Shown here piece after piece: positions 1-64,000 of a stretch of 64,000 nucleotides of DNA (positions within the stretch are counted from its first letter, which is position 1; every line of letters begins with the position of its first letter). The stretch lies in contig JAAYXB010000011.1 of NCBI GenBank assembly GCA_012516125.1, positions 1 through 64,000 of the forward strand, given 5' to 3'. Both the position numbers and the translations under genes were made by a program. Source of the stretch: Bacillota bacterium. Lineage in GTDB: Bacteria; Bacillota; SHA-98; UBA4971. The notes under the pieces are model-generated. The model was not told where the DNA came from and searched no databases. It worked only from the letters and a program-made list of their open reading frames with translations.

Positions 1-137
1 TCGGGGACGGCGCCCCAAGCGGGGCGCGCTTCGCCAAAATCCGGCCCGTCCGGCTAGGCAGCCGGATTTTGACACCCCTCGTGCAATCACCGGCAACCCC
101 TCCCAAAAGTCGGGAGCATTTTTGCACCCCCACTTAG
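1..137. repeat. Dispersed repeat family I, partial copy at window edge
   Basis: TCGGGGACGGCGCCCCAAGCGGGGCGCGCTTCGCCAAAATCCGG...CACCGGCAACCCCTCCCAAAAGTCGGGAGCATTTTTGCACCCCCACTTAG. Confidence 0.88.
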
Positions 138-351
138 TGCACCTGCAGCCCGCAGAGGAGCGCAGCTTGTCGCCTCGTGCGGGCTATCTCCGGGCTCGAC
201 GCCTGTGGTGTGGTTCATAGATCGGCCATAACCGCAGTCTATAGTTCCACCCTCCCTGCATGAGGTTTTCGGGGCCTGAGCGCGGTCTCTGGGTCGCCCA
301 GGGGCGCGGCGTTCGCATGGGCGCGGGACGGTTCTCGTCCGCAATGCCAGT

Positions 352-1386
352 TTACGCCTCCTTCAGCCTCGGGTCGAGGACGTCGCGGAGGGCTTCTCCG
401 ACGAGGTTTATGGCCAGCACCAGCACCACCAGGGCAAGCCCGGGCAGGGTCGCAACCCACCATGCAGTGAGCATGTACCGGCGTCCGTCGTTCACCATCG
501 ACCCCCAAGCCGGGATACGAGGGGGTATCCCGAGCCCCAGGAAGCTCAAGGAGGACTCCAGCACGATCATGTTGCCCATGCGCAGCGTCCCCAGGACCAG
601 TATCGAGTGCACGATGTTAGGCAGAATCTCCGAACAGATGATGGCCGCGTGCGACCGCCCGAGCGCCCTCGCGGCCTCCACATACTCCCGCGTCTTCTCC
701 GACATGACCTCGGCCCTCGCGAGCCGGTAGAACTCCACCCATCCCTTGAAACTCAGGGCCCAGATGAGGTTCCAGAACCCAGGCCCCAGGACGGCCATGG
801 CCCCGATCACGAAGATGAGGTACGGAAAGGCGAGGAGCAAGTCGGTAAACCTTGAGACGAGCCTGTCGAAGGGCCCGCGGAAGTAGCCCGCCACCACGCC
901 CAGGCTGACCCCGACCGTGACAGAGATGGCTATAGTGAGCACCCCCACCAGGATTGAAACCCGAGCGCCGTATATTATGCGCGACAGGATATCGCGCCCC
1001 AGTTGGTCGGTGCCCAGCGGAAACGCGCCGGCCCAGGTTGGCGGCACAAGGCGCTGGGTGAGAGACACCTTGTCCGGCGCACAAGGGGCAACCCACGGCG
1101 CGAAGATGGCGGCCGCGACATACAGCAGGATCACCACGCCGCCGACGACCGCGGCCGGGTGGCCTGCCATCTGCCTCATAAAGCTCAGGAAGTTCTTCAC
1201 CGCGAGGCCCAGCGGCCCGGCGCTCGCGGACCGGCGTGCCCGCGTCTCCCGAACCTTGCGGGCCTCCTGAAGTTCGTCGGATCTCACGGTCTCCCAGGTC
1301 GGCAGCGCCCGGCGCCCCTCATCCACGGCTTCCATTCCGTCCAGGCATATGGGTGAGTCTCGCAAGGCCTTCCCTCCCTCCTCCAT
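352..1386 (-). CDS. ABC transporter permease, DppC/OppC-like
   Basis: Multi-TM protein with BPD-type permease features (FPLGTDQLGRDILSRIIYGARVSILVG; EAA loop EYVEAARALGRSHAAIICSEILPNI). ORF extends to 1545 but its N-terminus reads through a dispersed repeat; start placed at MEEGGK after the repeat. Confidence 0.9.
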   Translation of the reverse strand: MEEGGKALRDSPICLDGMEAVDEGRRALPTWETVRSDELQEARKVRETRARRSASAGPLGLAVKNFLSFMRQMAGHPAAVVGGVVILLYVAAAIFAPWVAPCAPDKVSLTQRLVPPTWAGAFPLGTDQLGRDILSRIIYGARVSILVGVLTIAISVTVGVSLGVVAGYFRGPFDRLVSRFTDLLLAFPYLIFVIGAMAVLGPGFWNLIWALSFKGWVEFYRLARAEVMSEKTREYVEAARALGRSHAAIICSEILPNIVHSILVLGTLRMGNMIVLESSLSFLGLGIPPRIPAWGSMVNDGRRYMLTAWWVATLPGLALVVLVLAINLVGEALRDVLDPRLKEA

Positions 1387-1398
1387 CCTTTTTGCGCC

Positions 1399-1597
1399 GA
1401 AGTGAGGGTGCGTTAGTTCTCGCCCCTCTTCCAGTAGTTGCTGGGTTGCCGGTGTTGCACTCGGGAACGGAGCCCCAAACGGGGCGCGCTTGGCCAAAAT
1501 CCGGCCCGTCTGGCCTGTGGCCGGATTTTGAGACCCCTCGTGCAATCACCGGGAACCCCTCCCAGAAGTCGGGAGCATCTCCGCACCCTCACTTAGA
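1399..1597. repeat. Dispersed repeat family I, full-length copy inside the dppB-dppC gap
   Basis: Same arrangement as the copy at 28644-28840, with minor substitutions. Confidence 0.9.
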
Positions 1598-1605
1598 GTT
1601 ACAGC

Positions 1606-2622
1606 TTAGAGCGTCATCTTCGGGTTGAGGTACGTGTACAGGACGTCGGTCGCCAGGTTCACGGCAACGAACGTCAAGGCATACACCATGACAGCCCCCT
1701 GCACGAGGGGATAGTCCCTTGAGAAGATGGCGTCGACAACGACGCGCCCGAGGCCCGGCCACCCGAAGATGGTCTCCACGATCATGTTCCCGCCGAGGAG
1801 CGTGCCTACCTGGAGGCCAACCACCGTGACAGTAGGGATGAGCGCGTTGCGCAGCGCGTGACGGATGGTGACCGCTCGCTCGGCGACACCCTTCGCCCTG
1901 GCGAACAGAACGTAGTCCGCGCGAAGCACCTCCAGCATGCTCGACCGCACGACCCTCGCCACCACCGCAGCCACCCCGGCGCCCAGCGTGGCGGCGGGCA
2001 GGACGAGGTGTTTCAGGGCATCCCACAGCGCGGGCATGTTGCCCGTAAGGAGGGCGTCCACCGTGAAGAGACCGGTGATGGTCTCAGGCTCAAACCCATA
2101 AGTGATGCGCCCCGATGTGGGCAGCCACCCCAGGTGCAGCGAGAATACGATGATCCCGAGTATGCCCAGCCAGAACGCGGGCATGGAAATCCCGAGGAAC
2201 GACGCAGCCATACTGGTCCTGTCGATGACGGACCCCTGTCGGAGCGCGGAGACGACGCCGATCGGAACGGCCACCGCCAGCGCGAAAAGCAAAGAGTACA
2301 GAGCAAGCTCGATAGTGGCCGGCAGCGCCTCCAGGATCACCTCTGCCACCGGGCGCGAGCTTGGAATGGAGTACCCGAGGTCGCCTCGGAGAAGCCCAGT
2401 GAGGTACGTCCCAAGCTGGACGGGAAGGGATTTGTCCAGGCCAAGCTCGGCCTTGAGCGCATCGATTTCTTCCTGGGTCACGCCGCCGGCCTCGCCGATC
2501 ATGATGTCAACCGGGTCGCCCGGCATGAGCCGCATGAAGATAAACACCGCTATAGCGACACCGAGGGCTATGGGTATGGTCGCAAGCACCCGTTCAAGAA
2601 TCTGCACGTGTGTCCTTCGCAC
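1606..2622 (-). CDS. ABC transporter permease, DppB/OppB-like
   Basis: N-terminal ILERVLATIPIALGVAIAVFIFMRLMPGDP and EAA loop typical of DppB family; same strand as adjacent permease and SBP. Confidence 0.93.
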   Translation of the reverse strand: MRRTHVQILERVLATIPIALGVAIAVFIFMRLMPGDPVDIMIGEAGGVTQEEIDALKAELGLDKSLPVQLGTYLTGLLRGDLGYSIPSSRPVAEVILEALPATIELALYSLLFALAVAVPIGVVSALRQGSVIDRTSMAASFLGISMPAFWLGILGIIVFSLHLGWLPTSGRITYGFEPETITGLFTVDALLTGNMPALWDALKHLVLPAATLGAGVAAVVARVVRSSMLEVLRADYVLFARAKGVAERAVTIRHALRNALIPTVTVVGLQVGTLLGGNMIVETIFGWPGLGRVVVDAIFSRDYPLVQGAVMVYALTFVAVNLATDVLYTYLNPKMTL

Positions 2623-2680
2623 ATATATCCCCCCACATTCCCTGGTGTCGCCGTCATTCCGACCGGTCCGCCCGCCATTC

Positions 2681-4258
2681 CTATTTCACAGAGTAGCCCG
2701 CTTCCCTCAGGAGAGCCTTCGCTTTCTCCGGGTCGTATGGGTAAGGCTTGAGATCAGGGTTGAACCCGAACCCGCTCGGCAGGAACGCCGTGGCAAGGCG
2801 CCTTGCCGTCCCTCCGTAGATGGTCTCGAGGATCCTGTCCCAGTTGATCGCGTAGTTCATCGCCCTCCGCACCCTCACATCGTCGAAGGGCGGCTTTGCG
2901 CAGTTCAGCTCCACGCAGTAAACGCGGGTGCCTTCGACGCTCTTCACCTGCACGTTCCTGTCCTTCTTGAGGCTCGCAGCAAGGTCCGGCGGCACCTGCT
3001 GCACTATCTGCACCTCGCCCGCCTTAAGCGCGGCGATGCGAACCGTGGGATCAGGCATCATCCTGAAGATGGCCCGCTTCACCCTTGCCGGCCCCACCGG
3101 TGGCAGGTCGGGCGATCCACCGTAGTATTCGTCGAACCGCTCCATCACGATCTGGTCGTCGAGCCGTCCCCCGACGAACTTGAACGGGCCGCAGCCAACG
3201 GGCTTCCTCGCGAATTCCTCGTCGCCGACTTTCTCTATGTAGTCCTTCGGCACGACCTGGATGTGCACGAGGCCCTGCAGGAACACGGGAAAAGGGTTCG
3301 CCAGCGTGAACTTGACCGTGTACTGGTCCACCTTCTCCACCTTCTCAAGCGGGCCCAGGAGCCCCTTGCGAGGCGACGACCGGCCGCCGATGGCCCCTTC
3401 CTTCAGCACACGCTCGAAGCTGAACACCACGTCGTCCGCATCGAGAGCCTCGCCGTTATGGAACTTGATGCCCTTGCGAATCTTGAAGACATACACGTTG
3501 TCTGAGGGCGTCGTCCAAGACTCGGCGATCTCCGGCACCACCTTGCCGTCCCAGGTGCGGGTGACGAGCCCGTCAAACATGTTGCGGAGCACAGTCTCGG
3601 TGTCGCGCTCGCGGTGCATCGCCGGGTCTAGGGATACGGCCTTGTCGGTCTTCATCCCCACGACTATGGTGTCACCGCGCATAAGTCCGACATCGTGAAG
3701 GTTAATGCGCGAGTCCATCGCCGGCTGCCACTTCTGCACCTCGGCCCTGGCGGCCTCGGTCTCGCTCAGGTAGTACCCGAAAATCCAGGGCGCGTCCTCG
3801 TACAGGATGGACTGGGCCTCGTAATAGGCCTTTCGCCGGACCTCCGGATCGATAGTGGTAAGCGCCGTGTCTACGACGCGGTCGAATGCTGGGTTACTAT
3901 AGTGTGAGTAGTTGCCGCGGTCTTTGGTGCGCAGCTTGGGCACGGCAAGGTCGAAGGGATCGAAGTATGCGCTGCCCCAGTCCGTGAGGTACATTTGCCG
4001 CTCGCCCTTGAGAGCACTGTCTTTGAGCGCGCTCCATTCCCAGACTCGCACATCAGCCTGGACGCCGATGGCGCGCAGGTCAGCCGCGATGGCCTCGGCC
4101 TCGTCAGCCCTGTTCGCCTCAGCATCGATTACGACGGCCAGGGTCTTGCCGGCCGCCTGAATCGCCCCACTGCTCGGGATCCCCGTTGCGAGCAACCCAA
4201 GAGTTGTGACGACAACCGCAACCCAAAGACCTCTTTTACGGACCAGACTCGCTCTCAT
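2681..4258 (-). CDS. Family-5 extracellular solute-binding protein (DppA/OppA-like) with apparent circular permutation
   Basis: Signal peptide, then SBP_bac_5 C-terminal-type sequence (AEAIAADLRAIGVQADVRVWEW...GNYSHYSNPAFDRVVD...EDAPWIFGYY...INLHDV), then N-terminal-type sequence (DTIVVGMKTDKAVSLDPAMH...VVPEIAESW...IKFHNGEALDADDVVFSFERV...ALLREAGYSVK-stop). Confidence 0.9.
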   Translation of the reverse strand: MRASLVRKRGLWVAVVVTTLGLLATGIPSSGAIQAAGKTLAVVIDAEANRADEAEAIAADLRAIGVQADVRVWEWSALKDSALKGERQMYLTDWGSAYFDPFDLAVPKLRTKDRGNYSHYSNPAFDRVVDTALTTIDPEVRRKAYYEAQSILYEDAPWIFGYYLSETEAARAEVQKWQPAMDSRINLHDVGLMRGDTIVVGMKTDKAVSLDPAMHRERDTETVLRNMFDGLVTRTWDGKVVPEIAESWTTPSDNVYVFKIRKGIKFHNGEALDADDVVFSFERVLKEGAIGGRSSPRKGLLGPLEKVEKVDQYTVKFTLANPFPVFLQGLVHIQVVPKDYIEKVGDEEFARKPVGCGPFKFVGGRLDDQIVMERFDEYYGGSPDLPPVGPARVKRAIFRMMPDPTVRIAALKAGEVQIVQQVPPDLAASLKKDRNVQVKSVEGTRVYCVELNCAKPPFDDVRVRRAMNYAINWDRILETIYGGTARRLATAFLPSGFGFNPDLKPYPYDPEKAKALLREAGYSVK

Positions 4259-4261
4259 TCC

Positions 4262-4436
4262 ACACGCCTCCCTTATGTAGTGGTGCCAGGTCTTAGCGAG
4301 GGTGCACTAGTTGTTGTCCCTTATCCCACATTATGTCAGTGCGACCTGATTGAACCGCGCGAAACATGGGTGGTGCCCCGGCAAACTGGTAGCTACTGGG
4401 GAAGTTCAGCGGTCTTGCGCACCCTCAGTTAGATGC
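4262..4436 (-). repeat. Dispersed repeat family II (GACATAATGTGGGA-containing), copy 1
   Basis: Reverse complement reads GGGTGCGCAAGACCGCTGAACTTCCCCAGTAGCTACCAGTTTGCC...TGACATAATGTGGGATAAGG...GTGCACCCTCGCTAAG; related to 7733-7858 and 14388-14522. Confidence 0.6.
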
Positions 4437-5350
4437 GCCTTATGCGGCGATGCGACTGCCTCCGTGCGGCCAGCGCTGGGGGGCACGATGACACCTGGGA
4501 AGTTGGATGCTCCGTATCGCCAGGGTGAACTCTCGCGCAGGCCCAGGCCCGGGACAAGGCGCCTCGGGCTCCCGTGGCCTGGACGGAAGAATGCGAGGGA
4601 ACGGAAAAGAACAGGGACGAGGGGAACATAAGACAACAACAACCCAGGGACACCCCTGGGCAATGTGAAGGCGTCCCCCTTTCGACGCTTACGAGGTTAG
4701 CTGACGGGCTCGGACCGAAGGAGCTGGCCCTACCTGCGTTCCCCCGCAGGACTCGCCCCGGACACCTTGGGACCTTGGTTCCCCCGCTCTTCCCGAAGGA
4801 AGATTCAGCGGCCGCACGCGGTTTTGCTGCGGCGAAAACCGACGCATCTATTCCTTTGATTGTATTTTACCACCCGCATGCCAGTTGCGTCAACCAACAC
4901 ATCTGGGCCATCTCGGCCCTTGGCTTTCGGTATAGGCTTCCAATCCTCGACCAGGCACCGGTCAAACCGAATCCCTTGGCGCTGCCGCCAGGACTTACTG
5001 ATCTGCTAAGGAGGGCTTCTGCCCTGCTCCAACTCGAACAGCGCCACCGCGCCCGCCAGTCAAGAGCCAAAGAAGCAATTGGGCGCCTTTGGCCCTGTCA
5101 TCTGCTGCCAATGGAAACTCCCACTGAGCCCCCAGTTCCCTTGTGCTACCAGCCTGAATCAAGGCCCAACAAACTGGCACGCACTGCGTATGGTCAACAC
5201 CGAGGCTAAAGCGATGTCGTCGGCGAACCGCAGGCACGTTTCGTGTGCACGCGTCCCACAGTCGGCCCAGCTCCTGAGTTCGAGCTTGCCGCTCTGCAGC
5301 CAATATGCGACAAGGCCTATCGCGCGTGGCCGCCGGAACCGAGCGTGCAC

Positions 5351-6139
5351 TCAACTGTTCGTCCGCTCCCGGGAACGCGCTCTCCTGCAACTGGCGGCAT
5401 ACTCCTCGCTGAGCCGCGCTAGCATACGCACGTATGGGCCGTCCTCGTCAACTTCTCTGCTGGGTAGAATGCCCGGTATCTTGGCGCGCATGCCCGCGAA
5501 GCTGAGATCCGCCTCGCTAACCTGCACCAATATGATGTTGTTTTTCTGACTAAGAGCAACCTTGATGTGGTCCCTTACCTGGAGAGATTGCAGGTCGACC
5601 TCGTTCGGGTATTGGGCGGTAACCTCATAGTGTTGACGCCCATTATACTCAAATGCGACACCTTCGCGGTAGTACCGATCGTACTCCAGCAGTTGCCCAG
5701 TGACAGGGTGTGCAAGAAATGCCGGCCGACAGTTGTCAACGTAATTGTCTGAATCCACAATGAGATCAAGCCAGGCCTTCATAAGGAACTCCCCGGCGTG
5801 CGTCGCCTCCCATCTGTCCTCTTTAAGACGCAGGGCAAGAGCCTCTTGCGTGGCTGGAGGCACGGTCGCGAGCACCTCCGTCTGACCGGGCTTCGACACC
5901 ATCGTTACCCACCCGGCTACCGCTAACGCTTCACAGTGCCGACGAACTGCGCGCCTGCTAAGCCCGGAAAGCCGCGTGAGTTCGCTCACAGAATTAGGCC
6001 TCTTGAGCTCAATAAGCAGATACAGGTACTTTGCCAGCGGGCCGATCCTCGTGTCGCAGGGCAGGTCGGCAGGAATCGACATCCGGAGCCTTGTTGAAGA
6101 AGACATGATTCGACCCTCCTCGTCTGGTATGTCTCCCAT
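5351..6139 (-). CDS. Winged-HTH protein fused to a PD-(D/E)XK / EDxHD-like nuclease domain
   Basis: N-terminal HTH (KRPNSVSELTRLSGLSRRAVRRHCEALAVAGWV); C-terminal EYNGRQHYEVTAQYPNEVDLQSLQVRDHIKVALSQKNNIILVQV, like phage/homing nuclease folds. Function not established. Confidence 0.6.
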   Translation of the reverse strand: MGDIPDEEGRIMSSSTRLRMSIPADLPCDTRIGPLAKYLYLLIELKRPNSVSELTRLSGLSRRAVRRHCEALAVAGWVTMVSKPGQTEVLATVPPATQEALALRLKEDRWEATHAGEFLMKAWLDLIVDSDNYVDNCRPAFLAHPVTGQLLEYDRYYREGVAFEYNGRQHYEVTAQYPNEVDLQSLQVRDHIKVALSQKNNIILVQVSEADLSFAGMRAKIPGILPSREVDEDGPYVRMLARLSEEYAASCRRARSRERTNS

Positions 6140-6462
6140 ATACTACCATATTGAGGTAGTCTCTGCCAAGTCGTGCCGCGAAGGAGCTTGCGGACCGACA
6201 GCGCTCGATATAGGCCCGCGCTCGTCATAGATAGCTAACCTCAGCCTTGAACGAGTGCGCGGCTATACGAGCACGAGTATGCGTCCATATGAGTGCACAC
6301 TCGAGCGTGCCGCGGCATGCAGCCGACTGGGGGTTTAAGTTGGACACTGCGTGTTTATGGGCCACCGCAGCCGCGTTGACGAGGCCGTCCGTGACTTGCA
6401 TCTTAGTTTGATGTTGCGTATTTGTAGGCGCGCGTGTGCCCGCCGGGGGCCGGGATAGGGAT

Positions 6463-7205
6463 GATCCCTGCAGGACCAAATTGCGGGCAGATCTGGTCCT
6501 ATGGGGACCAGCCCGGCGCAAGATCTGGTCCTCCGGGAACCACCCCTGCCGCCCCCCTTCGCCAAAACCGAGCGGGGTGGAGCACCAGGGACCAGATCTC
6601 GCGTGAAGATGGTCCTCTGGGGACCAGCTTGGCGCACGTCCTGGTCCTCTCGTGACCAGGACGCCTCGGCCGCCGCCCGGGGTGGTGCACCGGGGACCAG
6701 GTTGCCCGCGAGGTTGATCCCCTGGGGACCATCCGCACGCAAAACCTGGTCCTCCGGGGACCAGGGGTTTTTGAACATCTCGCAAGGTGGTTACGTGGGG
6801 ACCAGGTAACTGGCGAAGATGGTCCCCAGGGGACCATCTTCGCGCGTAGCCTGGTCACCAGAGGACCAGATCCGGCATCCTCGTGGAGCGAGCGTCAGGA
6901 GGGTGGGTCTTTGGTAACCAAGTTTTGCTCGAGGCTGGTCCCCCAGGGACCAGCTGCGCGCAAATCCTGGTCCCTTGGGGACCAACCTCCAATGAGCATG
7001 TCCGAAGGTGGTTACCTAGGGACCAGGTGGCGCTCGAACCTGGGTCCCTGGGGACCATCTTTGCGTGGATCCTGGTCACCAGGGGACCAGGTTCGGCGTT
7101 TTGCCGGTTGAACCGCGACGAGGGTGGGTCTCTGGTATCCAGACCTTGCTCGGAGTTGGTCCCTCAGGGACCAGCCTCGCACGAGATCCTGGGATCCCAG
7201 GGACC
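6463..7205. repeat. Phased dyad array A (at least 21 dyads, consensus TGGTCCCCNGGGGACCA, triplets at 32 bp)
   Basis: Dyad starts counted by eye at 6463, 6494, 6526, 6578, 6610, 6642, 6683, 6715, 6747, 6788, 6820, 6852, 6904, 6936, 6968, 7009, 7041, 7073, 7125, 7157, 7189. Spacings: 31/32 within triplets, 41 or 52 between. Confidence 0.92.
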
Positions 7206-7654
7206 ACCCGGGGACCACCTGCGGGCCACCCGGGGACAACCCAGGGACCACCCAGGCGCGAGCGCGGCCACGCGCCCACGTGTCCATCATGCCTAACGTA
7301 GGAAGGAAAGGGCTGCCGCGTCAACAGCCAAGGGGGAGTCCTGCGTCGCGGGCCTGAACATGTGGCATGTGTACATGGTTAAGCTCAGGGTTGGAGCGTG
7401 TGCGAACTGTACGCAGTCTGCTCGGGCGCCGAGCAACTAGAGGCATCAGAACAAAGGGAACGAAACGATGCTGATGGTGGCCTGGTCGGTCAGGCGAGAA
7501 GAGACCGTGACCGCCCTTAACGATGCTCTCACGGTAACCAGATTTTCGCACCCGCACTTAGAGGGAGGAATCGCTGAGCTTGACCGAGAATTATGAGTAA
7601 GGTATGCTGTCGCCACCCTAAGCGGAGTTGGTTAGTCCCCCGGCGTTCCAGCGG

Positions 7655-7728
7655 GTGTGGGGTTGCCGGTGCCACACCTTTCTTTTGAGTCACCGGCCAC
7701 CCCTCCCAAAGTCGAGACAGTTTCTGCA
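7655..7728. repeat. Degenerate short copy of dispersed repeat family I
   Basis: GGGGTTGCCGGTGCCACACC...TTTGAGTCACCGGCCACCCCTCCCAAAGTCGAGACAGTTTCTGCA matches the short-core form seen at 63610 and 47258. Confidence 0.55.
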
Positions 7729-7732
7729 TGGG

Positions 7733-7858
7733 GCTGTTGAAACTCCCCAGCAACTACCAGTCTGCCCGAGCACGGTGACGGTCTTGCATGCTTCAGCCGG
7801 GCTGCGTTGACATGATGTGGGAGACATCAGCAGTGTCTTGCGCTTTACTTAGTGGCGT
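7733..7858 (+). repeat. Dispersed repeat family II, copy 2
   Basis: GTTGAAACTCCCCAGCAACTACCAGTCTGCC...GGGCTGCGTTGACATGATGTGGGAGACATCAGC...CTTGCGCTTTACTTAG. Confidence 0.55.
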
Positions 7859-8523
7859 CCCAAGTACCGCCATCGCGGGAAGCCGCGGCCTCGCAGGAAG
7901 CTTTCAGCGCCAGGGGCGGGCTCGGAAGGTGGCTTGAGTCCCCCGCTGAATTCTGGATTGCCTGAGGTCCTGGAACCTGAGGCCCTGGAATAGGGAGCGG
8001 AGATCTCCGAGCGCCCACGCTTAGGCGAGTTGCGGCCTAGAAGCTACCTCTATGACCGGCTTCTTGCCGAAGATGCGCATCGTCAAATCGCGTCTATGAG
8101 GCACGACGAGGAGCTGTCCGTCGCCTTAAGGGCGTTTTGGAGCGTTCTTCTCGAAACGTGCTCCGAAACTCGCGCGCAACTCTGCTAACCACAGGCTCCG
8201 GCCGCAAAGCGGTGGTTGGGCAGCGTACTCATTGCCCCATGGGCACGGCCCGTGCGCTTTTGGAGCACGCTTCTAGACCAGAATTGCGTTCCAGGATTGC
8301 CCCTTCCGGGCAAATCCGCCCGCCATTGCATCTCGAAGGTTGCAATCTCCGGGGTGCAGATGTAGACACCTGCCCAGGGCAAGCAGTTCGGAGCGGCCTG
8401 CTGGGTCTGGAGGACATGGGCGGTAATGAATGAGCCTGTTACATGGGAATGAGCCTGTTGCATGGGACGCCCGGGGGTGTTCCAAACCACCACGCCGGTG
8501 CGAGCAGGGAGGAAAGATGAACA

Positions 8524-9873
8524 ATGCTGCCAAGGGGAAAACACAACATACTGGGGCGGGCGCCCGCTCCTGCTCCCCTGGTCTCGGCGCGAGACGTCTC
8601 GAAGTACTTCGTGCTTCACGAGACGCTCCTCGCCCGCTACCTGACGGGAGCGAAGGACCGCACGGTCAGAGCGGTGGACGGTGTCAGCCTCGACGTGTAC
8701 CCGGGCGAGACGCTCAGCCTGGTGGGAGAGTCGGGCTGCGGCAAGAGCACGCTCGGGCGCACGATCATAGGCCTGTACGAACCCACCTCGGGACAGGTCA
8801 TGTTCGACGGGAGGCCCATCTCGGGACCTGAGGCCATGCCGCGGGCGAGCCTCAGGCGCCAGGCGCAGATCATCTTTCAGAATCCGTATAGCTCCCTCAA
8901 CCCGCGCCACACAGTACGCCAGATCCTAGGAGTAGCCCTGGCGGCCCGCGGTGTCCCCGCCCGCGAGCGCGAGACCGAAACCATAGCCCTGCTCCGCCGG
9001 GTCGGCTTGAGCGCGGAGCACATAGACAGGTACCCGCATCAGTTCAGCGGCGGCCAGCGCCAGCGCATCGGCGTGGCGCGGGCGCTCGCCATGCACCCAA
9101 GATTCGTGGTAGCCGACGAGCCGCTTTCATCGCTGGACGTCTCGGTGCAAGCCCAAATCATCAACCTGCTCCAGGAGCTTCAAGCGGAGCTCGGGCTCGC
9201 TTATCTCTTCATCACCCACGACCTGCGGGTCGTATACCACATTAGCCACAGAGTTGCAGTGATGTATCTGGGGCAGGTGGTCGAGGTCGCTCCCACGGAC
9301 GAGTTGTTCGAGAACCCGCTCCATCCATACACGCAGGCGCTCCTGTCGGCGATCCCCAGCATCGAGCGGCACCGCCGGCGGCAGAGGATCATCCTGGACG
9401 GGACGGTGCCGACGCCCATCGACCCACCGCGGGGTTGCCGGTTCCACCCGCGGTGCCCCCGGCGCACGGACCGGTGCGAAGTAGAAGCTCCGGAATTCCG
9501 GCAGGTGACAGGGACACCAGAAACGGAAGCGAAAGCGGAAGCGAGAGCAACAGCGAGAGCGAGAGCAGCGTCGGAACCAGGACCAGCAGGATCACGAACG
9601 GGAGCACGAGCAGAAGCAGGATCAGGGGCACAAGTAGGAACGGCGGCAGGGACACGGACAGAGGCAGAGGCAGAGGTAGAGATGGAGATGCAGATGCAGA
9701 TGCAGATGCAGATGGAGATGGAGATAGCCAGAAGGAAAGGAGCAGGACCAGGAGCACGAACGGGGGCAAGCGCGGGAACAGGGGCAGACAGCACAGCAGA
9801 GGTCGCGTCGCGAACAGACGCGGGCGCAATGCCGCAGGGCCACTTCGTTCGCTGCCATCTTGCCTTCGCTTGA
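8524..9873 (+). CDS. Oligopeptide ABC transporter ATP-binding protein (DppF/OppF-like) with low-complexity C-terminal insert
   Basis: Walker A GESGCGKSTLG, signature FSGGQRQRIGVARAL, Walker B FVVADEPLSSLD; family-typical HPYTQALLSAIP and CRFHPRCPRRTDRCE. About 110 aa of repeats inserted before GHFVRCHLA. Confidence 0.92.
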   Translation: MLPRGKHNILGRAPAPAPLVSARDVSKYFVLHETLLARYLTGAKDRTVRAVDGVSLDVYPGETLSLVGESGCGKSTLGRTIIGLYEPTSGQVMFDGRPISGPEAMPRASLRRQAQIIFQNPYSSLNPRHTVRQILGVALAARGVPARERETETIALLRRVGLSAEHIDRYPHQFSGGQRQRIGVARALAMHPRFVVADEPLSSLDVSVQAQIINLLQELQAELGLAYLFITHDLRVVYHISHRVAVMYLGQVVEVAPTDELFENPLHPYTQALLSAIPSIERHRRRQRIILDGTVPTPIDPPRGCRFHPRCPRRTDRCEVEAPEFRQVTGTPETEAKAEARATARARAASEPGPAGSRTGARAEAGSGAQVGTAAGTRTEAEAEVEMEMQMQMQMQMEMEIARRKGAGPGARTGASAGTGADSTAEVASRTDAGAMPQGHFVRCHLAFA

Positions 9874-9899
9874 GAGCCGCCTCGACCCTCTCGACTCTG

Positions 9900-10322
9900 G
9901 AGCGACACCGGCATGTTCTTCCGGTGGCCGCCGCCCGTCACGAACGCGACCCCGTCGAGACCCTAGCGGTCCACTTCCACGGCCCAGCGGGCGATGAGCG
10001 TCTCCAGCGGCTCGCGCTCCGTCTTGGGCCTTGGAAAGCTCCACGCCTGCCACCAGTCCTCCTGGAGCCTTGCGGCCTCGCGCGCGATCTTCTCCCATTT
10101 CTCCCGGCCGGACCTGCGAATGTATTCATCCTTGTTGGCGAAGTCCTCCTCAACCGGGAAATGCGCGTGGAAGTCAAACACGCCGAACGGCGGCCGCCTG
10201 TATCCACCGAAGTCGGGCAGCACGTCCACCTGCTCGCTGCGCCTGCCGGATGCTGATGCCGTATACGCCCCCATGTCGTGACCTCCTGTGAAGCACTGGC
10301 CGGGCGCCTGGCCGTCGGTCAC
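9900..10322 (-). pseudogene. Truncated amidohydrolase-like remnant
   Basis: ORF with FGVFDFHAHFPV...WAVEVDR then TAG; the same frame continues past the stop with GLDGVAFVTGGGHRKN, resembling the next amidohydrolase segment. Confidence 0.55.
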
Positions 10323-11425
10323 GTCAGCCCCAGCCTCATCTCAGCCTCCATCTCAGCCTCCGCCTTCACCCTGCGCACAGCCTCGTCGAAGTAAGCCTCA
10401 TCTATCTCAAATCCTGTGAACGGCACGCCGAGCCTGACGCACGCGATGGCGGTATTGCCGATACCCAAAAACGGGTCGAGCACGAGCCGGCACCGGTCCA
10501 CGCCGTGTAACTTTATGCACATCTCGGGCAGCCGAGGCGGAAACGTCGCAGGGTGCGGCCTGTCCTTCTCGCGCTTGTTGATGGTCTCGTACGGGATGAA
10601 CCAGGTGTTTCCGCGGCACCGCACGCCTGCGCCAGCACTTTTCCAGCGCCCGACGTTGGACTTATCCTGGTACGGAACGCCGATGGCAAGCCTGTCCAGC
10701 GGCACCCTGCCAGTCTTCGTGAAATGGAAAATGTACTCGTGGCAATCGTTGAGAAACCGCTCGCCGTTGATGGGCTTGTAATGACCCACCGCGACGTCCG
10801 ACACTATCGCCCCGTAGTCGCCTACGTCGGCTCTTGAGATGGCGATGGACTTGACCCAGTGGATCACGTTCTGAAGATGGAAAAGCCCCCGGAGCACCCC
10901 GGCCACCTCGAAGGGGACCCACGGGTCCGTGGGCTTGGACCCCACGTTCAGGAAAAACGACGCATCGTCGGACATCGCGTCCCTCACCGCGGCCGCCCAC
11001 TCGGCCGTCCAGGCCAGATAATCACGCCTGTCAATCGTATCGTCATATGCCCCGTACCGGATGCCCAGGTTGTAAGGGGGAGATGTAACGACCACGTCCA
11101 CGCTTCCTGGCGCGAGCCGGCGCCTCATTCCGGATACGCAGTCCTCCAGGTAGAAATCCCACCGGACTCCCGGCGCGCCGCATCGCGTCACGCTTTCCTT
11201 ACGGAAACTCGCTCTGGGATCTTTCACGAACGCACCTCGCCCTGGCACAACCGCCCGCCTTTGCCGCGCCGTATCTTGCTTCGCGGTCCCCGGACGCAGA
11301 ACAAGCGCCCCATCAATCATCAATTCCACATATGCCGAGGATATCCTCCGGGCGGAAGATCGCGAGTGCTTGGTGCTCCTGTCATGGGGCAGGAGTCTCC
11401 AGCGATGCTCGTCCGGGTCCGGCAC
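10319..11425 (-). CDS. Site-specific DNA methyltransferase (N4/N6 amino-methyltransferase type)
   Basis: Motif IV TSPPYN, target-recognition-like middle, then motif I-like [31 protein letters not shown]. Start codon uncertain. Confidence 0.9.
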
Positions 11426-11434
11426 CGGGGCCGC

Positions 11435-12481
11435 TCACCCTCGGAACGTGCCCGCCCTCGTGCCATTCAATGAACCGACCCTGGCTAATGAGTCGGCCTC
11501 CTGGCCCTCGAAAACCTGCTCTTTTGTGGCCCCCTTTGTGGACGTCTTCGGGTCGCGACCCACAGTGGCGCCCCGGTGGCAAGCACGCGTCACCACCGTG
11601 CGACACGTCACGCCGCTGGCCGCGAACGTCGCCGCCATGGCCCTGGCCACGCGGTGCGGGTCGGTCGCGGCGAAGGCGACGACCGACGGACCTGAGCCGC
11701 TTAGCGCCGCCCCGAGCGCCCCCGCCTGCCTGGCCGCTGCCAGCACGTCCGCAAGGCCCGGCACCAGGCCGGCCCTGTAAGGCTGGTGAAGCCTGTCCGC
11801 CATGGCATCGCCCAGGAAGTCGAGCTTGCCTGAGGCGATGGATGCTACGAGGAGAGCCGTTCGACTGATATTGTGGACGGCGTCCGCAAGCGTCACGCTG
11901 CCCGGGAGGACGCGCCTTGCGAGCTCGGTCGGGACATGGAAGTCAGGTATCGCGACCACCACATGAAGACCCCTGGGAACATCCAGCTTAAGATAACGCA
12001 GGCGACCGTGCTCATCTGCGACGCTCACGACAAAGCCCCCGAAGAGGGCGGCCGCCACGTTGTCGGGGTGGCCCTCTATTTCGGTCGCAAGCTGGAACAA
12101 GTCGTTGTCAGTAAGGGGAAAGCCCACGAGGGCGTTGGCGGCCAGGAGCCCTGCCACGATCGCCGCGGCGCTCGACCCGAGACCCCGCGAAACCGGGATC
12201 CGCTGGTGTACGTGGATGCGGAGCCCCGGCACAGGCAGCCCGACCTCCTCGAAGAGGGCGGCCGCCGACCGCGCTACAAGATTCGTCCAGTCGAGCGGCA
12301 GGTCCCTGCTGTCCCCGAGGACGGTGATCTCGAGGCCGGTAGTGGTGGTAGTGCCCATCCTCACCACGTTGAAAAGCTCGAGGGCCATGCCCACGGCGTC
12401 AAAGCCTGGCCCGAGGTTCGCTGTAGACGCCGGTACGCGGACTTCGACCACTTCGACCACAAAGATCACCTTCCTTCTCAT
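11435..12481 (-). CDS. thrB: Homoserine kinase
   Basis: GHMP kinase: VRVPASTANLGPGFDAVGMAL, PVSRGLGSSAAAIVAGL, GAALSGSGPSVVAF; adjacent to thrC. Start placed at MRRKVIFVVEV. Confidence 0.93.
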   Translation of the reverse strand: MRRKVIFVVEVVEVRVPASTANLGPGFDAVGMALELFNVVRMGTTTTTGLEITVLGDSRDLPLDWTNLVARSAAALFEEVGLPVPGLRIHVHQRIPVSRGLGSSAAAIVAGLLAANALVGFPLTDNDLFQLATEIEGHPDNVAAALFGGFVVSVADEHGRLRYLKLDVPRGLHVVVAIPDFHVPTELARRVLPGSVTLADAVHNISRTALLVASIASGKLDFLGDAMADRLHQPYRAGLVPGLADVLAAARQAGALGAALSGSGPSVVAFAATDPHRVARAMAATFAASGVTCRTVVTRACHRGATVGRDPKTSTKGATKEQVFEGQEADSLARVGSLNGTRAGTFRG

Positions 12482-12794
12482 CTTCTTTGTTGTCGTTAGA
12501 GGTGCCCGTAAACTGTCTATGTTCCAGGGAAGTTGTGGCACATGTGCCATGTCCACGGCTTTCTTCATGGTAACCGCCGGCGTCACCATCACGTCACCAT
12601 CACAAAGGTGGATGCGCGGCTAAGTAGCCTCCCATGGCGGCCAGCTGCCGCCACCATCGAAAGGATGAAAACCGCAACCGTCGGCTATTCTCGGCTATTC
12701 TCAGGATAAAGCGTCGCGAGTAGCTGCCTCCTCTTCCAGACCGCGGACCGCTCGTGCCTGCCCGTGCTGAACGGCTACGATCGCCGCTTCTCAG

Positions 12795-12880
12795 CTCAGC
12801 CTCAGGAACAGCGCCCCAAGCGGGCCGCCTTCACGAAACTCCGCCGCAGGCAAATGGCTCAATCCTGACACCCCGCCGCG
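12795..12880. repeat. Degenerate relic of dispersed repeat family I core
   Basis: CAGCCTCAGGAACAGCGCCCCAAGCGGGCCGCCTTCACGAAACTCCG...CAATCCTGACACCCCGCCG resembles core CTCGGGGACGGCGCCCCAAGCGGGGCGCCTTGACAAAATCCGG...GATTTTGACACCCCTCG. Confidence 0.5.
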
Positions 12881-12988
12881 TCTTGGCGACAGGCAGGCGC
12901 CAGGCAGGAAGCGCAGGGCGCGATCCCACCCGCACCCAGGACTCACGTGCAGACTCGCGCGACCGGCGCATGTTCAACCCGGATATGT

Positions 12989-14233
12989 TCAGTCGAGCGG
13001 AGTGCCCGCGGCGACAAGGGCGGCCTCCACTGAGGCCGTGTCCGGTTCCGCTACAATCGGGGACGACCCGAGCCGCATCATGGCGTCCGGATCTTTCAGG
13101 CCGTGGCCGGTCAGGACACACACAACCGTGGCGCCTCGTTGCCCTCGGAAATAGCCCCGGCGCGCCAGCTTCAGCACACCTGCGACCGACGCGGCAGACG
13201 CAGGCTCCACGAGGACCCCCTCCCGCGCCGCCAACAAGCGGCATGCATTGAGGATCTCATCGTCCGTCACGCTCTCTATTACGCCGCCCGACTCGTCCCT
13301 GGCCGCAACCGCGCTCTTCCAGCTCGCGGGGTTCCCGATCCTTATGGCCGTTGCTATCGTCTGCGGCCGCTCGATGGGTCGCCCCTTAACGATCGGCGCC
13401 GCCCCGGCCGCCTGGAAGCCCAGCATGCGAGGCACGGACGTCACCTTCCCCCGGTCCCTGTACTCGCAAAACCCCTTCCAGTAAGCCGTGATGTTGCCCG
13501 CGTTCCCGACCGGAATCGCGAGGTAGTCGGGCGCCCGCCCGCCAAGCTGGTCGCACACCTCGAAGGCCGCGGTCTTCTGGCCCTCGATGCGGTCGGGATT
13601 CAGGGAATTGAGAAGCGCGATCCGGTGCCGTGCCACCATCTCCCGCACTACCGCGAGTGCCTGGTCGAAGTTGCCCCGGACAGCCACCACAACCGCCCCG
13701 TGGGCTATCGCCTGCGCCAGCTTTCCCGCGGCGATGGCGGCCTCGGGGATGACCACCACGGGCCGTATGCCAGCCCTCGCGCAGTAGGCCGCGGCGGAGG
13801 CCGAGGTGTTGCCCGTAGATGCGCACACCGCCACGCGGTACCCGGCTTCCCGTGCCCTGCTCACGGCGTAGGCCATACCCCTGTCCTTGAAGGAGCCGGT
13901 GGGGTTGAGTCCCTCATACTTGAGGTAGACGCGCAACCCAGCGGTGTCTGAAGTCCCCGCGCCTGCAACCGACCCGGGGGGCACCAACGTCCTGGCTCTC
14001 CCTGAACTCTCGCCCGCTTCCAGAACCCCGGCTGGCCCCACAACCCCGGTCGTTTCCGCCCGGGCGCTCGCTTCCGCCTCCCTGACTGCCTCCGAGACCG
14101 CGCGCGCCTCGATGAGTGGTGTTCCCCCTTCTCTCAGTGTGACGACCGCAGCCGGATCGACGTGAGGCAGATAGGCGCCGTATGTGGCGATGATCCCGCC
14201 AGAGGATACGTGTGGCACAGCCGACATGGGCAT
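12989..14233 (-). CDS. thrC: Threonine synthase (with low-complexity insert)
   Basis: PLP lysine motif KYEGLNPTGSFKDRGM, ASTGNTSASAAAY, SLNPDRIEGQKTAAFE; adjacent to thrB. Confidence 0.95.
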   Translation of the reverse strand: MPMSAVPHVSSGGIIATYGAYLPHVDPAAVVTLREGGTPLIEARAVSEAVREAEASARAETTGVVGPAGVLEAGESSGRARTLVPPGSVAGAGTSDTAGLRVYLKYEGLNPTGSFKDRGMAYAVSRAREAGYRVAVCASTGNTSASAAAYCARAGIRPVVVIPEAAIAAGKLAQAIAHGAVVVAVRGNFDQALAVVREMVARHRIALLNSLNPDRIEGQKTAAFEVCDQLGGRAPDYLAIPVGNAGNITAYWKGFCEYRDRGKVTSVPRMLGFQAAGAAPIVKGRPIERPQTIATAIRIGNPASWKSAVAARDESGGVIESVTDDEILNACRLLAAREGVLVEPASAASVAGVLKLARRGYFRGQRGATVVCVLTGHGLKDPDAMMRLGSSPIVAEPDTASVEAALVAAGTPLD

Positions 14234-14387
14234 GCTTTCTCCTTCCAGGGCCGGGAGCACCCCCCAACGCCGGGAGCGCAAGGAGGAATGCACCCAGGGT
14301 GTATATTAATGCACATTGTACCACGAACAGGCGGTAAATGCTAGAGCGAATTCGCCGCGGCGCGCCTGTCGCGTGGGGCGCGTGTAA

Positions 14388-14522
14388 CAGCGTGGTGCAC
14401 AAGAATGTTGAACTTCCCCGGCAGGGTCCAGTTTCGCCGAGAACTGCAACGGCTTTGCGCGATCCGAGCGAGCTGCGTTGACATAATGTGGGAAACAGCA
14501 ACAGCCTCGTGCGCAAGGGCAG
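14388..14522 (+). repeat. Dispersed repeat family II, copy 3
   Basis: GTGGTGCACAAGAATGTTGAACTTCCCCGGCAGGGTCCAGTTTCGCC...GCTGCGTTGACATAATGTGGGAAACAGC. Confidence 0.55.
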
Positions 14523-14671
14523 CTACCCCCGGGGGTGAGTGTGAGGGCACAGTCCGGCTCCAGTCCCTCTTACAGAGCCTTGCGCGGTCCCTCCTACAGA
14601 GCCTTGCGCGCGGAGCGTGGTAGCTCTTTCCGCGTCGAGCCCAACCCACGCGTGGCGCGTTCGCCCCTGGG

Positions 14672-15661
14672 TGGTCCCTGAGAGCCCAGGTTCTCTTGCG
14701 CGGCTGATCCCTGAGGGGCCAACCATTTGCGGAATGTGGTTACCAGAGGCCCACCCTCCGCGGGCTTCACCCGGTGGAAAGCCGGCGCAAGCCCGGATCT
14801 GGCCCCTGGTGACCAGGATCCACGCGGTGGTGGTCACCAGGGGACCAGCTTCGGGCGCCACTTGGTCCTCACGTAACCACTCTCCCAAACGGCCACCAGA
14901 CGGCCACAGGTGGGTGGTCCCCACGGGACCAGGATCTCCTACGCGGTTGGTCCCTGGGGGACCAACCCCGAGCGAAATCTGGTCACCAGAGATCCACCCT
15001 CCTCGCGGTTCAACCGGCAAAACGCCGGACCTGGTCCCCTGGTGACCAGGATCCACGCGGAGATGGTCCCCAGGGAACCAAGTTCGAGCACCACCTGGTC
15101 CCTAGGTAACCACCTTCGCACATGCTCACGGGAGGCTGGTCCTCAAAGGACCAGGATTCGCGCGCAGGTGGTCCCTGGGGGACCGACCTCGAGCAAAACC
15201 TGGTTACCAGAGACCCACCCTCCTGGCGCTCGGGCGACGAGGATGCCGGATCTGGTCCTCTGGTAACCAGGTGACGGGCGAAGTTGGTCCCCAGGGGATC
15301 ATCTTCGCGCGTAACCTGGTCCCCACGTAACCACCTTGCGAGATATCCAAAAACCCCTGGTCCCCAGGGGACCAGGTTTTGCATGCAGATGGTCCCCAGG
15401 GGATCAACCTCGCGGGCAACCTGGTCCCTGGTGCACCACCCCCGGCGGCGGCCGAAGCGTCCTGGTCACGGGGGGACCAGGACGCGCGCGCGAAGCTGGT
15501 CCCCAAAGGACCATCTTCGCGCGTGATCTGGTCCCGGGTGCTCCACCCCGCCCGGTTTTGGCGAAGGGGGGTGGCAGGGGTGGTTCCCGGAGGACCAGAT
15601 CTTGCGCCGGGCTGGTCCCCATAGGACCAGGTCTGCCCGCAAGCTGGTCCCGCAGGGATCA
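14672..15661. repeat. Phased dyad array B (about 27 dyads), inverted copy of array A
   Basis: Dyad starts at 14672, 14705, 14737, 14800, 14831, 14863, 14915, 14948, 14980, 15032, 15064, 15096, 15137, 15169, 15201, 15253, 15285, 15317, 15358, 15390, 15422, 15463, 15497, 15529, 15581, 15613, 15645. Reverse complement of 15480-15661 is near-identical to 6480-6660. Confidence 0.92.
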
Positions 15662-15807
15662 TCCCTACCCCGGCCTCCGCGGGCGCATGCGCGCCCGTAG
15701 ACACCTAGAAGCTTACGCCTAATCCCGCCGTACTCCACCCACGGGCTGACCGTCATGCCCAGAAGCTGCGATCTGCTCCGTGAGCGTGCCGTCGCGGAGG
15801 TCCGGCG

Positions 15808-15851
15808 TGGATTTTGGAGCAGGCTTGTGGATTTTGGAGCAGGCTTCTGGC
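15808..15851. repeat. Short direct duplication
   Basis: GTGGATTTTGGAGCAGGCTT occurs twice in tandem. Confidence 0.85.
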
Positions 15852-16086
15852 ACCGGACTTATAGATAACAGAGCTTGGACTTAGAAGTTGCGCAGGACGT
15901 TGAGAGCACGGACAGCGGGCAAGTTAACCGCAGGCCTGGGCATCGGCTCACTTCCGCATTGACTTCGACTTCGGAGGCGGTCATTTGTAAACCCTTAACC
16001 CTCGAGCGGCCGCATGGCATGGCGCGCCCGACTACGCTCTCATTCGCGCTCATAACAGCCGCACACTCGTGCAAGTTTGAGGTTGG

Positions 16087-17742
16087 CTATCCATAGTACC
16101 TTGCGGCGACCGGCATCCTGCGCCCGACGCCGAACGCCTTGCTCGTCACCTTGAGTCCCGGGGCGGCCTGGCGCCTCTTATACTCGTTCCGGCGCACTGC
16201 CCGCGCCACCCACTCGACCGTCTCGCGCGGGAAACCCCGCCGCATGAGGTCGTCGGGCGACTCGCCCTCCTCGATGTAGCCGTGGAGGATGGCGTCGAGC
16301 ACCTCGTAGGGCGGCAGGGTGTCCTGGTCCGTCTGGTTGGGCCGAAGCTCGGCCGAGGGGGCCTTCTTGATGATCGCTTCCGGGATGACCTCCGATTCGC
16401 GGTTTACGTAGCGCGCAAGCTCGTACACCATAGTCTTGGGGACGTCCGCCAGCACCGCAAGGCCCCCGCTCATGTCCCCATAGAGCGTGCAGTAGCCAAC
16501 CGCAAGCTCGCTCTTGTTGCCCGTTGACAGCACCAGATGCCCGAACTTATTCGAGAAGGCCATAAGGATGTTGCCGCGTATGCGCGCCTGGATGTTCTCC
16601 TCGGTTATGTCCAGCTCCGCGCCGGCGAAGTGCGGGGCGAGGGCATCCAGGTAGGAAGCATAGATAGGTGATATCGGAATTACCTTGAACTCGATCCCGA
16701 GATTCTCGGCGAGCTTTCGCGAGTCCTCCACGCTCCCCCGGGACGAATACGGGGACGGCATCGAGATCCCGAGGACGTTTTCGGCGCCCAGCGCGCGGAC
16801 GGCGATGCAGCATGTGAGCGCCGAGTCGATGCCGCCCGAGAGGCCCACGACCGCCCGCGTGAAACCTGTCTTCCTCATGTAGTCCCTCACGCCGAGGACA
16901 AGCGCGTCGTGTACGGACTCCACCGTGTCCTGGGGTGTATACGGCGCCGCGGCGCCCGGCGCGGACATGTCCACCTCCTGGACGTGTTCGGTGAAAGCCG
17001 GGCAAACGGCGATGGGGCGCCCCGCCGCGTCCACGGCGAGGCTGCGACCGTCGAAGATTAGCTCGTCGTTGGCGCCTACCTGATTAACATAAAGGAACGG
17101 CGCGCCGTGGCGCCTGGCGTGGTTGCTGATAAGCCGGTATCGCTGGGCATCCTTCCCAGCGTGGAACGGAGAGGCGGAAATGTTCACATGGAGCGTCGCC
17201 CCCGCCCGCGCCAGCACCCCGATGGGGTCGAGATCATACATCCGCCTCTTCGGCCAGAGGTCCGGGTCGTTCCAGGCGTCCTCGCAGACGGAGATCCCGA
17301 GGATCTCACCTTTGAACGGCACAGGCTTTATCTCGAGAGCTGGGTCGAAGTAACGAGCCTCATCGAACACGTCATAGGTCGGAAGGAGCGATTTGGCCTG
17401 GACCGCAACGAGTTCGCCCCCGCACACCAGGACTGCGCAGTTGTGAAGGCCCTTTCCTGAAGGGGTCGTGGACCGCAGCGGGGCGCCGAAGAGCACCCCC
17501 ATCCCAGGAAAACGCGCCGATGCCCGCCGTATCTCGTCCACAGCGCGCTCGCACGCCTCGACGAACCACTCCCGCTCGAGAAGGTCCCTGGGCGGATAGC
17601 CCACCAGGAAAAGCTCGGGAAACACCACAAGGTCAACACTCGCCCCGGTGCGGCAAAGATCATCCAGGGTCTCGAGCATCCTTTGCTTGTTGCCGTCGAT
17701 GTCTCCGACAGTCGGGTTCAACTGGGCGATCAGTATCCTCAT
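16087..17742 (-). CDS. nadE: Glutamine-dependent NAD+ synthetase
   Basis: N-terminal nitrilase-type amidase (MRILIAQLNPTVGDIDGN...VFPELFLVGYPPRDLL) plus synthetase domain (VVGLSGGIDSALTCCIA; STGNKSELAVGYCTLYGDMSGGLAVLADVPK). Confidence 0.95.
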   Translation of the reverse strand: MRILIAQLNPTVGDIDGNKQRMLETLDDLCRTGASVDLVVFPELFLVGYPPRDLLEREWFVEACERAVDEIRRASARFPGMGVLFGAPLRSTTPSGKGLHNCAVLVCGGELVAVQAKSLLPTYDVFDEARYFDPALEIKPVPFKGEILGISVCEDAWNDPDLWPKRRMYDLDPIGVLARAGATLHVNISASPFHAGKDAQRYRLISNHARRHGAPFLYVNQVGANDELIFDGRSLAVDAAGRPIAVCPAFTEHVQEVDMSAPGAAAPYTPQDTVESVHDALVLGVRDYMRKTGFTRAVVGLSGGIDSALTCCIAVRALGAENVLGISMPSPYSSRGSVEDSRKLAENLGIEFKVIPISPIYASYLDALAPHFAGAELDITEENIQARIRGNILMAFSNKFGHLVLSTGNKSELAVGYCTLYGDMSGGLAVLADVPKTMVYELARYVNRESEVIPEAIIKKAPSAELRPNQTDQDTLPPYEVLDAILHGYIEEGESPDDLMRRGFPRETVEWVARAVRRNEYKRRQAAPGLKVTSKAFGVGRRMPVAARYYG

Positions 17743-17972
17743 GTAGGTTCCACTCCTGCTCAAGAGCGTGGATTGGGCCGGCACCGCGGGGGCCCGGACG
17801 GAGGCCCCTCGACCCTGGGGTGGAGCGCCCGGTATGGCGGTCGCCGGACTCTCCGACATGCTCCCATACAGGTCCATTATACCAGGAAGCACACGAGCAG
17901 AGGGATGTCCCTGCGATCGACCATGCCACCACCGCAGCCCAAGGCTCCGTTGCAGACAGAGCCAATCTCGAC

Positions 17973-19973
17973 TCAGATTCGAATCGGCACCCTGTGGCGG
18001 CGGGCGAGGGCGGTGGCGCGCTGCAGAACCTTACATGCGGTGTCAACGACGAGGCGCGCCTCGGGGACACGAAGGACCCAGACCAGGGCCGCGTAGGACA
18101 CGATGCCAACGGCGACCGCCCCGAACAGGCGCACCGCCTGGGCGGGGATGCCGCCGCCAGGCACGCGGGCTTCCAGCGCAGGATACGAGAGTTGCACGAG
18201 CACCCCCATCACAGCCGAGGCGAGCACGACCCGCCAGAGGGAGCTCAGGATGGCCCGTCCGCCGATCCCTGGCGGCGAACCCGTCTCCGTCTGGTCAAGC
18301 TGGGCTGCGGCGAATACAGCCGCACGCTGCCGCGGGGCCGAACCGCCAGAAAGCCCCAGCGTGTCCGCGCCACCAGTCAGGCAGGGTGCATCTACATTCG
18401 GTTGAGCGGGTGATGCCGGGGCTGCCGGGGCTTGCGGTATGGCCACGGATCGCGCTGCGCCTGCAATTGCAGCTTCTGCGGCGCCTGTCTCAGCAACTGC
18501 TGTTGCGGCTTCCACCGAAAGTGTCCCCGTGGGTGACGCGGCGGCCGGCGCCGTCGCGGCTATCATCGGCGTCGTGGCCGTCATCGCTGTCGAGGCCGTC
18601 ATCGCCGCCGGGGCCGTCGTCCCAGGCGCAGCCGTGGTGGCGAGCGTCCTAACGCGCTCGCGCAGCCGCCACAACAGGATCCCGACGCCGAACACGCCTG
18701 CCAGCGAGGTCCCGAGGGCCAGCCCTCCATGTTTGAGCGGTCCGACCAGCAGGAGGTTCGCCACAATGTTTATCCCGACGCTTGCCGCACCGACGATCAT
18801 GGGCGTGGTGGTGTCCTGAAGAGCAAAGAAGGCCCGGTTTGCCATGTCGCGCAGGGTGAACACGCCCACCCCGACGCAGAAGAAAAGCAGCGCCCAGGCG
18901 GTGGCCTCCGTGGCGCGCGCATCAAACGCGCCGCGCTCGAACGCGAGCCTCACTAGCGGCACCCGCAGCACCGCCATCCCTACCGCCACGGGCACGAGAA
19001 TGAAGTTGATCATCTTCGCGGCCTCGGCGAACGCCCTGCCGAAGCGCGCGAAGTCCCGCGCTGCCGCAAAGTCGGCCAGCGTCGGATACATCACCGTGAC
19101 GATGGCAAGCCCGAAGATGCCCGGCACCAACCCCATCAGCCGGTTGCCGTAGTTGAGCGCCGCCACGCTCCCCTCCGCGAGGCTCGAAGCGAGCACGCGA
19201 TCCACCACGAGACCAAGCTGTCCCACGGCTGTGGCCACGAGCACCGGCCCCACGAGCGCGCCGATGCGTCGCAGCCCCGGGTCGCGAAGGTCCAGGACAG
19301 GTTCCCACCTGTACCCCAGCCTGACCAGGGCCGGGACCTGGAAGATGGCCTGCGCCGCCACGGCAGCGACGGTGCCGGCGGCCACGGCACCGATGCCGAA
19401 CATGGGGCCGAGCCCAAGGATGGAGGCGATGAGGACCGCGTTGAAAGCAAGGCTAACCAGGGCCGGGACGGCGAAGTTGCCCTCTGTCTGGAGCATCCCC
19501 GTGAGGATGCCCGAAAGGCCCTGGAACAGAACCATTGGGAACATTACCCGGCTCATGGTCACGGTGAGCGCGTGGACGGGTCCCTGAAAGCCCGGAGCCA
19601 CGAGACGCGCCAGAGGACCGGCGAAGGCCTCGCCCACCGCGACACACCCAAGCGACAGGACAATCGTGGCGTTGATGACTGAGCTGGCCATGCGGAACGC
19701 CGCCTCGCGCCCCCGGTCCTGCCTGACCTGGGAGAACACCGGGATGAATGTGTTCCCAAGGGCCGCCCCGACGGCAGCGAAGACCAGCATCGGTATGGTC
19801 TGGCCCACGAGGTAGGCGTCGGTCGCGTAGGTGGCGCCGAACACGGCGGCGAGCGACGTCTCCCGCGCGAACCCTAGCAGTTTGCTGACGATCGACACGA
19901 AGGCGATGATGCCTGCGGCTTTGAACAAACCGTCACGAGATGCCAAGAAGATGACCTCCAGTGCCTTTGCCAC
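17973..19973 (-). CDS. murJ: MurJ/MviN-family lipid II flippase with long Ala/Thr-rich insert
   Basis: ARETSLAAVFGATYATDAYLVGQTIPMLVFAAVGAALGNTFIPVFS; MVLFQGLSGILTGMLQTEGNFAVPAL; insert of about 130 aa between late TM segments. Confidence 0.93.
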   Translation of the reverse strand: MAKALEVIFLASRDGLFKAAGIIAFVSIVSKLLGFARETSLAAVFGATYATDAYLVGQTIPMLVFAAVGAALGNTFIPVFSQVRQDRGREAAFRMASSVINATIVLSLGCVAVGEAFAGPLARLVAPGFQGPVHALTVTMSRVMFPMVLFQGLSGILTGMLQTEGNFAVPALVSLAFNAVLIASILGLGPMFGIGAVAAGTVAAVAAQAIFQVPALVRLGYRWEPVLDLRDPGLRRIGALVGPVLVATAVGQLGLVVDRVLASSLAEGSVAALNYGNRLMGLVPGIFGLAIVTVMYPTLADFAAARDFARFGRAFAEAAKMINFILVPVAVGMAVLRVPLVRLAFERGAFDARATEATAWALLFFCVGVGVFTLRDMANRAFFALQDTTTPMIVGAASVGINIVANLLLVGPLKHGGLALGTSLAGVFGVGILLWRLRERVRTLATTAAPGTTAPAAMTASTAMTATTPMIAATAPAAASPTGTLSVEAATAVAETGAAEAAIAGAARSVAIPQAPAAPASPAQPNVDAPCLTGGADTLGLSGGSAPRQRAAVFAAAQLDQTETGSPPGIGGRAILSSLWRVVLASAVMGVLVQLSYPALEARVPGGGIPAQAVRLFGAVAVGIVSYAALVWVLRVPEARLVVDTACKVLQRATALARRHRVPIRI

Positions 19974-20174
19974 GGGCTATCGGGGCCCCGGCCGAGACAC
20001 GCCCGCCCTCCGGCGCCGTTCCCGACTCTCGACAGTTTCGCCGCACGGACCATCTATTCCTCCATGGCCGGAGACATGGAACCCACTTCCACCGTGCGCC
20101 AGAATTTCGCGGGTGAAGGAGGAACAGGTTGTCGCCGTTGTGGTAGAATAGAAGCGTGGAGGAGGGTGATTGCG

Positions 20175-20588
20175 GTGCTGGAAATGAAGGTCCTGAGCGT
20201 TATTGCCGATGTGAGCAGCGGCTTTTCGATGCTGCTTACCGACACGGACCAAAAGGTGATCCTGCCCGTCGGCATCGGACCGTTTGAGGCCCAGTCCATA
20301 GCCCTTGCGGTACAGGGGGAAGAGCCGCCGCGCCCGCTCACGCACGATCTCCTGAAGTCGGTGTGCGACAGTCTTGGCGCAGCCGTGGAGAAGGTCGTCA
20401 TCACCGACGCCAGAGAGGGCGTTTTTTACGCAGAAGTCCATCTGCAACAGGACGGCAAGTCGCTCGTGCTCGACTCACGGCCCAGCGACGCCGTGGCGCT
20501 CGCCGTGCGCTGTGGCTGCCCCATCTACATGTCCCCGAAGCTGGTGGAGTTCACCTACAAGTTTGAGGACATCGTCACCCAGGAGTAG
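20175..20588 (+). CDS. Bifunctional nuclease family (DUF151) protein
   Basis: ILPVGIGPFEAQSIALAVQGEEPPRPLTHDLLKSV...SRPSDAVALAVRCGCPIYMS. Start placed at GTG (VLEMKVLSV). Confidence 0.88.
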   Translation: MLEMKVLSVIADVSSGFSMLLTDTDQKVILPVGIGPFEAQSIALAVQGEEPPRPLTHDLLKSVCDSLGAAVEKVVITDAREGVFYAEVHLQQDGKSLVLDSRPSDAVALAVRCGCPIYMSPKLVEFTYKFEDIVTQE

Positions 20589-21234
20589 CCTTTCGTGTTG
20601 CAGACGCCTTGCACGATGCCCGCGGCTACCTGCGAGGATGTGCCCCGGAACCCGTTACGCCCCCGCTGCCTGCATCGCGAATCAGACGATGCGCTCTATG
20701 CCTTCACGCGCCCGCTGGACCGCTTCGGACCCAAGTTTTCTCGGTGACGACGGGGCTTTGAAGGAATTCCTCGATATCTGTCGAATAATCGTGACTACAA
20801 GTTGAGCTGCCTTATGCTTCCATTGGCTATTGCCTACTCACGTCGCGCTGTGCATCAGTACGCGCCTACCTGCCTGGGTGCCTGCCACCACAGACCCTTC
20901 GCCGCCCTGATGTGGAAAGCACAAACGCTACCGCTGTAACACAGCGCCGTGCACACCGCCACCTCACCCGACCATGTGTCCGACAGCTCTCAAAGGTGCG
21001 CTCAGTGTCTGAGGCCCCAGCGCTTTTCTTCGCTTTTCTTAAGGTTTAGGCCTCCCGCAACCCCTGGGGCCCCATGCCATAGTCGCCTGAACGGGTTCCA
21101 GGTTTCCCTGGCCCAACAGCCAATGCATTGTTTCAGCAACAGTCATTGCCAGCCCATTACACAAGCATTCGCCGGGCCCCAGTCTTCGTTGCAGCTCCAA
21201 CGGGCATTACATACGCACCTGGAGGACGAGCTGG

Positions 21235-21609
21235 ATGCTGGACCGACTCATCGCGGAGCCATGTTCACACAAACCACTGGACGCTTCCCGCCAAAAAGCG
21301 CTGCTCCTCGCAGCAGCTGCCCTCGTCGAGATGCGCGACCCAGTCACGGCAGGGCACTCCGCCAGGGTAGGCAACCTCAGCGCCATCATCGCCCGCGAGT
21401 TGGGGCTGATCCCTGATATCCAGAGCGCCCTCCGCCTTGCCGGGCTGGTCCACGATATCGGGAAGAATCCTGAGCGTTATGCCCGGGGCGACCCGGTGCC
21501 TGGCGGCCTCGTAACGATATGTGTGTGCACTGACAGGGCCGGCGGCGCGGCACGCCGCGCCGAACCGACGGCCGGGCGGGCTACTAAACCCGCTCCCCAG
21601 GTCTTCTGA
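21235..21609 (+). pseudogene. Truncated HD-GYP/HD-domain remnant
   Basis: ALVEMRDPVTAGHSARVGNLSAIIARELGLIPDIQSALRLAGLVHDIGKNPERYARGDPVPGG; homology ends abruptly just after the HDIGK motif. Confidence 0.6.
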
Positions 21610-21657
21610 AACTACCGGACCCTCCTGACGGACGCCCCGCCTGACATCCTGCACTGC

Positions 21658-22953
21658 TCACCGGCTCGCCTGCGCCAGCCTTTCCTTGATCCCTTGCACG
21701 TACCAGTAGTAGACCATGATCTGCAGCAGCACGCCTACGAGCGTGCGATGGCCGCGGCGCTGGAGTCGGTCCAGGAGGCGGGCAGCGCCGGGGCGGTCGG
21801 GCCAGCCGCCGGCCGCAAGAAGCCAGACAAGCCAGAAGAATGGCGGTACAATCATGGTGGTCATGCGGACGCCGAAGGTAGGATGCTTCTTGAGGTAGAG
21901 GACGGCCATGTGGCCGCGCTCAATCTCCCGACGCCTGATGGCCGGGAGGTTCGCGACGCGGAACTCGTGTTTGAGGTGATAGCCGGTGGGCGCTTCAGAC
22001 CGCACGACCCGCAGCCCCAGCTTCTTCAGCCTCTTGCCGAGCTCCAGGTCCTCCCAGCCATATTCGGTGAAGTCCTCGTCAAAAAGGCCCGCCCGGACGA
22101 CCCAGCGGCGGGCGATGGAAGCGTTGCCGCTGGCGAAAAATGCCATGGAGATGTCTGAAACTTTTCGAGGCTCGGCTGTGGGGTTGTCCAGGTTCGTCGT
22201 GTAGATGACCCGCCCGTGCACTATGACCTTGCTGCTGTCCAGAGTGCCTGCCAAATCATCGCCGTCATGGCCGGCTCTCGTCGACGTCGCACCTCGCACA
22301 CCCGGCACACCGGGCACGCCCGGCACGCCCAGCACACCAGGCACACCAGGCATACCCCGCACGCCCAGGCCCTCCTCCGGCCGCCAGCCTTCCCGAAGAG
22401 CCTCATTGATGTGCGCCTTTACGTGGGCCTCCACGAAGTTTGCGCGCGTCACAATATCACTGTCCAGGAAAATGAGCAGGACACCCCTGGCGGCTCTGAT
22501 GCCCTCGTTCCGGGCCGCGGCTGCGCTGGTATGGGCGCGGTAACGGTACACGAGCGGGCAGGCAGCCGTGCCGGCGGCTTCATGGACCTCGCCGATTGCG
22601 CCGGCCGCCGGAGCCCGTCCATGCCACTGCCGGATGAGATGCTCCACCATGTCCCGCGTCCCGTCGGTAGAACCGTCGTCGACCACAACGATCTCGTAAC
22701 GATCAGCAGGGAACGTCTGGTCGAGAAGCGCACGCAGGCATTTCTCCAGGATTGCCTTGCGGTTGTAAGTCGGGACTATTACGCTCACTACCGGGTTCCC
22801 ACTGCGATTCTGGTTCCGGCTATGGTTCCGGCCCCGCCCCCGGCCCTGGTTCTGATTATGGCCTTGCGTTTGGCTCTGGCCCCGGTTCCCGCTCCGGCCC
22901 TGGCTTTCGGCCCGGCCTTGGTTTGGGTTCTGACCATGGTTCTGCCTTGCCAT
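21658..22953 (-). CDS. Glycosyltransferase family 2 protein
   Basis: VSVIVPTYNRKAILEKCLRALLDQTFPADRYEIVVVDDGSTDGTRDMV; FLDSDIV; GWEDLELGKRL. Low-complexity N-terminus and collagen-like insert. Confidence 0.9.
   Translation of the reverse strand: MARQNHGQNPNQGRAESQGRSGNRGQSQTQGHNQNQGRGRGRNHSRNQNRSGNPVVSVIVPTYNRKAILEKCLRALLDQTFPADRYEIVVVDDGSTDGTRDMVEHLIRQWHGRAPAAGAIGEVHEAAGTAACPLVYRYRAHTSAAAARNEGIRAARGVLLIFLDSDIVTRANFVEAHVKAHINEALREGWRPEEGLGVRGMPGVPGVLGVPGVPGVPGVRGATSTRAGHDGDDLAGTLDSSKVIVHGRVIYTTNLDNPTAEPRKVSDISMAFFASGNASIARRWVVRAGLFDEDFTEYGWEDLELGKRLKKLGLRVVRSEAPTGYHLKHEFRVANLPAIRRREIERGHMAVLYLKKHPTFGVRMTTMIVPPFFWLVWLLAAGGWPDRPGAARLLDRLQRRGHRTLVGVLLQIMVYYWYVQGIKERLAQASR
22285..22370. repeat. 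9-bp-period minisatellite encoding GVPGVPGV in a glycosyltransferase
   Basis: CACACCCGGCACACCGGGCACGCCCGGCACGCCCAGCACACCAGGCACACCAGGCATACC. Confidence 0.85.
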
Positions 22954-23089
22954 ACGTCCTTTTCCCCCGACCTATTCTCCCTGCGCCGCGAGCTCACTGC
23001 ACCGATGGCGCATCGCAACCTCAGGCGCTTCGCCGCCCGGTCACGTCGTTTGTGCCGGCGGCACCGGGCCGGAGCGAAAGTCCCCTTTC

Positions 23090-24820
23090 TCAGGAGCCTG
23101 AGCGTCCTCCGCATTCCCGAGGCTGATCCGGCACGTGCTCGCCAAGGTAGGTGAGGACACCGTAGACGATGAAGAAAAGAGGAAGCATGTTCCCGGAGTA
23201 TATGGTAAGGTCGAACTGAAGGTGTGCCAGGAGCGTAGCGAACGCAGCCAGCGCAACCCCGGACGCGCCGCGAACCCGTCCCGCGGCCTCTCTGCTGGCC
23301 TGTTCCGCAGCCCCTCCGTCAGCCTGTGCCGCGGCTCTCCCGCCGGCCTGTTCCGTGGCCCCTTCGGGGGCGGGAGGCAGCCAGCGAGCCCGCCGGGTCC
23401 GAAAAAGCCCACAGGCCTTCGCGCCGTTCGCGATGCCCAGGACAATGACGCCGAGAAACAAAGCAAGCCCGGGTATCCCGGTCGACGCGCCGAACTCCAT
23501 GAAGATGTTGTGTGCCGTGGACATCACCTCGTGGCTGCGCTCTTCGGGATGCGGATAGCTCAAGTATACCTCGTGGAAGTTGTTTACTCCCACGCCCAGG
23601 ATCGGATGGTCTCTCATCATATGGACGGCTGTGCGCCAGATCTCGAAGCGATCGCTGTTGGCGGACGGCTTCACTATGCTCGCGTATCGCGCCAAGAGGG
23701 GCGGGTATACATAGGTGCACGTGACAAAGACAACAAAGAGGCCCAGAAGGGCAAGGACAAGCGCCTTCCCTGAGCGGGAGCGCAGACTGGTCACGAGAAG
23801 GACCGCCAGGCCCACGCCCAATGCTACCAGGGCCCCTCGCGATTGTGTCGCCCCCAATGCCGCCCCCATTACCGCGACCATGATGGTCAAGGCTATCCTC
23901 TCCCAGCGCCTCGCAAAGCCGATGCACCCCAGTGCGACAACTATCGCAACGGCGAACACGGTCCCCGCCAGATTACAGCCCCCGGATAGTAGCTCCGCGC
24001 GTGGCAATCCCCCGCGCCCCGCCAAATACAGGCCGAATGCGGTCAGTCCATATACGGCACCGAGGGTGCTGGACACAAGGAAGCTCCGGATCAGGCGTCC
24101 ACCCAGCTCAGTACGGTCTGCCATCACCCTATTCACCGCTCCAAGAGTCACCCAGACACTCAGGGCCATCCCCACTGTGCCGCCCCAGGCATCGAAGCGG
24201 CTGACGGCCGATACTCCCGACACCATCATCCAGGCACCCAGTGCGAGGAGGGCGATGGTGGAGCGCGTGGCACGGACGGCTCGCGCGCTGGGATCGACGG
24301 CAAGTCGGTACAGTTGGTAAACAAGGAGCACGAGCTGTGCGCTGAGGCTGTGGCCGAGACCCAGCCCTATGGCGCCAGCGTAAAAGGCCAGCCGTTCGAT
24401 CCTGGAAACCCTGGAGCGCGACGCCGCCTCGTATCCCTTCAGGGAACGCGGCCCCCGGAGAATCATATTCCCGTCTGCTAACGTAACTATCTCAGTGTCT
24501 GACAACCCGGTGGTCCTTCCTTCCCCGCAGCACAGTATCCCCTCTATCCCGATGCCAGTGGCCGCCCCAGGGCGTTGCGCGATCCTGGGCCGTCCTGACG
24601 TGGCAATCCCCTCGCTCCCCCCGCAAGCCCGTCGGTTCCCGTGCCCCGGCGCTCTCATAGCCCCAGGGTCATACGGAAGCGAAACGAGGGCACACGCGGC
24701 CCAAAGTCCGGCAATCCACGTGCAGGGCACTCGCCATGCGCGTCTGTGCTGGTAAGTGTATTCTAGCTGGAAGACAGGAATCCTTCCGCGCAACCTCTCC
24801 GGCGACTCAGATGGACTCAT
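23090..24820 (-). CDS. O-antigen ligase / Wzy-like family membrane protein
   Basis: Polytopic; DRFEIWRTAVHMMRDHPILGVGVNNFHEVY...AHNIFMEFGASTGIPGLALFLGVI is typical of the Wzy_C domain. Start uncertain. Confidence 0.85.
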   Translation of the reverse strand: MSPSESPERLRGRIPVFQLEYTYQHRRAWRVPCTWIAGLWAACALVSLPYDPGAMRAPGHGNRRACGGSEGIATSGRPRIAQRPGAATGIGIEGILCCGEGRTTGLSDTEIVTLADGNMILRGPRSLKGYEAASRSRVSRIERLAFYAGAIGLGLGHSLSAQLVLLVYQLYRLAVDPSARAVRATRSTIALLALGAWMMVSGVSAVSRFDAWGGTVGMALSVWVTLGAVNRVMADRTELGGRLIRSFLVSSTLGAVYGLTAFGLYLAGRGGLPRAELLSGGCNLAGTVFAVAIVVALGCIGFARRWERIALTIMVAVMGAALGATQSRGALVALGVGLAVLLVTSLRSRSGKALVLALLGLFVVFVTCTYVYPPLLARYASIVKPSANSDRFEIWRTAVHMMRDHPILGVGVNNFHEVYLSYPHPEERSHEVMSTAHNIFMEFGASTGIPGLALFLGVIVLGIANGAKACGLFRTRRARWLPPAPEGATEQAGGRAAAQADGGAAEQASREAAGRVRGASGVALAAFATLLAHLQFDLTIYSGNMLPLFFIVYGVLTYLGEHVPDQPRECGGRSGS

Positions 24821-24934
24821 TTTCCCCTTTCACTTTCGCGATTCGCAGGAATCACGGCAGGTCTGGCGAAAACCCATTTGCGTGTAGACCGAACATGGAT
24901 CGCGATTCTGGCCGAAAGGAGCAAGGTGACGGAC

Positions 24935-25588
24935 ATGCGTACTGGTAGGGTGGTCTGGTGCGTAGCGCTGATCCTTGGCGTATGCCTCGCATTGAGCAGC
25001 GGCGTCGCCAACGCTGGTTGGGCTTTCGAGGTGGCAGGCGGCTCGTCAGTTCACGCGCCGCTCCCGATATCGATCTCTCAGGAGGGATATCCAACCATAG
25101 AGCTAAGGCCGTCCTGGGAGACACACCCCTTTGAGGAGGCACCATACTACTCGTGGCGGGTGGGCAAATGGCGGGGAGATGCGGCGTGGGAATTCGAGCT
25201 CATCCACGACAAGATGATCATGGGCAATCCCACCGCAGAAGTGTCGCACTTCGAGGTATCCCACGGTTACAACTACCTCTTGGTGAACAGGGCGAGACGT
25301 CAGAATGCAAGGACGTTCCGCCTCGGCGCGGGTCTTATCCTCTCCCATCCTGAGACGACCGTGAGAGGCCGCCCCCACGGGGACTTCGACTTTCTGCAGG
25401 GTTTCTACCTATCAGGCGTCGCAGCCCAGGCCGCCGTCCAACACAGCGTCAATCTCCGCGGCCCCTTCTATTGTTTTGCGGAGGCAAAGGTCACCGGTGC
25501 CTGGGCGCGAGTGCCGGTGGCCGACGGCAACGCTGATGTCCCGGCCCTGGCCCTCCACGGGCTGCTGGGCATTGGGTATCGGTGGTGA
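24935..25588 (+). CDS. Secreted protein, probable outer-membrane beta-barrel
   Basis: Signal peptide MRTGRVVWCVALILGVCLALSSGVANA; alternating strands; C-terminal aromatic (LLGIGYRW). Confidence 0.6.
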   Translation: MRTGRVVWCVALILGVCLALSSGVANAGWAFEVAGGSSVHAPLPISISQEGYPTIELRPSWETHPFEEAPYYSWRVGKWRGDAAWEFELIHDKMIMGNPTAEVSHFEVSHGYNYLLVNRARRQNARTFRLGAGLILSHPETTVRGRPHGDFDFLQGFYLSGVAAQAAVQHSVNLRGPFYCFAEAKVTGAWARVPVADGNADVPALALHGLLGIGYRW

Positions 25589-25871
25589 ACCGGGGAGGGC
25601 GGCGGGCCGGTTGCCCTCGCGGGACAGGCCTCCATCGCCTCAATAGCAACAGCAGGTAGGCATTCCCAGTCGCCCAGTGGCGAGCTCACTGGTAGAATGC
25701 TGGGGGGCAGGGGAAACGGCGGGGCGAACGCGCCTGGGTGCTCGTGTGCTCGTGTGCTCGTGCGGACGAAGCACCCCCTCATTGGAACGTCAAGGTGAGC
25801 TACAGGGAGACGGAGGCCGCAAGGCCGCCCCGAACCGAGGAAGCCCCCCATTGCGACTCGAAGCAGTCCGG

Positions 25872-27011
25872 ATGAAGCGGCTGACCCGTGACAGGAGTAT
25901 GGAAACCCACATGTTGGAGAGTATGGAGAGTCCCAGGACATCACAGGGAAACTCTGACCTCAGGGCGACCCCCCGTGAGCCCGTGAGCACGGGCGCTTCG
26001 CCAAGTGGCGGCCCAGGGCGTCCCGCCGGCCTGGATAGAGTCTCAAGGAACAAAGCAGGCCCAGAGGACATCGGGGGTCCCACGAATACCGCGGGGATTG
26101 CCCGTCTCGCATTCGTGGTGCTCACCTTCAATACCCGCGATCTGTTGCGCAACTGCCTCGTCAGCGTGTCAGAGGAATGCGCATCCCTGGCAAACTCCAT
26201 CCCGAGCAGGGTCATCGTGGTGGACAACGCGTCCTCTGATGGAACCGCAGAAATGGTCCGCGATGAGTTTCCTGCGGTGCATCTCATGGTGAACTCTGAA
26301 AACCTCGGTCCCGCAAAGGGCTTCAACCTCGGGATCGCAAAGGCTCTCGAGGACTCAGATCCTGTCGTGGTCATGAACAGCGATGTCGTAATCTTGCCCG
26401 GGACGGTGGAGACCATGCTGGCGTTCCTTGCCGCCCACCCGGAGGTTGATGGGGTCTCCGGGCCGCTCCTCAACCCCGACATGACCCGTCAGGTAACGAG
26501 GGCTCACATCGTACGCCTCCTCCCAGTCAATAGGGCGAAACCTTTCCGCGAGGACTTCCCGGGCACTACGTTCGCCATGATACGAGCGAGGGCGTTCCGC
26601 AAGGTGGGAGGGTATGACGAGAATTATTACTTCTACAATGAGGACCTCGACTGGGCCACGAGAGCAAAGCGCGCCGCATGCGTGTTCTATCATGTGCCGC
26701 GCGCGGTCGTCATCCACTTTGGCGGACAGGGTCGGAAACAGAACATTTCACGTATCGTGGCCGAGTTATATAGGAGCAATATCTACTACTACAGCCGCCA
26801 TTACCCTCGCCTTGCCTGGCTTGCGCTCATCCTCCTTCGCCTCGAGATCTCCTGGAAGATCCGCAATCTGCGCCAAGAACTCTCGCGCACCCGGGATCGG
26901 GCGGCGCGGAGCAGAATTGGCGAATCCATAGCCATCTACCTTGAGGCCAGGAGAAGAATGGAGGAGGAATACGTGAGGCGTATCCGTCCGCAGATTCCGA
27001 TGTTCGCGTAG
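25872..27011 (+). CDS. Glycosyltransferase family 2 (rhamnosyltransferase-like)
   Basis: IARLAFVVLTFNTRDLLRNCLVSV...VIVVDNASSDGTAEMVRDEFP...NLGPAKGFNLGIAKAL...YFYNEDLDWATRAK. Start codon uncertain. Confidence 0.88.
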   Translation: MKRLTRDRSMETHMLESMESPRTSQGNSDLRATPREPVSTGASPSGGPGRPAGLDRVSRNKAGPEDIGGPTNTAGIARLAFVVLTFNTRDLLRNCLVSVSEECASLANSIPSRVIVVDNASSDGTAEMVRDEFPAVHLMVNSENLGPAKGFNLGIAKALEDSDPVVVMNSDVVILPGTVETMLAFLAAHPEVDGVSGPLLNPDMTRQVTRAHIVRLLPVNRAKPFREDFPGTTFAMIRARAFRKVGGYDENYYFYNEDLDWATRAKRAACVFYHVPRAVVIHFGGQGRKQNISRIVAELYRSNIYYYSRHYPRLAWLALILLRLEISWKIRNLRQELSRTRDRAARSRIGESIAIYLEARRRMEEEYVRRIRPQIPMFA

Positions 27012-27176
27012 GATTTAGCACCCCGAAGGCCGCATCTCGTGGGGACTCCGACATCCGCGTTGCTCGCGGCTGCTCGCACCTGCGCGGTTGCAGGACGCCG
27101 GACTGAAAAGCTGACGGAGCTTATCAAACGCGGTACCAACCGCGCACGGTTCGTAGGTTCGTAGACTGCGATGATA

Positions 27177-28289
27177 CTACCAGGTGATCTCGAACAAACG
27201 GCTGCGGCCCATCACTTGGTTCGCGGACCAGATACCGATGGCGGCACCGACCAGGGTGTCGCTAGGCCAGTGGGCGCGCTCGTACACGCGGGAGATAGCA
27301 ACGAGGGTGGCACCGGCGTAGAAAAACACGCGATACCTTGGGTATTGCCTTGCCAAGACCGTGGCAAGGGCGAATGCGGCGGCGCTGTGGCCGGACGGCA
27401 GCGAATTATACCCCTCACGGATGCATGGACCGCTGAACGCATATGGCCCCTCACCCAGCCCGGGGCGGGCGCGCCCGAAGGCCGCCTTCAGGATGGCACA
27501 GCTCAGGCCGGAGTAGATGACGGCGTTCGCGGCAAGGTAACCGGTCTGTGGGTCACGCAGCGCCACGAGACCCGATATGCCGAGGGTCGCGACGCCGCTC
27601 CCAAGGTCCGTGATGACATCTCCCCAGCGGTCCATCCCGGGGTCCCTGGGACCAGAGTTGATCTGATCATATAGGTCTCGGTCCACGAGCATGACGGCGC
27701 CGCCCGCCAGTGCTAGCAACGATGCCTTACCGGGATCGATCTCGATGCGACTCGCGTAAATCCTGTACAGATCCTCGCGGAGCGCGTTCATGGGGCCAGC
27801 GGCACCGAACGCGTCTACCAGGTTCGCGCCGCTCCCGACAGAAGTCCTGCTTGGGCCGTCGTCTGCAGCCACAAGATAAAGCTCGAATGGAATACGCTCG
27901 GAGCTAGCCTGAAGGTACTCCGCTGCTGACGGCGGCGGCGGTCCCCCCGCAACTGCGGACTCAGCCAGGCGCCTGGCAGAAGCCACCCCACTCGGCACCG
28001 CCCGTTCAGGTCCGGACGCCAGGGCAGCTGAGATAGATCCAGAGGTCTGTAGCTCGGGAGCCCAGGATTCCTCCTCAGGGGCTAGGGCGTACAACCCGGA
28101 GACTAGCACGTACTGGAACGGATGTGCGGGGGAGCGCCCGAATGAATCCGGGGCAGGGGCCGGGCAGGCCAGGGCCGCCGGGGCACCCAGCGCCAATGTC
28201 GGCGCCGCCACGGTCGCCACGGCCACGGCGGTCATCATCACGACCCATGCGCCTCCAAGGATGCGGCAAGGCCTGTAGTGAACCTGCAT
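27177..28289 (-). CDS. PAP2 superfamily phosphatase
   Basis: KAAFGRARPGLGEGP, NSLPSGHSAAAFALA, SRVYERAHWPSDTLVGAAIG motifs; N-terminal signal sequence. Confidence 0.88.
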   Translation of the reverse strand: MQVHYRPCRILGGAWVVMMTAVAVATVAAPTLALGAPAALACPAPAPDSFGRSPAHPFQYVLVSGLYALAPEEESWAPELQTSGSISAALASGPERAVPSGVASARRLAESAVAGGPPPPSAAEYLQASSERIPFELYLVAADDGPSRTSVGSGANLVDAFGAAGPMNALREDLYRIYASRIEIDPGKASLLALAGGAVMLVDRDLYDQINSGPRDPGMDRWGDVITDLGSGVATLGISGLVALRDPQTGYLAANAVIYSGLSCAILKAAFGRARPGLGEGPYAFSGPCIREGYNSLPSGHSAAAFALATVLARQYPRYRVFFYAGATLVAISRVYERAHWPSDTLVGAAIGIWSANQVMGRSRLFEITW

Positions 28290-28643
28290 GGCGCCACCTC
28301 CAGAGCCTCCAGAGCTTCGCTGCCTGATGTTGCCTCAGAGAATGCACCTCTTAAGCAGAGAACGCATTTCTTAAGCTAAGCCCATTTTCCGCATTAGGAG
28401 CGCGGCCAAATTGAGAAATGACCTGCTAAAGGGCCAGTTGCCGGAGTCCTCCAACTGTTTTGCGGCACGCGACGATTGCGCCCATTAGCTGGGAAGACGT
28501 TTCTACTGCGGAAAACGAGCTAAGTATCCGATGCTGATAAAGATCCGATGATGACGGCGCGGGCTGCCGGCCACTGCTTGCCGGCACGGCCGATCATCCA
28601 GAAAACGAATGCCTCGTTCCATCATTCGCCAATCCCGCACGCT

Positions 28644-28840
28644 AAGTGAGGGTGCGTTAGTTCCCGCCCCTCTTCCAGTAGTTGCCGGGTTGCCGGTGTT
28701 GCACTCGGGGACGGCGCCCCAAGCGGGGCGCCTTGACAAAATCCGGCCTGTCTGGCCAGTGGCCGGATTTTGACACCCCTCGTGCAATCACCGGCAACCC
28801 CTCCCAAAAGTCGGGAGCATTTCTGCACCCTCACTTGGCC
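28644..28840. repeat. Dispersed repeat family I, full-length copy (A-arm left, B-arm right)
   Basis: TAAGTGAGGGTGCGTTAGTTCCCGCCCCTC...GTTGCCGGTGTTGCACTCGGGGACGGCGCCCCAAGCGGGGCGCCTTGACAAAATCCGGCC...GGCCGGATTTTGACACCCCTCGTGCAATCACCGGCAACCCCTCCCAAAAGTCGGGAGCATTTCTGCACCCTCACTT. Confidence 0.9.
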
Positions 28841-28885
28841 GGCCCGGTATGCCTAACGGCGGCGAATGGCCGCCCACCGCGCCCC

Positions 28886-29935
28886 TCACCCTCGACCCTC
28901 GGGGGCCGCTTCGCCGATCCCCTGCGCCGCGGCGGGCGCCGCCTTGCCGGCGTAGCCCCGCGGGTGACGGCGGTGCCACTCCCAGGCGGTGGCGATGATG
29001 GTCTCGAGGTCGGCGTAGCGCGGCTTCCAGCCGAGCTCGCGCATTATCCGGTCAGAGCTTGCCACGAGCACCGCCGGGTCCCCAGGGCGGCGCGGCGCGT
29101 CCACGACCGGGATGTCCCGCCCTGTCACGCGGCGCGCTGTCTCGATCACCTGCCGCACCGTGTAGCCTTTGCCACAACCCAGGTTGTAAGACGTCGAGCC
29201 ACACCCGTCCGCGAGCGCCTCGGCAGCCAGCACGTGCGCGGACGCGAGGTCGCACACGTGGATGTAATCGCGCACGCACGTCCCGTCAGATGTGTCATAG
29301 TCTGTGCCGAACACCTGCAGGCGCGGGCGCAGGCCCAGCGCCGTCATGAGCACAAGCGGGATAAGCTGCGTCTCTGGGTCGTGGTCCTCGCCGATGTCCC
29401 CGGCCGGATCGGCCCCGGCGGCGTTAAAGTAACGAAGTGCAACGTATCGCATGCCGTAAGCGCGGTCGTATGCGGCGAGCACGCGCTCGAACATGAGCTT
29501 GGTTTCGCCGTACACGTTCGTCGGGCGGCACTCGGCGTCTTCCTCGATGGGCACTCGCTCCGGATCGCCGTACACGGCTGCCGAGGATGAAAACACGATC
29601 CGCCCCACGCCCGCCTTTCGCATGGCGTCGAGCAGCACGAGGCCTTTGGCCACGTTGTTGTGGTAGTATTTCGCCGGGTCCTCCATGGACTCCGCAACCG
29701 AGGTGTAAGCCGCGAAATGCATCACCACGTCGAACTTGCGCGACGCGAACGCAGCGCCCAAGGCGGCGCGGTCGCCCGTATCGCCGACGATTAGCGGGCA
29801 CCCCGCCACGGCCTCGCGGTGGCCTTTCTCCAGACTATCGTATACGACCACCTCGTGGCCCGCCCGAAGAAGCTCGCGCACTACGTGGCTCCCGATGTAT
29901 CCGGCGCCTCCCACTACCAGTACGTTCACCCGCAA
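28886..29935 (-). CDS. galE: UDP-glucose 4-epimerase
   Basis: MRVNVLVVGGAGYIGSHVVRELLRAGHEV; SSSAAVYGDP; YGETKLMFE; ALRYFNAAGADPAGDIGEDHDPETQLIPLVL; GTCVRDYIHVCDLA. Confidence 0.95.
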   Translation of the reverse strand: MRVNVLVVGGAGYIGSHVVRELLRAGHEVVVYDSLEKGHREAVAGCPLIVGDTGDRAALGAAFASRKFDVVMHFAAYTSVAESMEDPAKYYHNNVAKGLVLLDAMRKAGVGRIVFSSSAAVYGDPERVPIEEDAECRPTNVYGETKLMFERVLAAYDRAYGMRYVALRYFNAAGADPAGDIGEDHDPETQLIPLVLMTALGLRPRLQVFGTDYDTSDGTCVRDYIHVCDLASAHVLAAEALADGCGSTSYNLGCGKGYTVRQVIETARRVTGRDIPVVDAPRRPGDPAVLVASSDRIMRELGWKPRYADLETIIATAWEWHRRHPRGYAGKAAPAAAQGIGEAAPEGRG

Positions 29936-29950
29936 GAACTCCTTCCCCGC

Positions 29951-31849
29951 CTACCTTGTAAACCGCACCTCAAGCCCGAACTCCTGCCGCTTCTCGCGCC
30001 ACGTGGCCGTGATGTCGTAACAATGATGGTGGTTCGTGACGGAGAAGTCGAGGTCCTTTACGGCGTCACCACCGATGTCATACGTTGCGCCGACTCTGGC
30101 GGTCCACGACTGGTTCAACCGCACGGTCATGTCCGCCGCCACCTGGTTGAGCGGGGAGATCGCGTCGAAGGCGAACGGGCTTGCGCCAGAGACGGTCCGG
30201 CGCGTGTAGTCAAGCCCCGCGACAACGCGCGGCGCGTCGCGCCCGAACGCGTCGAGGCTGCCGAACCGGCCGTCGAGACTGACCGTGGCTGCGCGGGACC
30301 CGAGGACGTCGCCGGTGCCATACCAGGCACGCCTGGCGGATACGTTCAGCCCTATGGTAACGTCGAGGCCGCCGATGTTACCTGATTCCGCCTGCCCGTC
30401 GCCGCTCGCCGCCCCGCCGCCGCCAAAGCTGAGCTTCAGCGGTTTTGAAGCCACGGAAATCGCCGCGTATGAACGCGTAGACTCGACGCCGCGCCCCGGC
30501 TCCTCGAACCGCCCTACGCCGCCGCTGAGTGTGACGCGCGCACCCGGGATCGCAATGGGGTCTAGCGTGGCATCCACCGCGGGAAGCGAGTAAGTGGTCC
30601 CCGTGCTGAGGAGGTCCTTGCGGGCAGCAGCCTGGAGAGCCAACGACCCCAGCTTGGCAACGCCCGTAACGCCGCCTTCAAGCCCCGCGCCGGACGCGGT
30701 GCCGGAGCGGTAACGCGCGTCAGCCACCACAGAAAACGCTGTGGGACCCCCATGGGCGAACGTCTCAGTTATGTCAAGCCTGCATAGAGCGGATGCATAT
30801 GGCCCCTCCCACGAGCGCAGGCCCCCGATGAGCGTTGCGCTCACGCCCGGCCCGGGGCGGGCATCGGCGCGCGCCTCGACATGCACGCCCCTGCGCCGCG
30901 TGAGGTAAGCGCCGTCGTACCGGATGGTGAGATCCTCGCGTGAGCGATCCAGGTAAGAGAGACCGGCTACAAAGCCGTTCTCAGGGTCGTACGCCAGCCT
31001 GGGAACAGGATAGCCCTCGCCCTCAACCCATCCTACCCTCTCCCCACGCAACGGGATGGTGAGCCTTGGCACAACCAGCACCGGCAGTTGTTCCAGCCAC
31101 AAAACCGGCCACTCGGCCACGACTCGCCTGTCGGGGTATATCACGAGCTTCCTCGTGGTTACCCGGTAACACGGGTCCTCGAGGTCGCACCCGGTTGCGT
31201 GCGCGTCGGCCAGCGTGAGCTTGTCGGGAGCCACGTCCATTTCTTTCCCGCACACGTAGACCCCCGGGACTGAGCCCTTCGGGTCGAGGACTCGTCCGGT
31301 AGCGGCCTTGAGGTCATATGTGAACAGGGTACAACTTGTGACAGAAGAGCCTCGGCGGACGAGGACGTTCCCGCGCGCCAAGAGTTCCCCGGCGCCCACG
31401 TTGACCCGAAGATAGTCGGCGGACACGAAAAGGTCGCGGTGGGTTGCCCGCACATTGCCGCGGGCCTCCACAATCGTTCCATCGCTACCGTAGTGGTACT
31501 CTGTGGTATCCGCCTCTATCACGACGGGCTCATCGCCGGCGCCGGCACCCACCATACTTGCCCCAGAGCCGCTCGCGGTGTCTGTGATCGCCCCGTGGTC
31601 CGCTGCGCTTGACTTAACGGCCCCTGCGGTAAGAATGATAAGGATCACCGCTGCGAAGACGCCCACGAGCCGCGTGGTTCGCGCGACCGCCTCGACCCTC
31701 TCCCCGCCCCGCAGGGTAGCATGCCCTTGGGTTCGCAAGCACAGGAGCCGCGAGCTGCCAAGGCGCCGCGCATCTCGCCACGGTAGCCGCACCCATCGGA
31801 GAGATGCCGGGAGCGACGCCAGCTCACTCGCGCCCCGCAGTACATTCAC
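29951..31849 (-). CDS. LptD/OstA-like outer-membrane LPS assembly protein
   Basis: OstA-type N-terminal domain (VIEADTTEYHYGSDGTIVEARGNVRATHRDLFVSADYLRVNVGAGELLARGNVLV) then a long beta-strand-rich region ending HHCYDITATWREKRQEFGLEVRFTR. Confidence 0.7.
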   Translation of the reverse strand: MNVLRGASELASLPASLRWVRLPWRDARRLGSSRLLCLRTQGHATLRGGERVEAVARTTRLVGVFAAVILIILTAGAVKSSAADHGAITDTASGSGASMVGAGAGDEPVVIEADTTEYHYGSDGTIVEARGNVRATHRDLFVSADYLRVNVGAGELLARGNVLVRRGSSVTSCTLFTYDLKAATGRVLDPKGSVPGVYVCGKEMDVAPDKLTLADAHATGCDLEDPCYRVTTRKLVIYPDRRVVAEWPVLWLEQLPVLVVPRLTIPLRGERVGWVEGEGYPVPRLAYDPENGFVAGLSYLDRSREDLTIRYDGAYLTRRRGVHVEARADARPGPGVSATLIGGLRSWEGPYASALCRLDITETFAHGGPTAFSVVADARYRSGTASGAGLEGGVTGVAKLGSLALQAAARKDLLSTGTTYSLPAVDATLDPIAIPGARVTLSGGVGRFEEPGRGVESTRSYAAISVASKPLKLSFGGGGAASGDGQAESGNIGGLDVTIGLNVSARRAWYGTGDVLGSRAATVSLDGRFGSLDAFGRDAPRVVAGLDYTRRTVSGASPFAFDAISPLNQVAADMTVRLNQSWTARVGATYDIGGDAVKDLDFSVTNHHHCYDITATWREKRQEFGLEVRFTR

Positions 31850-31892
31850 CTGTAGTCTGCTAGTGGACCGGGTGGAAATCCCATATCACTCC

Positions 31893-31926
31893 TGAAAAAG
31901 GCCCCTCGAACAACCTCGGGGGCCCC
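31893..31926 (-). terminator. Probable intrinsic terminator downstream of the 31984-33036 gene
   Basis: Minus strand: GGGGCCCCCGAGGTTGTTCGAGGGGCCTTTTTC, a hairpin followed by a T tract. Confidence 0.6.
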
Positions 31927-31983
31927 ACTTCCGGACGCGGGTCTTCACTCAAGCAAACCGGGCAGCGGCTCGTCCGCTCCCTC

Positions 31984-33036
31984 CTACTTACCCGGCTTTA
32001 TCTGAACGGTCGGCGCTTCCTTCGTAAGCTCCACGGCCGTGTCCACGGGGAGCGTCATGCCCAGGACCTTCGTATCGGCGCCAACAGCCACGTAAAACTC
32101 GGTGCCATCAGGGATGTTGACGTCCTTGCCCTGGACGAAGAACGCGCCGAGCGCCCCGACGGGCCCGAACACTATGAACCCGGCCAAGCCCGCCCCGATG
32201 GCCAGCTGCATCGACTCATTCAGCTTCTGCGTGCCCTCGTCAAAGGCAAGCGGGACCGCCACGCCGTCGAGCGTCCGCACATCCTTTAGCTCCAGCGTGA
32301 TCTTGCCGTCGCGGCCCAGCCGTCCGGCCGGCGACACCTCCGTCACGATGCCATGGCCAAGCGTTCCCTTCGGGATGACCAGCTCGCTCCCGACGACCAC
32401 GTCACGCGCCACCTCTATATCGACCTTCTGTCCTTTCTGGGTGACACTAGAGTCAAGCTTCCCGAGGAGCTTGATCCTGACGGGCTGCCCCTTCGGAAGC
32501 ATCGTGTCCTTCGTCTTCAGCGTCCCATCAGGCAGGCACAGCGCGGCGAGGTGATCGGCCCGGGTCACAATGGATCCTTCACCGGGCGCACCGAGGACCA
32601 TGGTCTCCAGCCGCTCCAGCTTGGTGACGGCCGGCTCCGACGTCACACGCCTCTGCACGAACCACTCAACCGCGCCAAGCTTGTACCCCACAGACGGCCC
32701 CACACCAGGACCGCCGCCCGTGAGCACCCGGAGCCTGGCGATCCGATCTATCACCGACCCCTCCTGGGGTTTGCCAAAAAGCTCACCTTCCAGCCGGGCC
32801 ACGCGGTCCACGATGGCTCCGCTGAGCTCTTTTCCGTACAGCGTTACCTCGATCCCTGCAAGGCTCTTCAAGAGCGTCGGCTGCTCCTGGGCAAGGGCCG
32901 GGACGAGTGATGTCGCGACGATGATAGCTGAAATAGTTATAGCTACGCCTGCCTTCGTGATGCTTCTCACGCTGCGTGCGTACACGCGCACTGACCCCCT
33001 TTCCTCTTTACCACAGCCGACCTTCGCCCCACCCAA
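31984..33036 (-). CDS. Secreted protein with repeated RxARLExxLFG-like motifs
   Basis: Signal peptide (ITISAIIVATSLVPALA); repeats LYGKELSGAIVDRVARLEGELFGKPQEGSVIDRIARLRVLTG. Confidence 0.75.
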   Translation of the reverse strand: MGGAKVGCGKEERGSVRVYARSVRSITKAGVAITISAIIVATSLVPALAQEQPTLLKSLAGIEVTLYGKELSGAIVDRVARLEGELFGKPQEGSVIDRIARLRVLTGGGPGVGPSVGYKLGAVEWFVQRRVTSEPAVTKLERLETMVLGAPGEGSIVTRADHLAALCLPDGTLKTKDTMLPKGQPVRIKLLGKLDSSVTQKGQKVDIEVARDVVVGSELVIPKGTLGHGIVTEVSPAGRLGRDGKITLELKDVRTLDGVAVPLAFDEGTQKLNESMQLAIGAGLAGFIVFGPVGALGAFFVQGKDVNIPDGTEFYVAVGADTKVLGMTLPVDTAVELTKEAPTVQIKPGK

Positions 33037-33049
33037 CCCGTTTGGGACT

Positions 33050-34471
33050 TTAGAACCTGATCGTCAGCTCCGCCGTGGCGACGTTTGTGCGATGCGACCC
33101 CGGCGACATAGTCTCGGGATCTAGCTCGTGGAAGTCTATGAGCCTGTAGCCGAGCACGATGGAGGTCGTCCCGCCGAACGTGTAGCCCAGGCCGAAGCTG
33201 GCGGTGGTCTTGCGCGCATCCAGCGAGAGACCCGGCAGCGTGTAGTCGCCGAACACCCCCGCCGCCTTCGAGCCAGAGTCACCCGCCTTCTCCTGCGAGG
33301 TAGACGCGCTCCATTCGATCCCCTTCGGCACCAGATCCGTGATCCGCGAGTACGTGTACCCTGCCCTGATGAAGGCCGAGTCCGACAGGGCGAACTTGTA
33401 GTCAATCCCGAGGAGCGTCGTCGCCCTGGCCTTGCTCTCGCTGTCATCATCCGGCTTTTCATCGCCCTTGACCAACTCATAACTCGCCCGGAATATCGCA
33501 AGTTGGCTCAGGGCGTACTTCAGGTCGAGGCGGGCGATAACATCATCCCCCTCGCCGGGCGCGATACCGCCAGGAGGGGGCGGCCCGCCGAGTGATAGCT
33601 CCGCTTTTGCCCCGTCGTCCAGGGGAATGCTGAGCGCCCTCTTCTGGCTCGTACCCTCGCCAGCATTGGCCGCTGGGGCCGCCGGAGACATGGGCCCGAC
33701 GACAGCAGGCACACTGGATTCTTCGCTGCTCCCGAGGAGCTCAGATAGCCTCTTACCGCCGGAAAACGCCTGACGCCCTGCGTCCCCCGGAATCGCTGAA
33801 AGTGCCGCTATGATCCCGGGGTCCGGACGCAGCCGCAGCGAGGACCATGCCTGGAAGGACTCAGGCAGCCGGGGTGTCCCCGGAATCACACCGAGAAGCG
33901 TCTGTGACAGGGAACCCGTCGCAGATGCTCCGCCCGGCACGACGGTTGTGCCAGTGGCCTCGTTTCCCGCGCCGACGGGGGCGCTCGAGGCGGTGCCGGG
34001 AGACGCACCCATCCCGCTCATGGTCGGAGCCCCGCCTGCACCGTCCTTACCATCTACGATCCCCGAGAGAACATGCCTCGTCGTTCCAGCCACCATGGCA
34101 AGCTCGCTAGCGAACTCCTCTTGGAGCCGCGCCAGCATTTCACGCTGCTGCGGCGTCAGCGTCGCTCCGCCCTTCACGCGGTCGCCGAGGCGCGCGATCG
34201 CCCACGCCATTTCGTATCGGGTGATAACCCGGTCCCCACCGAACGCGTCGGCCGAGTAGCCCTCCACGAGCCCGAGGCGCGCGAATTCAGTGAGCACGGC
34301 GTAGGACCAATGCCCCCCTGGGACTTCGGCGAAGGGGTTTGTGGCCGCGCGTGCGCCGGAAGCCGCGAATGCCACGAGAAGCACAAGCACCGCGGCAGCA
34401 AAGCCTCTTACGACGGGCGCGTCGCAGCCTCCCCGATGGGCATGCACATGCCCCCCGGGCTCCTTCGTCAT
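33050..34471 (-). CDS. SLH-domain outer-membrane beta-barrel protein
   Basis: Signal peptide then NPFAEVPGGHWSYAVLTEFARLGLVEGYSADAFGGDRVITRYEMAWAIARL; beta-barrel-like C-terminus ending NVATAELTIRF. Confidence 0.82.
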   Translation of the reverse strand: MTKEPGGHVHAHRGGCDAPVVRGFAAAVLVLLVAFAASGARAATNPFAEVPGGHWSYAVLTEFARLGLVEGYSADAFGGDRVITRYEMAWAIARLGDRVKGGATLTPQQREMLARLQEEFASELAMVAGTTRHVLSGIVDGKDGAGGAPTMSGMGASPGTASSAPVGAGNEATGTTVVPGGASATGSLSQTLLGVIPGTPRLPESFQAWSSLRLRPDPGIIAALSAIPGDAGRQAFSGGKRLSELLGSSEESSVPAVVGPMSPAAPAANAGEGTSQKRALSIPLDDGAKAELSLGGPPPPGGIAPGEGDDVIARLDLKYALSQLAIFRASYELVKGDEKPDDDSESKARATTLLGIDYKFALSDSAFIRAGYTYSRITDLVPKGIEWSASTSQEKAGDSGSKAAGVFGDYTLPGLSLDARKTTASFGLGYTFGGTTSIVLGYRLIDFHELDPETMSPGSHRTNVATAELTIRF

Positions 34472-34649
34472 CTCTCGATATCTGCTGGTTCCGTACACTG
34501 CGGGCCACCACACCTCAGCAGCGTCATCGCGCCGGGCCCCCGCCTGCTCCGCACAAGTGCTGCCGGAGACGAGCCAACAGGACCCTTCTGTGCCCCAATC
34601 TGCCTTAATAAGTATTCTATGACCCCACGAGAAATCCCTCCCCGGGGTT

Positions 34650-35153
34650 CTACTTTTCGACTGAATGGAAAAATCTTTCGGCAAGGATAACAGCGACATA
34701 GTCATCGAACGGCTCACCGGGCGTCCGTAGGGACAGGGGAACAAGCTTCCCCAGGCCGCGGAGGGGATGGTCCTTAAGGTATCGTCTTCGCCCCTCCATG
34801 CTGCTCTCGTGCTCGTTGACAAAGACCACACGAAGGCGATCCGCCCCGGCCTGACCCAGCGCCGCCCGGATTTCCTGCGCAAGCCCCCTAGACCCTGTCC
34901 GGTCGCCGATCACGACGGTGTCCACTCCATGCGCTCGGGCAAGCTCACTGATCCTCTCCCCTATTTCCGTCCTGGCGACTATCCCTTTCACAAGGACGGT
35001 GCCATCAGCCTTCGCCACGGCTATGCCGCATTTGTCGCGCCCGGGATCCACGGCTATGACCACTTCCGGCCGGCCCCGGTCATCCTTCCGGCCCTGACAG
35101 CGCGACTCATCCATATCCCCACCCCACATGCCCGCATCCCACCTGCACCTCAA
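34650..35153 (-). CDS. YqgF/RuvX-like RNase H-fold protein
   Basis: VVIAVDPGRDKCGIAVAKADGTVLVKGIV...VDTVVIGDRTGSRGLAQEI...VVFVNEHESSMEGRRRYL. Confidence 0.75.
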   Translation of the reverse strand: MRCRWDAGMWGGDMDESRCQGRKDDRGRPEVVIAVDPGRDKCGIAVAKADGTVLVKGIVARTEIGERISELARAHGVDTVVIGDRTGSRGLAQEIRAALGQAGADRLRVVFVNEHESSMEGRRRYLKDHPLRGLGKLVPLSLRTPGEPFDDYVAVILAERFFHSVEK

Positions 35154-35543
35154 ATTCTACCAGGTTTGGTCGCGGACGGGAATAGCCTTCGCGGAAAATC
35201 GCCTAAACGGGTGATGAGGCTTCCGGCCTCTGTCCCCTGGCAAGCCCCCCGCTACCCTGAAAACGGACAGTCCATTTTCATGATTCAGTGGTGCCGCGGA
35301 ATGCCTGTCAAGGACAACCACTGCGCAGGGTGGCGACCGCCCCGCCGCAGCTTGACTTGCTACGGATAGCCAACGTCGAAGTTGAAACGACGCCCAAGGC
35401 CACAATAGGCAGGTTTCGTCCGCGTCATGCCCTCCATGTCATGCTCTCCATGCCCAGCGCAACTGCTGAGTCCGGGCTTGCCTACCAATAAGACCCCCAC
35501 CGGAAGACTATCCCCTAGATAAAGGCTATCCCCTGGATAACGC

Positions 35544-35577
35544 AAAACCCCGGGGGAGTCGCCTCCCCCGGGGCACC
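35544..35577 (-). terminator. Intrinsic terminator downstream of OmpM-like porin 1
   Basis: Minus strand: GCCCCGGGGGAGGCGACTCCCCCGGGGTTTTGCG, a strong GC hairpin followed by TTTT. Confidence 0.85.
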
Positions 35578-35590
35578 GCACAAGGTCGGA

Positions 35591-38431
35591 CTAGAAGGTG
35601 ACCTTCAGCGAGCCCGTGATGATGCGCGCCGTGTAGTCAACCTCGGTATCGTTCGCGTCGCGGGTCCTGTCGGACTTCACGACCTTGTAGCCCAGCTTCA
35701 GAGTGGTGTTGGTCGCGATGTTGTACGTATAGTTCAGCTCAGCAATGAGGTTGTTGAGCGGCGAGTAAACTGGCTCAGCCGAATTCATGAGCGCGTAGAA
35801 CTCAGCCTTCGCATCGATGCTCGCCTTGGCCGTAAGCTGCGAGGAGAGACCAGTCTTCAGAATGCTCTTCTTGTAGACATCGGTGTTCGCAGCAAGGTTC
35901 CTCTTGATCTCGTAGTTGTAGCTGCCGCTCACCTTGGTGGCCTCGGTCAGCGGGAACTCGGCCGAGGCGCCAGCCTTGAACACGCTCGTGTTGCTGTTCT
36001 TGACACCGTACGGACTGTCGTCCTCGATGATGCCAGCCTTGTCATCCATCTTCGTCCAGTTGTAACCGCCGGTTAGCTTGAGGTTGGACGTCAGGGCGTA
36101 GTTAACACCGAGGTCGAACACGCGCTTCGTGTAGTACGGCTCAGATGCAGCCCCGCCATCCTTCCAGCTTGCAGCGGTGACCTTGTACTCAGCGGTGATC
36201 GGAACGACCTCCGCCTCTTGCTCGGTCTTGAACTTCGCCACGTACTCGCCCTTCACGCCGCCGGTGAGTTTGAACACGTTGGTGTTGTTAGCATAGTCCC
36301 AGCCATCGGCCGGCGGGTTGGTCAGCACGTAGAGCTTATTCTCGACGCTCGCGCTCGGGGTCACCCGGAGATTGCCCCACAGCATCTCGTACTTCGCACC
36401 CGCGGTGGCGGTGTTGGTCTTCCACTCGTCCCAGTCTTTCGTATAGTCGGCGTCACCCTCAACCTTGTAGCCGCCGCTCAGCTCGAGTTTCCCAATGGGG
36501 AGCTTGCCATCGATGCTGACGGACTTGATGTCGGTCTGGATGCCGCCGTTATCGGGATCCCGGTTTACGAAGTCCGGATAGAAGCTGTACTCTACCCGGG
36601 TGACATTCCCGGCCAGCTCGAGAGAACCCACCTTACCGGTCACGTCGATCTTCGCGGCAGTTCCGGAATCATCGACGCCGTAGCCAGATTCCGGCTGGTC
36701 CCAGCCGTACCAGACATCCTTCGCGAACTCGCCCGACACGGTCCAGCCAGGCGCCATGGCGAAGCTGCCGTAAACGCTGAACACCGTGTCGCTGTACGAG
36801 TCGTGCGGATCGTCTCCGGGGTTTGCCACGTCGACGGACTGCGGATCCTCATACGCCCGAACGTACGCGACGCCCAGCTTCAGGTTGTCGGTCAGGCTGA
36901 CCTTGCCGTCGGCTGCACAGACGTACTCCGCAGTAGTCGGAAACGGCCAGTTCCCATTGTCCTTGCTCGACACATCGTCCTTCAGCCTGAGGAAGAGCGT
37001 GGTGCCGGAGAACTTGCCGTACTTAACCTGGGCGACTACACCCTCGTAAGCTGGGTCGCCGTAGTCATCCTCGAGCATATCACCGGTCATTGTGTAGGGT
37101 GTAAAAGCCCCGTCGGGAAGCACTGCACCGCCCGCGTTCAGTTGCGCAAGCATTCCAGGCGTCTTGACCTCGAGCGACAGGCTGCCGAGCTCGAAGTTCG
37201 TCACGTCGTTGCCGGCGAACAGGTTCTTCACCGTGGCGAGACCGACGCTCACGACCACATCGTCGGCCGGCTTCGCGGTCAGCGTGAGATCCAGCTTGTG
37301 CTCGAACACGGAACCAGGATAGTATGCGCCATCACTATGGCGATCAGCCGGGTCCGAGTCGAAAATGTCGTTGGGATCCTTCCAGGCCTTGCTGCCCGTG
37401 AATTTGCCATTCACTGCGTCCCAGGAGACGTTCCAGGGAGCGTAAATGTCGACGTCCTCCAGCTTGACCTCGCTCGACCCGCTTATCGTGACCTTCTCGT
37501 GGCCGGCGATGTGCTGGTCAAGCTTGGTGCCGATAGCGGTCGCTTTCTCGTCGACCACCCCTAGCTTCTCCTCGAGGTCGACGATCTTGGCGTTGGCGAG
37601 CGCGAGATCGTTCTCGAGCGCCGTCACGCGGATACCGAGAGCGGTGAGTTCGAGACTGAACTCCTCCTTCAGGGCATCGATCAGGGCGATGAGCTCCTTG
37701 GCCTTGGCCTCGATCTTCGCGCTGAGCTCGTTGTCGCCAGCAGCGATCTTCTGCTCGAGCTCGGCCTTGATGGCGGCGAGCTTCTCGGCGAGGTCCGCAT
37801 CGCCAGCAGCAACCTTGGTCTCGAGTTCGAGAGCTTTCACGCTGAGCTCGCCCTCGAGAAGGGCCAGAGCGCCATCGAGCTCGACGACCTTGGCGTTGAT
37901 CTCGTCGGCCTTCCTGTCGACCTCGTCGACCTTGCCGGAGACCGCGTCAACCGCGCCCTCAACGCCCGCGACCTTGCCCTCCACACCCGCAACCTTCGCC
38001 GCGAGCGCGTCGAGCTCCTCGGTCTTCAGCTTCTCGACTATGGTCTGCTCGATGACCTTCTCGATAACGGGCTTCTCAACGGTAACGGTCTCTCTCTCAA
38101 TGATTTTCTCGGTCGGCGCAGGAGCCGGAGCGGGAGCCGGCGGAGGGGTAAGCCCTGCCTTAGCGGCCTCTATCTCGGCCTTTATCTGCGCGTCGAGGGA
38201 GACCAGGAGCCGTGCGATGACCATGGCCATCTGGTACCTGGTCATCGGCTCCGCGCCCTTGAAGGTGCCATCGGGGAAGCCCTCGACAAGCCCATAGGCG
38301 GCGAGCTGCTTCACGGCCTCGTATGCCCAGTGGTTCTCAGGCACGTCGGCAAACGGACCCGCTGCCGTAGGAACTGCCAGCGCCAGCACGAGTACCGCTG
38401 CCAGCGCAATGGGCATATACCTCTTCATCAT
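35591..38431 (-). CDS. OmpM-like porin 1: SLH domain, coiled coil, C-terminal beta-barrel
   Basis: Signal peptide; FADVPENHWAYEAVKQLAAYGLVEGFPDGTFKGAEPMTRYQMAMVIARLL; long coiled coil; barrel ending ARIITGSLKVTF. Confidence 0.9.
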   Translation of the reverse strand: MMKRYMPIALAAVLVLALAVPTAAGPFADVPENHWAYEAVKQLAAYGLVEGFPDGTFKGAEPMTRYQMAMVIARLLVSLDAQIKAEIEAAKAGLTPPPAPAPAPAPTEKIIERETVTVEKPVIEKVIEQTIVEKLKTEELDALAAKVAGVEGKVAGVEGAVDAVSGKVDEVDRKADEINAKVVELDGALALLEGELSVKALELETKVAAGDADLAEKLAAIKAELEQKIAAGDNELSAKIEAKAKELIALIDALKEEFSLELTALGIRVTALENDLALANAKIVDLEEKLGVVDEKATAIGTKLDQHIAGHEKVTISGSSEVKLEDVDIYAPWNVSWDAVNGKFTGSKAWKDPNDIFDSDPADRHSDGAYYPGSVFEHKLDLTLTAKPADDVVVSVGLATVKNLFAGNDVTNFELGSLSLEVKTPGMLAQLNAGGAVLPDGAFTPYTMTGDMLEDDYGDPAYEGVVAQVKYGKFSGTTLFLRLKDDVSSKDNGNWPFPTTAEYVCAADGKVSLTDNLKLGVAYVRAYEDPQSVDVANPGDDPHDSYSDTVFSVYGSFAMAPGWTVSGEFAKDVWYGWDQPESGYGVDDSGTAAKIDVTGKVGSLELAGNVTRVEYSFYPDFVNRDPDNGGIQTDIKSVSIDGKLPIGKLELSGGYKVEGDADYTKDWDEWKTNTATAGAKYEMLWGNLRVTPSASVENKLYVLTNPPADGWDYANNTNVFKLTGGVKGEYVAKFKTEQEAEVVPITAEYKVTAASWKDGGAASEPYYTKRVFDLGVNYALTSNLKLTGGYNWTKMDDKAGIIEDDSPYGVKNSNTSVFKAGASAEFPLTEATKVSGSYNYEIKRNLAANTDVYKKSILKTGLSSQLTAKASIDAKAEFYALMNSAEPVYSPLNNLIAELNYTYNIATNTTLKLGYKVVKSDRTRDANDTEVDYTARIITGSLKVTF

Positions 38432-38852
38432 GATATACCCCCTTGGTTTTAGTCGTCTTCAGGGCCATGCGCCTTGCCCCACAGGCCCGGCGGTGAGTAG
38501 CCTCGTTCCCTCATCCCCCGCAGCCTGCAGCGCCCGGCCCATGCCCCCTTGCTTTATCCCTCACCGGCCTTCGTGGGAAACCTCAGGTTTTCACCTCCTT
38601 TCGCCCACTGCCGTACGGGATAAACATGGCTCACGAGCCAATATTGGCCTCGTCTTGCTGTATTCTCCATTATGACAAGAATTCCTTCAATTGGACGGAA
38701 CTTTTTTGGCCGTCTCGCAGGCGTTTTGAGGTATTATTCGTCAGGCCATCCTTGTTTTCCTTCCAGAAGGCAAACCTGTCTTCGCTGCCATGCTGCCACC
38801 AGACGGCCCAGCGACCGCGCGTCTTTCCGACTCCGCCATAGACACCTGCACG

Positions 38853-39052
38853 CTAAGTGAGGGTGCAGAAATGCTCCCGACTTTTGGGAGGGGTTGCCGG
38901 TGTTGCACTCGGGGACGGCGCCCCAAGCGGGGCGCCTTGACAAAATCCGGCCCGTCGGGCAGGTGGCCGGATTTTGACACCCCTCGTGCAATCACCGGCA
39001 ACCCAGCAACTACTGGAAAACGCACAAGAATTAACGCACCCCCACTTAGAGT
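38853..39052. repeat. Dispersed repeat family I, copy with core orientation flipped relative to arms
   Basis: Left arm TAAGTGAGGGTGCAGAAATGCTCCCGACTTTTGGGAGGGGTTGCCGGTG is the reverse complement of the B arm; core same orientation as at 28644; right arm ...CAGCAACTACTGG...TTAACGCACCCCCACTTAG resembles reverse complement of the A arm. Confidence 0.88.
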
Positions 39053-39055
39053 ATA

Positions 39056-39096
39056 TGAAAAGCCCCGGGGTAATTTCCCCAGGGCCTGCCTGGCAA
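39056..39096 (-). terminator. Putative terminator hairpin adjoining the repeat
   Basis: Minus strand GGCCCTGGGGAAATTACCCCGGGGCTTTTCATA. Confidence 0.5.
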
Positions 39097-39360
39097 CTAT
39101 CTCTTCTCACTATGCGGCCCGCGACGCGGCTTGCCGCGCGGCCAAGGCGCGCATTGCCGCGCGGCCTGCGGCGCGACTTGCAACGCGGTTCGGGGCACAG
39201 CCCACGGTGCGCTGGCTCACTGAATGCCCGCGCCGCCCGCCGGTCGCGGCGCGGTTCGGCACGCCACCCCCAACACACGCCGAACCGCAGGCGGGGAGGT
39301 TACCCCAGCCTGCGGTTCCTTAGAACGCGAGCGTTTGGTTAGAGCTCAGATCCTTCGGAC

Positions 39361-42096
39361 CTAGAACTTCACGACCAGCGACGCTGTGGCGACGTTGGAC
39401 CTGTAGTCCTTGCCTGGGTCGTCCTTGGCGCTGTAAGAGATCGTCTTGTAGCCGAGCTCGAGATCGGTGTTCTCCGCGATATGGTGCGCAAGCCCGATCT
39501 CGCCGGTCAGCATGCGTCCGTCAACGCCAGGATCCTTCACCGCGCCAGAGGTGATCCCGACCTGGCCGGTGAGCTTCGTGTTGGGTGTTATCTGGCTCTC
39601 GATTCCGGCCTTCGTCGTGGTCTTGACGCCCTCGATCTCTGCGCTGTCCTTGGTCCACGGGGTCGCGTCACTATAGTCCACGCGTCTGCACTCCCAGGAG
39701 CCAGTGAGCTTCGTCACAGTGGTGAGGTTGAAGCCGAGGTCCACACCGGCCGTCTTGACGGTGTATTCCTCGTCAACCGCTGTGCTCCTGGAGTCTTCGA
39801 CGTCCATCTTGTAAGACTTGTACCCGCCGCGGAGCGCTATCTCCGGCGTCAGGTTGTGCGCGAAACCGAGGTCCAGGACTCTCTCCTTGGATACAAGTGT
39901 CTTCGCATCAGCGTCGCGCACATCGGTGACCGCGTACTCAACGGACAGAGGAGCGTACTTCGCGGAGATGGACCGACCGATCTCGAGCGAGTTTACTATC
40001 GGGTTCGGCTTCACGCTGTCCCGGTGCGCAAGCGCGAGGTTGACGTCGGCGACCACGTCGGCGCCCAGGAGGTTCCTGGCGAACCTGGCTCCGGCCGACT
40101 TCGTGGCAACGACGTCCTTGCCGTCTTCGCCAGCTTCAGGCACCCAGTTCGCGTTGCCGGTCTTCTCGTACCCGCCAGTTAGCGTAAGCTCGCCGCCAAC
40201 CATCGCAAGCGGCAGGCTTGCCTCGAGCCAAACGGTCTTCACGTTGTTGTCGAGTCCGCGCTTCTCCACGGAGTCGTACGGGACCTCGACGAACTCAGGG
40301 TGGTATCCAGCCTCGATTCTCGTGTACGCCGCGCCCACTTGTACCGGGCCGATGCAGCCGTCAAGGCTCATCTCGGTCGCGGTGTGCTGTACCCCGGCCT
40401 CGTCGGTGTGCCGCGCGAACTCGGCGGACGCGCCCCATCCAGGCGCGAAGGTCGCCTTTGCGTTGACGCCGGCCACGCTGTCTTTGTCCACTGTCGCAGG
40501 CCCGTTCGCGAGCGACTTCTCATCATCGAACGCGGCTACGTAGGTAGCGCCGACGATGAGGTTGTCCGTGAGCGACAGCTTCGTGTCGACGGCCGCCGCA
40601 TACCTGGCGTATGCCTCGTTACCTTCAGTCGTGACTGGAGCCTTGAGCCTCCACACAAGCCCGGTGGCGTTCAGGCGGCCGTACGCCACCTCAGCCAGCG
40701 CGCCCTCGTAGAGCGGGACCCCGTCGTCGTTGCGGAGCATGTGGCCCTGGAGAGTCAGGTTCGTGAACGTCCCGGCAGGCTCGGCCACGTTGCCGATGCG
40801 CATGTGGCGCAGGATACCGGGTGTTACAACATCCAGGTAAAGACCGTTGTCTTTGAGCTGGAACGTGTTGTTATCCCAACCGCCGCCGAGAATGTTCGTC
40901 ATGGTGGCGAGGCCTGCCTCCGCCACAACGCCCTCGGCCACGTTCGCCGTGAGCTTCAGGTTCAGTTCGTGGTTGAACTCGCTCGTCGGGACGAGCACGT
41001 AGTCAGTGCTGGACGCGTTCTCAGGCGTGTCGTTGTTCTTCGGGTTGAACGGGTCGAGCCATGGGATGCCGCCGCCATGGATGTCGACATCCTTGAAGCT
41101 GACTGTGCTGTCGCCCGAGATGCGGACCCTCTCGTGCCCGGCGATGTGCCCCTCCAGCTTGGAAGCCGTCTGGGCGAGCTTCGAGCCGAGTTCCGTCGTA
41201 GCCTGGTTGACGTTCTCGATCTTGGAGTTCGCGAGCGCAAGCTGTTCCTCTAGAGCCGTCACGCGCACGCCAAGCACGCTCAGCTCCTGGCTGAACTCGG
41301 TCTTGAGCGCCTCGATAATGGCAATGGCCTCAGCCACCCGCGCGTCGAGGGTCGCCTTGTCCACAGAGCCTTCCTTCTCGACGATGTGTTGCTCGATGAT
41401 TTTCTCGATGATAGGCTTCTCCACTACCACCCGCTCGATGATCTTCTCGGGCGGCGCGGCGGGAGCCTGCTCCATCTGAGCCTGCTCCGCGGGTCCTTGT
41501 GCCTGGGCCTGGGCTTGGGCCTGAGCTTTGGCCTCGGCCTTCGCCTGGGCCTCAGCGGCTTCGTGAGCCTTTATGGCCTCCTCGGCAGCCTTCCGGGCCT
41601 GTTCGGCCGCGCCCTGTGCCGCCCGCTCTGCCGCGGCCCTCGCGGCCTCCTCGGCGGCGGCCTTCGCGGCCTGCTCAGCGGCTTGTTTCGCCGCCTCTGT
41701 GGCGGCCGCCTTCGCTATTTCTTCAGCCGCAGCTTTGGACATGTCCACGGCTTGCATCTTGGCCTCATCGATAGCCTTCTTGAGTTCCTCTCGCTGCTGC
41801 GCATCCTGAATGGTCGCCTCGTCCTTCGCCTGCTGGATGGCGTCCCTGATCTGCGCGTCCAGGTCGGACAGCATGCGGGCGACCACCATGGCCATCTGGT
41901 ATCTCGTCATTCCCTCAGCGCCCTTGAACGTCCCGTCTGGGAACCCCTCCACAAGGCCGGAGGCTGCAAGCTGCTTGACAGCCTCATATGCCCAGTGGTT
42001 CTCGGGGACGTCGGCGAAGGGATTGGCCATGACGGGCAGCGCGAGAGCAAATGCCATGACAACTGCGATGATCGCTGCCAGGTGTCTCTTCATCAT
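39361..42096 (-). CDS. OmpM-like porin 2: SLH domain, Ala-rich coiled coil, beta-barrel
   Basis: MMKRHLAAIIAVVMAFALALPVMANPFADVPENHWAYEAVKQLAASGLVEGFPDGTFKGAEGMTRYQMAMVVARML; barrel ending NVATASLVVKF. Confidence 0.9.
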   Translation of the reverse strand: MMKRHLAAIIAVVMAFALALPVMANPFADVPENHWAYEAVKQLAASGLVEGFPDGTFKGAEGMTRYQMAMVVARMLSDLDAQIRDAIQQAKDEATIQDAQQREELKKAIDEAKMQAVDMSKAAAEEIAKAAATEAAKQAAEQAAKAAAEEAARAAAERAAQGAAEQARKAAEEAIKAHEAAEAQAKAEAKAQAQAQAQAQGPAEQAQMEQAPAAPPEKIIERVVVEKPIIEKIIEQHIVEKEGSVDKATLDARVAEAIAIIEALKTEFSQELSVLGVRVTALEEQLALANSKIENVNQATTELGSKLAQTASKLEGHIAGHERVRISGDSTVSFKDVDIHGGGIPWLDPFNPKNNDTPENASSTDYVLVPTSEFNHELNLKLTANVAEGVVAEAGLATMTNILGGGWDNNTFQLKDNGLYLDVVTPGILRHMRIGNVAEPAGTFTNLTLQGHMLRNDDGVPLYEGALAEVAYGRLNATGLVWRLKAPVTTEGNEAYARYAAAVDTKLSLTDNLIVGATYVAAFDDEKSLANGPATVDKDSVAGVNAKATFAPGWGASAEFARHTDEAGVQHTATEMSLDGCIGPVQVGAAYTRIEAGYHPEFVEVPYDSVEKRGLDNNVKTVWLEASLPLAMVGGELTLTGGYEKTGNANWVPEAGEDGKDVVATKSAGARFARNLLGADVVADVNLALAHRDSVKPNPIVNSLEIGRSISAKYAPLSVEYAVTDVRDADAKTLVSKERVLDLGFAHNLTPEIALRGGYKSYKMDVEDSRSTAVDEEYTVKTAGVDLGFNLTTVTKLTGSWECRRVDYSDATPWTKDSAEIEGVKTTTKAGIESQITPNTKLTGQVGITSGAVKDPGVDGRMLTGEIGLAHHIAENTDLELGYKTISYSAKDDPGKDYRSNVATASLVVKF

Positions 42097-42687
42097 CCAA
42101 TACCCCCTTGAGTTTGCGTGAAGAAGGCCCTTCCCGTAACACAAGGTGGCTTTCGCGGTGAGAGTCTCCTTGTTTCCTCTCATCCCTCAGACTCCGTGTG
42201 GTTCGGGTCTCGGGCCCTTTTGCCGCTGCCTGAGGCTGGGCACCGCTGGGGGCACCTCCTTCCCGCCCAGATTGCCGGCAGGGCAAAAGACTGTAATCAT
42301 TGCTGCGAATGTTGGTGCAATAGTACCGTTACGCCGTTCGTGTCGAGCTGCCGCACCGAGTCGCCGCGCCGCACGCTTACCTCGAGTCGCCCCGGGTGCT
42401 GTTCCGCACCTGCTCCGCGCCCGCGGTGCCGCTCAGCCTGCCTGGTGCTGCTCAGCTCACCTCGTGCTCCTCGACTCGCCTGCAGCGCTGCTCGACTCGA
42501 ACCATCGCAGTTGCATTTCTCCGCAGGTTTACATAATCCTGCTCGCGCGAGCTGTGGCTGGGCATGTGGGTTGGTGGGACTCAAGACAGGTTTGGGAGCT
42601 GAAGGAACATAATGGACGCAGTGGAACCGGCGGGCAAGGCGCGGCACGAGGGTAGCACGGGTTGCCGGCGCCGCACTCTGTCCTTAT

Positions 42688-43182
42688 TCAAGGAAGCAGG
42701 TCGTTCAGGCTATCTCGCAGGAATGGCTCGAGATCGAAGTACTGCGCCCACGTGCGCTCCCGGAAGTCAAAGCTCGCTTCGCGTTCCCGGGCGAAGAGAA
42801 GCACCCCCCGGGTTGCGTGGTAGCGAAACTCCACGGGAGCCAAGTTCAGCGAATGGACATCTACCGGCATGCCTGCCACGCGGGCAAGGCGCGCCCCGAG
42901 GTCAAGCGACGCATCGAGCTGGTCACGGGCTTCCATACCGTCCCGGTAGTACACAGCGATGTCCAGGTCCCTGCACGGACGGCCCTCCAGACATGATCCG
43001 TGGGCGTATGCGAAAATCACGTCAGGATCGGACTCCAGCACCGCCCGCACCCGGTCGAGTATCCGCCGTCTTTCATCCGGCGGCACAAGATGCCTTCTAC
43101 CATCAGGGTCGAGGACTCCCATGTCATCTCCCGACACGGTATCACGTTCGCCGGTGAACCCGCCTTTGCGGGATGTGCTCAC
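42688..43182 (-). CDS. MntA-like nucleotidyltransferase (antitoxin)
   Basis: AYAHGSCLEGRPCRDLDIAVYY (GSX10DXD); start overlaps the end of the HEPN gene. Confidence 0.82.
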   Translation of the reverse strand: MSTSRKGGFTGERDTVSGDDMGVLDPDGRRHLVPPDERRRILDRVRAVLESDPDVIFAYAHGSCLEGRPCRDLDIAVYYRDGMEARDQLDASLDLGARLARVAGMPVDVHSLNLAPVEFRYHATRGVLLFAREREASFDFRERTWAQYFDLEPFLRDSLNDLLP

Positions 43183-43628
43183 GTCCCCGGCCTCCTTCCC
43201 CTTATCACGTCGCCGACGGCACGCAGGTATTCGTCGACATCGCCCAGCTCGTCACGCATCATTTCGAGCATCCGGTCATTCTTCACATCACCGTATCGGT
43301 GCACCAGCAGGTTCCTGAAGCCAGCCATCTTCGCAAGGCGTGCGGCAACACCGGCATCCACGATGCCGTTCTCTCCGAGCATGAGGAAGGAGTCAGCGTA
43401 ACTCACAGGCGCCCTTCCCAGCAGGCGAGCGCACAGGTGGTTTGCTATGTTCGAGGCGGCTTCAACAAGAACGATAAAGGCGTAGCGGGCGGATCTAATG
43501 GCCTCCGCATCCTGAAGGAAGGCCTGATCCTCCAGCCCCGCGTAGGCGCGCAGCACTGACAGCGCCTCCTGAATGTCAGCCACCTTCTGCCTGATACGAG
43601 CTATGTTTATCTCGGCTCCCGGCACCAT
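43179..43628 (-). CDS. HepT-like HEPN toxin
   Basis: ANHLCARLLGRAPVSYADSFLMLGENGIVDAGVAARLAKMAGFRNLLVHRYGDV with RX4HXY motif; start placed at MVPGAEINIARI. Confidence 0.85.
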   Translation of the reverse strand: MVPGAEINIARIRQKVADIQEALSVLRAYAGLEDQAFLQDAEAIRSARYAFIVLVEAASNIANHLCARLLGRAPVSYADSFLMLGENGIVDAGVAARLAKMAGFRNLLVHRYGDVKNDRMLEMMRDELGDVDEYLRAVGDVIRGRRPGT

Positions 43629-43854
43629 GTCCACCCACCATAGCCTTTCGTTGGGCTTTCGCAGGGTTCTCGGGACACGCTCGCCGCGCGCACCAACCAA
43701 CGCTTGCCTGTGGCTCCAGCCCCGGTCGCGCGCGGTAACCCTGGCCGCGCCATCGCGCCCTGGGTCGTCCTTCGCAGGCATGTCCCATCCCACCGCCCCA
43801 TCCCACGCCTTTGCATCCCAGGACTGCGCCCCTGTTCGAGGGCGCCCCCACTCC

Positions 43855-45288
43855 TTACCGAACCACCTGGAACGCCACCTTGAGCGGGGGCTTCGTGTTC
43901 CACGTGTCTTGCGCCGCGACAGCGAGAACACGCACCTTCCGCCCGGCTTCAAGGATCTTGGACGTCGCGGCGTTGAACTCCGAGAGAGGCGCCTCTCCGA
44001 CCCTCCCCTCGGCGTCTGTCACCATGCCCCGCCGCGTCGCCTCGTCGTTCGCGGCCATCAGAAGGGTCATGAGCTCATCCTGGACCCTGTTGGGCCCGAG
44101 GGACCCGTCTATCTCGCGCTCCGCCACCACCTGGCCCTGCTTGAAGATGAGCTTGTTCTCGAAGAACTGCAGGTAGGCGTAGACAGGCTGACCGACGAAG
44201 GCGTTGGTAGCTGACACCAACCGCACCACCACCGGCCCTTTGGCCCTAGCGATCCTCTGCGCTGTGTTCTCGAGGTTATCCGTGAAGAAGATGATGGCCT
44301 CGTTCTCGCTGCCCTCGATCTTCGCCCGCCTCGCGAGCGCCAACGTGTCGGCCTTCTGCAGGAAGGCCGCGACGTCGCGACGTATGTCGTCGATGGGCCT
44401 TGAGCCTTCTATCACAGTAGAAAGGATGATCTCGTCCGCCCGGTAGGTTATGTCGGAAAGCTGCAGGCCTTCAAGGTACTGGGACATGCCCTGCAGATAC
44501 GAGTAGAGGACGTTCGCGCCCTGCGTAAGGTCGCGGATGCGCGTCTCCAGCGCGCGGCTCTCGTCTTCGAGCTTCTGCTTTTCCGCGTCGAGCCGCGAAA
44601 TGGTTTGCTTCAGGTCTTTCTCGGTGTTCTGAAGCGCGACGATCCGCTTGTTGGCCTCTTCGAGCTTCTCCTGGGCCTCCGCGTAGCTTGCTTTCGTGTC
44701 GTCGAGCTGGGTTTTCATCTCCTGGTATTGCTTTTGCATCTTCTCGAGCTCGCTCTGAACCTCGGCAAGCTCGCTCTCGGCCTTGACGCGCTCCTTCTTC
44801 ACCTGCTCAAGCTCGGCGGCCAGCGTCTCGTTCCTTGCGGTGAGCATCTCGTATTCCTTCGCCTTGATCTTCGCCGCCGCCGAAAGCTTGTCGATCTCCC
44901 CGGTGAGGGTTTCTATCTGCGCTTGAAGCTCGCCCACCCTCTGTTCCTTCGCCGCAAGCTCCTGCTGCTGCGTGGAAAGCCGCGCCACCGCCGACGCAAG
45001 CTCCTGCCTGGTCGTGGCGAGCGCGGCCTGGATCTCGTGCATGTTGAAAAGGGCCGTCCGCACGTCCTTGGAGACGATGCTCATGACCACAAGGGACGTC
45101 GTGGATACGACTATCCCGGTTATCACGGTGATGATCATCGAGGTGTGCCTTGGCCGCAGGCCGAAGATGCTGAGCCTTCTGCGGCCCACCTTCATGCCGA
45201 TGCGATCGCCCACGAAGGCGATGACCCCGCCCACCACGATTAGCATGAGCACGAGCGTAAGACCGTACACGTTGTACCTCCTAAGCAA
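43855..45288 (-). CDS. DUF3084-type membrane-anchored coiled-coil protein
   Basis: Two N-terminal TM segments with RRRLSIFGLRPRHTSMIITVITGIVVS; long coiled coil; C-terminal TYRADEIILSTVIEG...IARAKGPVVVRLVSATNAFVGQPV. Confidence 0.85.
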   Translation of the reverse strand: MLRRYNVYGLTLVLMLIVVGGVIAFVGDRIGMKVGRRRLSIFGLRPRHTSMIITVITGIVVSTTSLVVMSIVSKDVRTALFNMHEIQAALATTRQELASAVARLSTQQQELAAKEQRVGELQAQIETLTGEIDKLSAAAKIKAKEYEMLTARNETLAAELEQVKKERVKAESELAEVQSELEKMQKQYQEMKTQLDDTKASYAEAQEKLEEANKRIVALQNTEKDLKQTISRLDAEKQKLEDESRALETRIRDLTQGANVLYSYLQGMSQYLEGLQLSDITYRADEIILSTVIEGSRPIDDIRRDVAAFLQKADTLALARRAKIEGSENEAIIFFTDNLENTAQRIARAKGPVVVRLVSATNAFVGQPVYAYLQFFENKLIFKQGQVVAEREIDGSLGPNRVQDELMTLLMAANDEATRRGMVTDAEGRVGEAPLSEFNAATSKILEAGRKVRVLAVAAQDTWNTKPPLKVAFQVVR

Positions 45289-45352
45289 CCCCGACAGCAG
45301 GCCCCGGCCCGGTCGGCAGGCCCTATCCAGCCCGAGACAGAGCCCGGCTCTT

Positions 45353-46522
45353 TCACGACTTGCGCGCGATCATCAGGGCGCCGCAGGCTCCGAAAAGGAT
45401 GTTCGAGAACCACGCCCCAAGCGCTGGCGGCACGCTGCCGCGCTCCGCCACTGCACAACTCAAACTCATTATAACATAGTAGACAAAGATGATGAGTATG
45501 CTCATCCCGAAGCCCAGCGACGTGGACGCCCTGTGCGCCCTGATGCCGAGCGGCGCCCCGACAAGCCCGAACACCAGGCTCGCGAAGGGAATGGCAAGCT
45601 TCAGGTACAGCTCCACCAGGAGGCGCGTGACTTTCACACCCTGCCCTGCCAGGTCGCGGATGTAATCGGCAAGTTCCCTGGCGGACATCTCCTTCGGCGT
45701 GAGCGCCCCCCTCGCGACCTGTGACGGCCTGTGTGCGATCCGCGCTTCCTGCCTTGCGAACCTCACCGACGCCACTCTATCGCCGTCGAGGACAGTGTAT
45801 ACCACGCCGTCCTCGAACCACCACCCGGTGTCCTCCCACCTGGCGCGCGCCGCCTCGGTGATGCGGGCGAGCCTGCCCCTCTCGAACTCCTGGACAGTGA
45901 CTTCCTTGAACGCTTTCTCACGGGCGTCGTACGAATCTGCGTAGATGAGCCTCGCGAGCGCCCCGCCCTCAAACTCTTTTATCACGGTGTTCCTCTGGAC
46001 AAACGGGCTTGCGCGACGTCCGATCTCCCACATGATCTGCTCGGACCTGCGGTTTGCCACCGGGACCACCGTCTCGTTCAGCGCCACCGTAACCACGCTC
46101 ACCATCGTGGCCAAGGCCACCGCCGGCGCCATCACCCGCTGCAGGCTCATACCCGCGGCGCGCATGGCCACGACCTCGCTGCCCGCGGACAGGCGGCTGT
46201 AACACAGCAGCGTCCCAAGGAGCGTGGACATGGGCAGCACCAGAACCATGACTCGGGGCAGACCCAGCACGAACACGGCCAGGGCCGTCCCCACGCTCAC
46301 TTCGCCGTCCACGAGCATGCGCGCGAGCTGGAACAAGAGATCTCCGGCCACCATTATCAGCGTGAAGGCGGCCACGGAGAAAAGAAGCGGCCCCATAAGC
46401 TCTTTATAGATATATCGCTCGAGCAGCCCGGGCCCAGGCCGCGGCCGCAGCCCCAGCCCCGACCGCACCAGCGGCCTGTGCCCAAGCGCCGGTCCCGGCT
46501 TCGACGTCGACTTCGAATTCAA
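45353..46522 (-). CDS. LptF/LptG family permease
   Basis: LLERYIYKELMGPLLFSVAAFTLIM; MSTLLGTLLCYSRLSAGSEVVAMRAAGMSLQRVMAP; adjacent to lptB. Confidence 0.9.
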   Translation of the reverse strand: MNSKSTSKPGPALGHRPLVRSGLGLRPRPGPGLLERYIYKELMGPLLFSVAAFTLIMVAGDLLFQLARMLVDGEVSVGTALAVFVLGLPRVMVLVLPMSTLLGTLLCYSRLSAGSEVVAMRAAGMSLQRVMAPAVALATMVSVVTVALNETVVPVANRRSEQIMWEIGRRASPFVQRNTVIKEFEGGALARLIYADSYDAREKAFKEVTVQEFERGRLARITEAARARWEDTGWWFEDGVVYTVLDGDRVASVRFARQEARIAHRPSQVARGALTPKEMSARELADYIRDLAGQGVKVTRLLVELYLKLAIPFASLVFGLVGAPLGIRAHRASTSLGFGMSILIIFVYYVIMSLSCAVAERGSVPPALGAWFSNILFGACGALMIARKS

Positions 46523-47238
46523 AGTGTAAACCGCTCCCCGAGATAGAACTTGCGCGCCACGGGATCGTCTGCGATGGACGCGGCATCGCCCGACACCAGG
46601 ATCTTCCCCTGATGCATGATATAAGCGCGGTCCACGATGGACAGGGTGTCGCGGACGTTGTGGTCGGTGATGAGCACACCGAGGCCTTGCCGCCGGAACC
46701 TCGCGATGATCTCCTGGATGTCCGCGACGGCTATGGGATCGACCCCGGTAAAAGGCTCATCGAGCAGGATGAACTTCGGCGATGTGGCGAGAGCCCTCGC
46801 GATCTCGACACGCCTGCGCTCTCCGCCGGACAGGGTGTACCCCATTTGCCTGCGGATGTGCCCGATGGCCAGCTCGTCGAGGAGTTCTTCGAGACGGGCG
46901 CGCCGGGCCGCCAGAGGGAGCCCCATAAGCTCCAGCACCGCGAGGATGTTCTCCTCGACCGTGAGCTTCCTGAAGATGGACGGCTCTTGCGCCAGGTAAC
47001 CGAGGCCGAGCCTTGCGCGGCGGTGCATGGGAAGCCTCGTTATGTCGCGGCCGGCGAGGGTAATGGTTCCCTCGTGGGCGGCCTCGAGCCCTACTATCAT
47101 GTAGAATGTAGTAGTCTTGCCCGCGCCGTTCGGCCCGAGCAGCCCCACGACTTCGCCCTGTTTGACCTCGAGGCTCACGCCCTGAACGACCTTGCGCCGG
47201 CCGTAAGACTTTACGAGATCCTGGCAAACAATTGACAC
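46519..47238 (-). CDS. lptB: LPS export ABC transporter ATP-binding protein
   Basis: LVKSYGRRKVVQGVSLEVKQGEVVGLLGPNGAGKTTTFYMIVGL; LGYLAQEPSIFRKLTVEENI; LSGGERRRVEIARAL; ILLDEPFTGVDPIAV. Start placed at GTG (VSIVCQDLV); the upstream MPVTQRECGGYF comes from repeat DNA. Confidence 0.95.
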   Translation of the reverse strand: MSIVCQDLVKSYGRRKVVQGVSLEVKQGEVVGLLGPNGAGKTTTFYMIVGLEAAHEGTITLAGRDITRLPMHRRARLGLGYLAQEPSIFRKLTVEENILAVLELMGLPLAARRARLEELLDELAIGHIRRQMGYTLSGGERRRVEIARALATSPKFILLDEPFTGVDPIAVADIQEIIARFRRQGLGVLITDHNVRDTLSIVDRAYIMHQGKILVSGDAASIADDPVARKFYLGERFTL

Positions 47239-47257
47239 GAAATACCCTCCGCACTCT

Positions 47258-47315
47258 CTTTGAGTCACCGGCAACCCGTCCCGAAACTCGGGAGCATTTC
47301 CTGCGCTTTCACATA
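47258..47315. repeat. Short-core copy of dispersed repeat family I (B-arm right)
   Basis: GCACTCTCTTTGAGTCACCGGCAACCCGTCCCGAAACTCGGGAGCATTTCCTGCGCTTTCACATAG. Confidence 0.7.
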
Positions 47316-47325
47316 GCCAGGCAGG

Positions 47326-48024
47326 CTATTGCTCCTTGCCAGAGCCCGACGCGCCAGGGGTCTTTATCTCCTCGCCCGGGATTATCGTGCGCGTGCCGCC
47401 CGTGGCGATGACGGTTTCCTCGGCGAAGAGCACCGTTATGGAGCTTGCCGCGAACACCTTGCGGCCCATCTCCACCCGCGCATTCCCCGTCACGATGCCC
47501 TCCTTCTCCTTGCCGAGGTAGGTGATGCGGTCGCCCGAGGCCAGCACGCGGCCGTTCTGGTAGTTCACGGTCACGCCGCCCGAGGCATCCACTTTCTCCT
47601 CATTCAGGTAGAAGACTATCTCGCCCGCGCTGAGCACGGTCTTCTCCTTGGTGTCCTCGAACCTGGCCTTGTCCTTGCCCTGCACCCGCACGCAGGGCAC
47701 CCGGTCGTCATACTCCGCGTGGTCCCCGGTTATCCTGAAGGACTTATACAGGATGAGGACCTTCCCGTCAGCGATGGTCACGTGGTCCTTGCCCCGGTAT
47801 CTGACTTCGTCAGCGGTCATCTCGAACGACTCGCCGCCGGCCGCAGCCGCGCCGCCCTTCGACGGCGCCTGCGCCCGCGCCCGCCCCCCAAAGGGGACGA
47901 AACCTGCGGCCAGCAACGCCACGCACAGGGCAAGGCACACCGCCGCCCGGGCGGCGCTCGCAAACCGTTGTCCCGGGCCTCCCAGGCCCGCGCCAGCGCC
48001 AGCATTAGCTCCTCTCAAGACCAC
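47326..48024 (-). CDS. OstA/LptA-like periplasmic protein
   Basis: MTADEVRYRGKDHVTIADGKVLILYKSFRITGDHAEYD...YLNEEKVDASGGVTVNYQNGRVLASGDRITYL; next to lptB. Confidence 0.82.
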   Translation of the reverse strand: MVLRGANAGAGAGLGGPGQRFASAARAAVCLALCVALLAAGFVPFGGRARAQAPSKGGAAAAGGESFEMTADEVRYRGKDHVTIADGKVLILYKSFRITGDHAEYDDRVPCVRVQGKDKARFEDTKEKTVLSAGEIVFYLNEEKVDASGGVTVNYQNGRVLASGDRITYLGKEKEGIVTGNARVEMGRKVFAASSITVLFAEETVIATGGTRTIIPGEEIKTPGASGSGKEQ

Positions 48025-49225
48025 AGCCCTCCCAGCGTCCCGTATCCAGGTAATTCACGATTATCTTCGCCGTGCGCGTGGCGGCCCCCTGCTCGCCCAT
48101 CCTCTCGTGGCCGGCCCGGCGCATCTTCGCGATGCGCGCAGAATCCCCCAATATGGACAAGACCTCGCGTGCCACGGCCTCCGCCCCGCCCTCCTCCACG
48201 AGAGCCAGCGCGTCGCCGAGCAGCCGCTTTTGCGCCCTGGCAAACCTCTCGTTGAACTGCGGCCCGCCTGTGGGAAACGCCACAACCGGCCGCCCCAGCC
48301 CCGCAGCCTGCTCGTTCCCGGTGCCCGAGAGCCCGATGATGATGTTGCTCACGTTGAGGACGTCGCCGAACCTGCCCTGGGTCAGGATGACACAAGGCTC
48401 ATTACGCCCGTCGGGATAGAGCCGCCCGACGATCCCCGACTCGAAGTCGTCGGCGCCGCCGGGAGCATACCGCCATCCCGCCCTCTCCACCGCCTGGGCC
48501 AGGAGCCTTCTATTGAGGCTTGGAGCGAGGCCGGCTACGAAGTCAAGCCCGTTCCCGGTCGCATCGGCGAGGCGCCGGACGATCTCCAGCACCTCAGCCA
48601 TGTTCCGGTACGCCTCCTGGCGCGACCCCGGCAATATCCCGACGACCTTTTTCTCCAGCGTAAGGCCGAAGTTCTCGCCGGTGATGGAGAAGCCGTCCAT
48701 CATGACGTTCCCCGCGAACCCCGCCCTGACTCCCACAGCCGCGAGCGCCGCCGCGGTCTTCTCGTCCCGCGCCAGGACGAGCCCGGCCAGCTTGCGCATG
48801 AGCCACGTCTCGATGCCATAGTGGCCGTGGATGTACTCGGACTTGGCGGTGGAAAGGCAGAGTATGGGCCGCCTCACGAAGAGGCCAGCCAAAAGCAGAG
48901 GGTATGCGTCCCCGACGCACACGGCAAGCCTCACCGAGGGCGCGCAAGCCCGCAGGTGCCGGATCTGCCCCACCGTGAGGCCGATGAGCCCCGCCCTTAT
49001 GTCTCGAAGGAGGAGGCGCGCCCCGTGCTTGGCGAAGCCGCCGCTCGGCATGGACTTCTGGATCCCAACTATCCTGATGCGCGCGTCGCGGTATGGCTTC
49101 CCGAGGCCCACGAGGGGGAAGCCCACCACATCCAGGGATGGGCGGAGCGCCCGCAGCTCCTGGGCGATCATGGCCCCTATGACGTCCTCGCCGTGCCCGT
49201 TGCTCAACACAAGAACCGTCGTCAT
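48005..49225 (-). CDS. Lipid-A-disaccharide synthase-like glycosyltransferase (LpxB-like paralogue 1)
   Basis: VLVLSNGHGEDVIGAMIAQEL; VGILPGSRQEAYRNM; NIIIGLSGTGNEQAAGLGRPVVAFPTGGPQFNERFA. Confidence 0.78.
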   Translation of the reverse strand: MTTVLVLSNGHGEDVIGAMIAQELRALRPSLDVVGFPLVGLGKPYRDARIRIVGIQKSMPSGGFAKHGARLLLRDIRAGLIGLTVGQIRHLRACAPSVRLAVCVGDAYPLLLAGLFVRRPILCLSTAKSEYIHGHYGIETWLMRKLAGLVLARDEKTAAALAAVGVRAGFAGNVMMDGFSITGENFGLTLEKKVVGILPGSRQEAYRNMAEVLEIVRRLADATGNGLDFVAGLAPSLNRRLLAQAVERAGWRYAPGGADDFESGIVGRLYPDGRNEPCVILTQGRFGDVLNVSNIIIGLSGTGNEQAAGLGRPVVAFPTGGPQFNERFARAQKRLLGDALALVEEGGAEAVAREVLSILGDSARIAKMRRAGHERMGEQGAATRTAKIIVNYLDTGRWEGCGLERS

Positions 49226-49875
49226 CCGCCCCTCACCACGGTACTGAACTTGACCCTGCCCTTCATGATGGCCTCCTCCAGCCCGGCGTCCACCTGGATG
49301 GTGTCGCCGATTATGGTGGACCGGCCGTCCGAGTACCTGACATCGCCGGACGCTGTGAACCTCGACGCCACCGGGTCCCAGGTCGCCTGCCGGGCGGAGA
49401 ACCCTGCCCCGCCCTCGCTCGCGACCTCGATGCCCCCCTCGAACTCGAGTCGCCCCGACGCAAGGTCGGCGGTGAGCACCTGCGCCCGCACGTGCGCCTG
49501 CGTGACCCCATTTACATATCTTGCGCCCTCGACGCCGGTCAACCTTGCGACCTGGCGCTCTTTCGCTATCTCAATCTTCCCGGCCGAAAACTCCCACTCA
49601 GGCTCCCCCGACGGGCCCGGGACCACTATCTTCGTCCTTTCCAGGATCATGCTGGCCCCGGGGAGAGCGTCCCCACCCTCCCCATGCTCCTGCGCCTGCT
49701 CAGACCTCCCGGGCGCGACGCCTCCGGGAACGGTTTCCTGGCCGGCTACTGCAGACGGCGATCCCTCCGGCGCAGCATGCCTGGCACGCAGGTAAACTCC
49801 GGCCGCGCCCCATGCGGCGACAGCCACCGCCACGAGCACCCCCACGAGGGGAAGAGCCGCGCGGCGGCTGGACAT
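49222..49875 (-). CDS. LptC-like LPS export periplasmic protein
   Basis: Single N-terminal TM, then EPEWEFSAGKIEIAKERQVARLTGVEGARYVNG...SGRLEFEGGIEVASEGGAGFSARQATWDP...ASGDVRYSDGRSTIIGD. Confidence 0.75.
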   Translation of the reverse strand: MSSRRAALPLVGVLVAVAVAAWGAAGVYLRARHAAPEGSPSAVAGQETVPGGVAPGRSEQAQEHGEGGDALPGASMILERTKIVVPGPSGEPEWEFSAGKIEIAKERQVARLTGVEGARYVNGVTQAHVRAQVLTADLASGRLEFEGGIEVASEGGAGFSARQATWDPVASRFTASGDVRYSDGRSTIIGDTIQVDAGLEEAIMKGRVKFSTVVRGG

Positions 49876-49964
49876 GCCGCGGCCGTGGCCGGCGTCGCCA
49901 CCGGCCGCGCCGGTCGCACCGGTCGAGCGTTCTCCCTGCCGGGGGTGTGGCGGCCGCCTCACCC

Positions 49965-51131
49965 TCACCACACGGCCACCCTCTTCTTTACCGTCTTCCG
50001 CGGCCAGATCTTCACGTTCTTCTTGATAACGCCACCTTCCTCGACCACACACTCATCGCTCAGCACGACGCCTTCGCCAAGGGACACGCCCTGTTTCAGG
50101 TAGCACTCGCTCCCTACGACACAGTCCTCTAACCTCGCGTCCCTGCCCACATGGGTGTTGTTCCAGATGACGCTCTGAAACACGCTGGCCCCCTCGTCTA
50201 TGACGCAGTTATCGCCGATGACGCTGTAAGGGCCAACGCTCACGCCCCGGCTCACCCTGGCGCCCCGCCCGATGAGCACTGGCGCCGACAGCGTTGCGGC
50301 CGGGTGTATCTCGGCGCCCTCGCCCACCCACACACCCGGCGAGATCTCCCTGCCCGGGATGTCGATGTCCACGGCACCCGAGAGGACGTCCCTGTGGGCG
50401 AGGCGATACTGGGTGAGCGTCCCGATATCGCACCAGTACTCGTCAAGGGCAAGCCCGTAGAAGGGAAGGCCCTCCCGCACGAGACGCGGGAATATGTCTT
50501 TGCCGAAATCGGGCGTACCCTCCGCCGGGATGTAGTCGAAGATCTCCTGCTCGAACACATAGATCATGGTGTTGGCGAGGTTGCTCCGGGCCTCGCCTGG
50601 CTTCGGCTTCTCCTGGAACGCGACTATCCTCCCGTCATCGTCGCATGCCACAACTCCGAACTTCGACGGGTCGGCCACCGGCTTGAGGCCTATCGTCACA
50701 AGGGCCTTCTTCTCGCGATGGAACTCGACGAGCCGCGTCAGGTCGGCGCAGGTAAGCGCGTCGCCCGCGATAAGGAGGAAGGTGCCGTCGTCCTCATCGT
50801 GGCGGCTGTTTCCGTCATGGCCCGCCTCGCTCACAGAGGGCAGGAGCAACCTCCTTGCGGCAAGCACGCCGCCGGCCGTCCCTCGGAGTTCCTCCTCGCG
50901 CGAGTAGCGGAGCGAGACCCCGAACGCGGCCCCATCACCGAAGTAGCCCTCGATGGACTCCGGAAGATACCAGAGGTTCGCGACGACCTCGGTCACGCCG
51001 TGGCGCCTCAGGAGCGCGAGGATGTGCTCCATCGCCGGCCGCGTCACCACGGGCACCATGGGCTTCGGGACGTTCACCGTCAGAGGCTCCAGGCGCGACC
51101 CCACCCCTGCAGCCATCACCATCGCCTTCAT
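49965..51131 (-). CDS. Nucleotidyltransferase with left-handed beta-helix (mannose-1-phosphate guanylyltransferase-like)
   Basis: MKAMVMAAGVGSRLEPLTVNVPKPMVPVVTRPAMEHIL; hexapeptide repeats (ATLSAPVLIGRGARVSRGVSVGPYSVIGDNCVI). Confidence 0.9.
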   Translation of the reverse strand: MKAMVMAAGVGSRLEPLTVNVPKPMVPVVTRPAMEHILALLRRHGVTEVVANLWYLPESIEGYFGDGAAFGVSLRYSREEELRGTAGGVLAARRLLLPSVSEAGHDGNSRHDEDDGTFLLIAGDALTCADLTRLVEFHREKKALVTIGLKPVADPSKFGVVACDDDGRIVAFQEKPKPGEARSNLANTMIYVFEQEIFDYIPAEGTPDFGKDIFPRLVREGLPFYGLALDEYWCDIGTLTQYRLAHRDVLSGAVDIDIPGREISPGVWVGEGAEIHPAATLSAPVLIGRGARVSRGVSVGPYSVIGDNCVIDEGASVFQSVIWNNTHVGRDARLEDCVVGSECYLKQGVSLGEGVVLSDECVVEEGGVIKKNVKIWPRKTVKKRVAVW

Positions 51132-51172
51132 CGCGCTGCGCCACCTCCCGGCAAATCCCTGCGCTCTGCGGT

Positions 51173-52942
51173 CTAGACCACCTGGTCCTCGCCGAACTTC
51201 GCCAAAGCCAGCCTCGCGTAAAGCCCGTTCCGGGCCATGAGTTCGTCGTGGGTGCCCGACTCGACGATCCTTCCCCCGTCGAGCACCAGGATCCTGTCGG
51301 CCATCCGCACCGTTGACAGCCGATGGGCTATTATGAACGTCGTCCTGTTCCGGAACAGGCGGGCGAGTGCCTCCTGCACCTGCACCTCCGACTCGGGGTC
51401 CAGGGACGACGTGGCCTCATCCAGAATGAGGATCTTCGGGTCGCGCAGAAGCGCCCTCGCGATGGCGATCCTCTGGCGCTGCCCGCCGGACAGCATAACA
51501 CCACGCTCCCCTATAAGCGTGTCGTACCCATCGGGGAGGCGCATCACGAACTCGTGCGCGTTGGCGAGCTTCGCAGCCTCCACGATCTCCTTCTCGGTCG
51601 CTCCCGGCTTTCCGTAGGCGATGTTCTCCGCCACGCTCACGCTGAACAGAACGGTCTCCTGCGGCACAAGGCCGATGGCGCGCCGGAGCGACGACAGCTT
51701 CACCCGCCGCAGGTCGTAGCCGTCGATGCGTACGGTCCCGGACGACGGGTCGTAAAACCTCGGGATGAGGTTGATGAGCGTGGTCTTCCCCGCGCCGCTC
51801 GGCCCCACCAACGCCACCACCTCGCCCGGCATGACGGTGAGGTTGACGCCGTTCAGGACAGGCTCGTCAGGACGATAGGCGAAGTAAACGTCCTCGAAGT
51901 CCACCCGGCCGGAGATGGTCGGCGGCAGCCCCACAGCGCCGGGAGCGTCCTCCACCTCGGGTTCCTCGTCGAGCAGACCGAAGATGCGGTCGGCAGCACC
52001 GAGGGCCTGCTGGAACGCGCCGTAGGTGGCCGAGAGGCGCCCCATTGGAGTCGGGGCCGTCCCGACCGCGCCGAGAAACGCCATGAACTCGCCCAGGGTC
52101 AGGCGCCCGTATATGACCTGTCGTCCACCGTACCACAGGACGGCGGCGAGCCCTATCACCGCTAGGAACTCCACCACGGGCCCAATGGCCGCGTTCACCC
52201 GCGCGCCCTTCAGCGAGGCGGCGAAATTGCCCTCGTTCTCGCGGCGAAACCGCTCCATCTCGTGGGCTTCCATGGTAAAGGCCTTGACTATCCTGATCCC
52301 GGCCAGCGTCTCCTGGAGCACCGACGTGACGTCCGCGATGGTGCTCTGGATGAGCCCGGTTATCCTGCGGAGCCTCTTGCCGGCCCTCCCCACCACCGCC
52401 GCAACGAGCGGCATGATGGCGCCTGTCACGAGGGACAGCCTCCAGTCCAGGTAGAACATGAAACCTGCAATGCCCGCAAGCATGACGACCTGGGACAGAA
52501 GCTCGGCTATGCCCGAGGACACGCTCGCCTGGACGATGGCCACATCGTTCGTGACGCGGGATATCATCTCCCCTCGGCGCCTGCTCTCGTGAAAACCCAG
52601 CGACATACGCTGGAGGTGGCCGTATATCTTCTCCCGCAGGTCGGCGACGACCCTGTGGCCCACAAATGCCATGAGGTAAACCTGGCCGTACGATACGATT
52701 CCCCTGATAAGGAACAGCACCAGGATGCCGACGACAACGAGGTTGAGCATGGCGGCGCGCCCAGCCGCGTCGGGCCCCGAGAGGACCCTGTCTATGAGTT
52801 CCTTGACCACCCAGTATATGACAAGGTTCGAAAGGCCTGCAAGGACCGTACAGACGAGGCCGCCCGCGAAGATGTGGGCGTAAGGCAGCATCACCCTGAT
52901 GAGCCTTTTGAGGGGACCCTTGCCCTTGCCGCCCTGCTTCAA
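51173..52942 (-). CDS. ABC exporter, MsbA-like (fused permease-ATPase)
   Basis: Six-TM domain, GPSGAGKTTLINLIPRFYDPSSG, LSGGQRQRIAIARALLRDPKILILDEATSSLD; embedded in lpx cluster. Confidence 0.9.
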   Translation of the reverse strand: MKQGGKGKGPLKRLIRVMLPYAHIFAGGLVCTVLAGLSNLVIYWVVKELIDRVLSGPDAAGRAAMLNLVVVGILVLFLIRGIVSYGQVYLMAFVGHRVVADLREKIYGHLQRMSLGFHESRRRGEMISRVTNDVAIVQASVSSGIAELLSQVVMLAGIAGFMFYLDWRLSLVTGAIMPLVAAVVGRAGKRLRRITGLIQSTIADVTSVLQETLAGIRIVKAFTMEAHEMERFRRENEGNFAASLKGARVNAAIGPVVEFLAVIGLAAVLWYGGRQVIYGRLTLGEFMAFLGAVGTAPTPMGRLSATYGAFQQALGAADRIFGLLDEEPEVEDAPGAVGLPPTISGRVDFEDVYFAYRPDEPVLNGVNLTVMPGEVVALVGPSGAGKTTLINLIPRFYDPSSGTVRIDGYDLRRVKLSSLRRAIGLVPQETVLFSVSVAENIAYGKPGATEKEIVEAAKLANAHEFVMRLPDGYDTLIGERGVMLSGGQRQRIAIARALLRDPKILILDEATSSLDPESEVQVQEALARLFRNRTTFIIAHRLSTVRMADRILVLDGGRIVESGTHDELMARNGLYARLALAKFGEDQVV

Positions 52943-54444
52943 CGGCGCCTACCCCCAGTCGAAATCAACGTCTCAAGGATTACAGCAGCCACCCGGTCGG
53001 ATGCCCCAGGCTGGCCCATGGCCTGCCTCAACTCCAGAGCAATTCTACCGCGCGCCTTTACGTCCTGCAATAGCTCCAGCACCTTGATGGCCACGTCGTG
53101 GGCGCCGATGATGCCCCGTACCTCAGGGGTGATCATTCGTCTCTGGCGCTTGTTGGGAATTGCAGTAAACTCGATACGCTCGAGGGCCCTCTGAACGCCG
53201 ATACGCTTCAGATGGCGACCTATGACGGGAATGCCCCCGAGAAGCCCCGGAAGGCCGGGAAGCGGGACCTCCTCCGGCATGTTCATCGGTACAGCCACCA
53301 CCGTGGGTACCCCTAGAAACGCAAGCTCGGCCGTGACGGTGCCCGGCATGGCCACGGCTACGTCGGACGCCGCCATGGCGTCGTAGCGGCCCCGGTCCAC
53401 CAGCCTCACGGCTACTCCCTCGTCTGTCTCGATTACGTACGCAGGTTCCTGCACATTTCCATTTCCAGGGCTTGACGCGAATGACCCGGCAACATGGACC
53501 AGCCTGCCGCCAGCGCCCTCCAGCCTCCGGGCCGTGTGCAGGCCCTGCCGGGCACTTCGCCGCTGCCCTGCCTGGCTCGCCTGCCTCGCGCCCGCTTGCC
53601 CTGCCGCCGCGGCATCCGCCGTGCTTATGGCGCCTGTGATGTCGGTCGGGAGACTTGCCGCGGCGGCCGAAAGCGCCGCGCCGACTATGCTGGTGCTGAC
53701 GTAGGGCGAGAGCACGGCAACGAACGCGGCGTCGTCCCTGAACCTCTTCACGATCTCCGCGACCCTTAGGAAAAACGGCATGGCGTAAGATATCTGCTGC
53801 CTGCGGCTCCCCGGCATCAGGCACACAAGCGGAGCATTGGCCCCAACTCCCAGAGCCGCCCTTGCGGCATCCTTGTCGAGCTCGGCCTTTACCCCATCTA
53901 TCATGAGGTTTCCCACGATGGTGACCTTCTCGGCAGGCACGCCTTTTTTCCGGAGCTTGGCCTCGACACGCGCGTCTTCAACCATGAAGCGGGCGAAGCT
54001 TCCGATGAATCCCGCGGTGCGATCGCTGTAAAGGACCGCGGGGTAGCCCAGCCTCCTCGCGAGGAGCGCGGAGTGCATGGGGTCGCCGCCCAGGTGCACC
54101 ACGATGCCGGGACCACCTGAAAGCGGCCGGAGCCCTTTCGGAACCACACCAAAAAGCGCATACTTAACGTACTCGGACGGCGCCACCACCGCGTCCACGC
54201 CTGGGATGGCCCCGGCCACCTCGGCCTCGCGCCCGCTCGCGAAGGGACACGGGGGCACGACCACCACCACAGCAAGCCCGTCGAACGCAGGGGCGACCCT
54301 GGCCTCCAGGGCGCGCAGCCTTTCCACAACCGGCCTTGCCCAGCCCGAAATCTCTCCGGGGCTGTTGGCCACGACGACTACCGCTGCGCGCCGCCCCGCC
54401 GTGCGCCAGGATGCGCCCGTGCCGCCATCGCCGCCCGCGCTCAT
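52939..54444 (-). CDS. LpxB-like/uncharacterised glycosyltransferase-fold protein (paralogue 2)
   Basis: VVVVANSPGEISGWARPVVERLRAL; VHLGGDPMHSALLARRLGYPAVLYSD; VCLMPGSRRQQISYAMPFFLRVAEIV; VAVAMPGTVTAELAFLGVPTVVAVPMN; low-complexity insert mid-protein. Confidence 0.75.
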   Translation of the reverse strand: MSAGGDGGTGASWRTAGRRAAVVVVANSPGEISGWARPVVERLRALEARVAPAFDGLAVVVVVPPCPFASGREAEVAGAIPGVDAVVAPSEYVKYALFGVVPKGLRPLSGGPGIVVHLGGDPMHSALLARRLGYPAVLYSDRTAGFIGSFARFMVEDARVEAKLRKKGVPAEKVTIVGNLMIDGVKAELDKDAARAALGVGANAPLVCLMPGSRRQQISYAMPFFLRVAEIVKRFRDDAAFVAVLSPYVSTSIVGAALSAAAASLPTDITGAISTADAAAAGQAGARQASQAGQRRSARQGLHTARRLEGAGGRLVHVAGSFASSPGNGNVQEPAYVIETDEGVAVRLVDRGRYDAMAASDVAVAMPGTVTAELAFLGVPTVVAVPMNMPEEVPLPGLPGLLGGIPVIGRHLKRIGVQRALERIEFTAIPNKRQRRMITPEVRGIIGAHDVAIKVLELLQDVKARGRIALELRQAMGQPGASDRVAAVILETLISTGGRRR

Positions 54445-55583
54445 GCATCCGCCACCTCGATCACCAGCCTTGCGGCCCGCTCCAGCGCCCCGGGGGACCC
54501 CAGGGCCGCGCGAGCCCTCGCGAGCTCCTCGATCATCACGCCGGCACACGCTGGGTCATCGAGGAGCCTCAGCGTCTCGCGGGCGATGGCCTCGCCGCTC
54601 GCTTCGTCCTGGAGAAGCTCCGGAACAATGCGCTTTCCCGCGAGGATATTCGGCCACGAGATGTAAGGTATCTTCACGAGAAGCTTCCCCAGCGCCCATG
54701 TGGACCTCGAGACCCTGTACACCACGACCATGGGCGTCCCGACTATGGTCGCCTCGAGCGTGGCCGTGCCCGACGCCACCACGAGCGCGTCCGCAGCAGC
54801 CATACACCGGTGCGCCTGCCCCCGCACCAACCGGACCTGAAGCCCCGAAGCCGCGACTGGCTCGCGAACCGCGTCCTCCGGCACGGTCTCAGCAAGCGGC
54901 AGCACAAAGCCGACCCCGGGCCTGGCCTTCGCGATCCTCGCCGCGCCGTCAAGCATGGGCGGGAGGAGAAGCCTTATCTCCTGGGCACGGCTTCCGGGCA
55001 GGAGGCCCACGACCGTTTCGAGGTCCGGTCCACCAAATCCCAGCTCAGCCCTGGCGGCCCGCCGGTCCGCCGCGGCAGCCGGGCTCACGAGGTCCAGCAG
55101 CGGGTGGCCGATGAACTCCACATCCGCCCCCGCCTCGCGGTACACCTCAGCCTCCAGCGAAAACACCGACGCGACCTTCGTGACGGTCCTGGCGACGCGC
55201 CTTGCGCGGCCCCGCCGCCATGCCCACGCCGTGGGAGCGAAAAGGTACACCGACTTTATGCCCAGATTCGCCGCTGCTCCGGCAAGCCTCATGTTGAACT
55301 CCGGGAAGTCAATGAGCACAAGGCACGACGGCTTCTCCGAGCCGAGCGCGCGCTTCACCCCCGCAAGCACCCCTCGCAGGGCGGCCGCGCTTCGCACCGC
55401 CTCGGCGAGACCCACGGCCGAAAGGCCGGTAGGGTTGAAAAGCAGGCGCACACCGGCTGCCTGCATCAACGTCCCACCCAGCCCGAGAAGGTCAACGTCA
55501 GGGCGCAAGACTTTCAGCTTCTCGGCCAGGCGGGCGCCGTACACGTCGCCGGACGCCTCCCCGGCCACCATCATCACTTTCAA
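54441..55583 (-). CDS. lpxB: Lipid-A-disaccharide synthase
   Basis: MKVMMVAGEASGDVYGARL; SVYLFAPTAWAWRRGRARRVARTVTKVASVFSLEAEVYREAGADVEFIGHPLLD; GLLPGSRAQEIRLLLP; VASGTATLEATIVGTPMVVVYR. Confidence 0.95.
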   Translation of the reverse strand: MKVMMVAGEASGDVYGARLAEKLKVLRPDVDLLGLGGTLMQAAGVRLLFNPTGLSAVGLAEAVRSAAALRGVLAGVKRALGSEKPSCLVLIDFPEFNMRLAGAAANLGIKSVYLFAPTAWAWRRGRARRVARTVTKVASVFSLEAEVYREAGADVEFIGHPLLDLVSPAAAADRRAARAELGFGGPDLETVVGLLPGSRAQEIRLLLPPMLDGAARIAKARPGVGFVLPLAETVPEDAVREPVAASGLQVRLVRGQAHRCMAAADALVVASGTATLEATIVGTPMVVVYRVSRSTWALGKLLVKIPYISWPNILAGKRIVPELLQDEASGEAIARETLRLLDDPACAGVMIEELARARAALGSPGALERAARLVIEVADA

Positions 55584-56416
55584 ACGTCCCCGCCTCTTGT
55601 CCGCGACACCCCGACAACGGCGATCCCCGCTTCATCCGCCAGGGCAATGGTGTCGCGCTTCCTCACTATTATGGTCTTGCCCGCCTCACACGCGAGCACC
55701 CTTGCCTTTGCTTTCCGCATGGCCTCGATCGTGCCGGATCCCACTGCCGGCACATCGAACCTTTCGTCCTGGTCGGGCCAGGACATCTTCACCACGACGC
55801 ACCCGGGAGCAAGCTGCCCGGCGCGCCGTATCATACCGTCCGTACCTTCGGCAGCCTCCACCGCGACCACGGCGCGGTCCCTCACCGCGACGGCCTGTCC
55901 GATCCCGGCCTCGGTCACACGCTTTGCGATCTCCGTCCCGAACCCGATATCTTCCCACTCCGACAGGGACGGGGCGCGGCACCCGAGGACCCCCTCTTGC
56001 GGGACGGCATCGCCCAGGTAGCGTAGCTGGCTCACAAGGGTGATCCCCGCCTCCTCGAGCTTCTCAGCAAAACCGAGGAGGACCTGGACGTCGGTGCGGT
56101 CGCGCCTGCCGCGGGCGACCCTCTCAACTGTCCCGGCCAGCCGGCGGCGCCGAAACCCGTCCGCCCGCCAGACCTTGCCGATCATGACAGCCTCGGTCAC
56201 ACCTTCTTTCATGAGAATAGGCATGATGGAAAGCGCGTCCGCGAGGTCGACACGGTAGACCCTGGCGGCGATGGCTTTCACCGCTGGGTCGAGCCGGTCG
56301 GTGAGGGATATCGCGATGACTTCCATGCCCAGTGCGGAAGCGTTCTCGGCGACGCAGGACGCAAGCTCCCCCTCGCCCGCGATGAGCCCAAGCCTGGACG
56401 ACGCCGCGGCGGTCAT
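55580..56416 (-). CDS. lpxI: UDP-2,3-diacylglucosamine diphosphatase LpxI (DUF1009)
   Basis: LGLIAGEGELASCVAENASALGMEVIAISL...GKTIIVRKRDTIALADEAGIAVVGV; between lpxA and lpxB. Confidence 0.92.
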   Translation of the reverse strand: MTAAASSRLGLIAGEGELASCVAENASALGMEVIAISLTDRLDPAVKAIAARVYRVDLADALSIMPILMKEGVTEAVMIGKVWRADGFRRRRLAGTVERVARGRRDRTDVQVLLGFAEKLEEAGITLVSQLRYLGDAVPQEGVLGCRAPSLSEWEDIGFGTEIAKRVTEAGIGQAVAVRDRAVVAVEAAEGTDGMIRRAGQLAPGCVVVKMSWPDQDERFDVPAVGSGTIEAMRKAKARVLACEAGKTIIVRKRDTIALADEAGIAVVGVSRTRGGDV

Positions 56417-56432
56417 GGGTCCTGCCAGCCTC

Positions 56433-57272
56433 TCAGTCCTGCGGGGCGCGGGGCTCGCGGGGGTGGCCTGCGATGATGCCCCTCGCGGATGTCTTCAGGA
56501 ACTGCACGAGGTAGTCGATCTCCTCGCTCCCGGAAAGCTCCTGCTCGATCCTGCCGATCGCTTGCGACAGGTTGAGGCCGGACTCATAGAGGATCTTGTA
56601 CGCGCGTCTTACCGCATCGCGCACTTCGGGGAGCGTGCCGTTCCTTCGCATGCCGACGATGTTCACACCGATCACGCGGGCGGGGTTTCCGTCCACCAGC
56701 ATATATGGAGGCACGTCTTTCGTTACCTTCGCCATGCCGCCGATCATGGCCATCTTGCCGATCTTCACGAACTGATGCACCCCGGCCATGCCCCCGACGA
56801 TGGCGTAATCCTCCAGGGTGCAGTGGCCCGCGAGCGCGGCGCCGCCTGTGATGATGGTGTGGCTTCCCACGCGGCAATCGTGGGCGATATGGCCGTACGA
56901 CATCACCATGTTGTTGTCGCCGATTCGCGTCTCCCCGTGGCCTGCGACCGTGCCGCGGCTTACGGTGACGAACTCGCGGAAGACGTTGTTGTCGCCGATG
57001 ACGAGCGTCGTCCTCTCGCCGTTATGCTTGAAGTCCTGCGGCTCTACCCCGATCCTGGCCCCTGACGAGAAAGTGCAGTTCCTGCCGATGGTCGTCGGAC
57101 CCTCTATCACCACGTGGCTTGCGAGCTTGCACCCGTCACCTATCGTAACGTCCTCTCCGATCACGCAGTACGGCCCTATCACGACGTCCTGGCCGATTCT
57201 CGCCGTCGGGTGGATGATGGCGGTCTCATGGATTCTCCTGATCCGAAAACCCGGTGTTTGAGCGGTTCTCAT
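56433..57272 (-). CDS. lpxA: Acyl-ACP--UDP-N-acetylglucosamine O-acyltransferase
   Basis: IHETAIIHPTARIGQDVVIGPYCVIGEDVTIGDGCKL; hexapeptide repeats; NVFREFVTVSRGTVAGHGETRIGDNNMVMSYGHIAHDCRVG. Confidence 0.95.
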   Translation of the reverse strand: MRTAQTPGFRIRRIHETAIIHPTARIGQDVVIGPYCVIGEDVTIGDGCKLASHVVIEGPTTIGRNCTFSSGARIGVEPQDFKHNGERTTLVIGDNNVFREFVTVSRGTVAGHGETRIGDNNMVMSYGHIAHDCRVGSHTIITGGAALAGHCTLEDYAIVGGMAGVHQFVKIGKMAMIGGMAKVTKDVPPYMLVDGNPARVIGVNIVGMRRNGTLPEVRDAVRRAYKILYESGLNLSQAIGRIEQELSGSEEIDYLVQFLKTSARGIIAGHPREPRAPQD

Positions 57273-57346
57273 GAGGATGCCCCCTCGAACTCGAAGCCTT
57301 GCTTCCGGCCGGCTGCGACTTCCTCTTACGGAAGCGCCTCATCGCC

Positions 57347-57874
57347 TCACTCGCCTGTCTTGCCAGCCTCGCCTGTCTTGCCAGCCTCGCTTGTCTTGCC
57401 AGCCTCGCTTGCCGGTGAGCCGTTGCCGTTCTCCTTTCCGCCCCGGGCAGCGTCCACCAGAGCAAAGGTCATCTCTGCGTCTGCCACGAGCTTGCCGTCC
57501 ACAAAGGCCGAGCAGGCAGCCCTGCCGAAATCGCCCCTCACCCTGACAAGCTCGGTCTCCAGCCGCAACTGGTCTCCAGGCACAACGGGCCGCCGGAACC
57601 TGGCCCTGTCCACCCCCACAAGATAGGGAACCTTGTCCCGGGTGCTTCCAAGGCCGACCGCTGCGAACGCCGCCACCTGCGCCATGGCCTCCAAGATGAG
57701 CACCCCCGGCATCACAGGGTTCCCGGGAAAGTGGCCCTGGAAGAACTGCTCGTTGATGGTGACGTTCTTGATGCCCACCGCGCGCTTGCCGCGCTCTAGA
57801 TCGGTGATGCGGTCGACCAATAGAAACGGGTATCTGTGGCGCAAAACCTCCTGGATTCCGGCTGAGTCGATCAT
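57347..57874 (-). CDS. fabZ: 3-hydroxyacyl-ACP dehydratase FabZ with repeat-encoded C-terminus
   Basis: EVLRHRYPFLLVDRITDLERGKRAVGIKNVTINEQFFQGHFPGNPVMPGVLILEAMAQVAA; C-terminus EAGKTSEAGKTGEAGKTGE. Confidence 0.95.
   Translation of the reverse strand: MIDSAGIQEVLRHRYPFLLVDRITDLERGKRAVGIKNVTINEQFFQGHFPGNPVMPGVLILEAMAQVAAFAAVGLGSTRDKVPYLVGVDRARFRRPVVPGDQLRLETELVRVRGDFGRAACSAFVDGKLVADAEMTFALVDAARGGKENGNGSPASEAGKTSEAGKTGEAGKTGE
57350..57415. repeat. 18-bp minisatellite in 3' end of fabZ
   Basis: About 3.5 copies of CCTCGCYTGTCTTGCCAG. Confidence 0.85.
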
Positions 57875-58947
57875 GATCGGCTATACGCCCCTCCTGTCCC
57901 TTGCGTCCCGCGACGCATCCCGCGCCGGGCCATCCGGGCGATGGCCCTGGCAAGCTCATGGTTCAGCGCGTGCCCCGAGCCGATCCCGATGAAATGGCCC
58001 GAGACCCTGCCGAGAAGCGCGATGTCGCCCAAAAAGTCAAGGGCCTTGTGCCGCGCGGCCTCGTCCGTAAACCTCGCGGGGCCCACGTACCCGTTCTCGC
58101 CAACTATGACGGCCTCATCCGGGGTGGCACCAAGCGCGAGGCCCTTCTCGCGCAGCGTCGCAAGCTCCCACTCGAACCCAACGGTGCGGGCGGGCGCGAT
58201 GTCCCGCTTGAACACCTCGGGAGTGATCTCGAAGTCCACATGCTCCGACCGCATCCCGGGCCTTGCGGCTACGAATGTGAAGCCCACTCGAAGCCCTTCT
58301 CCCTCGCTCGGAAGGGCGATGGCGCACGCCTTATCCCGGACCACCCACGCCGCGGTCCGGACCCGCAGCACCCTGCGCTCGCGCTCAAGTTCGGCGATGC
58401 CCGCCTCTTCGACAAGGTCCACGAAGATGCGCGAGCTTCCGTCACCGAGCGGGATCTCCTCCCCGTCCACTTCTATGAGGGCGTTATCGACTCCCCCCCA
58501 GAGGACGGCGGCGAGAAGGTGCTCGACCGTGAGCACAGCGACGCCGTCTCGCACAAGCCCGGTTGCGCGATGCGACATCCCGGCGAACTCCACGCTTGCT
58601 GGGATGGTTACAGGTCGCGGGAGGTCGCACCGAACGAACACGATGCCAGTCCCGCTCGGCGCAGGACGGATGGTAACCCGCGACGGCCTGCCCGTATGAA
58701 GGCCCCGCCCATCGTACGAGACGGGCCTCGCCACCGTGGTCTCGCGCTCAAGCGGCCGCGCCGCCAAACCCCGCCACCTCTTCCGCCACCTCTTCTCGGC
58801 AGTTAAGACGATAGTTCTACATCGGCGCCGGATTCCCTGCCTGCCGCGCGGCGCGGCGCACCGTGACCGCCTCCCGAAGACTGGCGCCTGCTCGCGGCCT
58901 TCGGAGAACTGTCGCCTGCCCGCCTCCCTCCTCCGGAGCACGCTCAC
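57871..58947 (-). CDS. lpxC: UDP-3-O-acyl-N-acetylglucosamine deacetylase
   Basis: RPVSYDGRGLHTGRPSRVTIRPAPSGTGIVFVRCDL; VEHLLAAVLWGGVDNALIEVDGEEIPLGDGSS; HKALDFLGDIALLGRVSGHFIGIGSGHALNHELA. True start likely near 58734. Confidence 0.94.
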   Translation of the reverse strand: MSVLRRREAGRRQFSEGREQAPVFGRRSRCAAPRGRQGIRRRCRTIVLTAEKRWRKRWRGLAARPLERETTVARPVSYDGRGLHTGRPSRVTIRPAPSGTGIVFVRCDLPRPVTIPASVEFAGMSHRATGLVRDGVAVLTVEHLLAAVLWGGVDNALIEVDGEEIPLGDGSSRIFVDLVEEAGIAELERERRVLRVRTAAWVVRDKACAIALPSEGEGLRVGFTFVAARPGMRSEHVDFEITPEVFKRDIAPARTVGFEWELATLREKGLALGATPDEAVIVGENGYVGPARFTDEAARHKALDFLGDIALLGRVSGHFIGIGSGHALNHELARAIARMARRGMRRGTQGTGGAYSRS

Positions 58948-58953
58948 AGCCTT

Positions 58954-59703
58954 TCACAGCTGAAGCAGCCTGCGGTATTTTCTGCCAATCTCCGACCTCG
59001 GGTTCGCGAAAACTTCTTCGGGGCGACCCTCTTCGGCGACCGCTCCGCGTTCCAGCAGCACCAAGCGGTCCGCCGCGCGAAGGGCGAACCTCATCTCGTG
59101 GGTGACGATGACCATGGCGGTATCCCTGGCCGTTGCCAGGTCCTCCATGACGTCCAGAACCTCTCCGACAAGGATCGGGTCAAGGGATGCGGTAGGCTCG
59201 TCCCACAGCATGAGGACGGGCTCAGGCGCAAGGGCCCTCGCGATGCCGACGCGCTGGGCTTCGCCGCCCGATAGCTCTCCCGGCCTCCGGCACGCGACGG
59301 CGCCGGAAAGCCCCACGCGCTCGAGCGCCCGCCGCGCTCTCTCGCGAGCCTCCCCCGGCGCCATGCCCGCTGCGACCAGCGGGAGGGCGACGTTGTCGAG
59401 GGCGGAGAGCCTGGCGATGAGGTTGAAGCGCTGAAACACGAAGCCGATCTTCCTCCGGACTTCGAGAAGCTCGAGGTATGGAAGGGTGACGATGTCGCGC
59501 GACTCGAAGGTGATGCGCCCCGCGTCGGGCTCGGCAAGCCGCACGATGCACCGGAGAAGGGTGGACTTGCCGCAGCCGCTTGGGCCTGTAACGACGACCG
59601 TCTCGCCCGGCGCGACGTGGAGATCGACCCCGGCGAGGGCGCACGTCTTCCCGTACCTCTTGAGGAGGCCTTCAACGGTGAGGATGGGGTTGGTAGCCCT
59701 CAT
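58954..59703 (-). CDS. ABC transporter ATP-binding protein
   Basis: VVTGPSGCGKSTLLRCIVRL; LSGGEAQRVGIARALAPEPVLMLWDEPTASLDP; start overlaps stop of the adjacent membrane protein. Confidence 0.92.
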   Translation of the reverse strand: MRATNPILTVEGLLKRYGKTCALAGVDLHVAPGETVVVTGPSGCGKSTLLRCIVRLAEPDAGRITFESRDIVTLPYLELLEVRRKIGFVFQRFNLIARLSALDNVALPLVAAGMAPGEARERARRALERVGLSGAVACRRPGELSGGEAQRVGIARALAPEPVLMLWDEPTASLDPILVGEVLDVMEDLATARDTAMVIVTHEMRFALRAADRLVLLERGAVAEEGRPEEVFANPRSEIGRKYRRLLQL

Positions 59704-62555
59704 CTCGCCATCCCCTTCAGCATGATTTTCCTGCGGTTCAGGAGAGCAAGTATCCCCGGCCTCGAGGACGGCACGACGATTTCCCGCATGACGTCGGTGT
59801 AGGTCAGCCCCATGGCGATTCCAGCAGTGATCTCATCGCTGGAAGCAGGGCTTATCCTCTCGCTCTCGACCGATACGAGGTAGCCCAGGACCGCCCCAAT
59901 GGCTGCCATGTGCCAGACCCCAAGGTGTGGCACCTCCGCGCCCGAGACCACAAAAACCGGCACCAGGATGGCGGCGCCCATCGCCATGGCATAGGCAGAG
60001 CCTGCGTCGAACAGGCTGGCGAAGATGCGGTGAGCGCGGCCGCCACTGCGCCACTGCGCCGCCCTCTCGCGCCGCAACTCCCTGATGGCGCTCACAATGG
60101 CCGCGTGGTCCAGCACGAGCACGAGAAGGGTGAATATCACCGACACGAGGGCTGCCACGGTGGACCTGGCCTCGCGGAGAACCCTGTAGACCTCGCTCCT
60201 CACCCCCGGCTCAACGATGCCGACAGGGCTCACGTATACGCGGACGCCCGCGCCGAACCTCCTGGCCGCCGCCTTCCGGGCTGCTTCCCGGTCCACGCTG
60301 CGGTCAACCAGAATCTGGAGGCTTTCGCCCGGTATTACCTCGCCGCCGATGTAGCGGTCGATGAGGCGGATGGACCGCCCAACCTCTTCGTCCTTTAGAT
60401 TTGGCAGCGATGCCTTGATGTATTCGAGTTCCCGGATTATGGCACCCGTGTCGATTGAGCGGATGGCGCCCAGGTCCTTCGAGACCTCGCGAACCTGTGC
60501 CTGCATTCCGGTTACGTCCAAGTCCTGAAGCTGCGCGAGTACCGTGTTTGTGGCCTCAAGCATGTCCGACACGACGGCCCCGGCGCGACCACTCGCGAGG
60601 AGCGCCCTTATGCCTGACACGCGCCCGGCGAGGCCCGAAAGCGTGGACTTCCACTTCGCAAGCTCCGTCGCGGCGGGACTTGCCCGGCGCACGAACTCGT
60701 CGATGGCCCTGGCCCTCTCGACGGCCTTCACGCCTGCAAGGTCGAGCGCGGCCCGCAGGGCAGCAACCCTGTCGCGGACGGCAGGGGGTAGCTCGCCGTC
60801 GCCGGTCGCTGTATCCTCCGCAAGAAGGTCGCCTGTGGACGAAAGCATGGACAACACCTCCTTCGCCCGGGACTCGAAGGAACCTATCTCGCCGAGAGCC
60901 GACTCCAGGGAGTCCACAGCGCCGATGGCATCGCGAAGGGCCTTCTCCACGGCCGCCGCCTCCCGCCAGCCCAGCGTGCTGTCCTGGGATGCGCCCAGGG
61001 CGTCGGATGCTTTCTCGAGCGCCCTCTGGACGTCAACGAGCCGCCCGACGGTCCTGTCGTACATACCCAGTATGTCCAGGGCCGAAAGCGAGGCCTGGTA
61101 TGCATCCTCCCGGAACGTCTCGAACTCGCGGAGCAGGCGGACGCTCTCGTCCACCATGTATGCCAGCCTCTTGCTTTCACTTGTGACATAAGCGGTGCCG
61201 ATGCGTCTCTGCGGACGCCCGTTGGAATCGGCAAGGTGCGCGGCGACCGGCGGGGTGCGATAGGCGCCCACGTCGTCGGCGATGGTGACAGACCCGCCCT
61301 TCGCCTGCGCGCTCGCCGGGGACGCCCCTTGTCCGGGCCCAGGTTCAGGTCCAGGTTCAGTTTCAGGTCCAGGTCCAGGTCCAGGTCCAAGCCCCGCCGT
61401 CCGCCCCGGCACCGGCTGGGCCAGCTTGAAGCCGAGGGTGTCGGTGTCCCCCTCTATGACGATCCCCGTGGCCTTGCTGCCGGAGATCTCCTCCACCTGA
61501 ACAAGGACGCCGCCCCCTGCCCCGGCTCCCTGTGACGTGCCCCGCGAAGCCGCCTCAACTGATGCGCCTCTCTCGAGCCTTTTCCCGTCCGCTGCCGCCG
61601 GTGCGGCTGCTCGCGCCGACGCCGACGCCGATGCCGATGCCGATGCCGAGCCCGAAGCGGAAGCCGAAGTCGACGATGGTGACGCAGGCGCAGGCGCCTC
61701 GAGAAACACAAGGTCTCCCGGGTGAAGCGGAGCTTCGGAGTCGAGGGATATGGTAACCCGGGCGGCATAGTGCTCGAGGAACCGCTTCATCTCGGTGAGG
61801 GTGGCGGTGAGGTCGGCAAGGTCAGAGCCTGCGCCGTGGCGCGTGATGTCGCGAGCAAGCCCCGCTCCCGCTCCAGCGGAGGATGCGAGGTCGTCCGCGA
61901 AGGCCTGGCCCGCGGCCACAGAGTCCTCAAGCTCCTGGCCAATGGGGAACCTGACCTCGACGACGCGGTAGCGATCGAGCAGGTCCCGAAGGGCATCGGA
62001 GGTCCGCCTGATGTCGGCGACGGAATGGAGCACCACGGCTATGCTGCCGCCGTCCCGAAAGCAGAACCTCACGCCGGGAAGCTTCTCCACCTGGCCCATG
62101 AGGAAGTAGAACGCCCCCGGCTCGATGCCGGACACGCTGAGCCGCGGTTCGATTATGAACGTCACGCCGCTCGCCCCCGGCACATCGCTGAGCGCGCGGG
62201 CGAGGCCCTCGAGTCCTGCGCGGCTGCGCAGCCTGTCAGGAAGGGATATGAAGAAGTTGGCCCGTCCGACCACGGTAGGGCCTTCCCTGACACGCGCGCC
62301 CGCGTACGATGAGGAGAGCACCTTGGCGATCTCTGAGCGCGCGGCATCGTGGGCCTCCTGTCTTACGTGCAGGATGAGATCGTACTCGCCGAGGTCGCCG
62401 AGGACGCCGGTGACCTGTTTGCTGAGGTATGTATCGACCGCGCGGGCGACGCCGCCGGATATGGCGGCGCCGAGAAGCACGGTCACGACGAGGGCGACGA
62501 GGATGTCCCTCCCAAAGCCCTCCCTTACCATCGCAAGCATGGGCCCGCCCCCCAC
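59700..62555 (-). CDS. Large uncharacterised membrane protein, candidate permease partner of the 58954-59703 ATPase
   Basis: N-terminal TM (ILVALVVTVLLGAAISGGVA), about 750 aa extracytoplasmic coiled-coil region, C-terminal TM bundle (STVAALVSVIFTLLVLVLDHAAIV; AYAMAMGAAILVPVFVV; MAAIGAVLGYLVSVE) and EAA-like GLTYTDVMREIVVPSSRPGILAL. Confidence 0.7.
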   Translation of the reverse strand: MGGGPMLAMVREGFGRDILVALVVTVLLGAAISGGVARAVDTYLSKQVTGVLGDLGEYDLILHVRQEAHDAARSEIAKVLSSSYAGARVREGPTVVGRANFFISLPDRLRSRAGLEGLARALSDVPGASGVTFIIEPRLSVSGIEPGAFYFLMGQVEKLPGVRFCFRDGGSIAVVLHSVADIRRTSDALRDLLDRYRVVEVRFPIGQELEDSVAAGQAFADDLASSAGAGAGLARDITRHGAGSDLADLTATLTEMKRFLEHYAARVTISLDSEAPLHPGDLVFLEAPAPASPSSTSASASGSASASASASASARAAAPAAADGKRLERGASVEAASRGTSQGAGAGGGVLVQVEEISGSKATGIVIEGDTDTLGFKLAQPVPGRTAGLGPGPGPGPETEPGPEPGPGQGASPASAQAKGGSVTIADDVGAYRTPPVAAHLADSNGRPQRRIGTAYVTSESKRLAYMVDESVRLLREFETFREDAYQASLSALDILGMYDRTVGRLVDVQRALEKASDALGASQDSTLGWREAAAVEKALRDAIGAVDSLESALGEIGSFESRAKEVLSMLSSTGDLLAEDTATGDGELPPAVRDRVAALRAALDLAGVKAVERARAIDEFVRRASPAATELAKWKSTLSGLAGRVSGIRALLASGRAGAVVSDMLEATNTVLAQLQDLDVTGMQAQVREVSKDLGAIRSIDTGAIIRELEYIKASLPNLKDEEVGRSIRLIDRYIGGEVIPGESLQILVDRSVDREAARKAAARRFGAGVRVYVSPVGIVEPGVRSEVYRVLREARSTVAALVSVIFTLLVLVLDHAAIVSAIRELRRERAAQWRSGGRAHRIFASLFDAGSAYAMAMGAAILVPVFVVSGAEVPHLGVWHMAAIGAVLGYLVSVESERISPASSDEITAGIAMGLTYTDVMREIVVPSSRPGILALLNRRKIMLKGMAR

Positions 62556-62724
62556 GTTCGCTTCCCACGTATGGGTGCCGGGCGAAGCCCGGCCGCCCTT
62601 ACCCGATTATAACACAGCAGCTAGATGGCGGGCCGGCCGAAGTGCTGCCTTCTATAGCAAAGGATGCCAGGAACAACGTACGGTGGGGAGCCGCGTGCAA
62701 CGATTGCGGCCCCAAAGGGTCGCC

Positions 62725-63504
62725 TCAGCGCTTTTCCTCCTCTTCCACCTCAAACTCCAGGGTGACCTTGTCAAGGGCCTCAATGTGGTCGCGGTCGGTG
62801 CGGAAGAGCAGCTTTCCGCATTTCACCGTCTCTTCGTTCTTGCCCTTCGCGAAGACGTTGCCTTCCAGTATCGCGAGCCTGTCCTTCTCGGTGTAAGTGG
62901 CGCGCTCAGCACGGGCGAAGGTGTTCCCACGCCTCATCTCCACGTTGCCGGAGGCCACAAACCCGCGCGTGCTCGTGTTGAGCTCCATCCGGTCGCACGT
63001 GACGACGACCCGCTCCTTGCCGGCCGAACCGCCTGCACTCCCCGCGCCGCCCGCGCCTCCGGAGACGGCCCCAGCGCCGGCTCCGCCTGCGCCCCCGGAT
63101 TTCTCCTCGTCCTTGGTGAGGGTGACGCCGCCCTCGACGACCACCCGCTTCTCGCTGATGTACGCGGTGAGCACCTCGCCGGTGAGAGTGATGTCCGGCT
63201 GCACGAGCGTCACGTTCCCGGTGATGGTGGCGACTTTCCTTCCCTTGACCTCGGCCCAGTCCGCCGTGATGACCACGTCAGAATACGCGATCCTGACGTT
63301 CCCTTCGAAGACCGTTACGTCAGCATCGAAGTCGATGGTAACCCTCTTCTCGGCGGTCACCACCACCTTCTCCTTCGCGGCCCAGGCCCCGGGCGCTAGC
63401 AGTGCTATAGCGGTGAGCGTGATCGCGAGAGCGATCCTCACCCTGCCAGCCCCGACCATCGCTTCGCGTGCGTATCCACTCACAGCAACCGTCCCTCCCA
63501 TCAA
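62725..63504 (-). CDS. OstA/LptA-like periplasmic protein (second copy)
   Basis: Signal peptide; VVVTAEKRVTIDFDADVTVFEGNVRIAYSDVVITADWAEVKGRKVATITGNVTLVQPDITLTGEVLTAY; RGFVASGNVEMRRGNTFARAERATYTEKDRLAILEGNVFAKG. Confidence 0.85.
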   Translation of the reverse strand: MMGGTVAVSGYAREAMVGAGRVRIALAITLTAIALLAPGAWAAKEKVVVTAEKRVTIDFDADVTVFEGNVRIAYSDVVITADWAEVKGRKVATITGNVTLVQPDITLTGEVLTAYISEKRVVVEGGVTLTKDEEKSGGAGGAGAGAVSGGAGGAGSAGGSAGKERVVVTCDRMELNTSTRGFVASGNVEMRRGNTFARAERATYTEKDRLAILEGNVFAKGKNEETVKCGKLLFRTDRDHIEALDKVTLEFEVEEEEKR

Positions 63505-63609
63505 GTCGGTCGTCGCAGATTCGCGCCGCTTCTTGAATGTGGACTTGTGAATCTGCGCCTAAGTAGATCGCCATAAGTAATCGCCGGTTCCAGAGAGCGC
63601 ACGCGCCGT

Positions 63610-63700
63610 GCAGGGTTGCCGGTGTTGCACTCTCTCTTTGAGTCACCGGCAACCCAAGACCTCGGAAAACGAGAGTAAACTAACGACCTCATACTTAGTC
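63610..63700. repeat. Short-core copy of dispersed repeat family I (A-arm right)
   Basis: GGGTTGCCGGTGTTGCACTCTCTCTTTGAGTCACCGGCAACCC...CTAACGACCTCATACTTAG. Confidence 0.7.
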
Positions 63701-64000
63701 CTCGGGAACCTCTATCTCCACGCAAGTCCTGCCGATGGCCTCCAGGACGTTGTCCCCAGGGTGGTACTCCGCCCTCTCGCACACCAGCACCGAGCCTTTG
63801 TCCCGCTCGACGCGGACGTTGCCTTCGATTATCACCTTCTGGTCCTTCTCGGACCAGGTGAGCTTGCAAGCGGTAAGCACGTCGCCCTCCCGGGATGAGA
63901 ACCGCACATCCTCCAGCGTGAGGTTGTTTGTTGCGGTGTCCGCCTCCCCACGCGCCGCGGAGAACCGGAGCCACGGCTCGCCGCCATCATAGAGGGTGCC
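63695..64000 (-). CDS. LptC/OstA-like protein, 5' end beyond the window
   Basis: Open frame to window edge: GTLYDGGEPWLRFSAARGEADTATNNLTLEDVRFSSREGDVLTACKLTWSEKDQKVIIEGNVRVERDKGSVLVCERAEYHPGDNVLEAIGRTCVEIEVPED. Confidence 0.72.
   Translation of the reverse strand, partial: GTLYDGGEPWLRFSAARGEADTATNNLTLEDVRFSSREGDVLTACKLTWSEKDQKVIIEGNVRVERDKGSVLVCERAEYHPGDNVLEAIGRTCVEIEVPED

Follow-up and report, generated by a model that had tools for sequence, protein, structure and literature searches.

Phased dyad arrays in a dispersed MITE-like element of a Bacillota genus: putative platforms for a dimeric DNA-binding protein

Results

The window analysed here comprises 64,000 bp (positions 1 to 64,000, forward strand) of contig JAAYXB010000011.1, part of a 3.24 Mb draft genome (assembly GCA_012516125.1; G000 below) of a Bacillota bacterium. 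Two arrays of short dyads were located in it. Array A (6462–7206, plus strand) lies mid-contig and has 21 dyads, each 17 bp long, that are grouped in triplets; its element's left flank (6225–6461, plus strand) starts at a terminal repeat copy, CATAGATAGCTAACCTCA (6225–6242), and after its last dyad comes an 11-bp tandem tail (CCCGGGGACCA; 7196–7253, plus strand; found with TRF) made from the right half-site. Array B (14672–15661, minus strand), absent from the initial annotation of this DNA and located by a pattern scan of the window, is an inverted second copy that contains an additional 221-bp unit and is 90% identical to array A over 787 bp. It sits between thrC-like and nadE-like genes on an insertion (14345–16095, minus strand; left limit at 14344 approximate) that has no counterpart between those genes in the outgroups G001 and G003, where the two genes adjoin without an array. 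The left terminal repeat of element B (TATGGATAGCCAACCTC) occupies 16079–16095 on the minus strand, and from exactly 16096 onward the sequence is again homologous to G001. Another dispersed repeat (GGCTGCGTTGACATAATGTGGGA...) lies near both arrays (7780–7850 and 14470–14520).

Beside array A, on the minus strand (5351–6139), is a gene for a 262-aa protein with an N-terminal winged helix-turn-helix (HTH) and a C-terminal domain resembling phage homing endonucleases (family matches at E 1e-6 to 1e-8). Elsewhere in the window, a c-di-AMP riboswitch (RF00379, E 9e-17; 4671–4820, minus strand) was the only RNA family match; it lies upstream of a family-5 solute-binding protein gene (2681–4258), after which come oppB/oppC-like permease genes. 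The array itself had no Rfam match.

The initial annotation had described array A from spacings counted by hand, with triplets of dyads 32 bp apart separated by 41 or 52 bp and a perfect dyad at 6820. Exact computation placed the dyad starts at 6462, 6494, 6526, 6578, 6610, 6642, 6683, 6715, 6747, 6788, 6820, 6852, 6904, 6936, 6968, 7009, 7041, 7073, 7125, 7157, and 7190, and thus reproduced the array, its triplet grammar and the position of the perfect dyad. The resulting series (32-32-52-32-32-41-32-32-41-32-32-52-32-32-41-32-32-52-32-33) agrees with the hand count at every inner interval and departs from it by 1 bp at the first and the last. Thirty-five sites in the window matched the dyad unit consensus, TGGTCCCCNGGGGACCA, with at most three mismatches (16 in array A and 19 in array B), as compared to 0.68 expected from shuffles. 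Arrays are also built of nested tandem units of 32, 105/116 and 221 bp, with 65–71% internal self-similarity. Array A is found mid-contig both here and at the matching locus of an independently assembled sister species (G004; record JACIXY01, Bacillota MAG-64), and it is therefore not an assembly artefact.

The dyad centres of array A were best fitted by a common helical repeat of 10.52 bp (R = 0.957) and those of array B by one of 10.56 bp (R = 0.92). When the three spacing classes were redrawn randomly within about 5 bp of those observed, 2.9% of draws were as good at their best repeat, and 0.9% were as good within 10.4–10.6 bp. The earlier proposal that the centres lie on one face of the helix was thus upheld.

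Conservation followed the motif. Across 23 arrays, 54% of columns in the dyad arms were invariant vs. 25% in the spacers, a contrast that held for each base and outside CpG and was maximal at shift 0. Arm columns in which the consensus equalled the motif were invariant in 61% of cases, as compared to 22% for those departing from it (a value like that of the spacers), and 105 of the 136 variants in motif-departing arm columns reverted to the motif. Spacing was kept as well: 414 of 441 intervals were exact, most departures falling at two positions. At three matching loci the arrays had accumulated 157 substitutions and no indels, vs. 81 substitutions and 12 indels in the left element flanks at the same loci; over all pairs there were 0.027 indels per substitution in arrays vs. 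0.22 in the preceding 100 bp, a contrast that may be somewhat inflated by flanks prone to slippage. Conservation at matching loci (7.3% vs. 19.2%) is no clean measure of selection after insertion, since the arrays exchange segments, and the case for such selection from matching loci is weakened by this mosaicism; repair between similar dyads could also mimic part of the motif conservation. Both marks of a phased protein-binding array, a common helical phase and motif-specific conservation, were found.

The 17-bp units could be read as half-sites for a protein or as the arms of hairpins, and the initial annotation had allowed for either. In 444 dyads from the 23 arrays, pairing within dyads was about the same as partner-shuffled pairing at every position (e.g., 0.77 vs. 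0.77; 0.63 vs. 0.69), and the same equality was seen in ten arrays from six other genomes. Changes leaving G-T and those leaving A-C occurred in 69 vs. 57 cells (33 vs. 29 events), without strand asymmetry, and 10 double compensations were observed vs. 5.3 expected. Neither a family match nor strand-specific covariation, as would mark a structured RNA, was thus present, and a function as RNA or hairpin was rejected on the half-site shuffle, strand-asymmetry and compensation tests. With no excess of pairing within dyads and no strand asymmetry, the units are read as independent inverted half-sites, as for a symmetric dimer; the comparison supports the view that each comprises two such half-sites for a putative dimeric DNA-binding protein. 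What stands of the earlier reading is thus the one-face phasing, the triplet grammar, the distinction from a simple satellite and the multi-site, putatively protein-binding array, while its hairpin alternative does not.

Pattern searches located about 31 array places in G000, some of them split by contig ends, and G004 carries many arrays of its own. We estimate roughly 20–30 arrays per genome in these two species, a copy number made uncertain by the many contigs that end inside arrays; several such ends have exactly 141 bp in common, which looks like an assembly k-mer effect. Every copy follows the same grammar when it is read from the left, and at the right end the number of 221-bp units varies. 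The copies have common flanks of about 200–430 bp to the left and 200–440 bp to the right, which terminate in inverted repeats, TATAGATAGCCAACCTCA ... TGAGTTGGCTATCTATA, present at both ends of several copies. No target-site duplication was visible in the old, diverged copies inspected. Terminal-repeat matches in G000 numbered 35; those sampled were arrays or elements of 110–125 bp, and no transposase-bearing copy with the same ends was recognised among them. The shorter elements are ERIC-like, with ends like TATAGATAACCAAGCTCGAA, and occur in G000, G004 and G001 (e.g., L146:2726–2837 and L097:4434–4546); the outer ends of the array element resemble them in several copies. Given the empty site of array B in G001 and G003, and the resumption of homology at the 16095/16096 junction, the array core is taken to sit in a non-coding, dispersed, MITE-like element that would have arrived before G000 and G004 split. 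This setting had been missed in the initial annotation, as had the recurrence in other genera of the architecture rather than the sequence.

The arrays are mosaics in which the nearest relative switches about every 100 bp, and distances between arrays within a genome (0.151 and 0.164) are close to those between genomes (0.159). The segment from thrC to a methylase is inverted in G004 relative to G000 (G004:C95:123948–126497 vs. 6462–14293 in the window), with arrays A and B of G000 at its two ends; in the outgroups G001 and G003, thrC adjoins nadE, as in G000. Recombination between inverted arrays apparently produced this inversion. The segment bounded by the two arrays includes an N6/N4 DNA methyltransferase gene (10319–11425, minus strand).

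Genes neighbouring the arrays had no common function, being diverse housekeeping genes, and a regulon was rejected as an explanation on that ground. The right-hand gene points away from the array in 21 of 29 cases and one of 19 sites is convergent, a weak trend in which matching loci were counted twice. The array DNA had no similarity in 48 other genera and no match in viral contigs, plasmids or phages, and the latter result led us to reject a phage or plasmid origin.

A sequence-blind search, specifying only TGG-N11-CCA three times at 32 bp, picked out this architecture in 10 of 399 genomes and in none when the pattern was reversed. Chain scores of the traced arrays were 5–26, whereas DNA that was reversed, shuffled or free of arrays scored no higher than 3. 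Half-sites differ among these arrays (TGGTCC, TGGTCGC, TGGCAAGA, TGGTCAAT, TGGTAAGA), while triplets and the gaps of 41 or 52 bp persist. The G001 array has 18 sites with half-site TGGTCGC (32-32-41-32-32-52-32-32-41-32-32-41-32-32-52-32-33); that of G003 has 13 with half-site TGGCAAGA (32-52-32-32-41-32-32-41-32-32-52-32). In another genus (G012) there are 20 sites with half-site TGGTCAAT and 32-32-41 repeated, and in another family (G390) three arrays of 15, 21 and 19 sites with half-site TGGTCA and 32-32-41/42 repeated; G008, G013 and G016 have a looser form. Best helical repeats in these other genomes were 10.50–10.66 bp with R of 0.91–0.98, values favoured by a tracing that allowed only near-phased spacings.

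A second array family, with half-site TGGTCGC, is present in G000 itself (G000:C15:42569–43269; L193:6070–6770). TGG and CCA are kept in all 20 of its sites, which are all in phase (R = 0.973), its grammar is 32-32-41-32-32-41-32-32-52-32-32-41-32-32-41-32-32-52-32, and it has 81% identity with the G001 array, which lies at an unrelated locus. The gap order 52-41-41-52 recurs in three half-site families (TGGTCC, TGGTCGC and TGGCAAGA), which points to common descent in which spacing would have been conserved as the letters changed. Diverged relics of the TGGTCC type were found in G001, one with at least 7 dyads and another a triplet of 3, and G003 has one well-kept dyad of this type with weak neighbours; a lone conserved operator was not found above control in array-free relatives.

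Some other repeats came up in the course of these searches. Beside the TGGTCGC array of G001 is a tandem run (L187:6376–6810) with a period of about 60 bp, in which the palindrome TGACGTACGTCA alternates with CGTTCCCGACGTCAC. A Bacteroides MAG has a short intergenic array of TGGTCC-N5-GGACCA dyads with a period of about 22 bp and variable loops (L043:4330–4425), the one sequence read among similar dyad pattern matches that include L031, L034, L035 and L046, and a Deltaproteobacterium MAG has a short run of TGGTCCATGCCGGACCA repeats with a period of about 24 bp (L032:4030–4105). With their tight periods of 22–24 bp, the Bacteroides and Deltaproteobacterium matches (one locus of each) were rejected as instances of the same system.

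The 5351–6139 gene flanks array A in both G000 and G004, and a 35%-identical homologue in G012 ends where the only array found in that genome begins. Residues E152-Y-D154, E164, G167, Q169-H170, R189-D190 and K193 are invariant in four homologues, giving the pattern E-Y-D ... E-x-x-G-x-Q-H ... R-D-x-x-K. The EDxHD family of homing endonucleases has been described (PMC3943268). On its sequence, the 262-aa protein may belong to that family; a structure model from a two-sequence alignment was of too low confidence for use (pLDDT 41). The G003 homologue has no array in the roughly 0.55 kb before it or the 1.5 kb after it, and no homologue was found in plasmids or viral contigs, phages matching the C-terminal part only. 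The protein is a candidate array-associated protein, a lead rather than a demonstration.

Discussion

Among known systems, the array element resembles MITE/ERIC-like elements: it is non-coding, dispersed and intergenic, with terminal inverted repeats (TATAGATAGCCAAC...), many copies, empty matching sites in relatives and a related 110–125-bp family in the same genomes. It differs in having a core of 0.7–1 kb with about 20 phased dyads, and neither a target-site duplication nor an autonomous partner was found. The initial annotation did not recognise the array as REP/BIME, iteron or CRISPR, and nothing found here places it in those classes. REP/BIME sequences of enterobacteria and pseudomonads are likewise regularly spaced extragenic palindromes dispersed over the chromosome, and BIMEs bind IHF and gyrase (PMC2817692). 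The arrays, however, lack a GTAG-type signature, the RAYT family (Y1_Tnp, PF01797) is absent from G000 and G004 (the one match being in G003), and their dyads show no compensatory maintenance of the complementarity that REPs keep; on these three grounds the identity was rejected. Plasmid centromeres, iterons and oriC boxes present many copies of one site at whole-turn spacing for cooperative binding, and the arrays resemble them in the repetition of one site at whole helical turns. They differ in their tens of chromosomal copies, their dyadic sites, the triplet grammar of 32-32-(41 or 52) and the lack of a recognised partner gene cluster; an iteron or plasmid origin was rejected because the dyads occupy tens of intergenic places on the chromosome, beside genes of many kinds, and had no plasmid or phage matches. 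A CRISPR array was rejected on the grounds that dyads vary and that a spacer at a given position is conserved from copy to copy; no cas genes were found in the scanned proteins of the window or in those neighbours of arrays that were read.

Several explanations can be set against one another. A higher-order satellite without function, in which a 32-bp palindromic monomer was duplicated into units of 105, 116 and 221 bp and spread within a MITE by a transposase, would make the regular spacing a record of duplication history only. The nested tandem units, with their internal self-similarity and variable number at one end, are as such a satellite would have them, and so are the TIR-like ends and many copies. 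We consider this origin unlikely: spacers diverge but the bases matching the motif do not, indels are almost absent, and other genera combine the 32/41/52 grammar with unrelated half-sites, a constancy of architecture under changing sequence that neutral duplication does not predict. It is very improbable that the arrays work through hairpins, whether in RNA or in extruded single-stranded DNA (as a terminator, an mRNA stabiliser, or a REP-like element). Every dyad can form a stem of 6–8 bp, and either strand of the region folds far better than shuffled sequence (z −9 and −15), but both strands fold alike, as expected for any array of palindromes; mismatches are conserved, and the pairing and compensation results are those of independent half-sites.

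There may instead be a selfish system in which the HTH-nuclease encoded at 5351–6139 binds the arrays, makes cuts close to them and drives both their gene conversion and their spread. The position of the gene beside array A in two species and of its homologue against an array in another genus, the invariance of E-D...H...D-type residues in a domain like that of phage homing endonucleases, and the mosaic structure of the arrays are all in its favour. We regard it as quite unlikely, however, with the G003 homologue lacking a nearby array, with most arrays lacking the gene (it was not seen beside those of G390, G008, G013 and G016), and with a chance, roughly estimated at 5% and thus not negligible, of one common neighbour among many.

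The reading that we favour, and think probably correct, takes each array as a multivalent platform on which a dimeric DNA-binding protein would occupy one face of the helix, the MITE-like element having spread these platforms in the genus. Protein binding, the dimeric nature of the binder and co-evolved specificity are all inferred. Each site would span 17 bp and comprise two inverted half-sites, TGGTCCC and the complementary GGGACCA, and with about 20 sites lying 3, 4 or 5 helical turns apart, bound dimers would face the same way and could contact each other or a second array. Such a platform would have become the core of the non-coding element and been carried to roughly 20–30 intergenic places, where copies would exchange segments by in-register recombination and could form the end points of inversions. 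The platform would have other half-sites in related genera, the binder or paralogous binders having drifted in specificity as the geometry held. In the cell the platforms might anchor or bridge the chromosome, or they might keep the element silent or control its own spread. Counting against a platform are the lack of a lone operator in array-free relatives, the lack of a common function among neighbouring genes, and the exchange of segments between arrays.

Nothing comparable was found in the open-access literature. More tentatively, and with a good deal less assurance than for binding platforms as such, the arrays might represent an undescribed class of chromosomal platform, in which triplets of dimer sites (3-3-4 or 3-3-5 turns) are held in geometry and half-sites drift alongside a dedicated binder, serving as a chromosome anchor or bridge or as a mobility platform for the HTH-nuclease. 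A sequence-blind search on spacing can find further such arrays. Non-coding arrays whose spacing is kept across genera as their recognised letters change would offer a natural experiment on the separate evolution of DNA-binding specificity and geometry. In one genome they number in the tens, with hundreds of phased sites, which would also mark them as strong candidates for a system of chromosome organisation or silencing that sequence-based searches miss.
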